From assembly GCA_943788875.1 (NCBI GenBank), contig CALSSA010000001.1, forward strand, positions 186,001-250,000: a stretch of 64,000 bases of DNA. The letters are read 5' to 3'. The translations under genes were made by a program, and so were the position numbers. The stretch's first letter is position 1, and every line of letters begins with the position of its first letter. This DNA comes from an uncultured Pseudomonadales bacterium. GTDB taxonomy: Bacteria; Pseudomonadota; Gammaproteobacteria; Pseudomonadales; Porticoccaceae. Below the pieces are notes generated by a model. It saw only the letters and a program-made list of their open reading frames with translations, did not search any database and was not told the DNA's origin. Of this stretch, positions 1 to 64,000 are shown piece after piece.

Positions 1-54
1 AACTTCGTTTTTGGTTAGACCACGAACCAGCTCGCAGATTTTATCTAATGGTAA
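1..54. other. Window edge, unassigned
   Basis: No gene can be assigned here. On the minus strand one frame stays open from just after the GST stop codon to the window edge, but it has no ATG, GTG or TTG start in this stretch. A plus-strand frame is also open and stops at about 57-59. Either could be the end of a gene lying outside the window. Confidence 0.3.
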
Positions 55-711
55 TTAGTCGCGGGGCCCAAAGTCATAAACCCCACCACGGCTAAGTGCG
101 CGTCTGTATGCCGGGCGACTGTGACAGCGCTGTCGAAACAGATCCAGATTGGGTAGCGCAGCCCCTGAGTACATGAGCGGCGCAACCTCAGCGACAAATG
201 ACAGCTGAATATCAGCACCGGAGAGGCTATTGCCCACAAACCAGTCAACCCCTTCCAGGGCTTGGTCCAGATACTCCAGATGGCGCTGCAGTTCGTCATT
301 GATGCGACTCTGCAGCGCGGCAGAGGATGGATCCTCGGAGGGACTGAGGCGCGAGGTATAGAGCTTTAGCATAAGCGGCAGCGCAGCGCTGCCTTCGGCA
401 TAATGCAACCACTGCAAATACTGTTCATATTCATCAGTGCCAGTCGCTGGTTGCAGGCGGCCCTGCCCATAGTGACGCAAGATATAGTCAATAATGGCGC
501 CGGATTCGATAATGATACGATCAGTGCCATCCACATTGTCAGTCAGCATCGGAGACTTGCCCAGCTGGTGAACCTGCTCCAGTTCAGGAGGCGCCAGATT
601 GGTCAGTTTATCGCGCTGATACTGGACGATCTCATAATCAAGTTCGAGTTCTTCCAATAACCAGAGTACGCGCTGAGAACGGGAGTTATTAAGATGATGT
701 ACCTGCAGCAT
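55..711 (-). CDS. Glutathione S-transferase family protein
   Basis: A 218-residue protein of usual soluble GST length. The N-terminal thioredoxin-like half begins MLQVHHLNNSRSQRVLWLLE, with the Ser/Arg pair of the glutathione site at about residues 10-12. The ESGAIIDYIL stretch near residue 68 matches the glutathione gamma-glutamyl contact (E-S). The C-terminal half is the all-helical GST domain. The family conjugates or reduces electrophiles with glutathione in the cytoplasm; the substrate cannot be told from sequence. The ATG at 711 has AAAGG about 8 bases upstream. It is divergent from the kinase gene at 861 and ends at the window edge region. No operon partner is visible. Confidence 0.85.
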   Translation of the reverse strand: MLQVHHLNNSRSQRVLWLLEELELDYEIVQYQRDKLTNLAPPELEQVHQLGKSPMLTDNVDGTDRIIIESGAIIDYILRHYGQGRLQPATGTDEYEQYLQWLHYAEGSAALPLMLKLYTSRLSPSEDPSSAALQSRINDELQRHLEYLDQALEGVDWFVGNSLSGADIQLSFVAEVAPLMYSGAALPNLDLFRQRCHSRPAYRRALSRGGVYDFGPRD

Positions 712-795
712 ATAGAGCCTTTTGTATAATTATTTATTGGGTCTGTTGAAACTTTGATCATTTAAGCACTAATCCTTGATCGGAAAATAGTTTTT

Positions 796-823
796 TTGAC
801 TGGGATGCCTACCGTGCTAGTCT
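796..823 (+). promoter_or_regulatory. Candidate sigma70 promoter of the kinase gene
   Basis: TTGACT at 796-801 is followed after 16 bases by TAGTCT at 818-823. An alternative -10, TATAGT at 823-828, would have a poor 21-base spacing. It lies about 40 bases ahead of the ATG at 861, in the divergent gap between the GST and the kinase. Based on motif match only. Confidence 0.3.
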
Positions 824-860
824 ATAGTCATCGTCTATCACTACTAACTTAAGTAGGCTT

Positions 861-1757
861 ATGTCACCAGCAGCCCAGCAGTTTCTCCAGCGCAACAGAT
901 TGCCAGAATCCTATCTACAGTCAGCGGCGCAATGGTTCGAGCCATTGCTGCAGGCGTTTGCTGACCAGTATGACAGCAACCAAATGACTCAGGTTTGGGG
1001 CATTAATGGCTGTCAGGGGTCAGGAAAATCCACATTGGCCGACTATCTGTGCTCCATGATTGCCGAGCGTCACGGCATCAATACATTGGCTCTGTCCATG
1101 GATGATTTCTATCTAACCAAAGCGCAACGCACTGAGTTGGGGACTATTGTTCATCCAATGTTAGCCACTCGCGGTGTGCCAGGTACCCATGATGTGGCCC
1201 TGATGATAGATACCTTAGAGCAGCTACAAGCTGGTGCAGAGACCCAGATAACAAGATTTGATAAAAGCATTGATGACAGATTGACTAGCCCTGAGATCGA
1301 AGTCAGCCGCGGGCCTGTAGGCCTAATTGTTATTGAGGGCTGGTGCTGGGGAGCCAGCGCAGAGCCGGACCATAATCTAGTCGAGCCAATTAATGAATTG
1401 GAAGGGTTGCAGGATGCTGAAGGAGTTTGGCGCCGCTATGTCAATCAGGCTCTGGCCACAGACTACCAAAAGCTATTCACTATGGTCGATCAGCTTATTA
1501 TGCTGCAGGCTCCCTCCTTCGATATCGTCTATCAATGGCGACTCGAGCAGGAGAACAAGCTATTAGAACGCCATCAGGGGACAGATAAAGCCGGCACCAA
1601 TGGCATTATGAATCAGCGTCAGATACTGGATTTTATTCAATATTTTCAGAGGATTACCGAATATGCACTGACAGAGATGCCGACTCGGGCCGATCATCTC
1701 TATCAGCTCGGACAAGACCGTCAGATTAAATGCTATATTCCTCCGCTCTCTCTGTGA
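861..1757 (+). CDS. P-loop kinase, D-glycerate 3-kinase-like
   Basis: A 298-residue protein with a Walker A motif GCQGSGKST at about residues 50-58. A DDFYLTKAQR motif near residue 84 and VIEGWCWG near residue 158 follow. This set resembles the GLYK / yeast YGR205W (Tda10) kinase family, related to phosphoribulokinase and uridine kinase. Plant members phosphorylate D-glycerate to 3-phosphoglycerate; the substrate here is inferred from that resemblance. It would act in the cytoplasm. It stands alone, divergent from the GST gene and convergent with the CBS gene, only 6 bases away. AGTAGGCTT lies just ahead of the ATG as a weak ribosome site. Confidence 0.75.
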   Translation: MSPAAQQFLQRNRLPESYLQSAAQWFEPLLQAFADQYDSNQMTQVWGINGCQGSGKSTLADYLCSMIAERHGINTLALSMDDFYLTKAQRTELGTIVHPMLATRGVPGTHDVALMIDTLEQLQAGAETQITRFDKSIDDRLTSPEIEVSRGPVGLIVIEGWCWGASAEPDHNLVEPINELEGLQDAEGVWRRYVNQALATDYQKLFTMVDQLIMLQAPSFDIVYQWRLEQENKLLERHQGTDKAGTNGIMNQRQILDFIQYFQRITEYALTEMPTRADHLYQLGQDRQIKCYIPPLSL

Positions 1758-1763
1758 CAGCGG

Positions 1764-2183
1764 CTAATGGGCGGCAACTTGATTCTGGTTGAATTCACTG
1801 ACCACCCGCAGTAGCTGACGGCAGGTAATCTGACCCACCAACCGGCCATGATCGAGCACTGGACGGCGGCGATGGCCCTTTTTAAGCATATCGTCCGCCA
1901 CATCCACCAGATCTGCATGGACATCACAGACGTCAACATCTGTCGACATATATTCGCTGGCTTTGCCAACATCGCCATTTTCATTATAAGTGGCTGCCAG
2001 TATTGCCCTCAGACAATCCATTTCCGACAGCACGCCAACCAACATATCCTTTTCATCTACAACACAGACACCAGAAACCCGGTGTTCAATAATCAAGTTA
2101 ATTGCGGCGAACATATGGGCTCCAGCAAATACTTTGATCGGATCATGGAGCATATAATCACTTAGATCAACGGAACGTAACAT
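1764..2183 (-). CDS. CBS-domain pair protein
   Basis: A 139-residue protein made almost wholly of two CBS motifs (about residues 10-65 and 78-132). The first contains AINLIIEHRVSGVCVVDEKD and the second DVADDMLKKGHRRRPVLDHG. CBS pairs bind adenine nucleotides and usually act as energy or redox sensors. The start at 2183 is chosen because GAGGAG lies 6 bases ahead of that ATG; an upstream in-frame start would run into nuoN. It follows nuoN by 20 bases on the same strand, so it is probably the last gene of the complex I transcript. Its partner is unknown. It has no membrane segment or enzyme domain. Confidence 0.85.
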   Translation of the reverse strand: MLRSVDLSDYMLHDPIKVFAGAHMFAAINLIIEHRVSGVCVVDEKDMLVGVLSEMDCLRAILAATYNENGDVGKASEYMSTDVDVCDVHADLVDVADDMLKKGHRRRPVLDHGRLVGQITCRQLLRVVSEFNQNQVAAH

Positions 2184-2203
2184 AGCTATCTCCTCTGTAA
2201 ATC

Positions 2204-3649
2204 CTATAAACGCCCAGCAAACTCTATAAAGGGCTGAGGCCAACTACCAAGTGCAAGTACCAGTGTCAGCAACACAATGGAAACAACATCCTGACCGCTG
2301 AAAGCTGCTTTAGGCTGTGTTTTTACTATGGTCGCTGATGTCTTGCTCATAGCGAAAATAAAGCGCAGATAATAATAAATCCCAATGGCACTACCCAATA
2401 CAAGGGCCACCAGTAAAAACCATAGCTGAGACTCAATAGCGACATTAATAAGATAGAACTTGCCAATAAACCCGGCGGTAAGCGGTATGCCAGCAAAGGA
2501 TAATAACGCCACAGTAAGGCCAAGGGCCTGCACCGGATGACGCCAAAATAGCCCATCATAAGCACCGATCATGGATTTACCATCATCTTCCCCTGATAGC
2601 TGTGCCACCACAGCAAAGGCCGCCAGAGTAGTCAAAATGTAGGCAGTCAGATAGAAGGTAACCGCATCAGAAATCAACTGCGCCTGAGCAATAGACTGGG
2701 CAATTGATATAGCAATCAGCGCCACCAGCAAATAGCCAAAATGAGCAATTGATGAATAGGCCAGCAGGCGTTTGATATTATTCTGGCGCAGAGCCAGCCA
2801 GTTGCCTGCCAGCATTGAAGTCACCGCCACCACCGATAGAGCGGCAATTAATGTGTCGTATTGATAGAGTTCGGCCTCAAGATAGAACCGACTTAATGCA
2901 ACAAATACCGCACCTTTGGAAACAGTCGCCAAAAACGCAGTCACGGGAGTGGGTGCGCCCTGATAGACATCTGGCGTCCACATATGAAAAGGCACCACCG
3001 ATAGCTTAAAGCCAAGGCCTGCCAGTATCATGGCACTGCCGGCCACCAGAACCAAGGGTTCTCGCCCATAGGCAACATCAACCTCTGCTCCAATGCCTGC
3101 ATAGGTTAAATCTCCAGTGGCAGCATAGACCAGCGCAAAACCAAACAGCAACATCGCCGAGGCACAGGCTGAAAGCACCAGATATTTGATCGCAGCCTCC
3201 AGTGGCAACTCACCTTTCTCTGGAAAGGCTATCATGGCGTAGAGCGCCACACCCATAAGCTCCATACCCAACAATAGCGATGCCATATGACTCGATTGAA
3301 TCAGTATCACCGCTCCCAGTACCGACAGCACCAGCAGCAGATAATATTCCTCTTTGCGCTCGCCTTCCCGAGAGAAACTTTCTCGGGACAGAATCAGACT
3401 GACCAGTGACGCAAACACAATCAACGTGCTGAAGAACAGGCCCCAGTCATCCACATCCAACAATATGGTCACTGACTGAGTAAAATCACGGGCATAACCA
3501 GCACCCCAGATGGTCAGCAAAAAGCCCGCCGCGGTGATCCACCAGGCAACATTTTGGTCCCGTTTAATAGAGGCCTGAATCATCAGCACCACAGCTGTCA
3601 GCGACAGCATTAGTATTGGCATCAGTGCCATCATTTGGCTTGAATTCAT
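2204..3649 (-). CDS. nuoN: NADH-quinone oxidoreductase subunit N
   Basis: A 481-residue, highly hydrophobic protein of the antiporter-like complex I subunit family, of normal NuoN length with about 14 predicted membrane helices. It forms one of the proton channels of the membrane arm. The segment with LSVVPFHMWTPDVYQGAPTP carries the lysine/histidine/proton-path signature of the family. Its start overlaps the end of nuoM by 4 bases (ATGA-type), so translation is probably coupled. It is the last nuo gene before the CBS-domain gene. Confidence 0.97.
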   Translation of the reverse strand: MNSSQMMALMPILMLSLTAVVLMIQASIKRDQNVAWWITAAGFLLTIWGAGYARDFTQSVTILLDVDDWGLFFSTLIVFASLVSLILSRESFSREGERKEEYYLLLVLSVLGAVILIQSSHMASLLLGMELMGVALYAMIAFPEKGELPLEAAIKYLVLSACASAMLLFGFALVYAATGDLTYAGIGAEVDVAYGREPLVLVAGSAMILAGLGFKLSVVPFHMWTPDVYQGAPTPVTAFLATVSKGAVFVALSRFYLEAELYQYDTLIAALSVVAVTSMLAGNWLALRQNNIKRLLAYSSIAHFGYLLVALIAISIAQSIAQAQLISDAVTFYLTAYILTTLAAFAVVAQLSGEDDGKSMIGAYDGLFWRHPVQALGLTVALLSFAGIPLTAGFIGKFYLINVAIESQLWFLLVALVLGSAIGIYYYLRFIFAMSKTSATIVKTQPKAAFSGQDVVSIVLLTLVLALGSWPQPFIEFAGRL

Positions 3650-5163
3650 GGCGTTACCCCCGCTGATGTCAGTTCAAGCAGGCTCTGCAGCACCGGCTGA
3701 GCCATATCCAATACTGGCTGTGGGTACAGACCCAGAGCAACCAAAGCAACCATCATCACTGTCATGGTGAACATTTCACGGCCAGCAAAATCGACTAATC
3801 TATGACTGTCATAGCGGGCATTGGGCTCTCCTTGAAATGATCTCTGCATCAAAATCAAAGAATAAATAGCACCGGTAATCAGTCCCAGAGCAGCCACTGC
3901 TGTCATCCAGGGGTTCGCCTGAAACAGTCCCAACAGCACCAAAAACTCCGCGACAAAGTTACCCAGCCCAGGAAGACCCAATGAGGCAACAACAAAGAAC
4001 ATTGCCACGGCACCCATGCGCGGCATCTGCTGCCATAAACCACCCATCTCGCGCATATCTCTGGTATGAAGCCTCTCCTGCAGTGAGCCAGCAATCATAA
4101 ACAGCGCCGCAGTACTAAAGCCATGGGCCACCATCTGCATCACCGCACCCTGCAGCGCCAACTCATTCCAAGCATAGACACCCAGCAATACAAAACCCAT
4201 ATGGCTAACACTGCTGTAAGCAACCAGTCGCTTGAAGTCTGTCTGCGCAAAGGCCAGCACAGCGCCGTACACCACACCGGCAACACCCAGCAACATGGCC
4301 ACAAAAGAGAAATCTAGTGCCGCCTGAGGAAACAGTGGCACAGCAAAGCGAATCAGCCCATAAGCACCAGTCTTCAGCAAGATTCCGGCGAGAATAACAC
4401 TGCCCGCAGTGGGTGCCTGAGTATGGGCATCTGGCAGCCAGGTATGGAAGGGAAAGCCTGGCAGCTTGACCACAAAGGCAACAAAGAAGCCCAGCATTAA
4501 CCAATGGGCGGTCTGCCCGGACATGGATGTATGCAATAAATCAAAATAGCTGAAGCTCCAGACTCCCGTGGCATTCTGGTTGACCGCTACCAGTGCCAAT
4601 GTGGCTACCAGCATCAGCAGGCCACTGGCCTGGGTGAAAATAAAGAACTTCATGGCCGCATAACCACGGTTTTCATGTCCCCAGATAGCAATCATAAAGT
4701 ACATGGGAATCAACATGACTTCCCAGAAAAGGAAGAACAAAAATAGGTCCAGAGCCATAAACACCCCTAGCACACCTGCCAGGGTCCACAGCAAATTGGC
4801 CTCAAAAAAGCCCTGTTTGGTGGTCACATCAGTCCATGAGGAGCTGACCGCAATCGCGCCCAGCACCAATGTCAGCATGACCATCAGTAGACTGATGCCA
4901 TCCAGAGCAAACTCAATATTAATTCCAAATGCTGGAATCCACTGAGCCTTAAAATGCATTAGCCAGGTGCTGGGATCATCTGGCACAGGTGCCTGCAACT
5001 GGGTCAGTTGCGGCATCGCCGACAGCTGCGACAACAGATAAACGATATCCACTAACACCACGGCCAGCGCCACCTTGCGCGGCATCGTCTCACCCAGCCG
5101 CTCGGATAGCATGGCAAGCACACCGCCCACCAGCAAGATCAATATGAGGTTGACCATCAACAT
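3646..5163 (-). CDS. nuoM: NADH-quinone oxidoreductase subunit M
   Basis: A 505-residue membrane protein of the NuoM/ND4 family. The FLFFLFWEVMLIPMYFMIAI segment holds the conserved membrane-buried glutamate. The HTWLPDAHTQAPTAGSVILA stretch is the family hallmark around the broken helix and the proton-path lysine. It is one of three antiporter-like channels that pump protons in complex I. It overlaps nuoL by one base upstream and nuoN by four bases downstream. Two ATGs lie close together (residues 1 and 3); either could be the start. Confidence 0.97.
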   Translation of the reverse strand: MLMVNLILILLVGGVLAMLSERLGETMPRKVALAVVLVDIVYLLSQLSAMPQLTQLQAPVPDDPSTWLMHFKAQWIPAFGINIEFALDGISLLMVMLTLVLGAIAVSSSWTDVTTKQGFFEANLLWTLAGVLGVFMALDLFLFFLFWEVMLIPMYFMIAIWGHENRGYAAMKFFIFTQASGLLMLVATLALVAVNQNATGVWSFSYFDLLHTSMSGQTAHWLMLGFFVAFVVKLPGFPFHTWLPDAHTQAPTAGSVILAGILLKTGAYGLIRFAVPLFPQAALDFSFVAMLLGVAGVVYGAVLAFAQTDFKRLVAYSSVSHMGFVLLGVYAWNELALQGAVMQMVAHGFSTAALFMIAGSLQERLHTRDMREMGGLWQQMPRMGAVAMFFVVASLGLPGLGNFVAEFLVLLGLFQANPWMTAVAALGLITGAIYSLILMQRSFQGEPNARYDSHRLVDFAGREMFTMTVMMVALVALGLYPQPVLDMAQPVLQSLLELTSAGVTP

Positions 5164-7010
5164 TACACAGCCTCCAGCGGAATTTGCAGAGCCAGGGTCA
5201 GCAATAGAATCAAACCGGCGACCATGCTGGCGATATACCAGCGCATACGCCCAGTCTGGGACTCAGCCAGCCAGTGGTTGAAAGTCAGATTGAGAGCCAC
5301 GATAAGACTATAGACAGCGTCTACAGGCTCGCCTTTCATTATTCGGGACAGCTGATAATAGGGCCGCACTAAAAGCACATCATAAAGCCAATCAATGCCC
5401 CAGCCGCTATGCCAAAATTGTCGCAGTGATTGACCAATCGATGAGTTGACCAGGCGACTCACATTTAATTGGCCACTGTGGAAAATCAAATACGCCAGCA
5501 AGACACCCACCAAGGGAACCGAGATAGAGACATATTCCACCCAATGAGCTGGATGATCACCACTGGAGGCCGGGAATACCTGATCCAGTGGAATCACAAA
5601 ATAACCACCAATCAGTGACAATGTGCACAGGGTGACCAAAGGCACTGCCATGCGCCAACCTGTATCACCCTCAGTTTGAGTTTTAGCTTCACCAAAGAAC
5701 ACCACAAACACAAGGCGGAAACTATAGACCGCTGTTAATAGAGCACCGACCAAGCCACCCAGCCACAACCAGGGACCAGGGCCAGGCAACTGATAGGCCT
5801 GCAACAAAATCTGGTCTTTACTAAAGAATCCCGAGGTCATTGGCAGTGCCGCCAGAGCCGCGGAGCCAATCATAAAGCTCCAGAACGTGACCGGCATTTT
5901 GCTGCGCAAGCCACCCATCTTGAAAATATTATGCTCGTGATGGAGGTAGTGGATAATTGCACCTGAACCCAAAAACAGTAGCGCCTTAAAGAACGCATGG
6001 GTCATCAGGTGGAAGATACCTGCAGCCCAGGCACCCACCCCCAGCGCCAAAAACATATAACCGATCTGACTGATGGTTGAGTAGGCGAGAATACGTTTGA
6101 TATCTGATTGCATAAGCGCAGTAAATGCCGCCATCAATGAGGTAGCCAATCCGATCACAGCTACAACCATCATGGCTGTGGGTGCCAGCAAGAAAAGACC
6201 ATGGGTACGAGCAATCAGATAAACACCTGCAGTCACCATAGTGGCCGCATGAATCAGCGCACTAACAGGCGTTGGACCAGCCATAGCATCCGGCAGCCAG
6301 GTATGCAGTGGCAACTGGGCTGATTTGCCCACTGCTCCACCGAGCAATAACAGACAGGCAATTAAGGGCAATGTATCACCCACCTGCCACTGTTGATTGG
6401 CCGCACCAACCAGGCCCTGAATATTCAATGTGCCCAATTCGGTAAACAGCAGAAACAGTCCCAGTGCCATCGCAGTGTCACCAATTCTCGTCACTACAAA
6501 GGCTTTGCGCGCCGCCTGACCATTGGCACTATTCTGATACCAGAACCCTACCAGCAGATAACTACATACACCAACCCCTTCCCAGCCAAGATAAAGCAAC
6601 AGCAAATTGTCAGCCATAACCAGCACCAACATGGCTGCAACAAACATATTTAGGTAGGCAAAGTAGCGGGCATAGCTACTGTCTTGTTCCATAAATTCTG
6701 TCGAGAACAGATGAATCAAAAAGCCGACACCAGTAATGACTGACATCATCACCAGAGTCAGACCATCAAAATAAAAGGCGATGCCGGGACTAAAATTGCC
6801 CACCTGCATCCAGGTCCACAATGTCATTTGAAAGGGCTGTGGATCAGCTAGAAAATCCATGCCGATGGACATCGTTAAAAGTGCAGCACTGGCCACAGAG
6901 CCAACCCCCAGCACAGCGACTAACAAGCGCGGAAAACTCGCCGAACCCAACATAAGCAAAACTGAACTCAGCAATGGCAACAGTGGTACTAACCAAATCA
7001 TTTCGGCCAT
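5163..7010 (-). CDS. nuoL: NADH-quinone oxidoreductase subunit L
   Basis: A 615-residue membrane protein of the NuoL/ND5 family, normal length. The N-terminal antiporter core contains LLLLYLGWEGVGVCSYLLVG (buried glutamate) and LPLHTWLPDAMAGPTPVSAL. The C-terminal extension, past about residue 480, fits the long lateral helix that runs along the membrane arm. It forms the distal proton channel of complex I. It is separated from nuoK by two bases and overlaps nuoM by one. Confidence 0.97.
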   Translation of the reverse strand: MAEMIWLVPLLPLLSSVLLMLGSASFPRLLVAVLGVGSVASAALLTMSIGMDFLADPQPFQMTLWTWMQVGNFSPGIAFYFDGLTLVMMSVITGVGFLIHLFSTEFMEQDSSYARYFAYLNMFVAAMLVLVMADNLLLLYLGWEGVGVCSYLLVGFWYQNSANGQAARKAFVVTRIGDTAMALGLFLLFTELGTLNIQGLVGAANQQWQVGDTLPLIACLLLLGGAVGKSAQLPLHTWLPDAMAGPTPVSALIHAATMVTAGVYLIARTHGLFLLAPTAMMVVAVIGLATSLMAAFTALMQSDIKRILAYSTISQIGYMFLALGVGAWAAGIFHLMTHAFFKALLFLGSGAIIHYLHHEHNIFKMGGLRSKMPVTFWSFMIGSAALAALPMTSGFFSKDQILLQAYQLPGPGPWLWLGGLVGALLTAVYSFRLVFVVFFGEAKTQTEGDTGWRMAVPLVTLCTLSLIGGYFVIPLDQVFPASSGDHPAHWVEYVSISVPLVGVLLAYLIFHSGQLNVSRLVNSSIGQSLRQFWHSGWGIDWLYDVLLVRPYYQLSRIMKGEPVDAVYSLIVALNLTFNHWLAESQTGRMRWYIASMVAGLILLLTLALQIPLEAV

Positions 7011-7012
7011 GG

Positions 7013-7327
7013 TTATCCCCTCATCCTGTTGGCATCGTCCATATCCAATGTTTTAAAACGGCGCTGAACCTGCAATACAAGCCCCAACCCCACCGCGACT
7101 TCGGCGGCAGCCACACTGAGTATCAACAGAAAGATTATCTGCCCATCCGGCTGACCCCAATGGGCACCGGCGGCAACAAAGGCCAGTGCGGCAGCATTGA
7201 GCATAACTTCGAGAGACATTAGGATAAAAATGATGTTGCGCCGAATCATTAGTCCGAGCATGCCAATACTAAACAGCAGGGTCGATACCAGCAGGATATG
7301 GTTGAGGGGAATATTCAGACCATCCAT
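7013..7327 (-). CDS. nuoK: NADH-quinone oxidoreductase subunit K
   Basis: A 104-residue protein with three membrane helices, as in NuoK/ND4L. The [20 protein letters not shown] segment carries the conserved membrane glutamate needed for proton translocation. A second conserved glutamate lies in the [13 protein letters not shown] helix. It is placed 3 bases after nuoJ and 2 bases before nuoL, and sits at the link between the quinone site and the antiporter-like subunits. Confidence 0.96.
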
Positions 7328-7330
7328 GTT

Positions 7331-7837
7331 CTACTCCTCTCGCTCGAGATAGCGACGCCCAAGGTGGTAGGAACCCACCAGGCCTGCCAGTAACAACATT
7401 GCGGCGATTTCGACTGCCAGTACATAGGGGCCAAACAGTGCCAGACCCACTTCTTTTGCCGTGACCTGCTGACTGGACACTGGTCCTTCGATAGTGGAGA
7501 TCATATACAGCAGTTCTGCGAACAGCAGTAGCGATAGTAGTGCGGGGCCGGCCCAGATTTTTGGTTGCAGTAGCCCTCGCTCGCGGGCATCGCCCTCTTC
7601 TCCCAGATTGAGCATCATGATGACAAATACAAACAGCACCATGATAGCGCCGGCGTAGATTACGATTTCCAGGGCGGCTGCGAAGGGTGCGCCAATCAGG
7701 AAGAAGATCACCGCTACGGCGAGCAGGGAGACTATGAGGTAGATTAGAGCATGGATGGCGTTGGCTCTGGTCATGGCCAGTACTGTGGCTACCAGGGCTA
7801 TGGTGGCGGCTATGTAGAAGAGGGTTATCTCAAGCAT
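7331..7837 (-). CDS. nuoJ: NADH-quinone oxidoreductase subunit J
   Basis: A 168-residue protein with five predicted membrane helices, the NuoJ/ND6 family. The EIVIYAGAIMVLFVFVIMML segment is the conserved helix that bends during the catalytic cycle. It is separated from nuoI by about 294 bases that hold a repeat element (7907-8110), unlike the tight junctions of the rest of the operon. nuoJ may therefore depend on readthrough of a structured region. Confidence 0.96.
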   Translation of the reverse strand: MLEITLFYIAATIALVATVLAMTRANAIHALIYLIVSLLAVAVIFFLIGAPFAAALEIVIYAGAIMVLFVFVIMMLNLGEEGDARERGLLQPKIWAGPALLSLLLFAELLYMISTIEGPVSSQQVTAKEVGLALFGPYVLAVEIAAMLLLAGLVGSYHLGRRYLEREE

Positions 7838-7906
7838 GGCTTGAATCCTGTTTGGGCTTGGTGTGGGTTGGAAATGGGGGCAGTATGGTTCTGAGTTCTA
7901 CTCCGT

Positions 7907-7977
7907 TGACAGGCTGTGAATACCTCCGTGTAAGCTCGAGGCCATTGATCTTGATCTCAGCCACATCAATTACACGG
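7907..7977 (-). repeat. Structured repeat, unit 1
   Basis: Read on the minus strand, a 37-base core at 7943-7907 begins GGCCTCGAG and matches unit 2 at 29 of 37 positions by hand alignment. Just upstream on that strand lies a hairpin, ATTGAT (7970-7965) with ATCAAT (7949-7944). This hairpin is enclosed by CCGTGTA (7977-7971) pairing with TACACGG (7932-7926), the latter inside the core. The gene context is the nuoI-nuoJ gap. No protein is likely: the frames through it have no ribosome site and no family resemblance. Confidence 0.75.
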
Positions 7978-7996
7978 AACGAAGCTACCGAAACTA

Positions 7997-8110
7997 AGGC
8001 TATAGGTTTCCTAGGCCTTTCTGTGACCCTGGCCAGCAGGGATGCTGGCCTCGAGTCTACAGGGAAGTATTTACGACGTGTCACAGAAAGGCCTAGGAAA
8101 CCTATAGCCT
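7997..8110 (+). repeat. Inverted-repeat element holding repeat unit 2
   Basis: A perfect 31-bp inverted repeat, 7997-8027 against 8080-8110, frames this element. The arm ends read AGGCTATAGG on the left and CCTATAGCCT on the right. Inside lies a hairpin, GCCAGCA (8032-8038) with TGCTGGC (8043-8049). The 37-base core follows at 8047-8083. CCCTG (8027-8031) can pair with CAGGG (8060-8064), giving the same nested fold as unit 1. No target-site duplication is obvious. The element ends 21 bases from the corrected nuoI stop. It resembles a REP- or MITE-like dispersed repeat; other copies cannot be checked from this window. Confidence 0.8.
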
Positions 8111-8131
8111 GACAATCAACGCTCCAAACCC

Positions 8132-8648
8132 TCATGGCAACAAACTCTTAGTATCAATAGGCCGAGCCTCATTCCGACCCTCACCCTTATCCTTAAAAGC
8201 CGTCTGCATCCCAGACACCCGATAAAAATTATAATCCGGATACTTACCCTACCCCATTAATAAGCAGATTCTCCTTCTCATACACCATATTCTGGCGATC
8301 GTACTCACACATCTCAAAATCCGGTGTCAACTGAATAGCATAGGTAGGACAGGCCTCCTCACACATGCCACACATAATGCAGCGAGAAAAATTAATGCGG
8401 AAAAACTCCGGATACCAGGTGCCGTCTTCGCGGGTATCCTTTTGCAGCGCAATGCAATCCACCGGGCAAACAGCCGCGCACAGATTACAGGCCACACAAC
8501 GCTCCTCCCCATCCGGATCGCGGGTCAACACAATACGCCCACGATAGCGCGGAGCCAAATAAGGCATCTCTTCAGGATACTGCACCGTGTCAGCTTTAGT
8601 AAAGCTGTGCTTAAAGACTTCCCACATGGTTCGCAGTTCACTTAACAT
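8132..8648 (-). pseudogene. nuoI: NADH-quinone oxidoreductase subunit I, frameshifted near the 3' end
   Basis: This is the subunit with two [4Fe-4S] clusters that carries electrons toward the quinone. The motifs [15 protein letters not shown] and [12 protein letters not shown] supply the eight ligand cysteines. Read straight, the frame stops at 8244 after 134 residues, following LLINGVG. One base further, a second frame continues [14 protein letters not shown] and ends in IDTKSLLP at 8132, the usual NuoI tail. Removing one base in the G run at 8247-8249 or at 8246 gives a normal 171-residue protein. The start at 8648 has GGAGG close upstream and overlaps the nuoH stop (TGATG). A sequencing error is more likely than true loss. 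Confidence 0.88.
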
Positions 8649-9622
8649 CAGGCACCTCCCTCCATCCATAACAACACAGCACCAGTAATCACCAGATTAA
8701 CCAGCGTAATTGGTAACATCACCTTCCAACCAAGGGACATCAGCTGGTCATATCTGGGGCGAGGAATCGCCGCACGCAGCAGCACAAAGAAATTAATGAC
8801 CAAGAAAACTTTTATCCCAAACCAGGCAAGGGGCGGAAGCCAGTGACCGATCAGTGCAGGGCCCATCCAGCCGCCAAAGAATAAAGTCACAATCATGCAG
8901 GAAATCAGCATCAGTCCAAGATATTCCCCAAGCATAAACATAGCGAATTTCATGCCGCCATATTCAGTGTGGAAACCAGCGGTCAACTCATGCTCCGCCT
9001 CAGGCAAATCGAAAGGCAAACGATGACTTTCGGCAATGCCCGCAATCACAAACACCAGCAATCCCAGAACCTGAGAAAAACAGAACCAGACATCCGACTG
9101 GGCAGCCACAATATCCACCAGACTAAAGCTGCCCGACATCATCACCACACCCATCAGCGACAGGCCCATAAATACTTCGTAGCTAACCATCTGAGCCGCA
9201 GAGCGCAAACCACCCAACAGAGCATATTTATTGTTTGATGCCAGACCACCCAGCAACACGCTGTACACCGCCAGAGACGTCATGCCAAGGAAAAACAGCA
9301 GGCCAATATTGACATCGATAATCACCATATCCGGTGCAAAAGGCACCACCGCAAAGCCCATCATCATGGCCACTACAATCGCCGTAGGGGCAAAGATAAA
9401 TACCACCTTATCGGCAAATGGCGGCACCCAATCATCCTTGGTCAGCAATTTGATCATATCTGCCAACACCTGACCGATCCCAAAAGGGCCAAGGCGGTTG
9501 GGGCCATATCTGTCCTGCCAAAACCCCAGCAGACGACGCTCCCACCAGGTCAGTATCGCAGCACCGGCCACACCGCCCAGCAGAATGGCCAGAGCCAAAA
9601 AGACTGGCATTAACTCAGACAT
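8648..9622 (-). CDS. nuoH: NADH-quinone oxidoreductase subunit H
   Basis: A 324-residue membrane protein of the NuoH/ND1 family with about eight helices. It forms much of the quinone-binding chamber where the peripheral arm docks. The conserved loops [40 protein letters not shown] and [13 protein letters not shown] are present. The ATG at 9622 is preferred because GGAGG lies 8 bases upstream and the mature-looking start MSELMPV follows. It overlaps nuoG by a few bases and nuoI by one. Confidence 0.96.
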
Positions 9623-12380
9623 GGGCAGAACCTCCATCAATGATCACCGGATCAGCGATGGTTCTATCGCTGGCAATCAGCTGTGGAGAGCGGCGCTGCC
9701 AGTTAGTGTCTTTGCTCAAACTGGCAGTACTGCCAGCATGCAGAGACAGTGTTTCCCCATAGCCGGCACTGAAACCAATACAGTTTTTTGCCACCCGCTG
9801 CAAAATTTGCACCTCCAGAGAAACCTCTTCGCCATCCACCGAGACGCAGACGCCATCTCCTGTATCAACACCGAGTTTTTCTGCCACTACCGACCCCAAA
9901 GCAATGCAGGCATAGCCAGCTAACTCCGCAATCTCATCTGTGCTCACTGATAACTCGTCAGAACCATGGACTCTATGCACAGGGATTAATTGCCATTGAT
10001 GGGGCTGCATCTCCATAGTCGACTTGGGCGCCTTAGACACAGCACCCTTGGACGAGGAGACAATAAGACGCTTGCCCGCAGTCCCGCCTTTTAAGGGACC
10101 ATCGACTTCCGCCTGAAATTTTTGCAGAGACTGATTGGAGTTCCAGCCCGGCGACCAAACATAGGGCCGCAGCGAAGAGGGCTGATCGCGATTGAGCCCC
10201 TCCATACTGTAGGACAATGGTGTCTCTGTATCTTTGGGTTGCTGGGGTTCATGAACAGAGACAGCAGCATTCATTGCCGTGCGGCCACTGTATCTGTGAG
10301 TCTGGCGTGGAATCTTTAGCCCGCGATCACGGAAGCTATGGTCTGGTGCAGCATCAATCAAGCCCGCCAGATCAGACTGGCTTTCGGCACAGGCAGCTAC
10401 CACCTGATCAAAGTGCTGTAATTTGGACAACGACTTATGACCAGTCTCAGCAGCCAGTTTCAACAGCCATTGCCAGCTGGCCAGCCGCTCTGCAGCAGGT
10501 TGGAAAACTGGGAAATAACGCTGCGCCCGGCCTTCCATATTCACCAGTGTGCCCTCAGACTCAGCAAAGGAGGCTGCGGGCAAGACCATATCAGAGGCGC
10601 CTAATGTATTGTTCTCCAACACATCCATCGCAATCACCTGAGTGCCATCAGCAGTCAGCAGATCTATTTGTCCAGCACTGAGACGCCGCTCAAGATCATT
10701 CTCCATCACCAGCAAAACATCCGCATCAGCAACAGTGCTCACAAGCTGAGACAATGTTTTGCTGCCTTTGCTGAGCATCGCCGAACCCAGACTGTTAGCC
10801 TCTGGCACACAGAGGCTTAGCATCACATTACTGTCCTTACTTATCAGAGCCTCGGCAACTGCCACCGCGCCATTAATAATGCCCCGGTGTTGCATGCTAG
10901 TACCACTGACAATCAGTGGATTCTTCGCCTGCTGCAAAATACTGGCAACCTGCTTAGCTTGTTTATCTGCAACGGCCTCCCCCGCCATCGCCTCCACCAC
11001 CATCACCGCGAACTCGGCAATCTGATCCGGAGCCAGAGAAATACAATGACTGGCCACATCATCCAGCCTAGTATCCATGGCAGAGACAACAATCATGGGG
11101 GAGAGCTGATCTTGAGCCAGATTGCGCACTGCTGCATCCTGCCACTTGGGCAGACCTATCTGCTCAGCCAGCTCAAAGGATTTATTGCGCAGTGCCTGTC
11201 GCATTGCCAATGCTGCCCGAGGTGCAGTGTTGGTCACATCTTCACCTAACACCAAAATGGCATCTGCCGTTTCCATCTGTTTAATGGTTGGGTTGCTGGC
11301 TTTAGTGGTTTTTAAAATCTTTAACACTGCCGCCATTAAGTCACTGTCAGTGTCAGAGAAACCAGAGGAAAAATTCTCGGCGCCCACCAACTCACGGAGT
11401 AAATAGTTGGCCTCCATCGAAGCCCTTGGCGAACCAATACCAACAACTTTTTTGCCCTGCATCCAACTAGCCGCTGTGGTCAAAGCCTGCTGTTGATGCA
11501 CCGCCATAAAACTGCCATCGGGTTTTTTAATACCGGCATAATCAAGGCGAGCATCTGAATTGATATAGCCGCTGCCAAAGCGCCCACGGTCGCAAAGAAA
11601 ATACCCATTGACCTCATGGTTGTATCTATTGTGTACACGTTTTAGTTTACCGTAGCGCTCCCCTGGAGCTGTGTTGCAACCTACTGCACAGCCAGTGCAA
11701 ATTGATGGCGCTGACTGTAAATCCCATTTGCGGCTGTACTGTTTGAGAAAGGGTTTATCGGTAAATACACCTGTGGGGCAGACTTCAACCAGATTGCCAC
11801 TGAACTCATTTTCCAGAACACCCTCTTCATGACGCCCAAAATACAGGTGGTCATGGGAAGCCTGGGCGCCAAGATCGCGGCCTCCAGCATAGTCTTTATA
11901 GTAGCGCTCACATCTATAACAGGTAATACAGCGATTCATTTCATGGTGAATAAGAGGCCCGAGATACTGATTGCGGTAAGTGTTCTTCTTGCCCTTGTAC
12001 CTGCGATCTCTGTGGCCCACCATCACCGTCATATCTTGCAGGTGGCACTCACCACCCTCGGCGCATACAGGGCAGTCATGGGGATGATTTAACATCAGCG
12101 ACTCAACCACTGCTTCACGAAACTCGGAAGCGTTTTCTGCATTGAGGGAAAAGCGTGCGCCCTCTGTCACCCCAGTCATACAACCCATGACTATGCGACC
12201 GCGGGTATCCTCTTCATTTTGATACTGCACCAGAGCGCATTGGCGACAGGAACCAATAGAACCCATGGCCGGATGCCAGCAGAAGTAGGGCAAATCCAAT
12301 CCAGCATTAAGACAGGCTTCAAGAATATTCTCGCCGTCGTTAACCTGAAGTTCCTGACCATCTACAAATATGGTTGGCAT
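9615..12380 (-). CDS. nuoG: NADH-quinone oxidoreductase subunit G
   Basis: A 921-residue peripheral-arm subunit, normal gammaproteobacterial length. The N-terminal 2Fe-2S ferredoxin domain includes CWHPAMGSIGSCRQCALVQY. Then come the His/Cys cluster region HPHDCPVCAEGGECHLQD and the CITCYRCERYYKDYAGG cluster site. CTGCAVGCNT begins the molybdopterin-oxidoreductase-like part, with the extra N7-type cluster ligands. The C-terminal domain keeps the fold of formate dehydrogenases without the cofactor. It passes electrons from NuoF down the cluster chain. It lies 13 bases after nuoF. Confidence 0.96.
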   Translation of the reverse strand: MPTIFVDGQELQVNDGENILEACLNAGLDLPYFCWHPAMGSIGSCRQCALVQYQNEEDTRGRIVMGCMTGVTEGARFSLNAENASEFREAVVESLMLNHPHDCPVCAEGGECHLQDMTVMVGHRDRRYKGKKNTYRNQYLGPLIHHEMNRCITCYRCERYYKDYAGGRDLGAQASHDHLYFGRHEEGVLENEFSGNLVEVCPTGVFTDKPFLKQYSRKWDLQSAPSICTGCAVGCNTAPGERYGKLKRVHNRYNHEVNGYFLCDRGRFGSGYINSDARLDYAGIKKPDGSFMAVHQQQALTTAASWMQGKKVVGIGSPRASMEANYLLRELVGAENFSSGFSDTDSDLMAAVLKILKTTKASNPTIKQMETADAILVLGEDVTNTAPRAALAMRQALRNKSFELAEQIGLPKWQDAAVRNLAQDQLSPMIVVSAMDTRLDDVASHCISLAPDQIAEFAVMVVEAMAGEAVADKQAKQVASILQQAKNPLIVSGTSMQHRGIINGAVAVAEALISKDSNVMLSLCVPEANSLGSAMLSKGSKTLSQLVSTVADADVLLVMENDLERRLSAGQIDLLTADGTQVIAMDVLENNTLGASDMVLPAASFAESEGTLVNMEGRAQRYFPVFQPAAERLASWQWLLKLAAETGHKSLSKLQHFDQVVAACAESQSDLAGLIDAAPDHSFRDRGLKIPRQTHRYSGRTAMNAAVSVHEPQQPKDTETPLSYSMEGLNRDQPSSLRPYVWSPGWNSNQSLQKFQAEVDGPLKGGTAGKRLIVSSSKGAVSKAPKSTMEMQPHQWQLIPVHRVHGSDELSVSTDEIAELAGYACIALGSVVAEKLGVDTGDGVCVSVDGEEVSLEVQILQRVAKNCIGFSAGYGETLSLHAGSTASLSKDTNWQRRSPQLIASDRTIADPVIIDGGSAHV

Positions 12381-12393
12381 AATTTACACTCGT

Positions 12394-13677
12394 CTAGTGA
12401 TAAGGGCAGCGACCGGCACTGATATGCTGCTTAAAGTCATTGTAAAAATATTTTAGAGCACTCTGCAGCGGCTCCATGGCACCGGGGGCCAATGCACAAT
12501 GGGTATTGCCAATCGCGCCTATGTAGCGAACCTGATAAGCCAGTGTCTCCAAGTCTTCCGGCTGACCGCGGCCCTCTTCAATATCCTGCAGCACCTGTCG
12601 CGACCATGGCAGTCCATCCCGGCAAGGGGTACAAAAACCGCAGGACTCATGGGCAAAGAAGCGAATCAGATTGAGAACCATACCTACAGGACAGGTGCGA
12701 TCATCGAGAATAATCATGGTACCTGTGCCCATGCGACTGCCAGCGGCACCAATCACGTTGTAGTCCATAGCCAGATCTAAATGTTCAGCGGTGAGAAAAT
12801 CTGTCGAGCCGCCGCCGGGCAAAAAACCCTTCAGCTGATAGCCATCCTGCATACCACCAGCGTGCTGCTCAATAATCTCCCGAATCGGCGTGCCCATGGG
12901 CAGCTCCCAGCAACCGGGGTTATTAACCTTGCCACTGACGCCAAACAGCTTGGTTCCCGCATCCTCACCTAGGCCCAAGGTCTTAAACCAATCAGCACCG
13001 CGATCAATAATATGAGGGATATTGCACAGAGTTTCGACATTGTTAACGATGGTGGGACGGCCCCAGAGACCGCTGACTTGAGGAAATGGTGGCTTGGCCC
13101 TGGGGTTGGCGCGCTTGCCTTCAAGAGCATTGATCAGGGCGGTCTCTTCACCGCAAATATAACGACCGGCACTTGGGTGAACATGCATATGGAGACTGTA
13201 CCCACTGCCAAGAATATTCTCCCCCAGCAGCCCGGCGCCATAGCATTCTGCCAAAGCATCACGCAGCCGTTGAATAGCGACAATATATTCCCCGCGAATA
13301 AAGATATAGGAGATATCCGCACCTATGGTGTAAGCCGCCAGAATCATACCCTCAATAAGCTGATGAGGATCACATTCCATCAACAGCCGATCCTTGAAGG
13401 TGCCGGGTTCCATCTCATCGGCATTGCACACCAGATATCTGTGCCCCGGAGTAGATTTTTCTGCGGCCGGAACAAAACTCCACTTCATACCAGTGGGGAA
13501 ACCTGCTCCACCACGACCGCGCAAATTAGATGCGCTGATCACATCCTGGCAATCTTTGGGGGACATTTGCGCCATGGCTTTGCGTAGCCCCTGATAACCA
13601 CCATTAGCCTCATAGGCTTTTAAATTAGTGGGCTCTTGTTCCAAACCAATATTGCGGGTAAGCACTTTTTCCATCAC
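12394..13677 (-). CDS. nuoF: NADH-quinone oxidoreductase subunit F
   Basis: A 427-residue flavoprotein that oxidises NADH at FMN. Visible are the FMN/NADH loops NLRGRGGAGFPTGMKW and RYLVCNADEMEPGTFKDR. The cluster motif ESCGFCTPCRDG plus a later cysteine near THCAL gives the N3 [4Fe-4S] ligands. It overlaps the end of nuoE by 4 bases. With NuoE and NuoG it forms the NADH-dehydrogenase module. Confidence 0.97.
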   Translation of the reverse strand: MMEKVLTRNIGLEQEPTNLKAYEANGGYQGLRKAMAQMSPKDCQDVISASNLRGRGGAGFPTGMKWSFVPAAEKSTPGHRYLVCNADEMEPGTFKDRLLMECDPHQLIEGMILAAYTIGADISYIFIRGEYIVAIQRLRDALAECYGAGLLGENILGSGYSLHMHVHPSAGRYICGEETALINALEGKRANPRAKPPFPQVSGLWGRPTIVNNVETLCNIPHIIDRGADWFKTLGLGEDAGTKLFGVSGKVNNPGCWELPMGTPIREIIEQHAGGMQDGYQLKGFLPGGGSTDFLTAEHLDLAMDYNVIGAAGSRMGTGTMIILDDRTCPVGMVLNLIRFFAHESCGFCTPCRDGLPWSRQVLQDIEEGRGQPEDLETLAYQVRYIGAIGNTHCALAPGAMEPLQSALKYFYNDFKQHISAGRCPYH

Positions 13678-14198
13678 TGATCACCCCCAGCTTCAACTTT
13701 GACATCGCCAAACAGAGCTTTAACTTTAGCCTCATCAAGGTGGGTAACCAGATCGTCCCCCACCATCATCACTGGAGCGCGATCACAGGCGCCGAGACAG
13801 GGAACCGGCAGTAATGTGTACTGGTTATCTGCAGTGGTCTCGCCATAATCTACTCCCAGTGCCGCTGAGATTTTCTGTTTGATATCGTCGCAACCGCAGA
13901 TCCAGCAACTGACGCTATCGCAGAAAAGAATGACTTTTTCACCCACCGGACGGCGATAAATTAAATTGTAAAATGTAGCAACGCCCTCAAGCTCTTCCGC
14001 CGACATCTCCAGATGCCGGGCAATAGCCTGCAGACATTCATCAGACACCCAACCCCGTTTCGCCTGGACAATTTTTAATGCATCTATTGCAGCCCCAGAC
14101 TTATAGGGGACATGACCCAGCTCTGCATCTATCTCAGCAATCTCCTGTGCTGTCAGCACAGAACCCCGATCAGTTTGAATCATCTGTGATTTGCTCAT
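13674..14198 (-). CDS. nuoE: NADH-quinone oxidoreductase subunit E
   Basis: A 174-residue thioredoxin-fold subunit with the N1a [2Fe-2S] cluster. The four ligands lie in [10 protein letters not shown] (first and sixth residues) and [10 protein letters not shown] (first and fifth). The extra cysteines WICGC are unremarkable for gammaproteobacteria. It overlaps nuoCD and nuoF by four bases each, which indicates translational coupling within the operon. Confidence 0.96.
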
Positions 14199-15946
14199 CG
14201 GTCTACATCCGCCATAACAAAATCAATACTCGCAATAATGGCAATCAAATCCGGAATCATCAGACCCTTACTGATCAATGGTATCTGTTGCAAATGGGGA
14301 AATGATGGTGTGCGAATTCTGGTGCGATAGGAATTGGTGCTGCGATCGCTAATCAGGTGATAACTGTTGATACCTTTGGTGGCTTCAATCATTACCGAGG
14401 CCTCACCTTCAGGAATAACCGGCCCCCAACTGACATTTAAAAAATGATGGATCAGGGTTTCGATATCTTCCATGGTCTTTTCTTTCGGTGGCGGTGTGGT
14501 CGCCGAATGATCACTTTTGTAGGGGCCACTGGGCATATTATCGACGCACTGGCGAATAATTCTCAGGCTCTGTCGCATCTCCTCAATGCGCAGTGCAGCC
14601 CGGTCATAGCAGTCGCCATTGGTTGCTGTGGGCACATCAAACTCAAACTGGTCATAACCGCCATAGGGGCGCTTTTTGCGCACATCCCAATCACTGCCGG
14701 TGGCACGCAAACCGGGGCCGGTAATACCCCAATCCAGAGCTTCCTGTTTGGTGTACACACCTATGCCTACGGTACGGTCCTTAAGCATCTCATTCTGCAT
14801 CGCCATTTTGTCGTAATGATCAAGGCGCGCAGGGAGATAATCGAGAAACTCGCGGATCATGCGATTCCAGCCGTCTGGCAAGTCCTGAGCCACACCACCT
14901 ATACGAAACCAAGCCGGATGCATGCGACCACCAGTGATCGCTTCGACAATCCCAAACAGTTTTTCCCGATCGACAAACATATAAAACACCGGGGACATCT
15001 GCCCAACATCCTGGACAAAGGTGCCGTAAAAAACCAAATGGCTGGAAATGCGAAAAAGCTCCGCCAGCATAATTCGAATAACTTTAGCTCGCTCTGGCAC
15101 CTCAATACCTGCAAGCATTTCCACGGACTGGACATAGGCCAGGTTGTTCATCACCCCACCGAGATAATCGATGCGGTCCGTGTAGGGAATATAGGTGTGC
15201 CAGGTCTGGCGCTCGGCCATCTTCTCAGCGCCCCGATGGTGATACCCTATGTCGGGCACCGAATCCATAATAACCTCACCATCCAGCTGCAGTGCAATTC
15301 TAAACACGCCGTGCACACTAGGGTGATTGGGACCCAGATTAAGAAACATAAATTCGCTGTCATCACTGGCTGCTTTCATACCCCAGTCTTCAGGCCGAAA
15401 ACGCAATGCCTCCTGCTCACGAGCTACTCGCTCCGGCCCCATTTCAAACTCGCCCATCTCGGTAGCGCGGGCGGGATGGTCCTTGCGCAGGGCATGACCC
15501 TCCCAGGTAGGCGGCAACAAAATACGAAACAAATTGGGGTGACCGGCAAACAGCACACCGAACATATCCCAGGCCTCGCGCTCATACCAATTAGCATTCG
15601 GCCAAATAGAGATAATACTGGGGATATTGAGATCAGACTCCGACAGGGCCACCTTGATACGTAGATCTTCATTACGCTCCATAGAGAGCAACTGATAGAC
15701 AACGGTAAAATCTGCATCTGGCTGCCCCTGACGATATTCCCTAGTGCGCTCATCAATGGCGAAAAGATCATAGAGCATAGAAAAGCTGGGTTTAAGGAAT
15801 TGTAGAACCTCGACTAAACGATCGCGGCCTACCCACAATGTGGGAATCTTATCCACATTGTGCTGGGCAACAAATAGATCCTGCCCGAACTGTCGGTACA
15901 GGTTCTCTTCCACCTGGCTATAAACCAGATCTTCAGCCGTTTGCAT
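14195..15946 (-). CDS. nuoC: NADH-quinone oxidoreductase fused subunits C and D
   Basis: A 583-residue fusion of NuoC (about residues 1-170, with [20 protein letters not shown]) and NuoD (from about residue 190, with [20 protein letters not shown]). The fusion is known from E. coli, Pseudomonas and relatives and helps place the organism. NuoD is a nickel-hydrogenase-like subunit that lines the quinone pocket; the nickel ligands are absent as expected. The gene lies 31 bases after nuoB. The symbol nuoCD is also used. Confidence 0.97.
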
Positions 15947-15977
15947 TTAAACCCCTTAGATTTTTGTAGAAATATTC

Positions 15978-16610
15978 CTAGATGTTTTTTGGTTCCCTTA
16001 ATTCTGTCGCCTGAATTCTCTCGGCAGTTAACTGGTCGCGCTGACTTATTTTTTCTGGTTTGATCACAGTCTGGTCGCCGGCCGCCCAGGTGATGGGCCT
16101 TCGCTCTTTACCAATTGATTCTTGAAGCATCAACAGACCTTGCATCAAAGCCTCAGGGCGAGGAGGACAACCAGGCACGTAGACATCAACCGGAATAAAT
16201 TTATCCACACCCTGAACCACAGAATAGATATCGTACATGCCACCAGAATTAGCGCAGGATCCCATTGAAATAATCCAGCGTGGTTCCAAAAGCTGTTCGT
16301 AAAGTCTCTGCACCACAGGGGCCATTTTTAAAAAACAGGTTCCTGAGATCACCATCAAATCTGCCTGTCTTGGCGTCGCGCGAATAACCTCTGAACCAAA
16401 ACGCGCAATATCATGTCGACTAGTAAATGAAGTAGCCATTTCCACATAGCAGCAGGAAAGCCCGAAATTAAAAGGCCACAGAGAATGGGCACGTCCCCAG
16501 GCAATCAAGTCTTCCAGTTTGGCAAAAGCCACATTGCGCTTGACCTGCTCCTCAACAAAATCGTCACTGAGCTGATTGCCTTCCTCCGGTCTGCTTAAAC
16601 TCCACTTCAT
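15978..16610 (-). CDS. nuoB: NADH-quinone oxidoreductase subunit B
   Basis: A 210-residue subunit carrying cluster N2, the last electron donor to quinone. The ligand cysteines are in SCCYVEM (adjacent pair), [20 protein letters not shown] and [11 protein letters not shown]. The start at 16610 overlaps nuoA by 4 bases. The C-terminal tail of about 40 residues after ITWAAGD is charged and variable in the family. Confidence 0.97.
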
Positions 16611-17041
16611 AGATTTTCCTCAGCAGGTTTTGATTCTTGATTCTGAGCCTCAGGGAGTCCGACACGCACTTTATTGCCCCAGTCCAGAGAACCAGAGCGC
16701 CATTCATAAATTAACGCCAGAGCGAGAATGGCAATAAATACCAGCATTGACAGATAGCCCTCCCAGCCCAACTCAAAGAAAGCGATGGCCCAGGCAAAGA
16801 TAAATACGGTTTCCAAATCGAAGATCACAAAGAAAATTGCAACCAGGTAAAACTCCACAGAAATGCGCACCTGGGAATTACCCACAGAGACAATGCCAGA
16901 TTCAAAGGGATCATTGGTTGCGTCCTCGCGACGGCGCTGTCCCAGCAGCCAGGACAGTACCAGCATAGTCACCACCAGCAAGATAACCATGCCGAAGTAA
17001 ACTGCCAGAGGCCAGATCTCAGTGGAATACTCGTTAACCAT
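16607..17041 (-). CDS. nuoA: NADH-quinone oxidoreductase subunit A
   Basis: A 144-residue subunit with three membrane helices (about residues 12-32, 67-88 and 95-116). The [20 protein letters not shown] loop is the conserved NuoA/ND3 loop near the quinone site. It is the first gene of the nuo operon. The ATG at 17041 has AAGGG about 7 bases upstream. An ACCGGT-bounded hairpin in the leader ends right beside that site. Confidence 0.96.
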
Positions 17042-17052
17042 TAACAGCCCTT

Positions 17053-17075
17053 ACCGGTCAGATAAAAAAACCGGT
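17053..17075 (-). promoter_or_regulatory. Leader hairpin next to the nuoA start
   Basis: ACCGGT occurs at 17053-17058 and again at 17070-17075, separated by 11 bases. In the nuo mRNA these pair into a short hairpin. Its 3' arm runs into the AAGGG ribosome site of nuoA. It could mask translation initiation, but this is inferred from position only. Confidence 0.35.
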
Positions 17076-17355
17076 GGACAGCAGTTAAAGAGAGGAAATT
17101 TAGATTAAAAGAAAGGTAGGCCACCCTGGATAAGTGGCGCGTACAGCTTGAACGAATAATTTCCATATACATATCTTGCGGCATAAATACCCCATACGTA
17201 TCGGATTACTATCGCCTGCAGAAAAACGTAACTGGCGAACAACCCGTTTGTTTTTATTCAGTGCTACAAAACGAAGGTACCTAAGTTACCTGATTTTCGC
17301 AAGGAGATTTAAACGCTTTTATTTTATCGAGGAGGGGTGTTTATTTTTTTAGGAC

Positions 17356-17397
17356 AAAAAAATAGCTGATATCAGAAATAAACAATACTATTTTTTT
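17356..17397 (-). terminator. Possible terminator after purA
   Basis: A ten-base inverted repeat, AAAAAAATAG (17356-17365) with CTATTTTTTT (17388-17397), leaves a U run at the 3' end in either direction. The palindrome CTGATATCAG lies in its loop. It is about 100 bases past the purA stop. The stem is weak because it is nearly all A/T. Confidence 0.35.
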
Positions 17398-17496
17398 ACG
17401 GCCAAACCCTTGTACGATAAGGCCGCAATTAAAATATTACCTAATTAAAAAATGACTGAAAACTAAAATTCTAAACCAAGAAATTTATTTTAAAAA

Positions 17497-18810
<1,314 letters not shown>

Positions 18811-18832
18811 TTACACCACCTGACCGCGGAGA

Positions 18833-20011
18833 TCAGGACAACTTGTTAATAATGTATTGACCGTCCTGCTCTACCAGCTGACGATCACAATTTATCTCAT
18901 TAAAATCTACTTTTTGGCCGGCAAAACCCTGCACCACTCGGTTGCCCTGGCTGCGCAGCAGCGCCACCTGACGGTGACATTCAGGATCATTGTTGGCGGG
19001 CACAAATATGCCGCCCAGACTGCCTCTGCTGCCCTGCCCCTGACTAACCAAAGATTTAAGGTCACAGGCAAAGCCGGTTGCCGGACGAGAGCGACCAAAG
19101 GCCTCACCCACATGATCGTAGCGCCCACCATTGCCTAGCGCCTTGCCATAGCCCTGCACATAGGCGGCAAAAACTACCCCTGTGTGGTAGTGGTAACCGG
19201 GCATCTCACCCAGATCTAGATAGATGCTGACGCCAGCATCCTCGAGAGCTACAGTAATATTTTCCAACTGGGCAATCGCCTCTACAACGGCTTCAGGCGC
19301 ACCGGCCAGCGCTGCTTTTGCCCTGGTCAGCACTTCGCCACTGCCAGCCAGTCCCGGCAGTGCATTTATCCAGCCCGCTAATTGGCTATCGACAATGTTG
19401 GCATCAACCCATTGGCTCAACTCGCCACTGGCTTTGCGCTGTAATAATTCAAATAATTCAGTTTCCTGATCACCGGTCAGATCGACGCTGGCCAATAGCC
19501 CGCGGAAGATATCCACATGGCCAAGATCCAGATGCACATCGGCAACACCTGAGGTTTTTAAAGTCTGTAAAAATAATTCAATAACTTCGATGTCTGCCGC
19601 TAATGTGGCCTCGCCAAACAACTCTACACCCACAGAGATTGGCGTGCGCGATTCCAGCGGTCCCCTCGGGCGTGTGTGGAGAACTGTGCCGGCATAACAG
19701 AGTCGATTTGGACCTTCACGACGCAAGCTGTGTGCATCCATACGGGCGGTCTGAGGAGTGATATCAGCGCGAATACCCATCAATCGCCCACTTAGCTGAT
19801 CGGTGACACGAAAAGTCATTAAATCTAAATCAGAGCCTGAACCGCTGAGCAGGGATTCAGTAAATTCGACCATTGGGGGAATTACCAGGTCATAGCCCCA
19901 GTTGTGATAGAGATCCAATAGCTGGCGGCGCAGATGCTCGACAACCTGTGCTTGCTCGGGCAGCACTTCATCGACGCCATCAGGCAACAACCAACGATCT
20001 ACATTTTTCAC
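18833..20011 (-). CDS. hisZ: ATP phosphoribosyltransferase regulatory subunit
   Basis: A 392-residue histidyl-tRNA-synthetase paralogue without the C-terminal anticodon domain. It activates the short form of HisG in histidine synthesis. MGIRADITPQTARMDAH and YYHTGVVFAAY-like text (here YHYHTGVVFAAYVQGYGKAL) mark the class II core. It is shorter than HisS and sits between the hfl genes and purA, as HisZ does in pseudomonads. This supports HisZ over HisS. Confidence 0.92.
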   Translation of the reverse strand: MKNVDRWLLPDGVDEVLPEQAQVVEHLRRQLLDLYHNWGYDLVIPPMVEFTESLLSGSGSDLDLMTFRVTDQLSGRLMGIRADITPQTARMDAHSLRREGPNRLCYAGTVLHTRPRGPLESRTPISVGVELFGEATLAADIEVIELFLQTLKTSGVADVHLDLGHVDIFRGLLASVDLTGDQETELFELLQRKASGELSQWVDANIVDSQLAGWINALPGLAGSGEVLTRAKAALAGAPEAVVEAIAQLENITVALEDAGVSIYLDLGEMPGYHYHTGVVFAAYVQGYGKALGNGGRYDHVGEAFGRSRPATGFACDLKSLVSQGQGSRGSLGGIFVPANNDPECHRQVALLRSQGNRVVQGFAGQKVDFNEINCDRQLVEQDGQYIINKLS

Positions 20012-20039
20012 AATAACCCCTTGTTAATATCGGGCCAGC

Positions 20040-20219
20040 TTAAAAAATCAGCAGGCAGAGCCCAATCAACATACTAAACAAACCAATAAAGCGCATGGAC
20101 TTGTTGTCCACATTAGCCATACTTGCGGCCATATTGCGCCATCGATTGGGCGACAAGAACGGTATAATACCTTCAAATACCAGCATCAATCCCACTGCTC
20201 TACCAAGTTCTTCGAGCAT
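20040..20219 (-). CDS. DUF2065 (YjeT-like) small inner-membrane protein
   Basis: A 59-residue protein that I translated by hand. It begins MLEELGRAVGLMLVFEGIIP, continues with FLSPNRWRNMAA and ends in a hydrophobic helix GLFSMLIGLCLLIF. Two membrane segments flank a polar loop, as in E. coli YjeT, which also lies near hflC. The function of the family is unknown. GAGGTGAAC lies about 8 bases before the ATG. A terminator lies between it and hflC, so it may start its own transcript with hisZ 28 bases downstream. Confidence 0.85.
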   Translation of the reverse strand: MLEELGRAVGLMLVFEGIIPFLSPNRWRNMAASMANVDNKSMRFIGLFSMLIGLCLLIF

Positions 20220-20240
20220 CTGTGTTCACCTCAAATTCGG

Positions 20241-20268
20241 CATAAAAAAACCGAGTCGCCCCGGTTTT
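20241..20268 (-). terminator. Rho-independent terminator after hflC
   Basis: On the minus strand AAAACCG (20268-20262) pairs with CGGTTTT (20253-20247) around an 8-base loop, followed by a T run (20250-20244). It lies about 100 bases past the hflC stop and about 20 bases ahead of the DUF2065 start, so it would close the hfq-hflC transcript. Confidence 0.6.
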
Positions 20269-20366
20269 CGAATTCTAACAAAATAGCCCTCAATGTGGCA
20301 GGGGTTTTTGAACTAATTGATTGCTTCAATCGTTCATCGACCCCCGCCACTCCAGACAAAAATTGT

Positions 20367-21236
20367 CTATCTGGAGTTTTGTTTATTGAGATATTTAAAG
20401 AAATCACTGTCTGGCTCAACTAACAGAATGTCGCCCTTATTAGCGAAGGCGTTCTTGTACGCATTGAGACTGCGCATAAAGGCATAGAACTCGGGATCTC
20501 TCTGGTAGGCATCAGCATAAATGCTGGCTGCTTTCGCATCGCCTTCACCGCGCAGCTCTTCCGCATCTCGGTAGGCATTAGCAAGCTCAATGGTGCGCTC
20601 ACGATCTGCCGAAGCACGAATTTTCTCCGCCCGCTCCTTACCTGTTGAACGCAGCTCGCGAGCTTCTTTCTCTCGCTCTGCGGTCATGCGTCGAAACACC
20701 TGACTGCTTACTTCCTGAGGCAGGTCAATACGTTTGACACGCACATCGACCACTTCAATACCCAGACTGTCCAGTACTGAGGAATTGAGGTCTTCAGTGA
20801 TGTTTTTCATCAACAAATCCCGCTCACCAGACACTACTTCGTGCAATGTGCGCGTACCAAACTGGTTGCGCAGTCCATTGTTAACACGGTTGGCCAGACG
20901 GTTGTGAGCCACTGACTCAACACCACCAGTAGCCTTGTAGTAAGTTTCTACATTAGCAATGCGCCATTTGGCGTAGGAATCTACAATCAGGCGCTTCTTC
21001 TCAATGGTAAAGAAGCTGGCAGGCTGGGCATCAACCGTCAGAATTCGTGCATCAAAAATACGCACATCATCGACAAATGGGATTTTGACATGCAATCCCG
21101 GCTGGATGTCAGCTTCAATGAGGCGGCCGAACTGCAGCTTTACGCCACGCTCAAATTCGCTGATCACATAAAGCGTGCTCTGCAGGCCCGCAAGAATAAC
21201 GATCAGCAGACCAAATGTTTTAAATAAACTATTCAT
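20367..21236 (-). CDS. hflC: Modulator of FtsH protease, HflC
   Basis: A 289-residue SPFH/band-7 protein with one N-terminal membrane helix (about residues 5-25) and the bulk facing the periplasm. FERGVKLQFGRL is the usual first strand region of the SPFH domain. A long charged coiled coil (about residues 170-240) contains MTAEREKEARELRSTGKERA. With HflK it forms a large membrane cage that encloses and restrains the FtsH protease. It overlaps hflK by 4 bases. Confidence 0.95.
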   Translation of the reverse strand: MNSLFKTFGLLIVILAGLQSTLYVISEFERGVKLQFGRLIEADIQPGLHVKIPFVDDVRIFDARILTVDAQPASFFTIEKKRLIVDSYAKWRIANVETYYKATGGVESVAHNRLANRVNNGLRNQFGTRTLHEVVSGERDLLMKNITEDLNSSVLDSLGIEVVDVRVKRIDLPQEVSSQVFRRMTAEREKEARELRSTGKERAEKIRASADRERTIELANAYRDAEELRGEGDAKAASIYADAYQRDPEFYAFMRSLNAYKNAFANKGDILLVEPDSDFFKYLNKQNSR

Positions 21237-22369
21237 CGTCGTCTCTCCGATTGAACTCGCTCACTGTTTCTCTGTAACTTCTCGATCACATCATTGGCGA
21301 TACGATCAATCATCTGATCGTTACTCTGGGATGGACGGCTCTGCGCAGAAGCACCTTGCTGAACAATTTTATCCAGCGGTAAATAGAGCATATTGTTACC
21401 GCCCTCAGTATCCACTAGCACCTTGCTGCTATTGCTCATCACCTGCTCAATCGCATCAATATAAAGACGCTCACGGGTAACCACAGGTGCTTTTTTGTAT
21501 TCTGTCAGCAACTTGGTGAAACGCTTGGCTTCACCCTGAGATTTAGACACAACCTGAGACATGTAACCTTCGGCTTCTTCACGCAGTCGCTGGGCTTCAC
21601 CGCGGGCTTCAGGAATAATGCCGTTGGAATAGGCCTGAGCTTCGTTGACCAGACGCTCCAGATCTTCCCGCGCCTTGATAACATCATCGTATGCCGCTTT
21701 CACCTCTGTGGGTGGCCGCGCTTCCTCGATATTGATCTTCACCACGTTAATACCGCTGTTATACATATCAAGCAGTGCCTGTAGCTTTTCGGCAGTACCC
21801 ACCGCCACTTGCTCTCGACCTGTGGAGATCACACCATCCAGACCTGTGCTGCCAACCACATGGCGCAAGGCGCTGTCAGTGGCGTGCTTGAGGCTGGTTT
21901 CCGGATCTTTAATATTGAGCACAAAGTTTTTGGCATTGGCGATGTTGTATTGCACCGTCAACGATATCTCAACAATATTTTCGTCCTGAGTCAGCATCAA
22001 CCCTCGCGCTGAATACTGTCGCTCTTCGGTCACTCGCACTGTGGAAACAGAGTCCACAAATGGAGGATTCCAGTGCAGGCCCGAACCCAGAGTGTCATCG
22101 TATTTACCCAAACGCAGCACCACTGCTTGTTCTTTCTCGTCGACCTGGTAGAAACCAAGCATTCCCCAGAGAACAGCCACAGCAAACATTGCTATGGGCA
22201 GCAGGCTTTTGCCGCCGTTACCGGCGCCATTACCAGAACCGGAACCACCACCAAATAGACCCAACTTTTCTTTGAGTTTTTTCAGTGCTTCATCAATATC
22301 TGGCGGACCATCATTGTTGCGATTTCCGCCCCAGGGATCTTTTCCGCCACCCGGTTCATTCCAGGCCAT
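21233..22369 (-). CDS. hflK: Modulator of FtsH protease, HflK
   Basis: A 378-residue partner of HflC. A glycine-rich cytoplasmic N-terminus (AWNEPGGGKDPWGG) precedes one membrane helix near residue 65 and the SPFH domain. QDENIVEISLTVQYNI and the coiled-coil segment rich in Glu/Ala/Arg follow. The start at 22369 is chosen because GGAG lies 7 bases ahead of it; a TTG 12 bases upstream has no such site. The gene follows hflX by 58 bases. Confidence 0.94.
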   Translation of the reverse strand: MAWNEPGGGKDPWGGNRNNDGPPDIDEALKKLKEKLGLFGGGSGSGNGAGNGGKSLLPIAMFAVAVLWGMLGFYQVDEKEQAVVLRLGKYDDTLGSGLHWNPPFVDSVSTVRVTEERQYSARGLMLTQDENIVEISLTVQYNIANAKNFVLNIKDPETSLKHATDSALRHVVGSTGLDGVISTGREQVAVGTAEKLQALLDMYNSGINVVKINIEEARPPTEVKAAYDDVIKAREDLERLVNEAQAYSNGIIPEARGEAQRLREEAEGYMSQVVSKSQGEAKRFTKLLTEYKKAPVVTRERLYIDAIEQVMSNSSKVLVDTEGGNNMLYLPLDKIVQQGASAQSRPSQSNDQMIDRIANDVIEKLQRNSERVQSERRR

Positions 22370-22427
22370 AGTATTCTCCAATTTTTAGTTAATGGTGCAA
22401 TAAGGTTATAGCGCTTAGCCACCAGAT

Positions 22428-23723
22428 TTACAATGTGACCAAATTTTGCAATTTCAACCCCGAAGTCTTTAGCAGGCGTAAAAAATCACTCTCCGCCAGC
22501 TTTATTTCTAAATCTATGCAGCCCTGATCGCTGACCTTTTCCGCTACCACTGCTTTGTGGCTATATAGTGCGGCTCGAAAAGCGCCCTGATCAGGTTGCA
22601 GCTGTATATGTTGATGTACAATCTTGCCCGGCAAGCGCTGTATCACCGCCTCCAGCAACAGGTCTAAGCCTTGTCCCGAAAGAGCCGATAGCCATACCGC
22701 CACGGGCACACCATCGCCATCAAACTCTATCCGAGGTTGCGGATCATCCAACAGATCAATCTTGTTGTAAACCATTAGCGTCGGCAATTCATGGGCATCG
22801 ATCTCTTTCAACACCTCTTGCACCCGCTCAATATTGATACTGCGCTCTTCCGCAGCCGCATCCACAACATGAATCAACAACGTAGCGGAGGCTGCTTCTT
22901 CCAATGTGGCCCTGAATGCATCCACCAACCGGTGGGGCAGATGACTGATAAAACCCACTGTATCAGCAAAGATTACTGAGCCCTGCTCAGGTACATCCAG
23001 GCGCCGCATGGTCGGATCCAATGTGGCAAATAGTTGATCTGCAGCAAAAACATCGGAGCCGGTCAAATTATTAAATAAGGTCGACTTTCCCGCATTGGTG
23101 TAGCCCACTAGCGAAACAGTCGGGATTTCCGCCCTGTCTCTGGAGCGACGACTCTGGTTGCGCTGCTTTCTAACCTTCTCCAAACGCTTTTTAATGGTTT
23201 GGATACGGTCTCTAACCATACGCCGATCAGATTCCAACTGGGTTTCACCCGGGCCGCGCATACCAATGCCGCCTTTCTCCCTATCGAGGTGAGTCCAGCC
23301 GCGCACCAGTCTTGACGACAGGTGCTGTAATTGCGCCAGCTCGACCTGCAGTTTACCCTCATGGGTACGCGCACGCTGAGCAAAAATATCCAGAATCAGG
23401 CCGGTTCTATCCAGCACCCGACATTTTAATTCGGCTTCGAGATTGCGCTCTTGGCTAGGAGAGAGGTTATGGTTGAATATAACCAGTTCGGCATCACAGC
23501 TTCTGACCGTGCTGGCTATTTCGTCCAACTTGCCGGTGCCAACAAAAAATTTGGCATGTGGAGACTGGCGAGACCCAGTCAAAAATTCAACCGGATCACC
23601 ACCAGCAGAGATCACTAGTTCTTCAAATTCCCTTGGGTCTTCGGGTTCAGATTCACTATTCAGCTTGAGGTGAACAAGAACCGCGCGCTCGCCAAAATCA
23701 GGTCGTTCAAAAAATAATGACAC
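22428..23723 (-). CDS. hflX: Ribosome-associated GTPase HflX
   Basis: A 431-residue GTPase that splits stalled or hibernating ribosomes. The N-terminal nucleotide-binding domain ends near the GMRGPGETQLE signature. The G domain shows GYTNAGKSTLFN (G1, about residue 207), FADTVGFI (G3) and YNKIDLL (G4). It overlaps no neighbour but lies 5 bases after hfq, as in the E. coli miaA-hfq-hflX-hflK-hflC cluster. Confidence 0.96.
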   Translation of the reverse strand: MSLFFERPDFGERAVLVHLKLNSESEPEDPREFEELVISAGGDPVEFLTGSRQSPHAKFFVGTGKLDEIASTVRSCDAELVIFNHNLSPSQERNLEAELKCRVLDRTGLILDIFAQRARTHEGKLQVELAQLQHLSSRLVRGWTHLDREKGGIGMRGPGETQLESDRRMVRDRIQTIKKRLEKVRKQRNQSRRSRDRAEIPTVSLVGYTNAGKSTLFNNLTGSDVFAADQLFATLDPTMRRLDVPEQGSVIFADTVGFISHLPHRLVDAFRATLEEAASATLLIHVVDAAAEERSINIERVQEVLKEIDAHELPTLMVYNKIDLLDDPQPRIEFDGDGVPVAVWLSALSGQGLDLLLEAVIQRLPGKIVHQHIQLQPDQGAFRAALYSHKAVVAEKVSDQGCIDLEIKLAESDFLRLLKTSGLKLQNLVTL

Positions 23724-23728
23724 TCGTT

Positions 23729-24013
23729 TTAGTAGTTATCGTCGCTGTAATTACCAGCAGCATCGTTATCATCTGATGGCTCACCCTGGGCATTGCTGGC
23801 AGGCAGACGTACCACTCGAGATGGAACCACTGTAGAGATTGCATGCTTATAAACCATTTGACTGACGGTATTTTTCAACAGCACAACAAACTGATCGAAA
23901 GACTCAACCTGCCCCTGCAGCTTAATACCGTTAACAAGAAAGATGGACACTGGAATACGTTCTTTTCTTAGGACATTCAGAAAAGGGTCTTGTAGATTAT
24001 GCCCTTTTGACAT
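23729..24013 (-). CDS. hfq: RNA chaperone Hfq
   Basis: A 94-residue Sm-like protein that forms hexamers and matches small RNAs to mRNAs. The Sm1 motif ([20 protein letters not shown]), FDQFVVLL and the Sm2 hallmark YKHAIST are all present. The start at 24013 has AAGGAG 7 bases upstream; the frame is open further but without a likely start. The C-terminal tail after residue 70 is acidic and ends [15 protein letters not shown], consistent with the disordered acidic tip of many Hfq proteins. Confidence 0.97.
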
Positions 24014-24140
24014 TTTACTACTCCTTAATATTGAAAATTCAATGGGTGCCACAATAGTCGCGGCAAATATTTCGGTGGGATTGCAACTCACCTGAGAACA
24101 GATATCAGCTCCTGCCTCTATTATAGTATATGGGTGCCAA

Positions 24141-25085
24141 TTAGAGTACTTTCAAGCTCTGATGGCAGATCTTTTCTGTGCTCAAAAAACCATCCTGATT
24201 ATCTGCTTTAATTTCAATAGCTTGGGGCCAATTGCGCAACCAAGTCAGCTGTCGCTTGGCCAACTGACGGGTGGCGATTAGCGCTTTTTCCACTGCGTCT
24301 TGCAAACTGTAGTCCCCGGCACAGTAATCCCACAGCTGCCGGTAACCCACCGAGCGGATCGCCGGCAGGTTGACATGGAGGTCACCGCGCTCGTAAAGCC
24401 CCTGAACTTCCTCAGCAAAACCAAGGGCCATCATGGCTTCAAATCGCTGTTCTATACGCTGATGCAGCAGGCTTCGGTTCTGAGGGATCAAAGCAATCTG
24501 ACGAAAATCATACTGCTGTGATAGTCCACCAACAGACTCAGCCTGCAGTGCCGACATGGGCTCACCTGTCAGCTGATACACCTCCAAGGCCCGCTGGATG
24601 CGCTGAGAATGGTTGGGGTGCAGGCGACTGGCAGTTTGCGGATCAACCGCCTGCAACTCTGCATGTAGGCTGGGCCAGCCCTGTTTGGCGGCGCGCTGCT
24701 CCAAGTCATGGCGAATCTTCTGGTCAGCCTCTGGTAACTGGGACAGTCCTTCCTGGAGCACTTTAAAATACATCATACTGCCGCCCACTAGCAGCGGAAT
24801 TCGACCCGCGGCGCTTATCTCAGCCATTTCTCGGCGAGCATCGGCGAGAAATTCTGCAGCGCTGTAAACTTCAGAGGGATCGCGAATATCCAGTAGGCGA
24901 TGAGGATCCTTAGCCAGAGTCTCGGCATCAGGTTTAGCGCTACCTATATTGAGATGCCGATAGACCTGAGTCGAATCTACATTGATCAGCTCGACCGGCA
25001 GATGTTTGCGCAATTCAATGGCTAGGCCGGTTTTACCACTTGCGGTGGGCCCCATCAGGCTAATAGCTAAGGGCTTATCAGTCAT
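24141..25085 (-). CDS. miaA: tRNA dimethylallyltransferase
   Basis: A 314-residue enzyme that adds dimethylallyl to A37 of tRNAs reading UNN codons. [18 protein letters not shown] is the P-loop at about residues 9-26. [18 protein letters not shown] is the DSxQxY substrate motif, and [10 protein letters not shown] follows. It lies 2 bases after mutL and 127 bases before hfq, the last gap probably carrying an hfq promoter. Confidence 0.97.
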
Positions 25086-25087
25086 AC

Positions 25088-26905
25088 TTAGCGACCGCGC
25101 AAAAAAAGCTTATCCAACTCATCCAGAGTCAGCTGTGACCAGGTCGGGCGGCCATGGTTGCACTGCCCGCTGCGCTCTGTGGCTTCCATATCTCGCAGTA
25201 ACGCATTCATTTCTGGAATAGTTAGCTTGCGGTTGGCGCGCACTGAACCATGGCAGGCCATGGTCGAAAGAATTTCATTGATATGGTGACGGATACGCTC
25301 GGAAGAGCCGTGCATCAGCAAGTCTGAGATCACATCACGAAGCAGCCCCTCCACCTCTGAACCTCTGAGGATGGCAGGAATCTCTCGGACAATAATACTT
25401 TCCGCCGCGGCTCGTTCAACGACAAAACCTAGCTGAGTGAAAATCTCTGAGCTCTTGTCGGTAATCTCTGCCTCGCGCTCACTGACTGACAAGCTTTCCG
25501 GTACCAGCAGAGGCTGGGATACCAGCCCCTGATCATCAAAAGCGGTTTTCATACGCTCATAGGTAATGCGCTCATGGGCCGCATGCATATCAACAATAAT
25601 CATGCCCTGAGCATTTTCCGCCAAAATATAGATGCCTTTTAACTGAGCAATGGCAAAGCCCATAGGCGGTATATCGCCCTGCTCTTCTGGCATCTGGGTA
25701 TTGTAGAGACTCTGGTAGGCATCCATGGGCGTGTTAACCGCACCCTGACTGGCCCCCGAAAACTGGGCATAGCTTGAAGAAGTCTGGGTCTGGCCTGCGC
25801 CAGTGGGAAACTGTAGTGTCGACTGGTTAGGTTGCCATTCGGTCTGCTGTAGATTCTGCGGCTGGCCCGCTACCATCTCCCCCGTCTGCAGATGATCCTG
25901 AGGACGATCTTGGGCCAGGGCCTTGTTCAATGTGCCGTACACAAAACCATGGATAGCGCGGCTATCGCGGAAACGAACCTCATGTTTAGTGGGGTGCACA
26001 TTGACATCCACATCCGCAGGCTCAATTTCAAGAAACAATACATAGGCGGGATGGCGACCATGATAGAGCACGTCCTGATAGGCCTGGCGAATGGCATGGG
26101 ACACCACCTTGTCACGAATACAGCGACCATTGACAAAGAAGTGCTGCAGATCAGCCTGACTTCTGGAAAAAGTAGGTAACCCCATCCAGCCCCACAGACG
26201 AATGCCTGTGCGATCATTGTCCACATACAGCGCCTGCTGCATAAAAGCAGGGCCACAGATATCAGCAACACGCTTTTCCTGCTCCAGCTGGGTATTGGCT
26301 GGGTGCAGATTTATCTTCGCACGCTGGTTGTGACGCAAGCTAAAGGCAATATCCATGCGGCTCAGGGCCAGCTTTTTAATGCTGTCGTCAATACGATTGT
26401 ATTCAGTGCCTTCTGTGCGCAAAAATTTGCGCCGCGCTGGAGTGTTAAAAAATAAATCACGCACCTCGACACTGGTGCCCTTGGGATGGGCTGCAGGCTG
26501 CAGGTCCACTTCCATATCACGACCTTCCGAGACCGCTTTCCAGCCATTGGCGCAGCCCTCGGCACTGGACGTCAAAGCAAGGCGGGAGACCGAGGCGATA
26601 CTGGCCAGAGCCTCGCCGCGAAAGCCCAGAGTGGCTACGGCTTCAAGGTCTTGCAGGTCATCAATCTTACTCGTGGCATGTCGACTTAGCGCCAGTGCTA
26701 GTTCAGCTTCGGCAATACCATGGCCATCATCGCGCACTTTAATCAGCTTAACGCCGCCCTGCTCTATATCTATATCAATGCGCTTGGCGCCGGCATCAAG
26801 GCTGTTTTCCACCAGCTCTTTCAGTACCGAAGCCGGCCGCTCCACCACCTCTCCTGCCGCAATCTGGTTGGCTAATTGCGGACTGAGGATCTTGATACTA
26901 GACAT
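25088..26905 (-). CDS. mutL: DNA mismatch repair protein MutL, nuclease-type
   Basis: A 605-residue GHKL ATPase. The N-terminal motifs include [19 protein letters not shown] and [10 protein letters not shown]. The C-terminal domain has [12 protein letters not shown] (about residue 430), matching the DQHA-X2-E-X4-E metal motif with Met for Gln. CHGSVRAN and CNHGRPTW complete the endonuclease site. E. coli MutL lacks this and relies on MutH; P. aeruginosa MutL has it and cuts. The organism therefore probably uses methyl-independent mismatch repair. It lies between the amidase gene and miaA. Confidence 0.95.
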
Positions 26906-26928
26906 GAATGCTGACCTTTAATCTGACG

Positions 26929-28263
26929 TTAACGCGGCGGAATTTTAATCTTTTTGCCCACGCGAATCTTGCTCGATGACATTTTATTGTAGCTCTTAAT
27001 CTTTCTCATCGAGACATTAAATCGTACGGCGATTTCCGACAATGTATCCCCTGGAGCAACCACATAGACCCGTTCCGAGTTATTACCATTTTTGGCCAGC
27101 AAGGTGCCAGCCGGAGGGTTGGCAGAGAAATACTGCTCAATGCCCTGAAAAATTGCTCTGGCCATCTTGTTTTGGTAACTACTGCTGCTCAGCTGCCGCG
27201 CCTCTTTAGGGTTTGAAATAAACCCGGTCTCCAGCAGCAGTGAGGGAATATCCGGTGACTTAAGCACCAGAAAACCCGCCTGCTCGACTTTCTTTTTGTG
27301 CAGTCGCGCCACAGTGCCCATATTTTTTAGCACAAAGGTACCGGCATCGAGACTGCTGCTCAGGGTCGCGGTCTGAGACAGGTCCAGAAGCACGCCGGCC
27401 AACAGCTCATCCTTGCCATCCAGACTTAGGGAGCTGGCGCCACCAATTAAATCGGCACGGTTTTCTTTGTCGGCAAGATAGCGAGCCGCTTCACTGGTCG
27501 CACCTTTATTAGACAGCGCGTAAACAGAGGCTCCATAGGCCGCGGGATCAGTAAAGGCATCCGCATGGATCGAAATAAAGAAGTCCGCCTGCTTATCCCG
27601 AGCAATCTGGGTGCGCTTGCGGTGGGCTAAATAATAATCGCCACTGCGCACAAGTTCGCCCTGAAAATTGGGGTTGCTGTCGAGCAGTGCTTTGATCTTT
27701 TTTGCCAACTGCAGCACCACGACTTTTTCGCGCACTTTTCGCGGCCCCAAAGCACCGGGATCTTCACCGCCATGACCAGCATCAATGGCAATAATAATCC
27801 TGCGATCCTTCTTTTCCACCACTTCGTCCAGGGTGCGGCTTATTACCCGTTTATTATCAAATAGGTCAATCACCAGGCGATCGCTGTACTGCTCATTGGC
27901 TGACAGGGTAAAGCTTTTGGGACTTACAGTACTGCCAAGGTCCAACACTACCCGCACATTGGTTTTATCGCGTACTGCGGCACGAATGCCATCAATCGGG
28001 GTATTGCGAAAATCGAGGCCTTCGAATGTTGTTTTGACCCTTGAATCAATAACATCAATAACCAGACGATTAGGATTTTGCAGAGAAAAAATATTGTGTT
28101 CAACAGTGCTACTAAGATCCAGCACCAGCCTGGTTTTATCTGGCGCTCGCCAAAGACGAACAGATTCAATATCCGCAGCCCATAACTGGATTGGCATTAG
28201 CCACAGCACAGCAATAGCTGCGCTCTTTAGCAGAGTCATACTGTGCTGCAAAAAGATCTTCAA
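26929..28263 (-). CDS. amiB: N-acetylmuramoyl-L-alanine amidase with AMIN and LysM domains
   Basis: A 444-residue secreted cell-wall hydrolase that cuts the lactyl-peptide bond to separate daughter cells. A signal peptide (residues 1-29, ending near WAAD) leads to an AMIN septal-targeting domain (about 30-130). The zinc amidase_3 domain shows IDAGHGGEDPGALG, SIHADAF and LLLETGFISNPKEA. A C-terminal LysM (VVAPGDTLSEIAVRFNVS) binds glycan. AmiB and AmiC are close; the mutL-side position favours AmiB. Its start overlaps tsaE by 4 bases. Confidence 0.92.
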   Translation of the reverse strand: MKIFLQHSMTLLKSAAIAVLWLMPIQLWAADIESVRLWRAPDKTRLVLDLSSTVEHNIFSLQNPNRLVIDVIDSRVKTTFEGLDFRNTPIDGIRAAVRDKTNVRVVLDLGSTVSPKSFTLSANEQYSDRLVIDLFDNKRVISRTLDEVVEKKDRRIIIAIDAGHGGEDPGALGPRKVREKVVVLQLAKKIKALLDSNPNFQGELVRSGDYYLAHRKRTQIARDKQADFFISIHADAFTDPAAYGASVYALSNKGATSEAARYLADKENRADLIGGASSLSLDGKDELLAGVLLDLSQTATLSSSLDAGTFVLKNMGTVARLHKKKVEQAGFLVLKSPDIPSLLLETGFISNPKEARQLSSSSYQNKMARAIFQGIEQYFSANPPAGTLLAKNGNNSERVYVVAPGDTLSEIAVRFNVSMRKIKSYNKMSSSKIRVGKKIKIPPR

Positions 28264-28760
28264 TCTCTACCCCAATTTAATTGATTGGCCAGCTGATTCA
28301 CCAACTGTTCACCACAAGCAGAATACGCACTCAGAATAACACAGCGACCTTCACCTGACTGGCTGAGAGCAACTGCAATATCTGCCTCAGGCAAAAAGCC
28401 CTGTCCCTGCTCCGGCCATTCTATCAAGCATAACCTGGCATCGGTCAGATAATCAGTAAAGCCCATATATTCAAGCTCCTCCGCATCCGACAAGCGGTAA
28501 AGATCAAAATGATAAACCGCACCCAGAAGCAACTGGTAAGGTTCGACCAATGTATAAGTAGGACTCTTTACTGCGCCCTTATGACCCAGACCCTGCAAGA
28601 TGCCCCGTGATAATGTCGTCTTTCCTGCCCCCAAGTCTCCCTGCAGGGTAATAATCAGGGACTGTTCAATAAGTTCAGCGATAGCGCCGCCAAAGCGCAG
28701 AGTGGCCGCCTCGTCTGCCAACTCGACCATCACCTTAGCCAGAGCGGAGGCAGTGATCAT
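28260..28760 (-). CDS. tsaE: tRNA threonylcarbamoyladenosine ATPase TsaE
   Basis: A 166-residue ATPase needed with TsaB, TsaC and TsaD to make t6A37 in ANN-decoding tRNAs. LQGDLGAGKTTLSRGILQGL is the P-loop (about residue 39). SPTYTLVEPY and FDLYRL follow as in the family. It overlaps both neighbours by 4 bases. Its partner tsaB is also in this window (60373-59673), where it carries frameshifts. Confidence 0.95.
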   Translation of the reverse strand: MITASALAKVMVELADEAATLRFGGAIAELIEQSLIITLQGDLGAGKTTLSRGILQGLGHKGAVKSPTYTLVEPYQLLLGAVYHFDLYRLSDAEELEYMGFTDYLTDARLCLIEWPEQGQGFLPEADIAVALSQSGEGRCVILSAYSACGEQLVNQLANQLNWGRD

Positions 28761-30259
28761 ACATAGTCCCGATTGAGTAAATTGCCCAGCTGTGGCAGTA
28801 AGTCAGTGGCGGTCAGGCCGCGCAGGCCGCGCTCTTGCACAGCTAAATCAGCCGCACTGCCATGCAGGCAGCAACCCAATTCGGTGGCCGTTTGCAGATC
28901 ACAACCCTGAGCAATTAAACCGCCAATCAGGCCGCTGAGAATATCTCCCATCCCGGCAGTTGCCATGGCAGGGTTACCGTAGGGGCAAACCTTAATTATT
29001 TCATTGGGGCCGGCAATCAATGTGCCAGGTCCCTTTAACAATACTATGGCCGCATATTTTTCCTGTAGCTGGCGCACTGCGGCAAAGCGATCCGCCTGGA
29101 CCTCTGCCACTGAGATACCCAGCAGTCGCGCAGCCTCTCCCGCATGGGGCGTCAATACCCACTGACTGCCATCGGGGTTCGGTACCACTCTGCCCTCAGC
29201 GATAATATTTAAACCATCTGCGTCTACAACCATAGGCAGTCCAGCGGCCACGGCTTTTTGCAACAGCTGCTCGGACCATGGCGAGCGTCCCAGCCCAGGC
29301 CCGACCACCAATACAGTGGCTCGGCCTAGCAAGGGTTCCAACTCTTGGCCAGAGACCACAGGGCAGGCCATTATCTCAGGCTGACGAGTCAGCATAGGCG
29401 CAATATGCTCGGGACGAGTTGCCAAACTGGTCATACCGGCACCCACATGAAGGCTGGCTTCAGCGGCCATAATCCCAGCCCCGCCATAACCCCTATCGCC
29501 ACCAATCACCATGGCATGGCCGCGCTGGGTCTTGTGGCCACCGATACTCAACTGAGGCAGAAAATCCATCAATTCAAAAAGATCTAACAGTTCAGCTGTT
29601 GCGGGCACCTGATCAAAAATCTGCTCTGGCACATCCAGAGAATGAAAAATTATTTCGCCACAGACCGCTGGCCCCTGACCACTGAAAAGACCCTGTTTGG
29701 CGCCGATAAAGGTCACCGTAACATCAGCCGCCACTGCCACCTCAGCAATATGGCCACTGTCGGGATTCAACCCGGAGGGAATATCCGCCGCCACCACGGG
29801 CAGGCCGGAATCATTGATCAGCTGAATGGCCTCGCCATATTGCTGTCGCAGCTGGCCATGGAAGCCAGTACCCAGCAGGCTGTCAATAATCACACCCTCG
29901 GCAATATCCATACTGCTATCAAAAGTGACAAAGCTAACATTGGCCTGTTGCGCAAACTGTTTCGCCTTGGCGGCATCGGAGCTTAGCTTGGCGGATAATT
30001 CAACAACCTGTACTGGAATATTTTTTTCCGCAGCCAGAGCCGCAGCAATATAACCATCGCCGGCATTGTTGCCAGAGCCACAGAATATGCTGAGTAAACT
30101 GGGTGAGCCAAAACTTTCCAGCAGTTCGTCAAGTAGCGCTCGGCCGGCACGCTTCATTAAAATAATGCCCGCAATACCCTGCTCTTCTATCGCAATTTGG
30201 TCTAGTTGTGCCACTGATTTGGCACTGAATAATGCATCTTGAATAAGATTGTGCGACAT
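28757..30259 (-). CDS. nnr: Bifunctional NAD(P)H-hydrate epimerase / ADP-dependent dehydratase
   Basis: A 500-residue fusion that repairs hydrated NAD(P)H. The N-terminal epimerase (about residues 1-215) has FCGSGNNAGDGYIAA and SLLGTGFHG. The C-terminal dehydratase has GGDRGYGGAGIMAAEASLHV, VVGPGLGRSPWS and GNPAMATAGMGDILSGLIGG, the last being the ADP site. The ATG at 30259 is chosen over a TTG 30 bases upstream, with GGGGAT about 9 bases ahead. It is divergent from queG, 56 bases away. Confidence 0.95.
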   Translation of the reverse strand: MSHNLIQDALFSAKSVAQLDQIAIEEQGIAGIILMKRAGRALLDELLESFGSPSLLSIFCGSGNNAGDGYIAAALAAEKNIPVQVVELSAKLSSDAAKAKQFAQQANVSFVTFDSSMDIAEGVIIDSLLGTGFHGQLRQQYGEAIQLINDSGLPVVAADIPSGLNPDSGHIAEVAVAADVTVTFIGAKQGLFSGQGPAVCGEIIFHSLDVPEQIFDQVPATAELLDLFELMDFLPQLSIGGHKTQRGHAMVIGGDRGYGGAGIMAAEASLHVGAGMTSLATRPEHIAPMLTRQPEIMACPVVSGQELEPLLGRATVLVVGPGLGRSPWSEQLLQKAVAAGLPMVVDADGLNIIAEGRVVPNPDGSQWVLTPHAGEAARLLGISVAEVQADRFAAVRQLQEKYAAIVLLKGPGTLIAGPNEIIKVCPYGNPAMATAGMGDILSGLIGGLIAQGCDLQTATELGCCLHGSAADLAVQERGLRGLTATDLLPQLGNLLNRDYV

Positions 30260-30315
30260 GAAGCAGATATCCCCGTAAAATTGGCGCAATTATATGTCAG
30301 AACCAAGACTAAAAC

Positions 30316-31410
30316 ATGCTGCACGACGACACTGAATCAGAAAAACTGCAGGACCTGGCCGACAAGATTAAGGCCTGGGGCGAATCTCTGGGTTTTCAGC
30401 AAGTGGCTATTGTCGAGCCCGACCTCAGCCAGGCATCTGTGCGCCTTAACAAATGGCTGGCAGATGGCTTTCAGGGCTCAATGCAATGGATGGGTGAGCA
30501 TGGGGACAAGCGCTACAAAGTCGACAAACTGGTCGACCATACATTGCGCGTAATTTCCGTGCGTATGGATTATCTCGCCGATAACAATATGATCGCCGTG
30601 CTGAAAAATGACAATAAAGCTTATATCTCAAGGTATGCCCTGGGCAGGGACTATCACAAGCTGATTCGCAAGCGGCTGGCAAAACTGGTGGCTATGATTG
30701 AGCACGAACTGCCTCAGCTTGAGCTTTCTCAGCGGCCCTTTGTGGACAGCGCACCAGTCATGGAAAAACCTTTGGCAGAACAGGCAGGGTTGGGCTGGAT
30801 TGGTAAAAACACCTTGCTGCTCAATGATGAAGCTGGCTCATGGTTTTTTCTTGGCGAGATTTATACCTCAGTACCATTGCCCACCGATAGCAGTGAGCAG
30901 AGTAATCGCTGCAATAACTGCCGCGCCTGCCTGAAAGTCTGCCCCACAGATGCCTTTCCGGAACCCTATGTCTTGGATGCCAGAAAATGTATTTCTTACC
31001 TTACCATTGAGAGCAAAGAGGCAATTCCGGAAGCACTGCGCCCCAAGATGGGCAACCGTGTATTCGGCTGCGATGACTGCCAGATAATCTGTCCCTGGAA
31101 TCGCTTTGCCTCCCAGAGCAAGGAAGATGATTTCACCCCCAGACACAATCTTGATAATCCAGACCTAGTCACTTTATTTAACTGGGATCAGCAACAGTTT
31201 GAGGCCAATACCGAGGGCTCAGCAATCCGCCGCATTGGTCATGAACGCTGGCTGCGCAATCTTGCCGTGGGCCTAGGCAATGCCAGTGGCTCCCAGGCAA
31301 TTCTCACTGAATTGGAAAAACGTGCCGACGATCCCTCGGCTCTGGTGCGAGAACATGTGCAATGGGCGATCGCCCAGCAGCGCGAAAAACTCGCATCTAA
31401 TGCTGAATAA
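30316..31410 (+). CDS. queG: Epoxyqueuosine reductase
   Basis: A 364-residue cobalamin and iron-sulfur enzyme that makes the last step of queuosine in tRNA. Two ferredoxin-type [4Fe-4S] motifs are visible: [18 protein letters not shown] and [33 protein letters not shown] is the family signature region. A HEAT-like repeat tail follows. Its 3' end overlaps the convergent orn gene by 14 bases. Confidence 0.96.
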
Positions 31411-31945
31411 ACACTTCTCGATAATAGGCCAGCTCGGCAATAGAGTCATACACATCGTCCATCGCCAGATGACTGCCTTTTTTGGCAAAACCATTTTCCA
31501 GGTCAGGCTTCCAGCGTCTTACCAGCTCTTTTAACGTGCTGACATCGAGATTACGATAATGGAAAAAGTTAGCCAGCTCTGGCATGTAACGCACCAAAAA
31601 ACGCCGATCCTGACCAATGGAGTTGCCACACATAGGTGACTGGCCAGCAGGCACCCACTGACGCAAAAATTCAATAGTCGCAGCGCAGGCATCAGCCTCT
31701 GTCATGGTGCTATTGCGCACCCGCTCAGTTAACCCAGAGCCACCGTGCTGATTGGTATTCCAATCATCCATCTCGCTGAGCAATTGCTCTGACTGGTGCA
31801 CCACCAGAGAGGGGCCTTCCGCCAAGACATTTAGATCGGCATCTGTCACCACTGTGGCTATCTCAATAATGCGTTCCCGCTCGGGATCCAGACCGGTCAT
31901 TTCCAAATCGATCCAAATTAAATTTAGGGGGTCTTGAGCAGTCAT
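31397..31945 (-). CDS. orn: Oligoribonuclease
   Basis: A 182-residue DEDDh exonuclease that degrades dinucleotides, including pGpG from c-di-[14 protein letters not shown] holds the first Asp/Glu pair, [16 protein letters not shown] the next Asp, and [11 protein letters not shown] the final His/Asp. The start at 31945 gives the family length; the frame continues upstream only with unrelated text. It is convergent with queG and divergent from rsgA. An HD-GYP protein (36312-34867) nearby is also c-di-GMP related. Confidence 0.96.
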
Positions 31946-32020
31946 AATGGCGCCTGTGGTTATATGCAAAATGTTCCTGAGAGCGTTTATGCTATATCCT
32001 TGAAGGCTATAACGCCAGAT

Positions 32021-33070
32021 ATGCAGACCAACCAGGGTAAAGTATTGAGCAATCGCAGACTCAGCAAGCGTCAAAAAGATCGCATCCAGGCTATTCAGGA
32101 GCGGCGACGCGAACGAGCCAACTTAAAGCAGACAGTCAATGATGAGGATCTGAAGAATCTTCAGGGTCTCGGACAGGAAACATTGGGTACTGTGATCACC
32201 AACTATGGCGCTCAGGTAGATATCGAAGGCACTGAAGCCCCCTTTGCCGGGCAGATTGTGCGCTGCCACAAGCGCGCCAATATGGAGACTCTAGTCACCG
32301 GCGACAAAGTTATCTGGCGCCATGCTGAACCCCATGGTGTGGTAGTGGCCTGCGAGCCGCGCCAGTCAGAGCTGATTCGCCCGGATATCTACGGCAAGCT
32401 GCGACCAGTGGCCGCCAATATTGACCGTATTGCGATTGTCTTTGCCGCCAAACCGATTCCTCACAGCAACCTTCTGGATCGCTATCTGGTGGCCGCCGAA
32501 GCTCAGGGCATTACTCCAATACTGGTGCTCAACAAAGCAGATATGCTCGACCATGAAGATTACCCAGAGGTAGACCAGCTGCTTATTGATTATCGCAGTA
32601 TTGGCTATGAGGTGATTCAGGTGTCCGCCAAAACCGGACTGGGTGTCGATGAGTTACAAAATTATCTGGCGGAGCATATTTCTATTTTTGTCGGCCAGTC
32701 AGGTGTGGGTAAATCTTCATTACTCAATCAGCTGCTGCCGGAAGCTAATATGCAAATCGGGCCATTATCTGAAAACAAAGAGGAAGGCACCCACACCACC
32801 ACGGCATCCAAACTGTTTCATCTGGTTGGCGGGGGCGAGATTATAGACTCCCCTGGTATTCGGGAATTTGCCCTCACTCATCTCAGCCAGAATAAGATTA
32901 TTGATGGCTTTATTGATTTTCACCCCTATCTGGGCAACTGTAAGTTTCGCGATTGCCAGCACAATAAAGAAATAGGCTGCGCACTGCTGCAGGCAGTGGC
33001 TGATAAAAAAGTGCTTCAGGTAAGGCTCAACAACTATCGTCAGATTATTCTTAGCCAACAGGACAGGTAG
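32021..33070 (+). CDS. rsgA: Small-subunit ribosome biogenesis GTPase RsgA
   Basis: A circularly permuted GTPase of about 349 residues that checks 30S subunit maturation. An N-terminal OB fold is followed by G4 (LNKADML), then G1 ([14 protein letters not shown]), then G3 (DSPGIREF). A zinc finger [14 protein letters not shown] follows. The start is uncertain: ATG at 32021 is chosen, but an upstream start (31964) or a TTG at 32045 behind AGGGTAAAG would also fit the basic [11 protein letters not shown]-terminus of the family. Confidence 0.94.
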
Positions 33071-33122
33071 GCTCGCCCGGGGGTTAAAAAATGCTAGACT
33101 CCCGCCCCAATAAGGAGCAGTC

Positions 33123-33944
33123 ATGAGCAGTAATCACCTGATAGAACCCGCCGATCTGGAAGCCAGACTTACCGACAGCGATATCATTATTGTCGATCTG
33201 TGCAACCAGGCCCTTTACCAACAGAAACATGTGCCTGGCGCAGTGCATCTGTCCGGCAATCATCTGGTCGCAGGTACTCCACCGGTACCAGGTGCATGCC
33301 CCGACTTACAGCAGTTACAGCAGGTGATCAATTATCTGGGCATCAGTGCCGATCAACAGGTCGTACTCTATGATGATGAAGGTGGAGGCTGGGCTGGACG
33401 GATGGCCTGGACTATGGATTTGCTGGGACTGACCAATTGGTGCTATTTGAATGGCGGTATAGTCGCCTGGATTAAAGAAGGTTTTGCCACTGAGTCTGAG
33501 GCTAATCAGCCCAATAGCATCGAATCTACATTGACCTTTGCCCGACCTCAGACAAGGATCAGCAGCGACGAGATTATGCAGCAGCTGGAAACCCCAGAGT
33601 TTGCAGTGTGGGATGCCAGAAGCCCTGGAGAATATACTGGTGATATGGTTCGCGCAGCCCGCGGAGGTCATATTCCCGGTGCCATCAATTTGGAGTGGAC
33701 GGAGTTGATGGACAGGCAAAAAAATCTTCGCATCCGCGATGATGCCCAGCAGATAATGGACAGTCTTGGTCTTACCCAAGACAAACAGATCGCCACTCAT
33801 TGTCAGAGCCATCATCGCTCCAGCTTCACCTATATGGTGGCGCGCATACTGGGTTATAAGAATATCCGCGGCTATGACGGATCCTGGGCGGAATGGGGCA
33901 ACCTTGAGCAGACTCCTGTGGAACTTGGCCTGAAACCGGCCTGA
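33123..33944 (+). CDS. Rhodanese-type sulfurtransferase, two-domain
   Basis: A 273-residue thiosulfate/3-mercaptopyruvate-type sulfurtransferase with two rhodanese domains. The N-terminal one is inactive; the C-terminal one carries the catalytic loop CQSHHRS near residue 226. YDGSWAEWGN ends the second domain, as in the pseudomonad protein. AAGGAG lies 7 bases before the ATG. It sits between rsgA and psd on the same strand. The physiological sulfur donor is not evident. Confidence 0.9.
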   Translation: MSSNHLIEPADLEARLTDSDIIIVDLCNQALYQQKHVPGAVHLSGNHLVAGTPPVPGACPDLQQLQQVINYLGISADQQVVLYDDEGGGWAGRMAWTMDLLGLTNWCYLNGGIVAWIKEGFATESEANQPNSIESTLTFARPQTRISSDEIMQQLETPEFAVWDARSPGEYTGDMVRAARGGHIPGAINLEWTELMDRQKNLRIRDDAQQIMDSLGLTQDKQIATHCQSHHRSSFTYMVARILGYKNIRGYDGSWAEWGNLEQTPVELGLKPA

Positions 33945-33972
33945 ACTAATATAACTATCGAGTATTATCAAC

Positions 33973-34833
33973 ATGAACAATAGCGCCGAACTATTTGTCG
34001 CCCTGCAGCGAATACTGCCAAAGCATTTCCTGTCCCGACTTATTGCCAGAGCCGCAGAGTCAAAGCAGCCATGGTTAAAGAATATGCTGATCAGCCGCGC
34101 CATCAAGACCTTCAATATCAATATCCAAGAAGCGGCCTCTGATAACCTCGATGATTATAAAAACTTTAATGCCTTTTTTACCCGCGCCTTAAAGCCCGGA
34201 GTTAGGCCAATCGATACCAGCAAATCCAGCATTACCTCCCCTGCGGACGGGGCTATCAGTCAAGCCGGCCCTATCACCAAGAATAGGATCCTACAGGCCA
34301 AAGGTATCGACTATTCGGTGAGTCGTCTGTTAGGTGATTCCAGTCAGGCTGAGTTTTATCAGGATGGCAGTTTTGCCACTATTTACCTGTCTCCCAAAGA
34401 CTACCATCGCGTGCATATGCCAGCGGCAGGAAAGCTGGTCAGCAGCAGATATATCCCCGGCGAACTATTCTCGGTCAATGATAAAACCGCTCAGGCTCTG
34501 CCGGGCTTGTTTGCCCGCAATGAGCGACTGGTCTGTGAATTTGAGTCCGCTGAATTGGGGCGCTTTAGCCTGGTTTTTGTCGGCGCCATGCTAGTGGCTG
34601 GTATTGAGACCCAATGGTCCGGCTTTGAGCACCCCGGGCCAGGCGCGGTGCGGGAAACTGACCATTCCGGCGACTCATTAACGTTTGCCAAAGGCGATGA
34701 AATTGGCCGCTTTAAATTTGGCTCCACGGTTATATTGTTATTTCCTCAGCAGAGCATCGATTGGGGTCAGAAGATTGAGCCCTATGCGGTGGTTCAAATG
34801 GGCGAAGAAATTGCTCAGATGAGCAGTAAATAG
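33973..34833 (+). CDS. psd: Phosphatidylserine decarboxylase proenzyme
   Basis: A 286-residue inner-membrane enzyme that turns phosphatidylserine into phosphatidylethanolamine. It cleaves itself between Gly250 and Ser251 in KFGSTVILLF, and the serine becomes the pyruvoyl cofactor. SPADGAISQAG and HRVHMPAAGKL are the family motifs. It is 28 bases after the sulfurtransferase; rsgA-psd linkage is common in gammaproteobacteria. Confidence 0.96.
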   Translation: MNNSAELFVALQRILPKHFLSRLIARAAESKQPWLKNMLISRAIKTFNINIQEAASDNLDDYKNFNAFFTRALKPGVRPIDTSKSSITSPADGAISQAGPITKNRILQAKGIDYSVSRLLGDSSQAEFYQDGSFATIYLSPKDYHRVHMPAAGKLVSSRYIPGELFSVNDKTAQALPGLFARNERLVCEFESAELGRFSLVFVGAMLVAGIETQWSGFEHPGPGAVRETDHSGDSLTFAKGDEIGRFKFGSTVILLFPQQSIDWGQKIEPYAVVQMGEEIAQMSSK

Positions 34834-34866
34834 AACTGAGGCTTAGCGCCCCTCAAGGGAAATAAG

Positions 34867-36312
34867 CTAGCCTGCAAAGCGCTGCTTTAATGCGGAAAAA
34901 AATCCCTGACTGCGCGGACTATCAGTCTGCGCTGACAATGGCTGAGCATTAACAGCATTAAAGGGTCGCGCGATCAAGGTCTCCAGCAGGCTATATTCAA
35001 GGCCAAAACTATCCGGCTCTATATCACGAACAATTGCCAACTTGGTTACCTCAGCAGCGCGGCGCTTGCCAAATTTTTGTAGCCGCTCGCGGGCCTGCTG
35101 ATTATTTTTTAAGTCGACAAATAAGCAGTTGCTCTGATCAACGCTGCCGTCCTGATCATCAAACACTGCCACTCTGGGAGCCAGACGCGCCTTTGGATTC
35201 TGCTCAACTACCATGCCGCAGTCACCGGTATTTAATTCAACAATAGTGCCAGCCGGATACAGACCAATAGATTGAATAAACTCTAGGACCAACTCTTCCG
35301 CAAAGCCTGTACCGCGCATCTGATACAGATGACTTGTGGCTTTTGATGGGGCCATCGTGGCGCCTGCCTCGCGCGGGTTACAAAGCATATCGAATTCGGA
35401 GGCTATGCCTGCAATACTGGCTAAAAATGGAATACGGTTGCCAGTACAGCCTTTGGGAAAGCCGCTGCCATCGAAGCGCTCGCAGTGAAACTTAATAATA
35501 TTCAGCACCTGACGATTATCAAACCCGGCTTTGTGTAACAACTCTACGCTGTAGCTAACAAAGCTGCGATATTCCGCTTCCTGCTCAGCATTGCGCTTGC
35601 GACTGTGCAGCAGTGCCCGGTCAAGCTTGACCCGACCTATGTCCTTTAACAATGTCGCCAGGCACAGATCTTTTAATTGGCTTACTTCCAACCCAATATG
35701 GCGGCCAAACTGGGTGGCCCATAGAGATGAGCGCACCGAATGATCATGGCTATGGCTGTCTTTACTGCGCAGGCGCAACAACCAGGTAAAGGCATCCGGG
35801 CAGCGAATGACACTATCGACCATCTCATTGACCGAGTCCTGCAGCTGAGTCTGATTAAATGCCCCTTCGCGTAGCATTGTTCTAGTTGCCAGAGTCAGGC
35901 AGCCCAAAATATTATTCATGGCTTTGCGAGCAGTGGGAATTTCTTTGGCTAGTTCGACTGTTTTTTTGTAGGTGCTTGTATTAATCACCAGACTTTTGTG
36001 CTGAACCGAAGAGCGTGATTGTATTGAGGCTCTGTGCTTGACTGGAGAGTGACGGGTTGTGGACTTCTGTCCCAGAATGACGCCTTTGACTGCGGCCCCG
36101 GAAGATGCCTCGACATCCACTGGTGCCAGACCTTTATCTATATCGATATAGACATAGTCGCAATAGGCTTTGACTCTGGAGACGTCGGCACCGTTCTTGA
36201 TTTCAAAGCCCTGAATAGGGAAAGGAGTTTCAGCCCAGGGCTTATCGAGGGCAGAGACAAACATCCCGACCTCGAGCTCATGGACAAACACCTTTAATTG
36301 TTTCAGAGACAT
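34867..36312 (-). CDS. DUF3391 / degenerate HD-GYP domain protein
   Basis: A 481-residue protein with an N-terminal DUF3391 region (about 1-130) and an HD-GYP domain (about 185-330). Active HD-GYP proteins degrade c-di-GMP using HD, H and HHE metal ligands. Here the HD pair reads LLKDIG (Lys for His), the next histidine is missing in FVSYSVELL, HHE reads HCE, and GYP reads GFP. The fold words DGSGFP and the first H (DHS) remain. It therefore looks like a non-catalytic binder or sensor. It stands alone, convergent with psd and upstream of nothing on its strand. Confidence 0.85.
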   Translation of the reverse strand: MSLKQLKVFVHELEVGMFVSALDKPWAETPFPIQGFEIKNGADVSRVKAYCDYVYIDIDKGLAPVDVEASSGAAVKGVILGQKSTTRHSPVKHRASIQSRSSVQHKSLVINTSTYKKTVELAKEIPTARKAMNNILGCLTLATRTMLREGAFNQTQLQDSVNEMVDSVIRCPDAFTWLLRLRSKDSHSHDHSVRSSLWATQFGRHIGLEVSQLKDLCLATLLKDIGRVKLDRALLHSRKRNAEQEAEYRSFVSYSVELLHKAGFDNRQVLNIIKFHCERFDGSGFPKGCTGNRIPFLASIAGIASEFDMLCNPREAGATMAPSKATSHLYQMRGTGFAEELVLEFIQSIGLYPAGTIVELNTGDCGMVVEQNPKARLAPRVAVFDDQDGSVDQSNCLFVDLKNNQQARERLQKFGKRRAAEVTKLAIVRDIEPDSFGLEYSLLETLIARPFNAVNAQPLSAQTDSPRSQGFFSALKQRFAG

Positions 36313-36466
36313 ACCGCACCATCTAATCCATTAGATATTCACACTATTGAGCCCTGAGACTCCGTAGCAGACAGACTAGAAGAGAATGTAAAGACTTCTG
36401 TTTTCTAAACTGTGCGCCAGCTAATAGTTCAGGTAAATATAGACCACGAATTAGAAGGGCTGAGGC

Positions 36467-37521
36467 TTAGTTTGCAGAAAATTTGTGAACCGCTTCAATA
36501 AAGGCTTTTGCATGCTCTGGATCTATGTCCGGAGTAATGCCATGACCCAGATTAAAGATATGACCAGCACCGCCGCCAAAGGAATTCAAAATGCTCTGCA
36601 CTTCCCGCTCGATGGTGGCCGGGTCAGCGCGCAGAACTGCAGGATCCATATTGCCCTGCAGTGCAACCCTGTCGCCCACCCGGGCTTTGGCTGCGCCAAT
36701 ATCCACTGTCCAATCCAGACCCAGCGCATGACAACCAGTATCCGCCATGGCTTCCAGCCAATGGCCACCGCCTTTGGTAAACAGGATAACCGGCACATCG
36801 CGGCCATCGGCATGCTTGATTAAACCGGCAACAATTTTTTGCATGTAGGCCAGGGAAAATTCCTGATAGGCGGCATGGCTCAGCGCGCCACCCCAGGTAT
36901 CAAATATCTGTACCACCTGGGCACCGGCAACAATCTGGGCATTGAGATAGTCAATCACCGACAGAGCCAGCTTGTCCAGCAGCTGATGCATCAACTCTGG
37001 CTGGGTGTAGAGCATGGTTTTAGCGCGGACAAAATCTCTGCTACTCTGCCCTTCGATCATATAGGTAGCCAATGTCCATGGGCTGCCTGAAAAACCAATC
37101 AATGGTACGCGACCGTGCAACTCGCGACGAATCATGGTCACTGCGTCAGTCACATAGGAGAGATCTGAGGCTGTGTTTATCACCTGGAGCTGTTCAATAT
37201 CCGCTTCAGTGCGCACTGGCTTGCGGAATTTAGGTCCTTCGCCTTCTTCAAAATAAAGGCCTAGCCCCATGGCGTCGGGGATAGTGAGAATATCGGAAAA
37301 TAGAATCGCTGCATCCAACTCATAACGCTCGAGAGGCTGCAATGTTACTTCGCAAGCAAGTTCAGTATTTTTGCACAGGCTCATAAAGTCACCTGCCTGT
37401 GCTCTGGTGGCACGATACTCGGGCAGGTAGCGTCCAGCTTGACGCATCATCCACACCGGCGTGCGATCAACTGGTTGACGCATCAGCGCTTTTAGAAAAC
37501 GATCATTTTTTAATTCAGACA

Positions 37522-37522
<1 letters not shown>
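36467..37522 (-). CDS. hemE: Uroporphyrinogen decarboxylase
   Basis: A 351-residue heme-pathway enzyme turning uroporphyrinogen III into coproporphyrinogen [20 protein letters not shown] (about residues 21-37) is the substrate loop with the key Arg. [15 protein letters not shown] and [16 protein letters not shown] follow. [19 protein letters not shown] near the end is the second signature. It overlaps gltD by one base, as in several pseudomonad-like genomes. Confidence 0.97.
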
Positions 37523-43427
<5,905 letters not shown>

Positions 43428-43498
43428 AGTAGAACTCTAAAAAATAGTTTTGATGGATAGTCGAACGCACATTCTGTGCTAATGGACAAAAGCGCGCC

Positions 43499-43527
43499 AT
43501 TTTACACATTTAGCGCATGTTGGACAA
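43499..43527 (-). promoter_or_regulatory. gltB promoter
   Basis: On the minus strand TTGTCC (43527-43522) is followed after 17 bases by TAAAAT (43504-43499), a good sigma70 match. It lies 70 bases ahead of the gltB start. A 9-bp inverted repeat, TAGCGCATG (43511-43519) with CATGCGCTA (43535-43543), covers the spacer and straddles the -35, so a regulator could compete with polymerase here. Confidence 0.5.
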
Positions 43528-43610
43528 TCAGTTCCATGCGCTACAGCTATTGTACGGCGTAGCCTAGAGGACTAGTTCTGTCTTTAAACACTGATTTATT
43601 GTCGATGGGG

Positions 43611-44720
43611 CTAAGCGGAGCAGGCATCAGTGAGAACCTGCTGCAGCAGATTCATGTCAAAGTCGGCACCGACAAACCCATGACCTATGCCTTTTAACAA
43701 CACCAGTCGCAATTGGCCGTCGAGAACCTTCTTATCACGAACCATCAGCTGTAAGAAATCTTCACTGGTCATATCCGCTGGAGGCCGCGCTGGCAAGCCA
43801 CAGGCCTCTATCAACGCCTCTGTCCGCTGTAGCTCCTCAGCACTCATATCACCGGCCGCAACAGAGAGTTGCGCCGCCATAACCATGCCCGCAGCCACTG
43901 CCTCACCATGCAACCAACCAGTGTAGCCCTGAAATGTTTCAATACTGTGACCGAAAGTATGGCCCAGGTTAAGAATTGCCCGCACCCCCTGCTCAGTCTC
44001 ATCGGCACTGACAACCTCTGCTTTATTGATACAGGAGCGTTCAATAGCATAGGCTAGGGCGACACTGTCCCTCTGCAACAGAGCACTGAGGTTATCTTCC
44101 AGCCAGCAGAAAAATTCAGCATCAGTAATTAAGCCATACTTTATAACCTCTGCCATACCGGCGCAGAACTCACGATCTGGAAGAGTTGTCAGGCTATTGG
44201 TATCAATAATCACCGCCTGAGGCTGATAAAAAGCGCCAATCATATTTTTGCCGAGACTATGGTTGACCGCTGTCTTGCCGCCCACCGAGGAATCAACCTG
44301 CGCCAGCAATGTGGTCGGCACCTGAATAAATGGCACGCCACGCTGATAAGAGGCCGCAGCAAATCCTGTCATATCGCCAACAACACCGCCTCCCAGAGCA
44401 ATCAACGTAGTCTTGCGGTCATGGTGACTGAGCAGCAACTGGCTGTAGATATGATTGAGATTATCGAGATTCTTGTACTGTTCGCCATCTTCAAGGATCA
44501 CTGTATCGACCTGCTTGTCCTGCAACTGATCTTTGAGGGCCTGCAGATAGATTGGCGCAATAGTAGTGTTGGTGACAATAAGGGCCTTCTTGCCCTGCAC
44601 ATATTGCGCAATATTAGCCGCAGCAAGCTGCCCCGCACCTATGTGGATTGGGTAGCTTCTAGCGCCCAAATCAACGGTAACGGATGTAACTGGGGTTGGC
44701 GTGGATGCTGTGCTGCTCAT
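43611..44720 (-). CDS. aroB: 3-dehydroquinate synthase
   Basis: A 369-residue NAD- and metal-dependent enzyme of the shikimate pathway. [39 protein letters not shown] and [20 protein letters not shown] are family motifs. [11 protein letters not shown] holds metal ligands. The ATG at 44720 is preferred to a TTG 15 bases upstream, neither with a clear ribosome site. It follows aroK by 56 bases. damX, often found next, is absent. Confidence 0.96.
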
Positions 44721-44776
44721 GGGACAATAACTCAACTGTGGTCTAGAACTGTATTATGCTTAGACCCAGCGAATTA

Positions 44777-45295
44777 TCAAAGCCCTGCGAGAGCCTCTGC
44801 GAGGTTTTTTGTTATCTTGCTGGGGGCAATCGAGCCCGAAGGGAATACTAGATCGGCAACCTCTAGATAAAGCGGGTCGCGTAACTCCACCAGTTTATCA
44901 ATCACTCCTTTGCGATCATCGACCTGTAACAGAGGTCGGCTTTTGTCTTTGCGGGTTCTTTCGTAGAGCTGTTCTTTAGTGGCAGACAGATAGATTACCT
45001 GGCCATTTTCTTTTAATGTGGCGCGATTTTCTGCATTGAGGATAATGCCGCCTCCCGTGGCAATGACTGAAGAGCTATCATTGGCCACAACCTCTAGCAA
45101 AACCTTGCTTTCACGAGCGCGAAACCCTGCCTCCCCTTCCATATCAAATATCCACTGAATATCCGCACCGGTGCGGGCTTCAATCTCATTATCGATATCA
45201 AAAAAGGGACGATTGAGAAAGCTGGCTAGCTGCCGCCCAATAGTCGATTTACCGGCCCCCATGGGGCCGACTAGGAAAATATGTTGTTCGCTCAT
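44777..45295 (-). CDS. aroK: Shikimate kinase
   Basis: A 172-residue kinase making shikimate 3-phosphate. FLVGPMGAGKSTIGRQLA is the P-loop (about residues 7-24), DIDNEIEARTGADI the shikimate-binding segment, and ATGGGIIL the conserved glycine turn. It overlaps pilQ by 4 bases, the usual pilQ-aroK-aroB order. Confidence 0.97.
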   Translation of the reverse strand: MSEQHIFLVGPMGAGKSTIGRQLASFLNRPFFDIDNEIEARTGADIQWIFDMEGEAGFRARESKVLLEVVANDSSSVIATGGGIILNAENRATLKENGQVIYLSATKEQLYERTRKDKSRPLLQVDDRKGVIDKLVELRDPLYLEVADLVFPSGSIAPSKITKNLAEALAGL

Positions 45296-47538
45296 CTGTC
45301 CAGAAGGTTATCGTCAATTATTTTTGGAGTTATGAAGATGAGTATTTCACGTTTTTCAATATTTCGCAGGTCATTTCTGAAAAGCTTACCTAAAAAAGGG
45401 ATATCCCCAAGCATCGGCACCTTCTCTGTTCCTTTAACTTCCTCTGTCTGAAAAATACCACCTAGTACCAATGTCTGTCCATCACCGACCAGGGCCTGGG
45501 TTTCAATCTGAGTAATATCAATAGAGGGCTCTCCAGTCGGGGTGAAAGCGCCCACAGAATCCTGAGAGACCAGCAGGTCCATAATAATGCGATTATCCGG
45601 GGTAATCTGCGGCGTCACTTCCAGCTGCAGCACTGCTTCTTTAAATTCAATACTGGTCGCACCACTGGAGGTTGCCTTCTGATAAGCGATCTCGGTACCA
45701 GACTTAATGACTGCCTGCTGCTTATCGCCTGTCAGCACCTTTGGCTGGGACACAATTTCACCATAGCCATCTGACTCAAGGGCACTGAGTTCAAGATCAA
45801 TCAAAAAGTTATCGGTCAGATAACCCAGACTAAAAGCGCCGGTAGGATTAGCGACACCAAGGTCCACAGCCAGGCTATCACCTAAGCCAAAATCGTAATT
45901 CTGCGTGACTGTAACAATATCATCTAGCGTAAATGGCAGCCCATCCGGGCCATCATCAACCTCTACCTCATCAGCCTGATAGGTAAATGACTCCACCACC
46001 CCAGCACCGGGGGCAAGCCCAGATCTACGGCCAGAAAAACCCAAACTGCGATCGCCATTGGCACTTGAAAACTGACCTCCAGATAGCTTGTCGAGTCCGG
46101 CCAGACCCCAGGTCACGCCCAGCTCTTTCTTAAAATCAGTATTGGCAATCACAATCCGCGCCTCAATCAACACCTGTTTGATTGGCACATCAATTTCACT
46201 GATCAGGCGTTTAAATTCATCAATCTTGTCTTCAGTATCAGTCAGAATAATCGTGTTGGTCCGCTCATCGACAATAGCGCTGCCCCGCTGAGACAGAATG
46301 CTAGTAGTGGCATTGCCCTCAGTGGCACCCCCGGACTGGCCAGACTGGGAGTCGTCGGCGGTAAACAGTTCAAATATCTCTGCCGCATCTGCATATTTAA
46401 TCCGCACAAAAGCGGTTTCCAATGGCGCCAGTTCCTGCAGCTGCTTATTGGCTTCTACCTGCAAACGCTCCTGCTCGGCAATCTCCGCCGCTGGGGCAAC
46501 CATCAACACATTGCCCTCTTGTCGCTTATCCAGCCCCTTAGCTTTAAGCACAATTTCCAGCGCCTGATCCCAGGGCACCTTATCGAGTCGCAGGGTAATA
46601 CTGCCGGTTACGGTGTCACTGGCCACCAGATTGAGTGAGGTAAAGTCAGCAATCAGCTGTAGTACGGAGCGCACTTCAATATCCTGAAAGTTGAGTGACA
46701 ACCGATCACCGGTAAAGTCGAATTTTTTGTTTTTCAGTTCCACCTCGGCCGCGGTCAATGGCTTGATGCTGACCATATACTGCTTATCTGCCTGATAGGC
46801 CAGATAATCATACTGACCCTCCGCCTCAATAGTCACTACGGTGGTAGAACCCTGCTGCACCGTATCAATAGCTGTTACTGGTGTAGCAAAATCAACCACA
46901 TCCAGCCGTCTATCCAGATGATCTGGCAGTTCTGTCTGATAAAACTCCAAACGAATTTTGCTGCCGGTTTTATTGATATCAATATTCACTGCCGGATCGC
47001 TGAGATCAAGCTTGATCAGGCCAGCTCCCGTAGCATCACGCCGAAAATCAACGCCAGTTAACGCTGCACTCAAATCAGCAAAATCGGTGCGCGTCTCATC
47101 GCCTCCCTCAGTATAGGTTGAAGCTATGGGCATAGCGCTGGTCTGGGCGGTTTTAGCCGCGCCCACTTTGACTAGTAAACGATCACCCTCAATGCGAGTG
47201 ACAAAGGGTGCCGATTCATTGAGATTAACAATTAATCTGGTTCGGCTACCATCAGATACCACTACTGCATCCCGGGCATTTTCAAATGACAGGGGGTATT
47301 TTTTCTTCGCTAACTGACTTTGTACGCCGGCAAAATCCAATACCAGTCGGGCTGGCTCAGCAATTTCATAGCTCTTGGGCTGCGTTGGCAGTTGCGAGAA
47401 CTGCAGGCTGATCTCAAACTGATCGCTGGATAGCGAGGTGAAATCTATATCGGTCACCCTGTTATCTGCAGCTGCTGCAGACCAGGAAAAACCATAGAGA
47501 ACCAGCACTAAAAAACAGTATTTAACTCGACTAATCAT
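45292..47538 (-). CDS. pilQ: Type IV pilus secretin PilQ
   Basis: A 748-residue outer-membrane secretin through which the pilus fibre exits. A signal peptide ends near WSAAAA (about residue 24). Two AMIN domains (about 28-130 and 155-260) bind peptidoglycan. The STN and N0/N1 domains follow (DIEVRSVLQLIADFTSLNLV, then IKYADAAEIFELF). The C-terminal secretin ring includes VLIEARIVIAN and LVLGGIFQTEEV. It lies 22 bases after pilP. Confidence 0.96.
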   Translation of the reverse strand: MISRVKYCFLVLVLYGFSWSAAAADNRVTDIDFTSLSSDQFEISLQFSQLPTQPKSYEIAEPARLVLDFAGVQSQLAKKKYPLSFENARDAVVVSDGSRTRLIVNLNESAPFVTRIEGDRLLVKVGAAKTAQTSAMPIASTYTEGGDETRTDFADLSAALTGVDFRRDATGAGLIKLDLSDPAVNIDINKTGSKIRLEFYQTELPDHLDRRLDVVDFATPVTAIDTVQQGSTTVVTIEAEGQYDYLAYQADKQYMVSIKPLTAAEVELKNKKFDFTGDRLSLNFQDIEVRSVLQLIADFTSLNLVASDTVTGSITLRLDKVPWDQALEIVLKAKGLDKRQEGNVLMVAPAAEIAEQERLQVEANKQLQELAPLETAFVRIKYADAAEIFELFTADDSQSGQSGGATEGNATTSILSQRGSAIVDERTNTIILTDTEDKIDEFKRLISEIDVPIKQVLIEARIVIANTDFKKELGVTWGLAGLDKLSGGQFSSANGDRSLGFSGRRSGLAPGAGVVESFTYQADEVEVDDGPDGLPFTLDDIVTVTQNYDFGLGDSLAVDLGVANPTGAFSLGYLTDNFLIDLELSALESDGYGEIVSQPKVLTGDKQQAVIKSGTEIAYQKATSSGATSIEFKEAVLQLEVTPQITPDNRIIMDLLVSQDSVGAFTPTGEPSIDITQIETQALVGDGQTLVLGGIFQTEEVKGTEKVPMLGDIPFLGKLFRNDLRNIEKREILIFITPKIIDDNLLDR

Positions 47539-47560
47539 TTTATCTTCCCTAATGAGTTGA

Positions 47561-48091
47561 TCACTCTTCGTTCATGGCCAATGTTCTGGGCCGGTTAATC
47601 CATCCACCACTACCGTCGGGAACCGTTTCCAAAACTTCCAGTTCGAGACTATCAATCTGGGTAATTCTGCCAAAGTTCCGGCCCAGATAATTACCATGGG
47701 TCACCCTGTGTATTCTGCCCTCTCCATCGTTTATCAATACCCATATCTGCTGATCGCGACTGAGAGTCCCAACCATCGACAAAGCACTGTAATTAAACAG
47801 TTCTAAAGGTTCACGCTGCCTGACCTGATCTGGCTCTGCTACGGCGGCACCGGATAGTCGGCCATGACCGGTATCGAGCAATGGCGCCTCAAAAGGGCTG
47901 CGCATGGCCAGCGCTGAGTAATTAAATCGCTCTGCTGGAGGATAGGTCGGCAGGGGCTCAATACTGCCCTGAGGGGCCGCCCGGGACTTAGCCATCATGG
48001 CATCGAGATCATCAAATTGGCTTTCTGAAGAGCAGCCACAGATCATCGCAGCAGCACAGATAACCAGCAGTTTTGTAAGTGCAGCTGCCAT
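47561..48091 (-). CDS. pilP: Type IV pilus assembly lipoprotein PilP
   Basis: A 176-residue lipoprotein with a lipobox ICGC near residue 19. The middle is proline-rich and disordered (EPLPTYPPAERFNYSALAMR). The C-terminal beta domain (about 90-170) binds the N0 domain of PilQ, with QIWVLINDGEGRIHRVTHGN in it. The ATG at 48091 shares bases with the pilO stop (TGATG), so translation is coupled. It links the inner-membrane PilMNO complex to the secretin. Confidence 0.93.
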   Translation of the reverse strand: MAAALTKLLVICAAAMICGCSSESQFDDLDAMMAKSRAAPQGSIEPLPTYPPAERFNYSALAMRSPFEAPLLDTGHGRLSGAAVAEPDQVRQREPLELFNYSALSMVGTLSRDQQIWVLINDGEGRIHRVTHGNYLGRNFGRITQIDSLELEVLETVPDGSGGWINRPRTLAMNEE

Positions 48092-48699
48092 CAATGAGTC
48101 TCCTCTTTATATCTATAGGTCTTGGCCTCAATCACCATATTGAGCAGCGAGCCATTGCCCGCCTCTATGGCATAGTCATGCAGAGTGACGATTCTTGAGA
48201 GCGCGGCAACGCCGCTGACAAATGAGCCAAAATCATGATAGTCACCAGCGACATCAATCCTGATCGGCAATTCAATATAGAACTCAGAAACGTTTTCCGG
48301 CTGCAGGGAGATCGCTTTCATACTCAAACCGCTGGCATGGGCTACCTCAGTGATATCTTCCAGCAGACCTGGTACCTCGGTTTCCTTGGGTAGCTGCTGG
48401 AGCAGAGCACCAAAGGTTTCATCCAACTCCACCATCTGCTGGCGGTAGGCCTGCAAATTAGCTGCCTGAAAAGCCTTGCTCTCGTACTGCTGCAGCAAAC
48501 TCGCCTCTTTGGTACTGGCCGTCTGGTACTGATGACGCAACTCTTTAACCTTAACTAGGTAGCCAGTGAGCAAGACAAGAATACATACCAGCACCAGCAA
48601 CACGGTCTTTACCGATGCCGGCCATACACCAATCTGCTGTATATCCAGATCGGCAAAATCAATATCCTTAAGTTCCTTTACGCTGTCTTGAAATGACAT
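48091..48699 (-). CDS. pilO: Type IV pilus assembly protein PilO
   Basis: A 202-residue bitopic protein: a short cytoplasmic N-terminus, one membrane helix (about residues 27-48, VKTVLLVLVCILVLLTGYLV), a coiled coil (about 50-95) and a ferredoxin-like periplasmic domain. The stretch LLQQLPKETEVPGLLEDITE is typical of PilO. It pairs with PilN. The gap of 36 bases from pilN is the longest inside the cluster. Confidence 0.94.
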   Translation of the reverse strand: MSFQDSVKELKDIDFADLDIQQIGVWPASVKTVLLVLVCILVLLTGYLVKVKELRHQYQTASTKEASLLQQYESKAFQAANLQAYRQQMVELDETFGALLQQLPKETEVPGLLEDITEVAHASGLSMKAISLQPENVSEFYIELPIRIDVAGDYHDFGSFVSGVAALSRIVTLHDYAIEAGNGSLLNMVIEAKTYRYKEETH

Positions 48700-48735
48700 A
48701 TCATCCCTGCCTATTGTTTAAAAACCTCAGATGGG

Positions 48736-49293
48736 CTAGATTTCGTCCGTTGCCGGCGTCTCAATAGCTATCTGTAAATCAAATACACTGCCCTGATCAC
48801 CCAGCTCATCATTTTGTTCCACCTTGGCCAGGTTGGGGTTCTGATATTTGCCGGATTTATCCAGATTCCTCATCAACGATGAGATGCGGTTGTTAGATTC
48901 AGCGAATCCGGACATTTTTATCTGGCCAGCCACTCGATCCAATTCCGACAAATAAATACCGTCTGGAATGGCGCGCACCAACTCATCAAATATCTTAACA
49001 ATCTCCGACCTGGTACCCTGCAGATCTTGAATCACCTTCATGCGCAGAATCATTTCTTGTTTTTTGTTTCTAAGTTCGCTGATCTCAGCAACTTTTTTAT
49101 CCATCTCGGCAATGCTGCTTTGCAGATAGGCATTGCGCTGGTTTTGCTCTTCCACTGCAGAGCCAGCCAGACTAATCCACAGGGAAATCAGTATTATTGA
49201 CGTCAGTGCGACCAGCCCCAGCTTGCCCAGATAATCTCTTTTTAGTTGCTCTCGTGATTCCTCGCGCCAAGGCAAAAGATTGATTTGCGACAT
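48736..49293 (-). CDS. pilN: Type IV pilus assembly protein PilN
   Basis: A 185-residue bitopic protein starting with the PilM-binding motif INLLPWREE. One membrane helix (about 22-44) leads to a coiled coil with KKVAEISELRNKKQEMI and a periplasmic domain. It recruits PilM to the membrane and forms dimers with PilO. Its ATG overlaps the pilM stop. Confidence 0.95.
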   Translation of the reverse strand: MSQINLLPWREESREQLKRDYLGKLGLVALTSIILISLWISLAGSAVEEQNQRNAYLQSSIAEMDKKVAEISELRNKKQEMILRMKVIQDLQGTRSEIVKIFDELVRAIPDGIYLSELDRVAGQIKMSGFAESNNRISSLMRNLDKSGKYQNPNLAKVEQNDELGDQGSVFDLQIAIETPATDEI

Positions 49294-50360
49294 TATTGAA
49301 AACTCCTCAACGCCAGCCCCACCGCCAGCATCATTGCCGGTCCGTCATTGGCCAGCGCAGAGCGATTGATGCTGCTATTGATCTGCATATTGGCCAGTAG
49401 ATTGGCTACCTCAGTGGGCACAGACAGAGAGGCCTCGACATCCGCAACCAGCCCTTCGATGGCAGAGACACCACCGGCCAGGAACAGCTGATCGATATAA
49501 TTGTAATGACTGGAGGAATAAAAGAACTGTAGAGATCTGCTTATATGTTGGACTAAAGATTCTTTAAATGGAGCCAGCACCTCTGACTCATAATCCTCTG
49601 GCAACCCGCCTTTGCGTTTGGCCTCACCGGCCTCTTCCCAAGATAGTCCATAGCGCCGCTGAATTTCTTCGGTAAGCTGTTTACCGCCAAACAATTGCTC
49701 TCGGGAATAGATAGTCTTGCCATCCATCAACACTGTAAAAGTAAACATGGTGGCACCAATATCAGCGATTGCTATCACCTGATCACTGCCCTGATCCAGC
49801 CGATCCTCCATCAGGGCATAGGCGCGTTCAATGGCAAAGCCTTCGACATCCACCACCTTGGGGTTGAGCCCTGCGCTTTCCAGCGCCTGGCGTCTATGCT
49901 CTACGTTCTCCTGCCGGCAGGCGGCAAGAAGAACCCTGACCAGATCCTGATTACTCTCCACCGGGCCAATAACATCAAAATCAAAGGCCACTTCTTCCAT
50001 CGGATAGGGAATATATTGATCTGCCTCGACCTCAATCTGCATTTCCAACTGCAAATCTGTGAGTCCGGCGGGCAATTCAATCTCTTTAGTAATCACAGAG
50101 GAGCCAGAAACGGCCACTGCGGTGTCAGTCAGTTTGGTGCCAGATTGGTTAACCAGCCGCTCTACTGTCCTGGCCAGAGCCTCTACATCGGCAATATTTT
50201 TCTCGACCACTGTGTTCTCAGGCAGCGGCATCACTCTGTAGGCCTCGACTTTATAGCCGTCGGCAGACTGACTCAGCTCGATTAATTTGACTGCAGAAGA
50301 CGAGATATCCAGCCCCAACATGGGTTGTGCCGGTTTTGTTAAGAAATCTAAAAGTCCCAT
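49293..50360 (-). CDS. pilM: Type IV pilus assembly protein PilM
   Basis: A 355-residue cytoplasmic actin-like ATPase with FtsA fold. MLGLDISSSAVKLIELS is the first phosphate loop and AIADIGATMFTFTVL the second. LAGGVSAIEGL near residue 295 binds adenosine. It is first in pilMNOPQ and divergent from the PBP1A gene, 137 bases away. That divergence (ponA/mrcA) is the usual gammaproteobacterial order. Confidence 0.96.
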   Translation of the reverse strand: MGLLDFLTKPAQPMLGLDISSSAVKLIELSQSADGYKVEAYRVMPLPENTVVEKNIADVEALARTVERLVNQSGTKLTDTAVAVSGSSVITKEIELPAGLTDLQLEMQIEVEADQYIPYPMEEVAFDFDVIGPVESNQDLVRVLLAACRQENVEHRRQALESAGLNPKVVDVEGFAIERAYALMEDRLDQGSDQVIAIADIGATMFTFTVLMDGKTIYSREQLFGGKQLTEEIQRRYGLSWEEAGEAKRKGGLPEDYESEVLAPFKESLVQHISRSLQFFYSSSHYNYIDQLFLAGGVSAIEGLVADVEASLSVPTEVANLLANMQINSSINRSALANDGPAMMLAVGLALRSFQ

Positions 50361-50497
50361 TACTTAGTTATCATCCTTTATTTTTGCGGCCAACCGTGGC
50401 GAGAAGCGACATTAACAATGTTTCAACAGTCTGCAAATGATGCACTTCACATTCTCTACACCTTATAATAGACGCTGATTATTACGGTGCCTGAAAA

Positions 50498-52999
50498 ATG
50501 CGGTCCACAAGTAAACGTAAATTACTAAAATCTCTGGCAATTCTCTCTGTGCTGGGTGCCGGGGGATTCCTTGTCGTGGCCTCCTGCCTCTATCTGTACC
50601 TTAGCCCAAAACTGCCATCAGTCGAGGAACTAAAGGAGATCGAGTTACAAATTCCACTGCGAATTCATTCACAAGATTTGAAAGTTATTGCTGAGTTTGG
50701 TGAAAAGAAGCGTTCGCCCGTGCGTTTTGATGAAATACCTCAACCGATGATCGACGCATTTCTTGCTGCAGAGGACGACAGCTTTTTTGAACATCGAGGC
50801 ATCGTGATTTCTGGTCTGGCGCGCGCGGCCATGGAGTTGGTTACCACAGGTTCCATTCGCAGTGGCGGCAGCACCATCACTATGCAGGTGGCACGAAATT
50901 TTTTCCTCAGCAAACGTCAAGAATTTACCCGTAAATTTAATGAGATACTGCTGTCCTTTAGAATTGAGGAAGAACTCAGCAAACAGGAGATCCTGTCTCT
51001 TTATACCAATAAGATTTATTTCGGCAAAAGAGCTTACGGCGTAGGTGCTGCAGCTCAGGTTTACTATGGCAAAACTCTGGATCAGTTAACCTTGGCTGAG
51101 ATTGCCACCATCGCCGGGCTACCCAAGGCGCCATCAAGATACAATCCCCTTGCCAATGCGGAGCGGTCTCTGGAACGCCGCAATTGGATACTAGGGCGCA
51201 TGTTAGGGCTGGGTAATATTGATCAGGACCAGTACAACCAAGCCATTGCCGAGATTGACAATGCCAGCTACCACGGCTCTATTTCCGAATTAGATGCCGC
51301 CTATGCAGCAGAGATGGTGCGTCAGGAAGTGGTAGAGAAGTTCGGCCTCAGAGCCTACACCGAAGGCTACACTGCAATTACTACATTGGACTCCAAGCTA
51401 CAGAGCGCCGGTGTCAAAGCACTGCAGGCGGGCATTATGGCCTATGACCAGCGCCATGGTTACAGGGGCACTGAACAAGCCGCAGTAGCAGAAGAAGAAT
51501 GGGAGCAGACCTTGCGCGGCGCCACAATATATGGCGGTCTGGAACCTGCCATTGTGACCGACGTTGCCGATGATCATCTGCTGCTGCTCACCAGAGATGG
51601 CCTATCAGTGCCTTTAAACTGGGCCGACGGCCTGGAAAATCTGCGACTGTATAAAACCGTCAATGCCCGCACCGCACCTATAGCTTCTGCTGCAGAGCTG
51701 TTTTCCCGGGGTGATCTGATTCGTATCCAGCGTCATGCCGATACCAGTATCAGCCTTGCACAGCTGCCACTGGCACAGGCTGCAATGGTGGCTCTGGCAC
51801 CAGAAAATGGTGGCATAAAGGCTATTGTAGGCGGGTTTGATTATCGCCAGAGCCGCTTTAATCGAATTACTCAGGCAACTCGTCAGCCCGGGTCGAACTT
51901 TAAGCCCTTCATCTATGCCACCGCGCTTAAAAATGGCTTTACCACTGCATCCATTATTAATGATGCTCCAGTCGTCTTTGATGACAATAAACTGGAAGAG
52001 ACCTGGCGCCCGGAAAATGATGGCGGTAAATTCTATGGTCCCACACGATTGCGTGAAGCTCTGTACAGATCGCGCAACCTAGTGTCCATTCGCCTGCTGC
52101 GTCGCATGGGTATCGACCGAACATTAGAAAGCCTGCAGTCCTTTGGTTTCGACACCAGTGAAATGCCTCTGGATCTCAGCCTCGCCCTTGGCAGTCACGC
52201 ATTGACTCCCCTAGAGATAGCTCGGGGTTACGCGGTATTTGCCAACGGTGGTTATCTAGTCAAACCCCATATTCTGGATAAAGTCATCGACCGCGACGGC
52301 AATGTTATCTACCAGTCCAATCCGGAGACTGTGTGCGACCCCTGCGAAACTGATGCCGTTGCCAGCAATGAGCCAGAATCACAAAATATTGACCTGCAAC
52401 TCGAAGAGCTGCTGAATAATCTGGCCCAGGAGTCTCTGCTGCAGGATGAACAGGACAGCTGGGAGGCCATAGCTCAGGCATTGCAAAATAGTAAAAAGGC
52501 AGAGATGATTCCCGCCAAACAGGTGCTTGATAAAAAGACCGTATTCCTTATCGACTCTATGCTCAAAGATGTTATTTTGCGCGGTACTGGCACCAAGGCA
52601 AAAAAGCTCAATCGCTCTGATCTGGCAGGCAAAACAGGCACCACTAATGGTCCCAGAGACGCCTGGTTCTCAGGTTACTCACCCCATCTAGTTGCCACTG
52701 CCTGGGTTGGCTTCGACGACAACTCGTTGCTGGGCCGCAATGAATATGGCGGCTCCTCCGCCCTGCCAGTCTGGATTGAGTTTATGGGAGCAGCTCTGGC
52801 AGACAAACCGCCAATACAGCGGCCCCAGCCCAATGGCATTGTGATGGTCAAGATTGATGCCAAAACCGGAAAGCGAGTAGCACCCAACCAAACCGGTATT
52901 TTCGAATTCTTTAAAACCGAAAATGTACCTGCACTGCCAGACGCAGGTAGCTCAAAAGGGCCGAATAACCAGAGTCCACTGCCGGAGGATCTATTTTGA
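50498..52999 (+). CDS. mrcA: Penicillin-binding protein 1A
   Basis: An 833-residue bifunctional peptidoglycan synthase. One N-terminal membrane helix (about 10-33) precedes the glycosyltransferase with Glu92 in AAEDDSFFEHRG. An OB-like insert (about 320-420) follows. The transpeptidase has Ser466 in PGSNFK, SRN near residue 527, and K712-T-G-T. An acidic insert at about 610-670, with a CDPC pair, sits before the last motif. It overlaps the next gene by 4 bases. Confidence 0.96.
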   Translation: MRSTSKRKLLKSLAILSVLGAGGFLVVASCLYLYLSPKLPSVEELKEIELQIPLRIHSQDLKVIAEFGEKKRSPVRFDEIPQPMIDAFLAAEDDSFFEHRGIVISGLARAAMELVTTGSIRSGGSTITMQVARNFFLSKRQEFTRKFNEILLSFRIEEELSKQEILSLYTNKIYFGKRAYGVGAAAQVYYGKTLDQLTLAEIATIAGLPKAPSRYNPLANAERSLERRNWILGRMLGLGNIDQDQYNQAIAEIDNASYHGSISELDAAYAAEMVRQEVVEKFGLRAYTEGYTAITTLDSKLQSAGVKALQAGIMAYDQRHGYRGTEQAAVAEEEWEQTLRGATIYGGLEPAIVTDVADDHLLLLTRDGLSVPLNWADGLENLRLYKTVNARTAPIASAAELFSRGDLIRIQRHADTSISLAQLPLAQAAMVALAPENGGIKAIVGGFDYRQSRFNRITQATRQPGSNFKPFIYATALKNGFTTASIINDAPVVFDDNKLEETWRPENDGGKFYGPTRLREALYRSRNLVSIRLLRRMGIDRTLESLQSFGFDTSEMPLDLSLALGSHALTPLEIARGYAVFANGGYLVKPHILDKVIDRDGNVIYQSNPETVCDPCETDAVASNEPESQNIDLQLEELLNNLAQESLLQDEQDSWEAIAQALQNSKKAEMIPAKQVLDKKTVFLIDSMLKDVILRGTGTKAKKLNRSDLAGKTGTTNGPRDAWFSGYSPHLVATAWVGFDDNSLLGRNEYGGSSALPVWIEFMGAALADKPPIQRPQPNGIVMVKIDAKTGKRVAPNQTGIFEFFKTENVPALPDAGSSKGPNNQSPLPEDLF

Positions 53000-53679
53000 T
53001 TCAGGCCTGGGCTGATAACTTTGACTGGCAAAGCATTGATACCGTGCTACTGGATATGGACGGCACCTTGCTGGATCTCAACTTTGATACCTTCTTCTGG
53101 CTGCATCATCTACCCAAGCGCTATAGCCAGCAACACCAGCTTGAGCCATTGGCGGCTACTGCAGATGTGCACCAGCGACTAGTCGCCAAACGTGGCACTC
53201 TAGATTGGTACTGCACCGACTTCTGGTCCCGGGAGCTCAATGTGGATATTGTTGCCCTAAAACAGGAAATCAAACACCTTATTGGCGAAAGGCCCCAAGC
53301 TCTGGCCTTTCTCAAGGCTCTGGGCAATATCAATAAGCAGCGTATTTTGGTCACCAATGCCCACCGCGACAGTGTTGAGATCAAATTTGCGGTTACCGGA
53401 ATTGAGCCATTGCTGGATCAGGTGATTACTTCCCATGACTACGGCTATGCCAAAGAAGATCAGAGGTTCTGGCAGCAACTTCAGCGCAGCACCGGTTTTG
53501 ACCCACAAAGAACATTGTTTATTGATGATTCAAAACCAGTACTGAACTCAGCCCGAGACTATGGTATCCAGCATCTACTGGCCATTGAGACGCCAGACAG
53601 CCAACAGCCCCCTGCGCCGGATCACGGCTATCCCGCCATCGGCCAATTCGAACAGATTTTGGGTCTAGATCATGGATAA
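52996..53679 (+). CDS. yrfG: HAD-family nucleotidase, YrfG-like
   Basis: A 227-residue HAD phosphatase. LLDMDGTLLDLNFDTFFWLH holds both catalytic aspartates and the YrfG-type extension. VTNAHRDS is motif II and FIDDSKPVLNSA motif IV. E. coli YrfG dephosphorylates GMP and IMP. It begins at TTG (52996) overlapping the mrcA stop, with GGAGG 7 bases ahead. mrcA-yrfG-hslR-hslO is also the E. coli order. Confidence 0.92.
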   Translation: MIQAWADNFDWQSIDTVLLDMDGTLLDLNFDTFFWLHHLPKRYSQQHQLEPLAATADVHQRLVAKRGTLDWYCTDFWSRELNVDIVALKQEIKHLIGERPQALAFLKALGNINKQRILVTNAHRDSVEIKFAVTGIEPLLDQVITSHDYGYAKEDQRFWQQLQRSTGFDPQRTLFIDDSKPVLNSARDYGIQHLLAIETPDSQQPPAPDHGYPAIGQFEQILGLDHG

Positions 53680-54055
53680 CAACGATAAGGTGCGTATCGA
53701 TAAATGGCTGTGGGCTGCTAGGTTTTATAAAACTCGCGGGCTCGCCAAAGCGGCTATTGAGGGAGGCAAGGTACAGATTGATGGACAAAAATCCAAGCCT
53801 AGCCGACCAGTGGAGCTCGGCATCCATATGAGTATTCGTCAGGGATTAGATACCAAGATCGTTGAGGTTATTGCCATCTCCGCACATCGCCGAGGCGCCC
53901 CGGAGGCACAGGCGCTCTATCGCGAAACCGAAGACAGTATTGCCCAGCGAGAAAAGCTCGCTGCTGAGCGCAAGGCATTTAATGTCTCCACCCCCGCCAG
54001 CGAGCGCCCCAACAAAAAACAACGCCGACAAATTCACCGCTTTTTAAGCAATTAA
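53672..54055 (+). CDS. hslR: Heat shock protein 15, ribosome-associated
   Basis: A 127-residue S4-domain protein (VRIDKWLWAARFYKTRGLAK at the start). It binds free 50S subunits carrying a nascent chain and helps recycle them. The C-terminus is basic (RPNKKQRRQIHRFLSN). It overlaps yrfG by 8 bases. Confidence 0.95.
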   Translation: MDNNDKVRIDKWLWAARFYKTRGLAKAAIEGGKVQIDGQKSKPSRPVELGIHMSIRQGLDTKIVEVIAISAHRRGAPEAQALYRETEDSIAQREKLAAERKAFNVSTPASERPNKKQRRQIHRFLSN

Positions 54056-54092
54056 AGCTGCTACAAAGCCATATTGCAGTACAATGCCCGCC

Positions 54093-54962
54093 ATGAATGA
54101 TCACGACAGCAGACAGCGATTTCTTTTTGATGGCACCGATATCCGAGGAGAAATTACCTCCCTGGCTACCAGCTATCAAACCCTGGTCGCCCAACAACAG
54201 TATCCAGAACCCGTCGCCAAACTCTTCGGTGAATTTCTGGTCGCCGCCAGCCTGCTCAGCGCGACCTTGAAATTCTCTGGTATTGTTACGATTCAAGCCA
54301 TGGGCAATGGTCCGCTGAGTGCAATAATGGCGGAATGCTCCCAGGGCACTAAATTGCGCGGCATTGTGCGCGGCAACTTCGACGCCGCCAGCAAAGCCAA
54401 ATGTCTGCAAGACTTTCTCGGCAATGCCAGCCTCGCCATTACCATTGAACCTGAGGGCGGCGAGCGCTATCAGGGCATTGTGCCCATGGATGCAGACAAT
54501 CTTAGCGGCTGTCTGGAGCATTATTTTAACCAGTCGGAACAGCTGCCAACTCAGATAAAAATCAGCGCCGATAAACAGCTTGCCACCGGTGTGCTGGTGC
54601 AGCAGATGCCCAACCGCGATACAGCGGAAAAGGTTGCCGCCGACTGGGCTCATATCTCAGCGCTGATGCAAACATTGCAGGCCGAAGAGCAGCTGAGCCT
54701 GTCCCATACAGAGCAGCTGTACAGATTATTCCACGAAGACGGGGTGCGCCTGTTCGAGCCAGAGGCACTGCATTTTTTCTGCAGCTGCTCGCGGCAGCGA
54801 ACCGAGCAGGCATTAATTTCACTGGGCTCAGAGGAAATCTACGATATCTGCAAAGAGCGGGGCTCAGTGCAGATTACCTGTGAATTCTGTAGCGAGCAAT
54901 ATGAGTTCCACAAAAACCATGTGGATGATATGTTTAATAAACCACCGCCCATCATTCACTAG
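54093..54962 (+). CDS. hslO: Redox-regulated chaperone Hsp33
   Basis: A 289-residue cytoplasmic holdase switched on by oxidation. The C-terminal zinc cysteines are in CSCS (Cys-x-Cys) and CEFC (Cys-x2-Cys). Oxidation forms two disulfides, releases zinc and exposes the binding surface. MNDHDSRQRFLFDGTDIRGE is the usual N-terminus; a second ATG lies 9 bases upstream. It follows hslR by 37 bases and a strong terminator follows it. Confidence 0.96.
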   Translation: MNDHDSRQRFLFDGTDIRGEITSLATSYQTLVAQQQYPEPVAKLFGEFLVAASLLSATLKFSGIVTIQAMGNGPLSAIMAECSQGTKLRGIVRGNFDAASKAKCLQDFLGNASLAITIEPEGGERYQGIVPMDADNLSGCLEHYFNQSEQLPTQIKISADKQLATGVLVQQMPNRDTAEKVAADWAHISALMQTLQAEEQLSLSHTEQLYRLFHEDGVRLFEPEALHFFCSCSRQRTEQALISLGSEEIYDICKERGSVQITCEFCSEQYEFHKNHVDDMFNKPPPIIH

Positions 54963-54988
54963 CAGCTGCACTAGTTTTAACCGGCCAT

Positions 54989-55022
54989 AAAAAAACCGCA
55001 CTCCGAAAGAGCGCGGTTTTTT
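54989..55022 (+). terminator. Bidirectional terminator
   Basis: A nine-base stem with one A-C mismatch (ACCGCACTC with GAGCGCGGT) and loop CGAAA is flanked by an A run on the left and a T run on the right. It lies 26 bases past hslO and about 46 bases past the end of the convergent cytochrome gene, so it can stop transcription from both sides. Confidence 0.8.
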
Positions 55023-55068
55023 GTATCAGGGATTTTTATATGCCTGATACTGGTCTTTTAAATGACTG

Positions 55069-55500
55069 TTACTTACTGTTATCCAGAAGATAATCAATGG
55101 CTGCAATCACTTCCTCATCAGAGCAATCCATGCAGGTGCCGCGGGCCGGCATGCCATTAATACCATTGATGGCATTGGTATAAACAGTCTCGATACCTTT
55201 CTCCAGGCGTGCAGCCCAAGCTCCAGCATCTCCGAACATAGGCGCACCAGCTACACCGGAATTGTGACAGGCCATGCAGTTTCTATTGTAAATAGCATCC
55301 CCTGCGCGGGCCGAACCACCAGAAGAGACTGCGACAGCAGCCACAACCTGACCGGCTTTAACCACATGACCAGCTGGTGCAATACGCTCTGCTACGGCCT
55401 GCTCTTGAGCTGCGGTGAGCTCTTGATTCTGTTTAGCACTACAACCCCAGAGCATGGCACAGGAAATTGTGATTAATGCGAAAATTCTTAAGTGGCTCAT
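55069..55500 (-). CDS. Cytochrome c5-family lipoprotein
   Basis: A 143-residue small c-type cytochrome. A lipobox LWGC near residue 20 suggests anchoring in a membrane facing the periplasm. The heme site is CMACH in NRNCMACHNSGVAGAPMFGD. The extra CMDCSDEE pair near the end forms the disulfide known from cytochrome c5. The start at 55500 has GGGAGC upstream. The redox partners are not evident. It is 90 bases from trpS. Confidence 0.9.
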   Translation of the reverse strand: MSHLRIFALITISCAMLWGCSAKQNQELTAAQEQAVAERIAPAGHVVKAGQVVAAVAVSSGGSARAGDAIYNRNCMACHNSGVAGAPMFGDAGAWAARLEKGIETVYTNAINGINGMPARGTCMDCSDEEVIAAIDYLLDNSK

Positions 55501-55590
55501 TGTTGCTCCCATGAATGTAAAAATATCTAATATAAAATTTAGGTGGTCATTATACAGTAAGCTGCGCCCTCAACCAGACTAAGTTATAAA

Positions 55591-56598
55591 CTAGCCCAGA
55601 GGTCTTATACCCACAGCCTTGCGCACATTAGCAATCAAGGCAGAACTCTGTTGCCGCGCCTTTTGCGCACCCTGCTGTAATACGGCTTCAACCTCAGCTG
55701 GGTTTTCCAGCAGCTGAAGATATTTCTCCCGCGGCTCACGCAACTGCTCATTAACCAGCTCAAACAGCTGTCTCTTAGCCTCTCCCCAGGCAATGCCATT
55801 GGCAAATTCAGTGCGCATCTGTTGGGTTTGATCCTTGCTGGCAAAGGCCTGCCAGATTTGGAATACCGCACTGGTATCTGGATCTTTGGGCTCACCTGGC
55901 TCAAGCAGGTTAGTATTAATTTTGTTGATATGCTTCTTAAGCTTCTTCTCAGTCAGGAATAACGGAATAGTATTACCGTAACTCTTACTCATCTTACGGC
56001 CATCAAGACCCTGCAGGATAGCAACATCATCATCCACCTGAGCAGCGGGCAAGACAAAATGCTCACCGTAATGATGATTAAAGCGCTGGGCAATATCTCG
56101 CGCCATCTCAACATGCTGAATCTGATCACGGCCAACCGGGATCTTATGGGCATTAAACATCAGAATATCCGCTGCCATCAAAATCGGGTAACCAAACAGG
56201 CCCATATTGATGGCTGTGTCTTCATCTTCCCCAGCTTCAACATTGGCCTGTACCGCAGCTTTGTAAGCATGGGCCCGATTCATCAATCCCTTGGCCGTCA
56301 TGCAGGTCAACAGCCAGGTCAGCTCAGGAATTTCAGGAATATCGGACTGTCGGTAAAAAGTCACTCTGTCTGTATCCAGCCCCAGTGCCAGCCAAGCGGC
56401 AGCTATTTCCAATGTTGACTGATGGACCAGATCTGGGTCCTGAGCCTTGATCAGCGCATGGTAGTCGGCTAAAAAGAAAAATGACTCAAACTCACCCGTG
56501 CGGCTGGCTTCAATAGCAGGCCTGATTGCACCCACATAGTTGCCCAGATGGGGCGACCCAGAGGTCGTGATACCGGTTAAAACACGTTGTTGGCTCAT
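55591..56598 (-). CDS. trpS: Tryptophanyl-tRNA synthetase
   Basis: A 335-residue class I synthetase. [17 protein letters not shown] carries the HIGH-type motif and [10 protein letters not shown] the KMSKS loop. Length is normal. It lies 49 bases after the aminopeptidase gene. The ATG at 56598 follows a short A+T-rich leader. Confidence 0.97.
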
Positions 56599-56647
56599 AC
56601 AAACTCTATTAATTTAAGTTGGCGGCTATAATAGTGCATCACAGAGG

Positions 56648-57961
56648 TTACTCAACCTCTATGGCCAAATTTCCCGATTTATTAAAAAACCCCTGCAGTA
56701 CCTGAGTCAGCCGCAGTGGGTCCTCAAAACCTGTTAGCTCGCGGCAAGAGTGCATAGCTAGCTGCGGAATACCAACATCCAGCGTCGGTACGCCTAGCCT
56801 CGACGAGGTCACCGGGCCTATGGTGCTACCACAGCCCATATCGCTGCGTGAGACAAAAGTCTGCACCGGCACATCAACATCGGCGCACAGCTGCCGGAAC
56901 AGACTGGCACTTAAACTATTGGTGGCATAACGCTGTTTCACATTGACCTTGATTACCGGACCACCATTTAACATTGGCATATGGGCAGCATCATGTTTGT
57001 CGGCAAAATTGGGGTGCGCCCCATGGGCATTGTCACAGGAGATCATCAATGAGCTATCCAACAGTCGGTTGAGGGCCGACTTGCCTTCGGCAGCAACAAT
57101 ACGCTCAATCACAGCCTCTAAAAATGGTCCGTCGGCACCTACAGCTGAAACACTGCCAACCTCTTCATGATCGTTGCACACCATCAGGCAGGTCTGTTCG
57201 CCACCAGCCTGCAATAAGGCTTCTGTGGCCACATAGCAGCTGAGCAAATTATCCAGCCGCGCTGAAGCAAAAAAGTGTTGTTTTAAACCAACCGTGGCTG
57301 CTGGCTGAGTATCATAGAGACAGAGCTCATAATCCAACACCTCTGCCTTGGCGGGCAAAAACTGCTCTGCCAGCAAGGTTCTGAAATCCCCTGTACCATC
57401 TTTATCAATCATAACCAGAGGCGGGATATCAGACTGGGCATTCACCGTGCGACCAGAATTAGCCTGACGGTCCAGATGAATCGCCAAACTGGGAATGATG
57501 GCAACCGGCTGTTTAAAGTCCACCAGTTTCTGTACCAACTGCTGAGCCTTATTGCGATACACCAGACGGCCAGCAATAGACAGATCACGATCAAACCAGG
57601 GATTGAGCAAAGCCCCACCATAGACTTCAACGGCCAGCTGAAAATAGCCATTCTTATGCAGCTCAGGCTGCGGCTTGATCATCAGGCATGGGCTATCTGT
57701 ATGGGCGCCAACCATGCGCAAACCAGACTCGGACAGTGCAGCAGAACCCACCACAAAGGCTATAATAGAAGAGCCATTGCGCACCACATAATGTTTGGCA
57801 CCGGCACTTAAAGACCAGTCGGACGCTTCATCTAACTCAGTAAACCCTGCGGACTGAAGACGCTCGGCCATAGATTTAACCGCATGAAATGGTGTTGGCG
57901 AGGCATTCAGAAATTCAGCCAGCCCCTGATTGAACTGCTCCGCACTATTGCCTTTACTCAT
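56648..57961 (-). CDS. apeB: M18-family aspartyl aminopeptidase
   Basis: A 437-residue binuclear zinc exopeptidase. GAHTDSPCLMIKPQPE (about residue 81) holds the first metal His/Asp. NDHEEVGSVSA (about residue 258) holds the Glu pair, and the last His is in AMHSCRELTG. The family removes acidic N-terminal residues. It sits between a dehydrogenase gene and trpS; no operon role is evident. Confidence 0.93.
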   Translation of the reverse strand: MSKGNSAEQFNQGLAEFLNASPTPFHAVKSMAERLQSAGFTELDEASDWSLSAGAKHYVVRNGSSIIAFVVGSAALSESGLRMVGAHTDSPCLMIKPQPELHKNGYFQLAVEVYGGALLNPWFDRDLSIAGRLVYRNKAQQLVQKLVDFKQPVAIIPSLAIHLDRQANSGRTVNAQSDIPPLVMIDKDGTGDFRTLLAEQFLPAKAEVLDYELCLYDTQPAATVGLKQHFFASARLDNLLSCYVATEALLQAGGEQTCLMVCNDHEEVGSVSAVGADGPFLEAVIERIVAAEGKSALNRLLDSSLMISCDNAHGAHPNFADKHDAAHMPMLNGGPVIKVNVKQRYATNSLSASLFRQLCADVDVPVQTFVSRSDMGCGSTIGPVTSSRLGVPTLDVGIPQLAMHSCRELTGFEDPLRLTQVLQGFFNKSGNLAIEVE

Positions 57962-57976
57962 AATCTTAAGTCCTTT

Positions 57977-58864
57977 CTATTTTGCCGCTAAATTCTTTAA
58001 GCGGAATAACAAACTGGAGGTATCGTAGCGACTGCCGCCCATATTCTCCACCTGCCCATAGTATTCATCGACCAACTGGGTAACCGGTAGTTGCGCGCCG
58101 TTGCGCGTCGCCTCTTGCAGAGCAAAGGCCAGATCTTTGCGCATCCACTGCACCGCAAAACCATGTTCGTATTCACCAGCCAACATGGTTTTATAGCGGT
58201 TTTCCATCTGCCATGACTGGGCGGCCCCTTTACTGATAACCTCAATCACCTGCTCCGCATCCAGACCAGCACGCTCAGCAAAATCCAGCCCCTCCGCAAG
58301 CCCCTGTACCAGGCCTGCAATACAAATTTGATTGACCATTTTACACAGCTGCCCGCTGCCCTGATCACCCATTAACTGAACTGACTTGGCATAACAGCCT
58401 ATTATTGGCTCTACCTGCTCAAAGGTCTCAGCCTCACCGCCACACATTACTGTTAACTGAGCATTTTCCGCGCCCTGCTGCCCGCCCGAAACAGGCCCGT
58501 CGATAAAGTCTGCACCTGCCTTTTTAGCTTCTGCGGCCATGCGTTTGGCCAGTTCTGCAGAGGTGGTCGTATGATCAATAATAATTGATCCCGGTTTAAC
58601 CCCTGCCAGTACCCCATGTTCAGACAACATCACCTCGGTGACATCATCATCGTTGCCTACACAGAGCATAATAATATCAGCGTTGCACACTGCTTCAGCC
58701 GGACTTAGGGCAATCTCACCCCTATAGTCCCCGACCCAGCGCCGAGCAACAGCACTGGTGCGATTGTACACAGTCACCGCATAATCATTACGACTCAGCC
58801 AACCGGCCATTGGGTAACCCATAACCCCGAGCCCAATAAAAGCTAACCGGTATTTGTTGCTCAT
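57977..58864 (-). CDS. Beta-hydroxyacid dehydrogenase
   Basis: A 295-residue NAD(P)-dependent enzyme of the 3-hydroxyisobutyrate / tartronate semialdehyde reductase family. FIGLGVMGYPMAGWL is the Rossmann start. FIDGPVSGGQQGAENAQLTV is the substrate signature and KMVNQI gives the catalytic lysine near residue 171. The exact substrate is not fixed by the sequence. It lies one base after uppP. With a glycerate-kinase-like enzyme at 861-1757, a glyoxylate/glycerate role is possible but unproven. Confidence 0.88.
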   Translation of the reverse strand: MSNKYRLAFIGLGVMGYPMAGWLSRNDYAVTVYNRTSAVARRWVGDYRGEIALSPAEAVCNADIIMLCVGNDDDVTEVMLSEHGVLAGVKPGSIIIDHTTTSAELAKRMAAEAKKAGADFIDGPVSGGQQGAENAQLTVMCGGEAETFEQVEPIIGCYAKSVQLMGDQGSGQLCKMVNQICIAGLVQGLAEGLDFAERAGLDAEQVIEVISKGAAQSWQMENRYKTMLAGEYEHGFAVQWMRKDLAFALQEATRNGAQLPVTQLVDEYYGQVENMGGSRYDTSSLLFRLKNLAAK

Positions 58865-58865
58865 A

Positions 58866-59669
58866 TTATTGGGTCCAGAGAATAAAAATTAACCCTGCTC
58901 CCAGTAGCAACCGATAGATCACAAAGGGCATCATTCCGACTCGTTCAACAAAGCGTAAAAAGCTATGTATACAGAGGTAGGCGGTAATTCCTGACAATGC
59001 AGTACCCAACAGTATTTCAAACCAGGCCACAGATTCTTCGCCTAATAACTGCAAACCTTTATAGCCACCACTGAGCGCAATAATGGGAACGGCCATTAAA
59101 AATGAAAATCGTGCCGCCGAGGTGCGATCAAAACCAAGTGCAAGCACCGCCGTCATGGTAATACCAGATCTTGATGTCCCTGGAATCAGTGCCAGAGCCT
59201 GAGCAAAGCCTACTATAAGCGCAGTTTTCCAGGTTAGCTGATCAAGGGTTTTACTGCCGCGATAGCGCTGATCTGCCCAGCCCAACAACAGGCCAAACAA
59301 TATAGTGGTGGTTGCAATAACCAGTATAGAGCGTAGATTGGCCTCAATAAAATCGACAAAAAGCAAACCTGCCAATGCAGCGGGAACAGTGGCAACAATA
59401 ATCGACCAGGCCAGCAGACTCGATGCTGTGCTGGGCTGGCTGGGGGACAAACTGGTAAACCACTCAGATATTAAGAGCCTGAGATCGGAGCGAAAATAAA
59501 TTATTACGGCCACCAAGGAGCCCACATGCACTGCCACATCAAAGGCCAGCCCCTGATCAGACCAGCCCAAAACTTGAGCAGGCAGAATTAGGTGGGCAGA
59601 GCTGGAAATGGGCAAAAATTCTGATAGTCCCTGAATCAAAGCCAGCCACACAGTTTGAATAATATCCAT
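58866..59669 (-). CDS. uppP: Undecaprenyl-diphosphatase
   Basis: A 267-residue membrane protein of the BacA type with about eight helices. It recycles the lipid carrier for cell-wall synthesis. GLSEFLPISSSAHLILPAQV and PGTSRSGITMTAVLALGFDR are the two conserved active-site loops. It lies 3 bases after tsaB. Confidence 0.96.
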   Translation of the reverse strand: MDIIQTVWLALIQGLSEFLPISSSAHLILPAQVLGWSDQGLAFDVAVHVGSLVAVIIYFRSDLRLLISEWFTSLSPSQPSTASSLLAWSIIVATVPAALAGLLFVDFIEANLRSILVIATTTILFGLLLGWADQRYRGSKTLDQLTWKTALIVGFAQALALIPGTSRSGITMTAVLALGFDRTSAARFSFLMAVPIIALSGGYKGLQLLGEESVAWFEILLGTALSGITAYLCIHSFLRFVERVGMMPFVIYRLLLGAGLIFILWTQ

Positions 59670-59672
59670 ATA

Positions 59673-60373
59673 CTACAACTCCCTGATACGTTTTCTTTTT
59701 TGCCAAGCCTCTGTGCTACGCAAATAAACCAAGTCGATGGTCTCCACCGACTGAGCCATACCCTTTGCCAACCCGCTCTCTGCGATTGCCAACAGATCCA
59801 GAGCATTGGGGTAAACAGACCTGTAGTTATCCGCGCTGAACTCAGATTCTTCGATCAGAGGTCCGGCATCCCCAACCACCATTGCAGCTGGGTATTGCTC
59901 AATAATAGCCAATGCCTGTGCCGCACTCAGCAGCTGATCCGGCTCTAAAACAGTCACCTTTGCGGCTGATTCGATCCGATAAACAGCGCAATTAAACTCT
60001 GCCATGCGAGCATCTAACACAGGCACAACAGTAGTCCCCGCAGGAACATCGGCAAGTCGCCCGTAAGTCGCCGCCATCAGCTGTAATGTAGACACAGGTA
60101 CCACTGGTATATCCGCAGCAAATGCCAGCCCCTGCACCGTAGCGAACCCAATTCGCAGCCCGGTAAAGGATCCCGGGCCGACGGTAACCCCTAATAGCAT
60201 CCAATTGGCTAACAGTCAACTGAGCTTCACTCGAGAACCTCATTAATCATAGACATAATCAGTCTGGTATGGGATCTGGCCTCCTCAGAATATCTGTACA
60301 GGGAACGACCACCTACCCGCAGCGCCACTGAGCAGGCCGGCGTCGAGGTATCTACAGTCAATAATGCGGTCAT
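59673..60373 (-). pseudogene. tsaB: tRNA threonylcarbamoyladenosine protein TsaB, two frameshifts
   Basis: The gene reads in three frames. The first gives MTALLTVDTSTPACSVAL and ends with MINEVLE at a TGA (60227-60229). The next frame carries EAQLTVSQLDAI. The third starts at GVTVGPGSFTGLRIGFATVQ and runs to 59673. Both shifts are equal to one extra base, the second at 60188-60192 within or next to a GGGG run. With both corrected the protein is about 232 residues, the normal length. TsaB is essential in most bacteria, so sequence error is the likeliest cause. True decay would need a second copy elsewhere. Confidence 0.85.
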
Positions 60374-60396
60374 TTGCAATCCAATAATTCGTGGGC

Positions 60397-60428
60397 AAAA
60401 AAAATCCCCCACCAAGGTGAGGGATTTT
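60397..60428 (-). terminator. Terminator after the histone-like gene
   Basis: On the minus strand AAAATCCC (60428-60421) pairs with GGGATTTT (60408-60401), with further inner pairs, followed by a T run (60404-60397). It lies 24 bases past the histone-like stop and just ahead of tsaB. Confidence 0.8.
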
Positions 60429-60452
60429 ACAACTCTACAACCATTTAGACCA

Positions 60453-61460
60453 TCAGGATTTCTTGGCTGGAGCTTTTTTTGCTGCTACTTTTTTTGCCGC
60501 AGGCTTTTTAGCAGAAACTTTCTTGCTAGACGCTTTCTTAGCCGCAGGTTTTTTCGCTGCTGCTTTTTTAACCGCTGGCTTTTTCGCTACTGCTTTCTTA
60601 GCTGCCGGCTTTTTCGCCACAACAGCCTTGACTACTTTCTTCTTCGCCGCTGACTTCTTCTTAGGTTTGGCATTTGCTTTTGCTGTTTCCGCCTTAACCT
60701 TCGCTGCCGCTTTCTTTTCAGCCACTTTTACTTTTGCTGCTGCTGCTTTCTTGGCTGCCGCAGACTTCTTGGCGTCCTGTGACGCACGGGTCTTTAACCA
60801 GCGAGCTTCAAACTTGCTCTGGGCTGCAGCTAGATCCGCTTTCGCGCTTGAGGCGATCTTTGATTCAAGACTATCCAATGAAACCTGAGCCTTTGCTTGC
60901 ACAGTTTCTACAGCCTGCATAATCTGTGAGACGCGCTGACCAGTTTTGGCTGCTTTAACATCAGACTTAAGAGATTGAAGTTTGGCATTGGTAGTTTTGA
61001 AATCTCTTCTCGCTGCCGCCAGAGATTTGCGTGAAACCGCGTTAGCCTTCTTGGCTAGTCTCTCTTTTGCTGCAGTAATTTTTTTGCGCGATGCATCAAC
61101 ACGCACGGCCTGAGCTTTCGCTTTAATCTGCACGGCGTCTAGCACTGCTGCGGATTTCTGTACGCTGTTTAATTTTGCGACTTTTTTGGCTGGTGTTTTC
61201 TTTGCTGCTACTTTTTTGGCCGAGGCCTTGGAAGCAGATACCTTCTTCACCGGCGCTTTTTTAGCTGAGATTTTCTTAGCTGAGACTTTCTTAGCTGAGA
61301 CTTTCTTAGCTGAGACTTTTTTAACAGTTGCTTTCTTTGCAACTGGCGCCTTAGATACAGCTGTTGGTGCCGCTGGCGCTTTTATTTCGGTTGTTTTACT
61401 CGCTGGCTTTTTCACATCAACTCTCCGTGACCTAGCTAAAATAGATTGTAAAAATGACAT
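60453..61460 (-). CDS. Histone H1-like / AlgP-like Lys-Ala-Pro repeat protein
   Basis: A 335-residue very basic protein. A short N-terminal head ([15 protein letters not shown]) is followed by a Lys/Ala/Ser repeat block (about 35-95) with KKVSA units. A central, less repetitive helical part (about 100-225) contains a likely coiled coil, [20 protein letters not shown]. The C-terminal block (about 230-335) is built of KKPAA/KKPAV/AAKK units. It resembles the AlgP/histone H1-type DNA-binding tails of pseudomonads. The function is inferred: DNA compaction or transcription modulation. Codon and base use are biased by the repeats. Confidence 0.85.
61261..61320 (-). repeat. Four 15-bp tandem repeats in the histone-like gene
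   Basis: The unit TTAGCTGAGACTTTC (plus strand) occurs four times back to back with single changes in the first and last copies. It encodes KVSAK-type pentapeptides in the N-terminal basic block. Being a multiple of three, copy number could change without breaking the frame. Confidence 0.85.
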
Positions 61461-61618
61461 GGCTCGTCTTTGCTTTATTATGGGAGGTTGAATTCTAAGC
61501 GCCAGCGAATTGCTTTAGCAACCTTTTGGCGTCAAATAATAGAAAATAAACCTATTTACTTAGAAATAAGTTATTTTTTTAGGAATTATTTGCAATTAAA
61601 CAGAAAAGCCTAAAACAA

Positions 61619-62269
61619 TTATCCAAGAACAGAAACAACTCGTGACTGCACATCAGCTAATAAACCCAACCCATTGATTGAGAAAAATGCTGGTGCCTGC
61701 TGACCACTGTCGGCAAGATCTGTATAAAACTTTACCAGTGGTTTAGTCTGGTCATGGTAAATATTGAGGCGATTGCGCACAGTGCTTTCATGATCATCTT
61801 CACGCTGCACCAGTTGCTCACCAGTAACATCATCCCGGCCTGCAGTGTTTGGTGGATTGTGCTCGACATGGTAGACACGCCCAGAGCTTTCATGTACTCG
61901 ACGGCCACTGAGACGCGATACAATTTCCTCATCATCGACGGCAATCTCAATAACAAACTGAATCTCAACGCCTGCATCAACCAGTGCCTGAGCCTGAGGA
62001 ATGGTGCGCGGAAAACCATCAAACAAAAAACCATTTTCACAGTCTGGCTGCTGAATACGCTCTTTCACTAATGCAATAATAAGATCGTCCGATACCAGAC
62101 CGCCTGAGGCCATAATATCTTTTACCTGCAAACCGAGTTCCGACTCTGCCTTTACCGCCGCACGCAACATATCTCCAGTTGAAATCTGGGGAATGCTATA
62201 TTTTTCCGTAATAAATTGCGCCTGAGTGCCCTTTCCTGCACCTGGTGGTCCTAACAGAATCAATCTCAT
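61619..62269 (-). CDS. adk: Adenylate kinase
   Basis: A 216-residue enzyme that balances ATP, ADP and [23 protein letters not shown] is the P-loop start, FLFDGFPRT the AMP-binding motif, and [19 protein letters not shown] opens the lid. The lid lacks the four zinc cysteines, as in other gammaproteobacteria. The start at 62269 is fixed by homology; the open frame runs upstream for 56 residues that match nothing. Confidence 0.97.
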
Positions 62270-62440
62270 CAATACGTTCCTTAAAGGTAAACAAAACTGG
62301 TAGCAGGTAAGCTTTTTAAGCTGACCGGCGCCTTGGCGCTTCAGCAGTGGAAATGCGGCGCACACAATACACCTAATAATTGGACCAAACAACCCTATGA
62401 AAGGGGTGGTGACAAGCCTGTCAAAACCTACAACCAAAAG

Positions 62441-62465
62441 GAAGAGGAAGAGGAAGAGGAAGAGT
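62441..62465. repeat. GGAAGA simple repeat
   Basis: Four perfect copies of GGAAGA plus one base lie between the mazG stop (62467) and adk. On the transcribed strand it is (TCTTCC)4. It is about 170 bases ahead of the adk start, in the 197-base mazG-adk gap. Confidence 0.9.
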
Positions 62466-62466
62466 A

Positions 62467-63273
62467 TTATTCCTCGAGTTTAACCTGACGCCAGAGTGAC
62501 TCCATTGCCTCAGTACTGAGCTGAGTAAAATTATCAACGCCAGCAATAGCTTCCATGGCTTCAAATCGACGCTTAAATTTATTATTGGAACCGGCCAATG
62601 CCTTCTCCGGGTCTACCGCTAAATGCCGTGCAAGGTTAACGCAGCTAAACATCAGATCACCGAGCTCATGTGCAATAGCCTGAGTATTTTGTGCTTCTAT
62701 CTCTGCTTCTAATTCCGCCAACTCTTCTTTGACTTTGGCAACTACTGCACTGGCCTCTGTCCAGTCAAAGCCTATACTGGCAGCGCGCTTTTGCAATTTG
62801 GCAGCACGACTTATTGCAGGTAGTGCCAGGGGAATATCCCCCAGAGTGCCCAGCTCACCTTTTGCGGTGCGCTCCTGCTGCTTAATTGCTTCCCAGTTAC
62901 GCTTTATCTCTGCATCACTGGCAACCTGCTGCTCCTCGCGCATTGAAGTCAGGGTACCATCGGGAAAAACATGGGGATGACGACGCAATAATTTACTGGT
63001 GATTTTGGACACCACCAGATCAAAATCAAACTGGCCATCCTCTTCGCCCAGCTGGCTATAGAAGATAATCTGAAATAGTAGGTCACCCAACTCTTCACTT
63101 AAATGCTCAATATCGCCCCGTTCAATAGCATCTACTACCTCATAGACCTCTTCAATGCTGTGGGAGGCAATGGACTGGTAAGTCTGCTTGATATCCCAGG
63201 GGCAGCCAGTATTGGGGTCGCGCAAGCGCGACATCAGATAACGCAGGTCGGCAATATTATAACTTTTATTCAA
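62467..63273 (-). CDS. mazG: Nucleoside triphosphate pyrophosphohydrolase MazG
   Basis: A 268-residue protein of two MazG domains that removes non-canonical or excess NTPs. [16 protein letters not shown] and [18 protein letters not shown] hold the first domain's metal glutamates and aspartate. A second EExxE-type set ([26 protein letters not shown]) follows. The start is TTG at 63273, with GAGG upstream, giving the family N-terminus [19 protein letters not shown]. It lies 19 bases after cysM. Confidence 0.93.
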
Positions 63274-63292
63274 ACTGCAAGCCTCGGTTGGG

Positions 63293-64000
63293 TCAGGCGT
63301 AAATACCTGAGGACAGGTAGCGATCCCCCCTGTCACAAATAATTGCCACTATAGTGGCATTCTCAACTGTTTCACTCAGTGCCAGTGCTGCAGCAACAGA
63401 ACCGCCAGCAGAGACACCACAAAAAATACCCTCTTCTCTAGCCAGACGACGCATTGCATGCTCGGCATCGGCTTGGGAAATATCCATAACTCTATCTACA
63501 TTGGTGTGATCAAAAATTCCTGGCATATAGGCCTTAGGCCAGCGCCTGATGCCTGGAATTGATGCGCCATCTTCTGGCTGCAAACCAATAATCTGAACCG
63601 CTGAATTCTGTTCTTTGAGATAGGCAGAGACACCCATAATCGTGCCTGTGGTTCCCATCGAACTGACAAAATGGGTAATTGTGCCATTGGTATCGTGCCA
63701 GATTTCCGGGCCTGTGCCCTGATAATGAGCCAGTGGATTATCCGGGTTGTTAAACTGGTCCAGCACAGTGCCCTGACCTTCCGATTGCATTTTTTGCGCA
63801 AGGTCTCGCGCCCCTTCCATACCCTCCGCCTGACTGACCTCAATCAGCTTCGCACCATAGGCGGTCATGGCCCATTTGCGCTCATCAGTGGCATTGTCCG
63901 GCATAATCAATGTCATCCGATAGCCCCTCATGGCCGCAGCCATGGCCAGAGCAATACCGGTATTGCCACTGGTCGCCTCAATCAAATGATCCCCAGGGCT
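63293..64000 (-). CDS. cysM: Cysteine synthase B, partial
   Basis: The last 235 or so residues of an O-acetylserine sulfhydrylase; the N-terminus with the PLP lysine lies outside the window. EATSGNTGIALAMAAAMRGY is the substrate/PLP loop and SMGTTGTIMGVSAYL the phosphate loop. GLQPEDGASIPGIRRWP matches CysM more than CysK. CysM can use thiosulfate as well as sulfide. It ends 19 bases before mazG. Confidence 0.93.
   Translation of the reverse strand, partial: SPGDHLIEATSGNTGIALAMAAAMRGYRMTLIMPDNATDERKWAMTAYGAKLIEVSQAEGMEGARDLAQKMQSEGQGTVLDQFNNPDNPLAHYQGTGPEIWHDTNGTITHFVSSMGTTGTIMGVSAYLKEQNSAVQIIGLQPEDGASIPGIRRWPKAYMPGIFDHTNVDRVMDISQADAEHAMRRLAREEGIFCGVSAGGSVAAALALSETVENATIVAIICDRGDRYLSSGIYA

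Follow-up and report, generated by a model that had tools for sequence, protein, structure and literature searches.

TwoAYGGAY (RF01731, placed in clan CL00106 with RsmY) consists of two GGA-loop hairpins on an external stem; PMC4333381 proposes that it binds CsrA, and PMC2864571 lists it as a probable RNA, probably not cis-regulatory. Ysr224 (RF02770, Yersinia sRNA 224) is modelled as an sRNA. REP, BIME and REPIN sequences, on the other hand, are intergenic and palindromic, exist in many copies and form close inverted pairs; REPs measure 20-40 bp, and Di Nocera 2013 (PMC3733652) describes REPs, as well as long inverted repeats, in the neighbourhood of RAYT-like genes. Bacterial MITEs, YPAL included, are small palindromic insertions in intergenic regions near gene ends. 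Among these, the Yersinia YPAL repeats reportedly act as processing or stabilising hairpins of mRNA.

Here we describe hairpin elements of about 110 bases that are dispersed through many Gammaproteobacteria and form one family. Its members retain a short core, while most loci have a stem of their own, about 30 bp long and almost perfectly self-complementary. We came upon the family as an inverted pair of units between nuoI and nuoJ in the window, i.e., the whole stretch of 64,000 nucleotides that was analysed, from an uncultured bacterium of the Pseudomonadales. In each unit a core of ~52 nt carries two small hairpins with GGA loops and is closed by a stem of about 27-31 bp, which keeps its pairing while its sequence mostly differs from locus to locus. 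Our best explanation, which we hold tentatively, is that the family to which this inverted pair of dispersed hairpin units belongs is a mobile DNA element, non-autonomous and of the REPIN/MITE type, acting through one folded strand. As single-stranded DNA, the GGA strand would fold so that the two hairpins of the core stand on a long stem; the core loops and the shape of the stem, not its sequence, would be recognised by a factor acting in trans.

The family resembles REP, BIME and REPIN sequences in being intergenic, palindromic, multicopy and often arranged in close inverted pairs, yet its unit is far longer (about 110 bp), no RAYT stands beside its units, and the constant GTAG tag is absent; by eye, GTAG arises solely in the TAC/GTA version of HP1, one of the two core hairpins, and not in the CCC/GGG versions. 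As small palindromic insertions the units are also akin to YPAL (compared by description) and other MITEs, but their arms vary by copy and no consistent target duplication was seen. A limited search of the literature on CsrA and repeats, Marinobacter repeats and variable stems found no such element described, which is not proof that it is unpublished.

The core of the family is the same as that of Ysr224, which is modelled on the opposite (TCC) strand. When we searched with R1, a covariance model built from seven copies in the window's own genome (G000; L002-L008), units were found in Yersinia pekkanenii (L262, 112 bits) and Sodalis (L209, 82.9 bits) that are Ysr224 at its cut-off of 70; the window unit, at 20.7 bits, lies below it. 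Over 185 genomes of the class, RF02770 gave weak matches in 17, none above the cut-off, and it gave none in 14 control genomes. The TwoAYGGAY trait of two GGA-loop hairpins on an external stem is likewise present in the family, as covariation and loop counts indicate. One unit (L261) scores 51.4 bits as TwoAYGGAY, above the cut-off of 43; this unit was absent from the results of the faster gathering search, and its weak match to Ysr224 lies on the other strand. The window unit gave no match (7800-8250 or 7980-8130, E up to 10). Among 56 genomes, own included, 3 matched RF01731 at E <= 0.01 and 1 of them above the cut-off, the latter being a genome without an R1 match; the 14 control genomes had none. 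In genome G053, L340 and, by eye, L341 form a sibling subfamily with arms of its own and TwoAYGGAY scores of 32-35 bits; the core of L340 is 58 nt long and begins ACGCTCCTT, and that of L341 is alike by eye.

Two Rfam entries filed as RNAs are in this way linked to one dispersed family spread over Gammaproteobacteria. In the available descriptions TwoAYGGAY is an RNA, with no mention of dispersal, inverted pairs or arms that differ by copy, and the matches of R1-found units to families described as RNAs count against a DNA element. No single named family fits all copies, in agreement with a sequence-only reading of this DNA that had recognised none with certainty.

Two inverted units between nuoI and nuoJ

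The two units (Table 1) form an inverted repeat of 38 nt at 79% (7907-7944 / 8046-8083), and a consensus pattern drawn from them matches nowhere else in the window, the mean over 100 shuffles being 0.00; the pair of cores pointed out in the sequence-only reading is thus a genuine repeat. What that reading had missed is the perfect 31-bp inverted repeat that frames unit 2. The fold of this unit has a z-score of -10.3 as RNA and -11.2 as DNA, and the bounds given for its core rest on the 52-nt insert common to 7/7 good own-genome copies.

Table 1. Positions in the window of the two units, their parts and the neighbouring genes.
Feature	Position	Strand	Details
nuoJ, downstream gene	7331..7837	-	NCBIfam NF005162, 215.9 bits
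nuoI, upstream gene	8244..8669	-	NCBIfam NF004536, 250.9 bits
Unit 2, whole (intact)	7997-8110		core bearing HP1 and HP2, framed by the arms
Unit 2 left arm, 31 bp	7997..8027	.	perfect complement of 8080-8110; inverted-repeat search, RNA and DNA folds
Unit 2 right arm, 31 bp	8080..8110	.	inverted-repeat search
Unit 2 conserved core, 52 nt	8028..8079	+ (GGA-loop strand)	R1 model strand is minus
Core hairpin HP2, unit 2	8031..8050	+	8-bp stem 8031-8038/8043-8050, loop GGGA
CANGGANG in HP2 of unit 2	8037-8044	+	
Core hairpin HP1, unit 2	8058..8069	+	TAC/GTA stem; CANGGANG at 8060-8067
Unit 1 (decayed), whole	about 7883-7944		
Unit 1 core, first half	7908..7944	+	orientation opposite to unit 2; HP1 at 7921-7932
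Unit 1 outer arm, surviving	7883..7910	+	matches the arm in genome G021 by eye

Unit 1 is a decayed relic of the inverted partner of unit 2. It scores 16.3 bits against R1 (E 3.9) and, compared with its orthologue in G021, which is intact at the same nuo place (28-bp arms, 52-nt core), it has lost its partner arm and HP2. When 21 nuo loci, all of the same genus, were compared, 14 had no unit and, by eye, a nuoI-nuoJ gap of about 30-65 bp. At the nuoI-nuoJ loci of two other genomes (L108 and L109, in G011 and G020) a single unit was seen whose arms, by eye, partly resemble those of unit 1 in G021 and whose core is reversed in orientation, as if it had been flipped between its arms. We also observed that nuoI of the window stops earlier than in its relatives, the frames of which continue to a stop aligning near 8132 (window 8132-8244); this looks like a frameshift or an assembly error near the 3' end.

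Of the helices proposed earlier for the two units, the unit 2 hairpin GCCAGCA/TGCTGGC is confirmed, and it shows covariation in other copies. The outer helix, thought to join the base of each hairpin to the core, fared worse: in the seven good own-genome copies CCCTG/CAGGG contains no pair changed on both sides, 2 of its 5 pairs are broken (in 6/7 and 4/7 copies), and neither it nor CCGTG/CACGG is conserved. The unit 1 hairpin ATTGAT/ATCAAT is not ancestral, as the intact unit 1 of G021 has a different second half. Since the outer helix is unsupported and this hairpin is not ancestral, the compensatory change noted between the two window units is probably coincidental; compensation across the family, in contrast, is real.

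A consensus scan of 7820-8260 for a GC-rich hairpin followed by a T run found no terminator-like site at either unit, the sole such site lying at 7830-7844, at the start of nuoJ, and a consensus scan for promoters found no promoter-like site at the units. The very stable fold as RNA and the presence of units within housekeeping gene clusters, such as nuoI-nuoJ, would suit a post-transcriptional mRNA element, in which the long stem between nuoI and nuoJ would serve in processing or stabilisation and could vary in sequence as long as it pairs. We consider this improbable, as it leaves the conserved loops and the one-way orientation of the pairs unexplained, and as the strand asymmetry of the arms, described below, does not track transcription, whereas a cis-acting RNA should tolerate G-U on the transcribed strand.

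Dispersal, covariation and orientation of the pairs

Eleven places in the own genome match the pattern at <=3 mismatches, and a backward control matches at 10, so that copy number by itself proves little; among the 11, L001-L008 look real. Seven of these (L002-L008) are good copies; exactly 52 nt separate their arms in every case, and the arms, of 24-31 bp, pair near-perfectly and mostly differ from copy to copy (L006 and L007 have theirs in common). An ungapped alignment of the seven has 95.5% of its cells paired, 27 pairs changed on both sides, and a covariation of 0.811, compared with 0.069-0.164 for slid partners. At E <= 0.001, R1 returned 8 matches in this genome, namely the seven and L019 (37.5 bits). 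A long inverted repeat around a different, 33-nt core was also noticed there (L011, contig C9, about 216179-216259), with a weak likeness to the family at 18.9 bits.

Of the 56 genomes searched with R1, own included, 22 have matches, and there are 19-68 in each of five genomes from the same order. From 104 R1 matches 94 were used, 6 same-place duplicates and 4 weak matches being omitted. A DNA pattern run over genome contigs found at least 120 stretches, many of them in named Gammaproteobacteria; among the matches listed are Stenotrophomonas, Xanthomonas, Lysobacter, Marinobacter, Rheinheimera, Methylotuvimicrobium, Haliea, Saccharospirillum, Serratia, Yersinia and others. We searched 67 of these stretches with R1, which yielded 90 matches, 69 of them used, with 61 distinct arms. 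Units also lie at loci that, judged by their protein sequences, are probably atpG-atpD, the vicinity of rpsJ, and iscS-ndk. In a Saccharophagus MAG (L201, 3110-3747), four units with related arms follow one another as direct tandem repeats. Another dispersed repeat, around AGATCCTTCGCTGCGCTCAGGATGAC, adjoins several units (in the flanks of L005-L008) and is very common in genome G029.

Neither plasmids nor phages nor E. coli genomes matched a 30-31-nt core query; viral contigs lacked the exact pattern, and phages gave no match to the whole window element. With that element as query, plasmids showed three weak matches (E 0.2-0.6), one of them, in a record of Vibrio coralliilyticus, extending over part of the core. 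The lack of matches to the core query and to the exact pattern was counted in favour of a mobile DNA element.

Over 96 distinct aligned units, 94.6% of the cells are paired, all 35 pairs are changed on both sides, and covariation reaches 0.997, compared with 0.107-0.176 for slid partners, in an alignment fitted to the model. The structure count behind these figures uses five measures, two of which are at or barely above shuffle level: further pair types (118 vs 132 in shuffles, i.e., not above) and pairs changing on both sides (35 vs 33.4 in shuffles, 13/500, hardly above). That two of the five are not clearly above shuffles counts against our best explanation. The covariation of the family is very strong, and it is located in the arms and the core hairpins. 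Copy searching and covariance modelling, the checks suggested in the sequence-only reading, thus yielded many copies with covarying stems; its broad description of a dispersed structured element, REP-like, MITE-like or an RNA, holds well, given the many copies, often in inverted pairs, and their strong covariation.

Where two units form a cluster, they are oriented in one way: 29 of 31 such clusters run + then - on the model strand, 0 run in reverse, and 2 are co-directional. The spacers of the 29 inverted pairs measure 45-190 bp and, by eye, bear short genus-specific inverted ends, e.g., TC.GTGCCA in several pairs of genome G037; no consistent target-site duplication was discerned by eye beside 26 pairs. 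Clusters with a single unit outnumber those with two (92 vs 31), a point that we counted against the best explanation. Gene directions, here and for the arm mismatches treated below, were taken from a longest-ORF rule and not from annotation; on this basis, solo units between co-directional genes are TCC-sense, meaning that the model strand is sense to both neighbours, in 32 cases and GGA-sense in 17 (p 0.044).

Dispersal, inverted pairs and hairpins would also suit an element of the REP/REPIN class that a RAYT (Y1 transposase) mobilises, and all five genomes with >=19 units have Y1_Tnp genes. However, Y1_Tnp is found in 10/22 carriers of the family and in 13/34 non-carriers, and hence has no clear association with it at the genome level. 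It was matched in none of G000, G012 (82% complete), G021, G016, G002 and seven other carriers, i.e., in 12 of the 22. Of 17 Y1 loci that we fetched, a single one has a unit nearby, at 28.5 bits; a RAYT beside the units was rejected on the other 16, and with it fell the linked REP-associated transposase suggested earlier. No transposase or partner gene was found beside units in the fetched Y1 loci and the carrier genomes examined. We therefore regard movement by a RAYT as very unlikely.

Core loops and strand asymmetry of the arms

On the complement of the model strand, the HP1 loop reads CANGGANG in 126 of the 145 units with a placeable TCC, and the HP2 loop does so in 99 of 138. These counts come from 161 distinct units retrieved by a search into which GGA is built, and 17 of the HP1 misses seem to be due to a slip in the script's alignment. 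The loops match the Rsm/CsrA consensus, which PMC6849547 gives as A/UCANGGANGU/A. They could be those of a dispersed CsrA/RsmA-binding RNA, as has been proposed for TwoAYGGAY, in which the two GGA-loop hairpins of a GGA-strand transcript would bind one CsrA/Rsm dimer and the long stem would present the loops or protect the RNA. An RNA-binding consensus in the core loops speaks for such an RNA and against a DNA element, which has no evident need of it, and the unit that passes the TwoAYGGAY cut-off adds to the case.

The mismatches within the arms bear on this choice, and sorting them into A-C and G-T by the direction of transcription helps to separate RNA from DNA explanations. In 142 distinct arms (those of >=20 bp), the transition mismatches on the model strand number 168 A-C and 29 G-T, and an A-C excess on that strand is a G-T excess on the GGA strand. 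Counted by copy, they number 43 vs 8 in one set (83 distinct arms, score >=15) and 43 vs 3 in a second (61 distinct arms), which agrees with the first; binomial tests, in which relatedness is ignored, give a p of about 5e-25 when sites are counted and 1e-15 when copies are (86 vs 11). This asymmetry is independent of the direction of transcription, the A-C:G-T ratio being 56:9 at TCC-sense, 31:6 at GGA-sense, 27:7 at convergent and 27:4 at divergent sites. A cis-transcribed RNA would be expected to show the excess mainly where it is transcribed, and so the steady ratio speaks against one.

For the CsrA-binding RNA in particular, the excess is equally strong where the GGA strand is antisense to both neighbours, solo units between co-directional genes are oftener TCC-sense, the units have no promoter-like site, and the window unit does not match TwoAYGGAY; on these grounds we think such an RNA unlikely. 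In terms of the mobile DNA element, we read the arm signal as the mark of a folded single-stranded DNA stage of the GGA strand, although a strand-bound mutation process could possibly mimic the G-T excess. The core hairpin stems are without the strand signal of the arms, which counts against the mobile element: in HP2 stems the mismatches on the model strand are 21 G-T vs 7 A-C, 19 of the G-T falling at the loop-closing pair, which lies in a free position of the loop motif, and in HP1 stems they are 3 vs 2.

Arms, empty sites and possible modes of copying

Identical cores are found beside unrelated arms. Four units of G037 have cores that are identical at 52/52 positions and arms that are, with the exception of 1 of the 6 pairs, about as alike as shuffled ones: the six pairs score 10-19, one of them 19, and the shuffled scores have a median of 11, a 95% level of 17 and a 99% level of 19. 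These four units disfavour the notion that the arms are merely older and have drifted. In Marinobacter, too, units at different loci combine near-identical cores with unrelated arms.

Arms are, nonetheless, not random sequence, as is evident from the G-richness of 5' arms (G > C in 91/142, the reverse in 38), from arms common to some paralogues (L028/L082 in G016, besides L006/L007 in G000), and from their conservation in orthologues; at one orthologous locus in two species (L206/L239), the arms are, by eye, better conserved than the flanks. Between orthologous arms of G000 and G021, ~10 of 31 positions differ by eye, and multi-base changes are matched in both arms. Matched changes of this kind favour an explanation in which template switching or intrastrand repair during replication (quasi-palindrome correction) keeps the arms complementary without any function, the core being a degenerate repeat. 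The L008 site in G028, which looks like a slippage deletion between GATGC repeats, G025 and G029 holding apparent decayed copies there, would fit as well. Yet such correction accounts neither for a strand asymmetry tied to the orientation of the element nor for units that combine identical cores with arms scarcely more similar than after shuffling, and we judge it quite improbable, more so than the mRNA element.

Comparison of filled and empty sites yielded one clean case, L047, which is filled in G021 and empty in G018, with flanks 93% and 89% identical. The empty site contains no arm beyond its first 4 nt, GAGA, and arms copied from the target were rejected on this account. At the L003 site in G021 about 20 bp of one arm remain, which may come from the target or may be the scar of a deletion. 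In G239 the atpG-atpD site is without the pair but too diverged to serve as a comparison. An all-locus comparison lists further candidate filled/empty pairs, e.g., L048 vs L149. As to other sources, the arms of one pair, L067, have no other full arm in G037 (97% complete) at E <= 0.001, the matches there being the pair itself, core matches that enter the arm by a few bases and some stretches of 70% identity; copying from elsewhere in the genome was set aside accordingly. A viral origin was likewise rejected, exact 24-mers of two arms being absent from viral contigs.

The L047 comparison, together with the dispersal, suggests that the element is mobile. We counted this empty site in favour of a mobile DNA element, along with the constancy of the 52-nt insert, the covariation, the orientation of the pairs and the strand asymmetry. 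That it is the single clean one, that no target-site duplication was consistently seen beside the pairs and that no transposase was found next to units count against such an element. A bolder proposal, which we regard as doubtful, is that the element inherits its core alone. At many insertions a new perfect stem of ~30 bp would arise, taken from neither the parent arms nor the target; the folding of the stem in the single strand would be what is recognised; and Ysr224 and TwoAYGGAY, on opposite strands, would be parts of one DNA family. The arms shared by paralogues, the drift with matched changes and the G-rich 5' arms speak against simple renewal. If true, renewal of the arms at insertion would be a form of copying, and we know of no described mechanism by which copying occurs with arms renewed at insertion.

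Two further peculiarities were observed among the loci. Hairpin-rich inserts of about 48 and about 80 nt lie within HP1 of some units (L039, L081, L084, L069, and L239 compared with L206), as if the HP1 loop were a hot spot of insertion. In G029, L193 is, by eye, a very long, apparently perfect palindrome that begins CGGAAAGTTAAAGCTCGG and contains no unit core.
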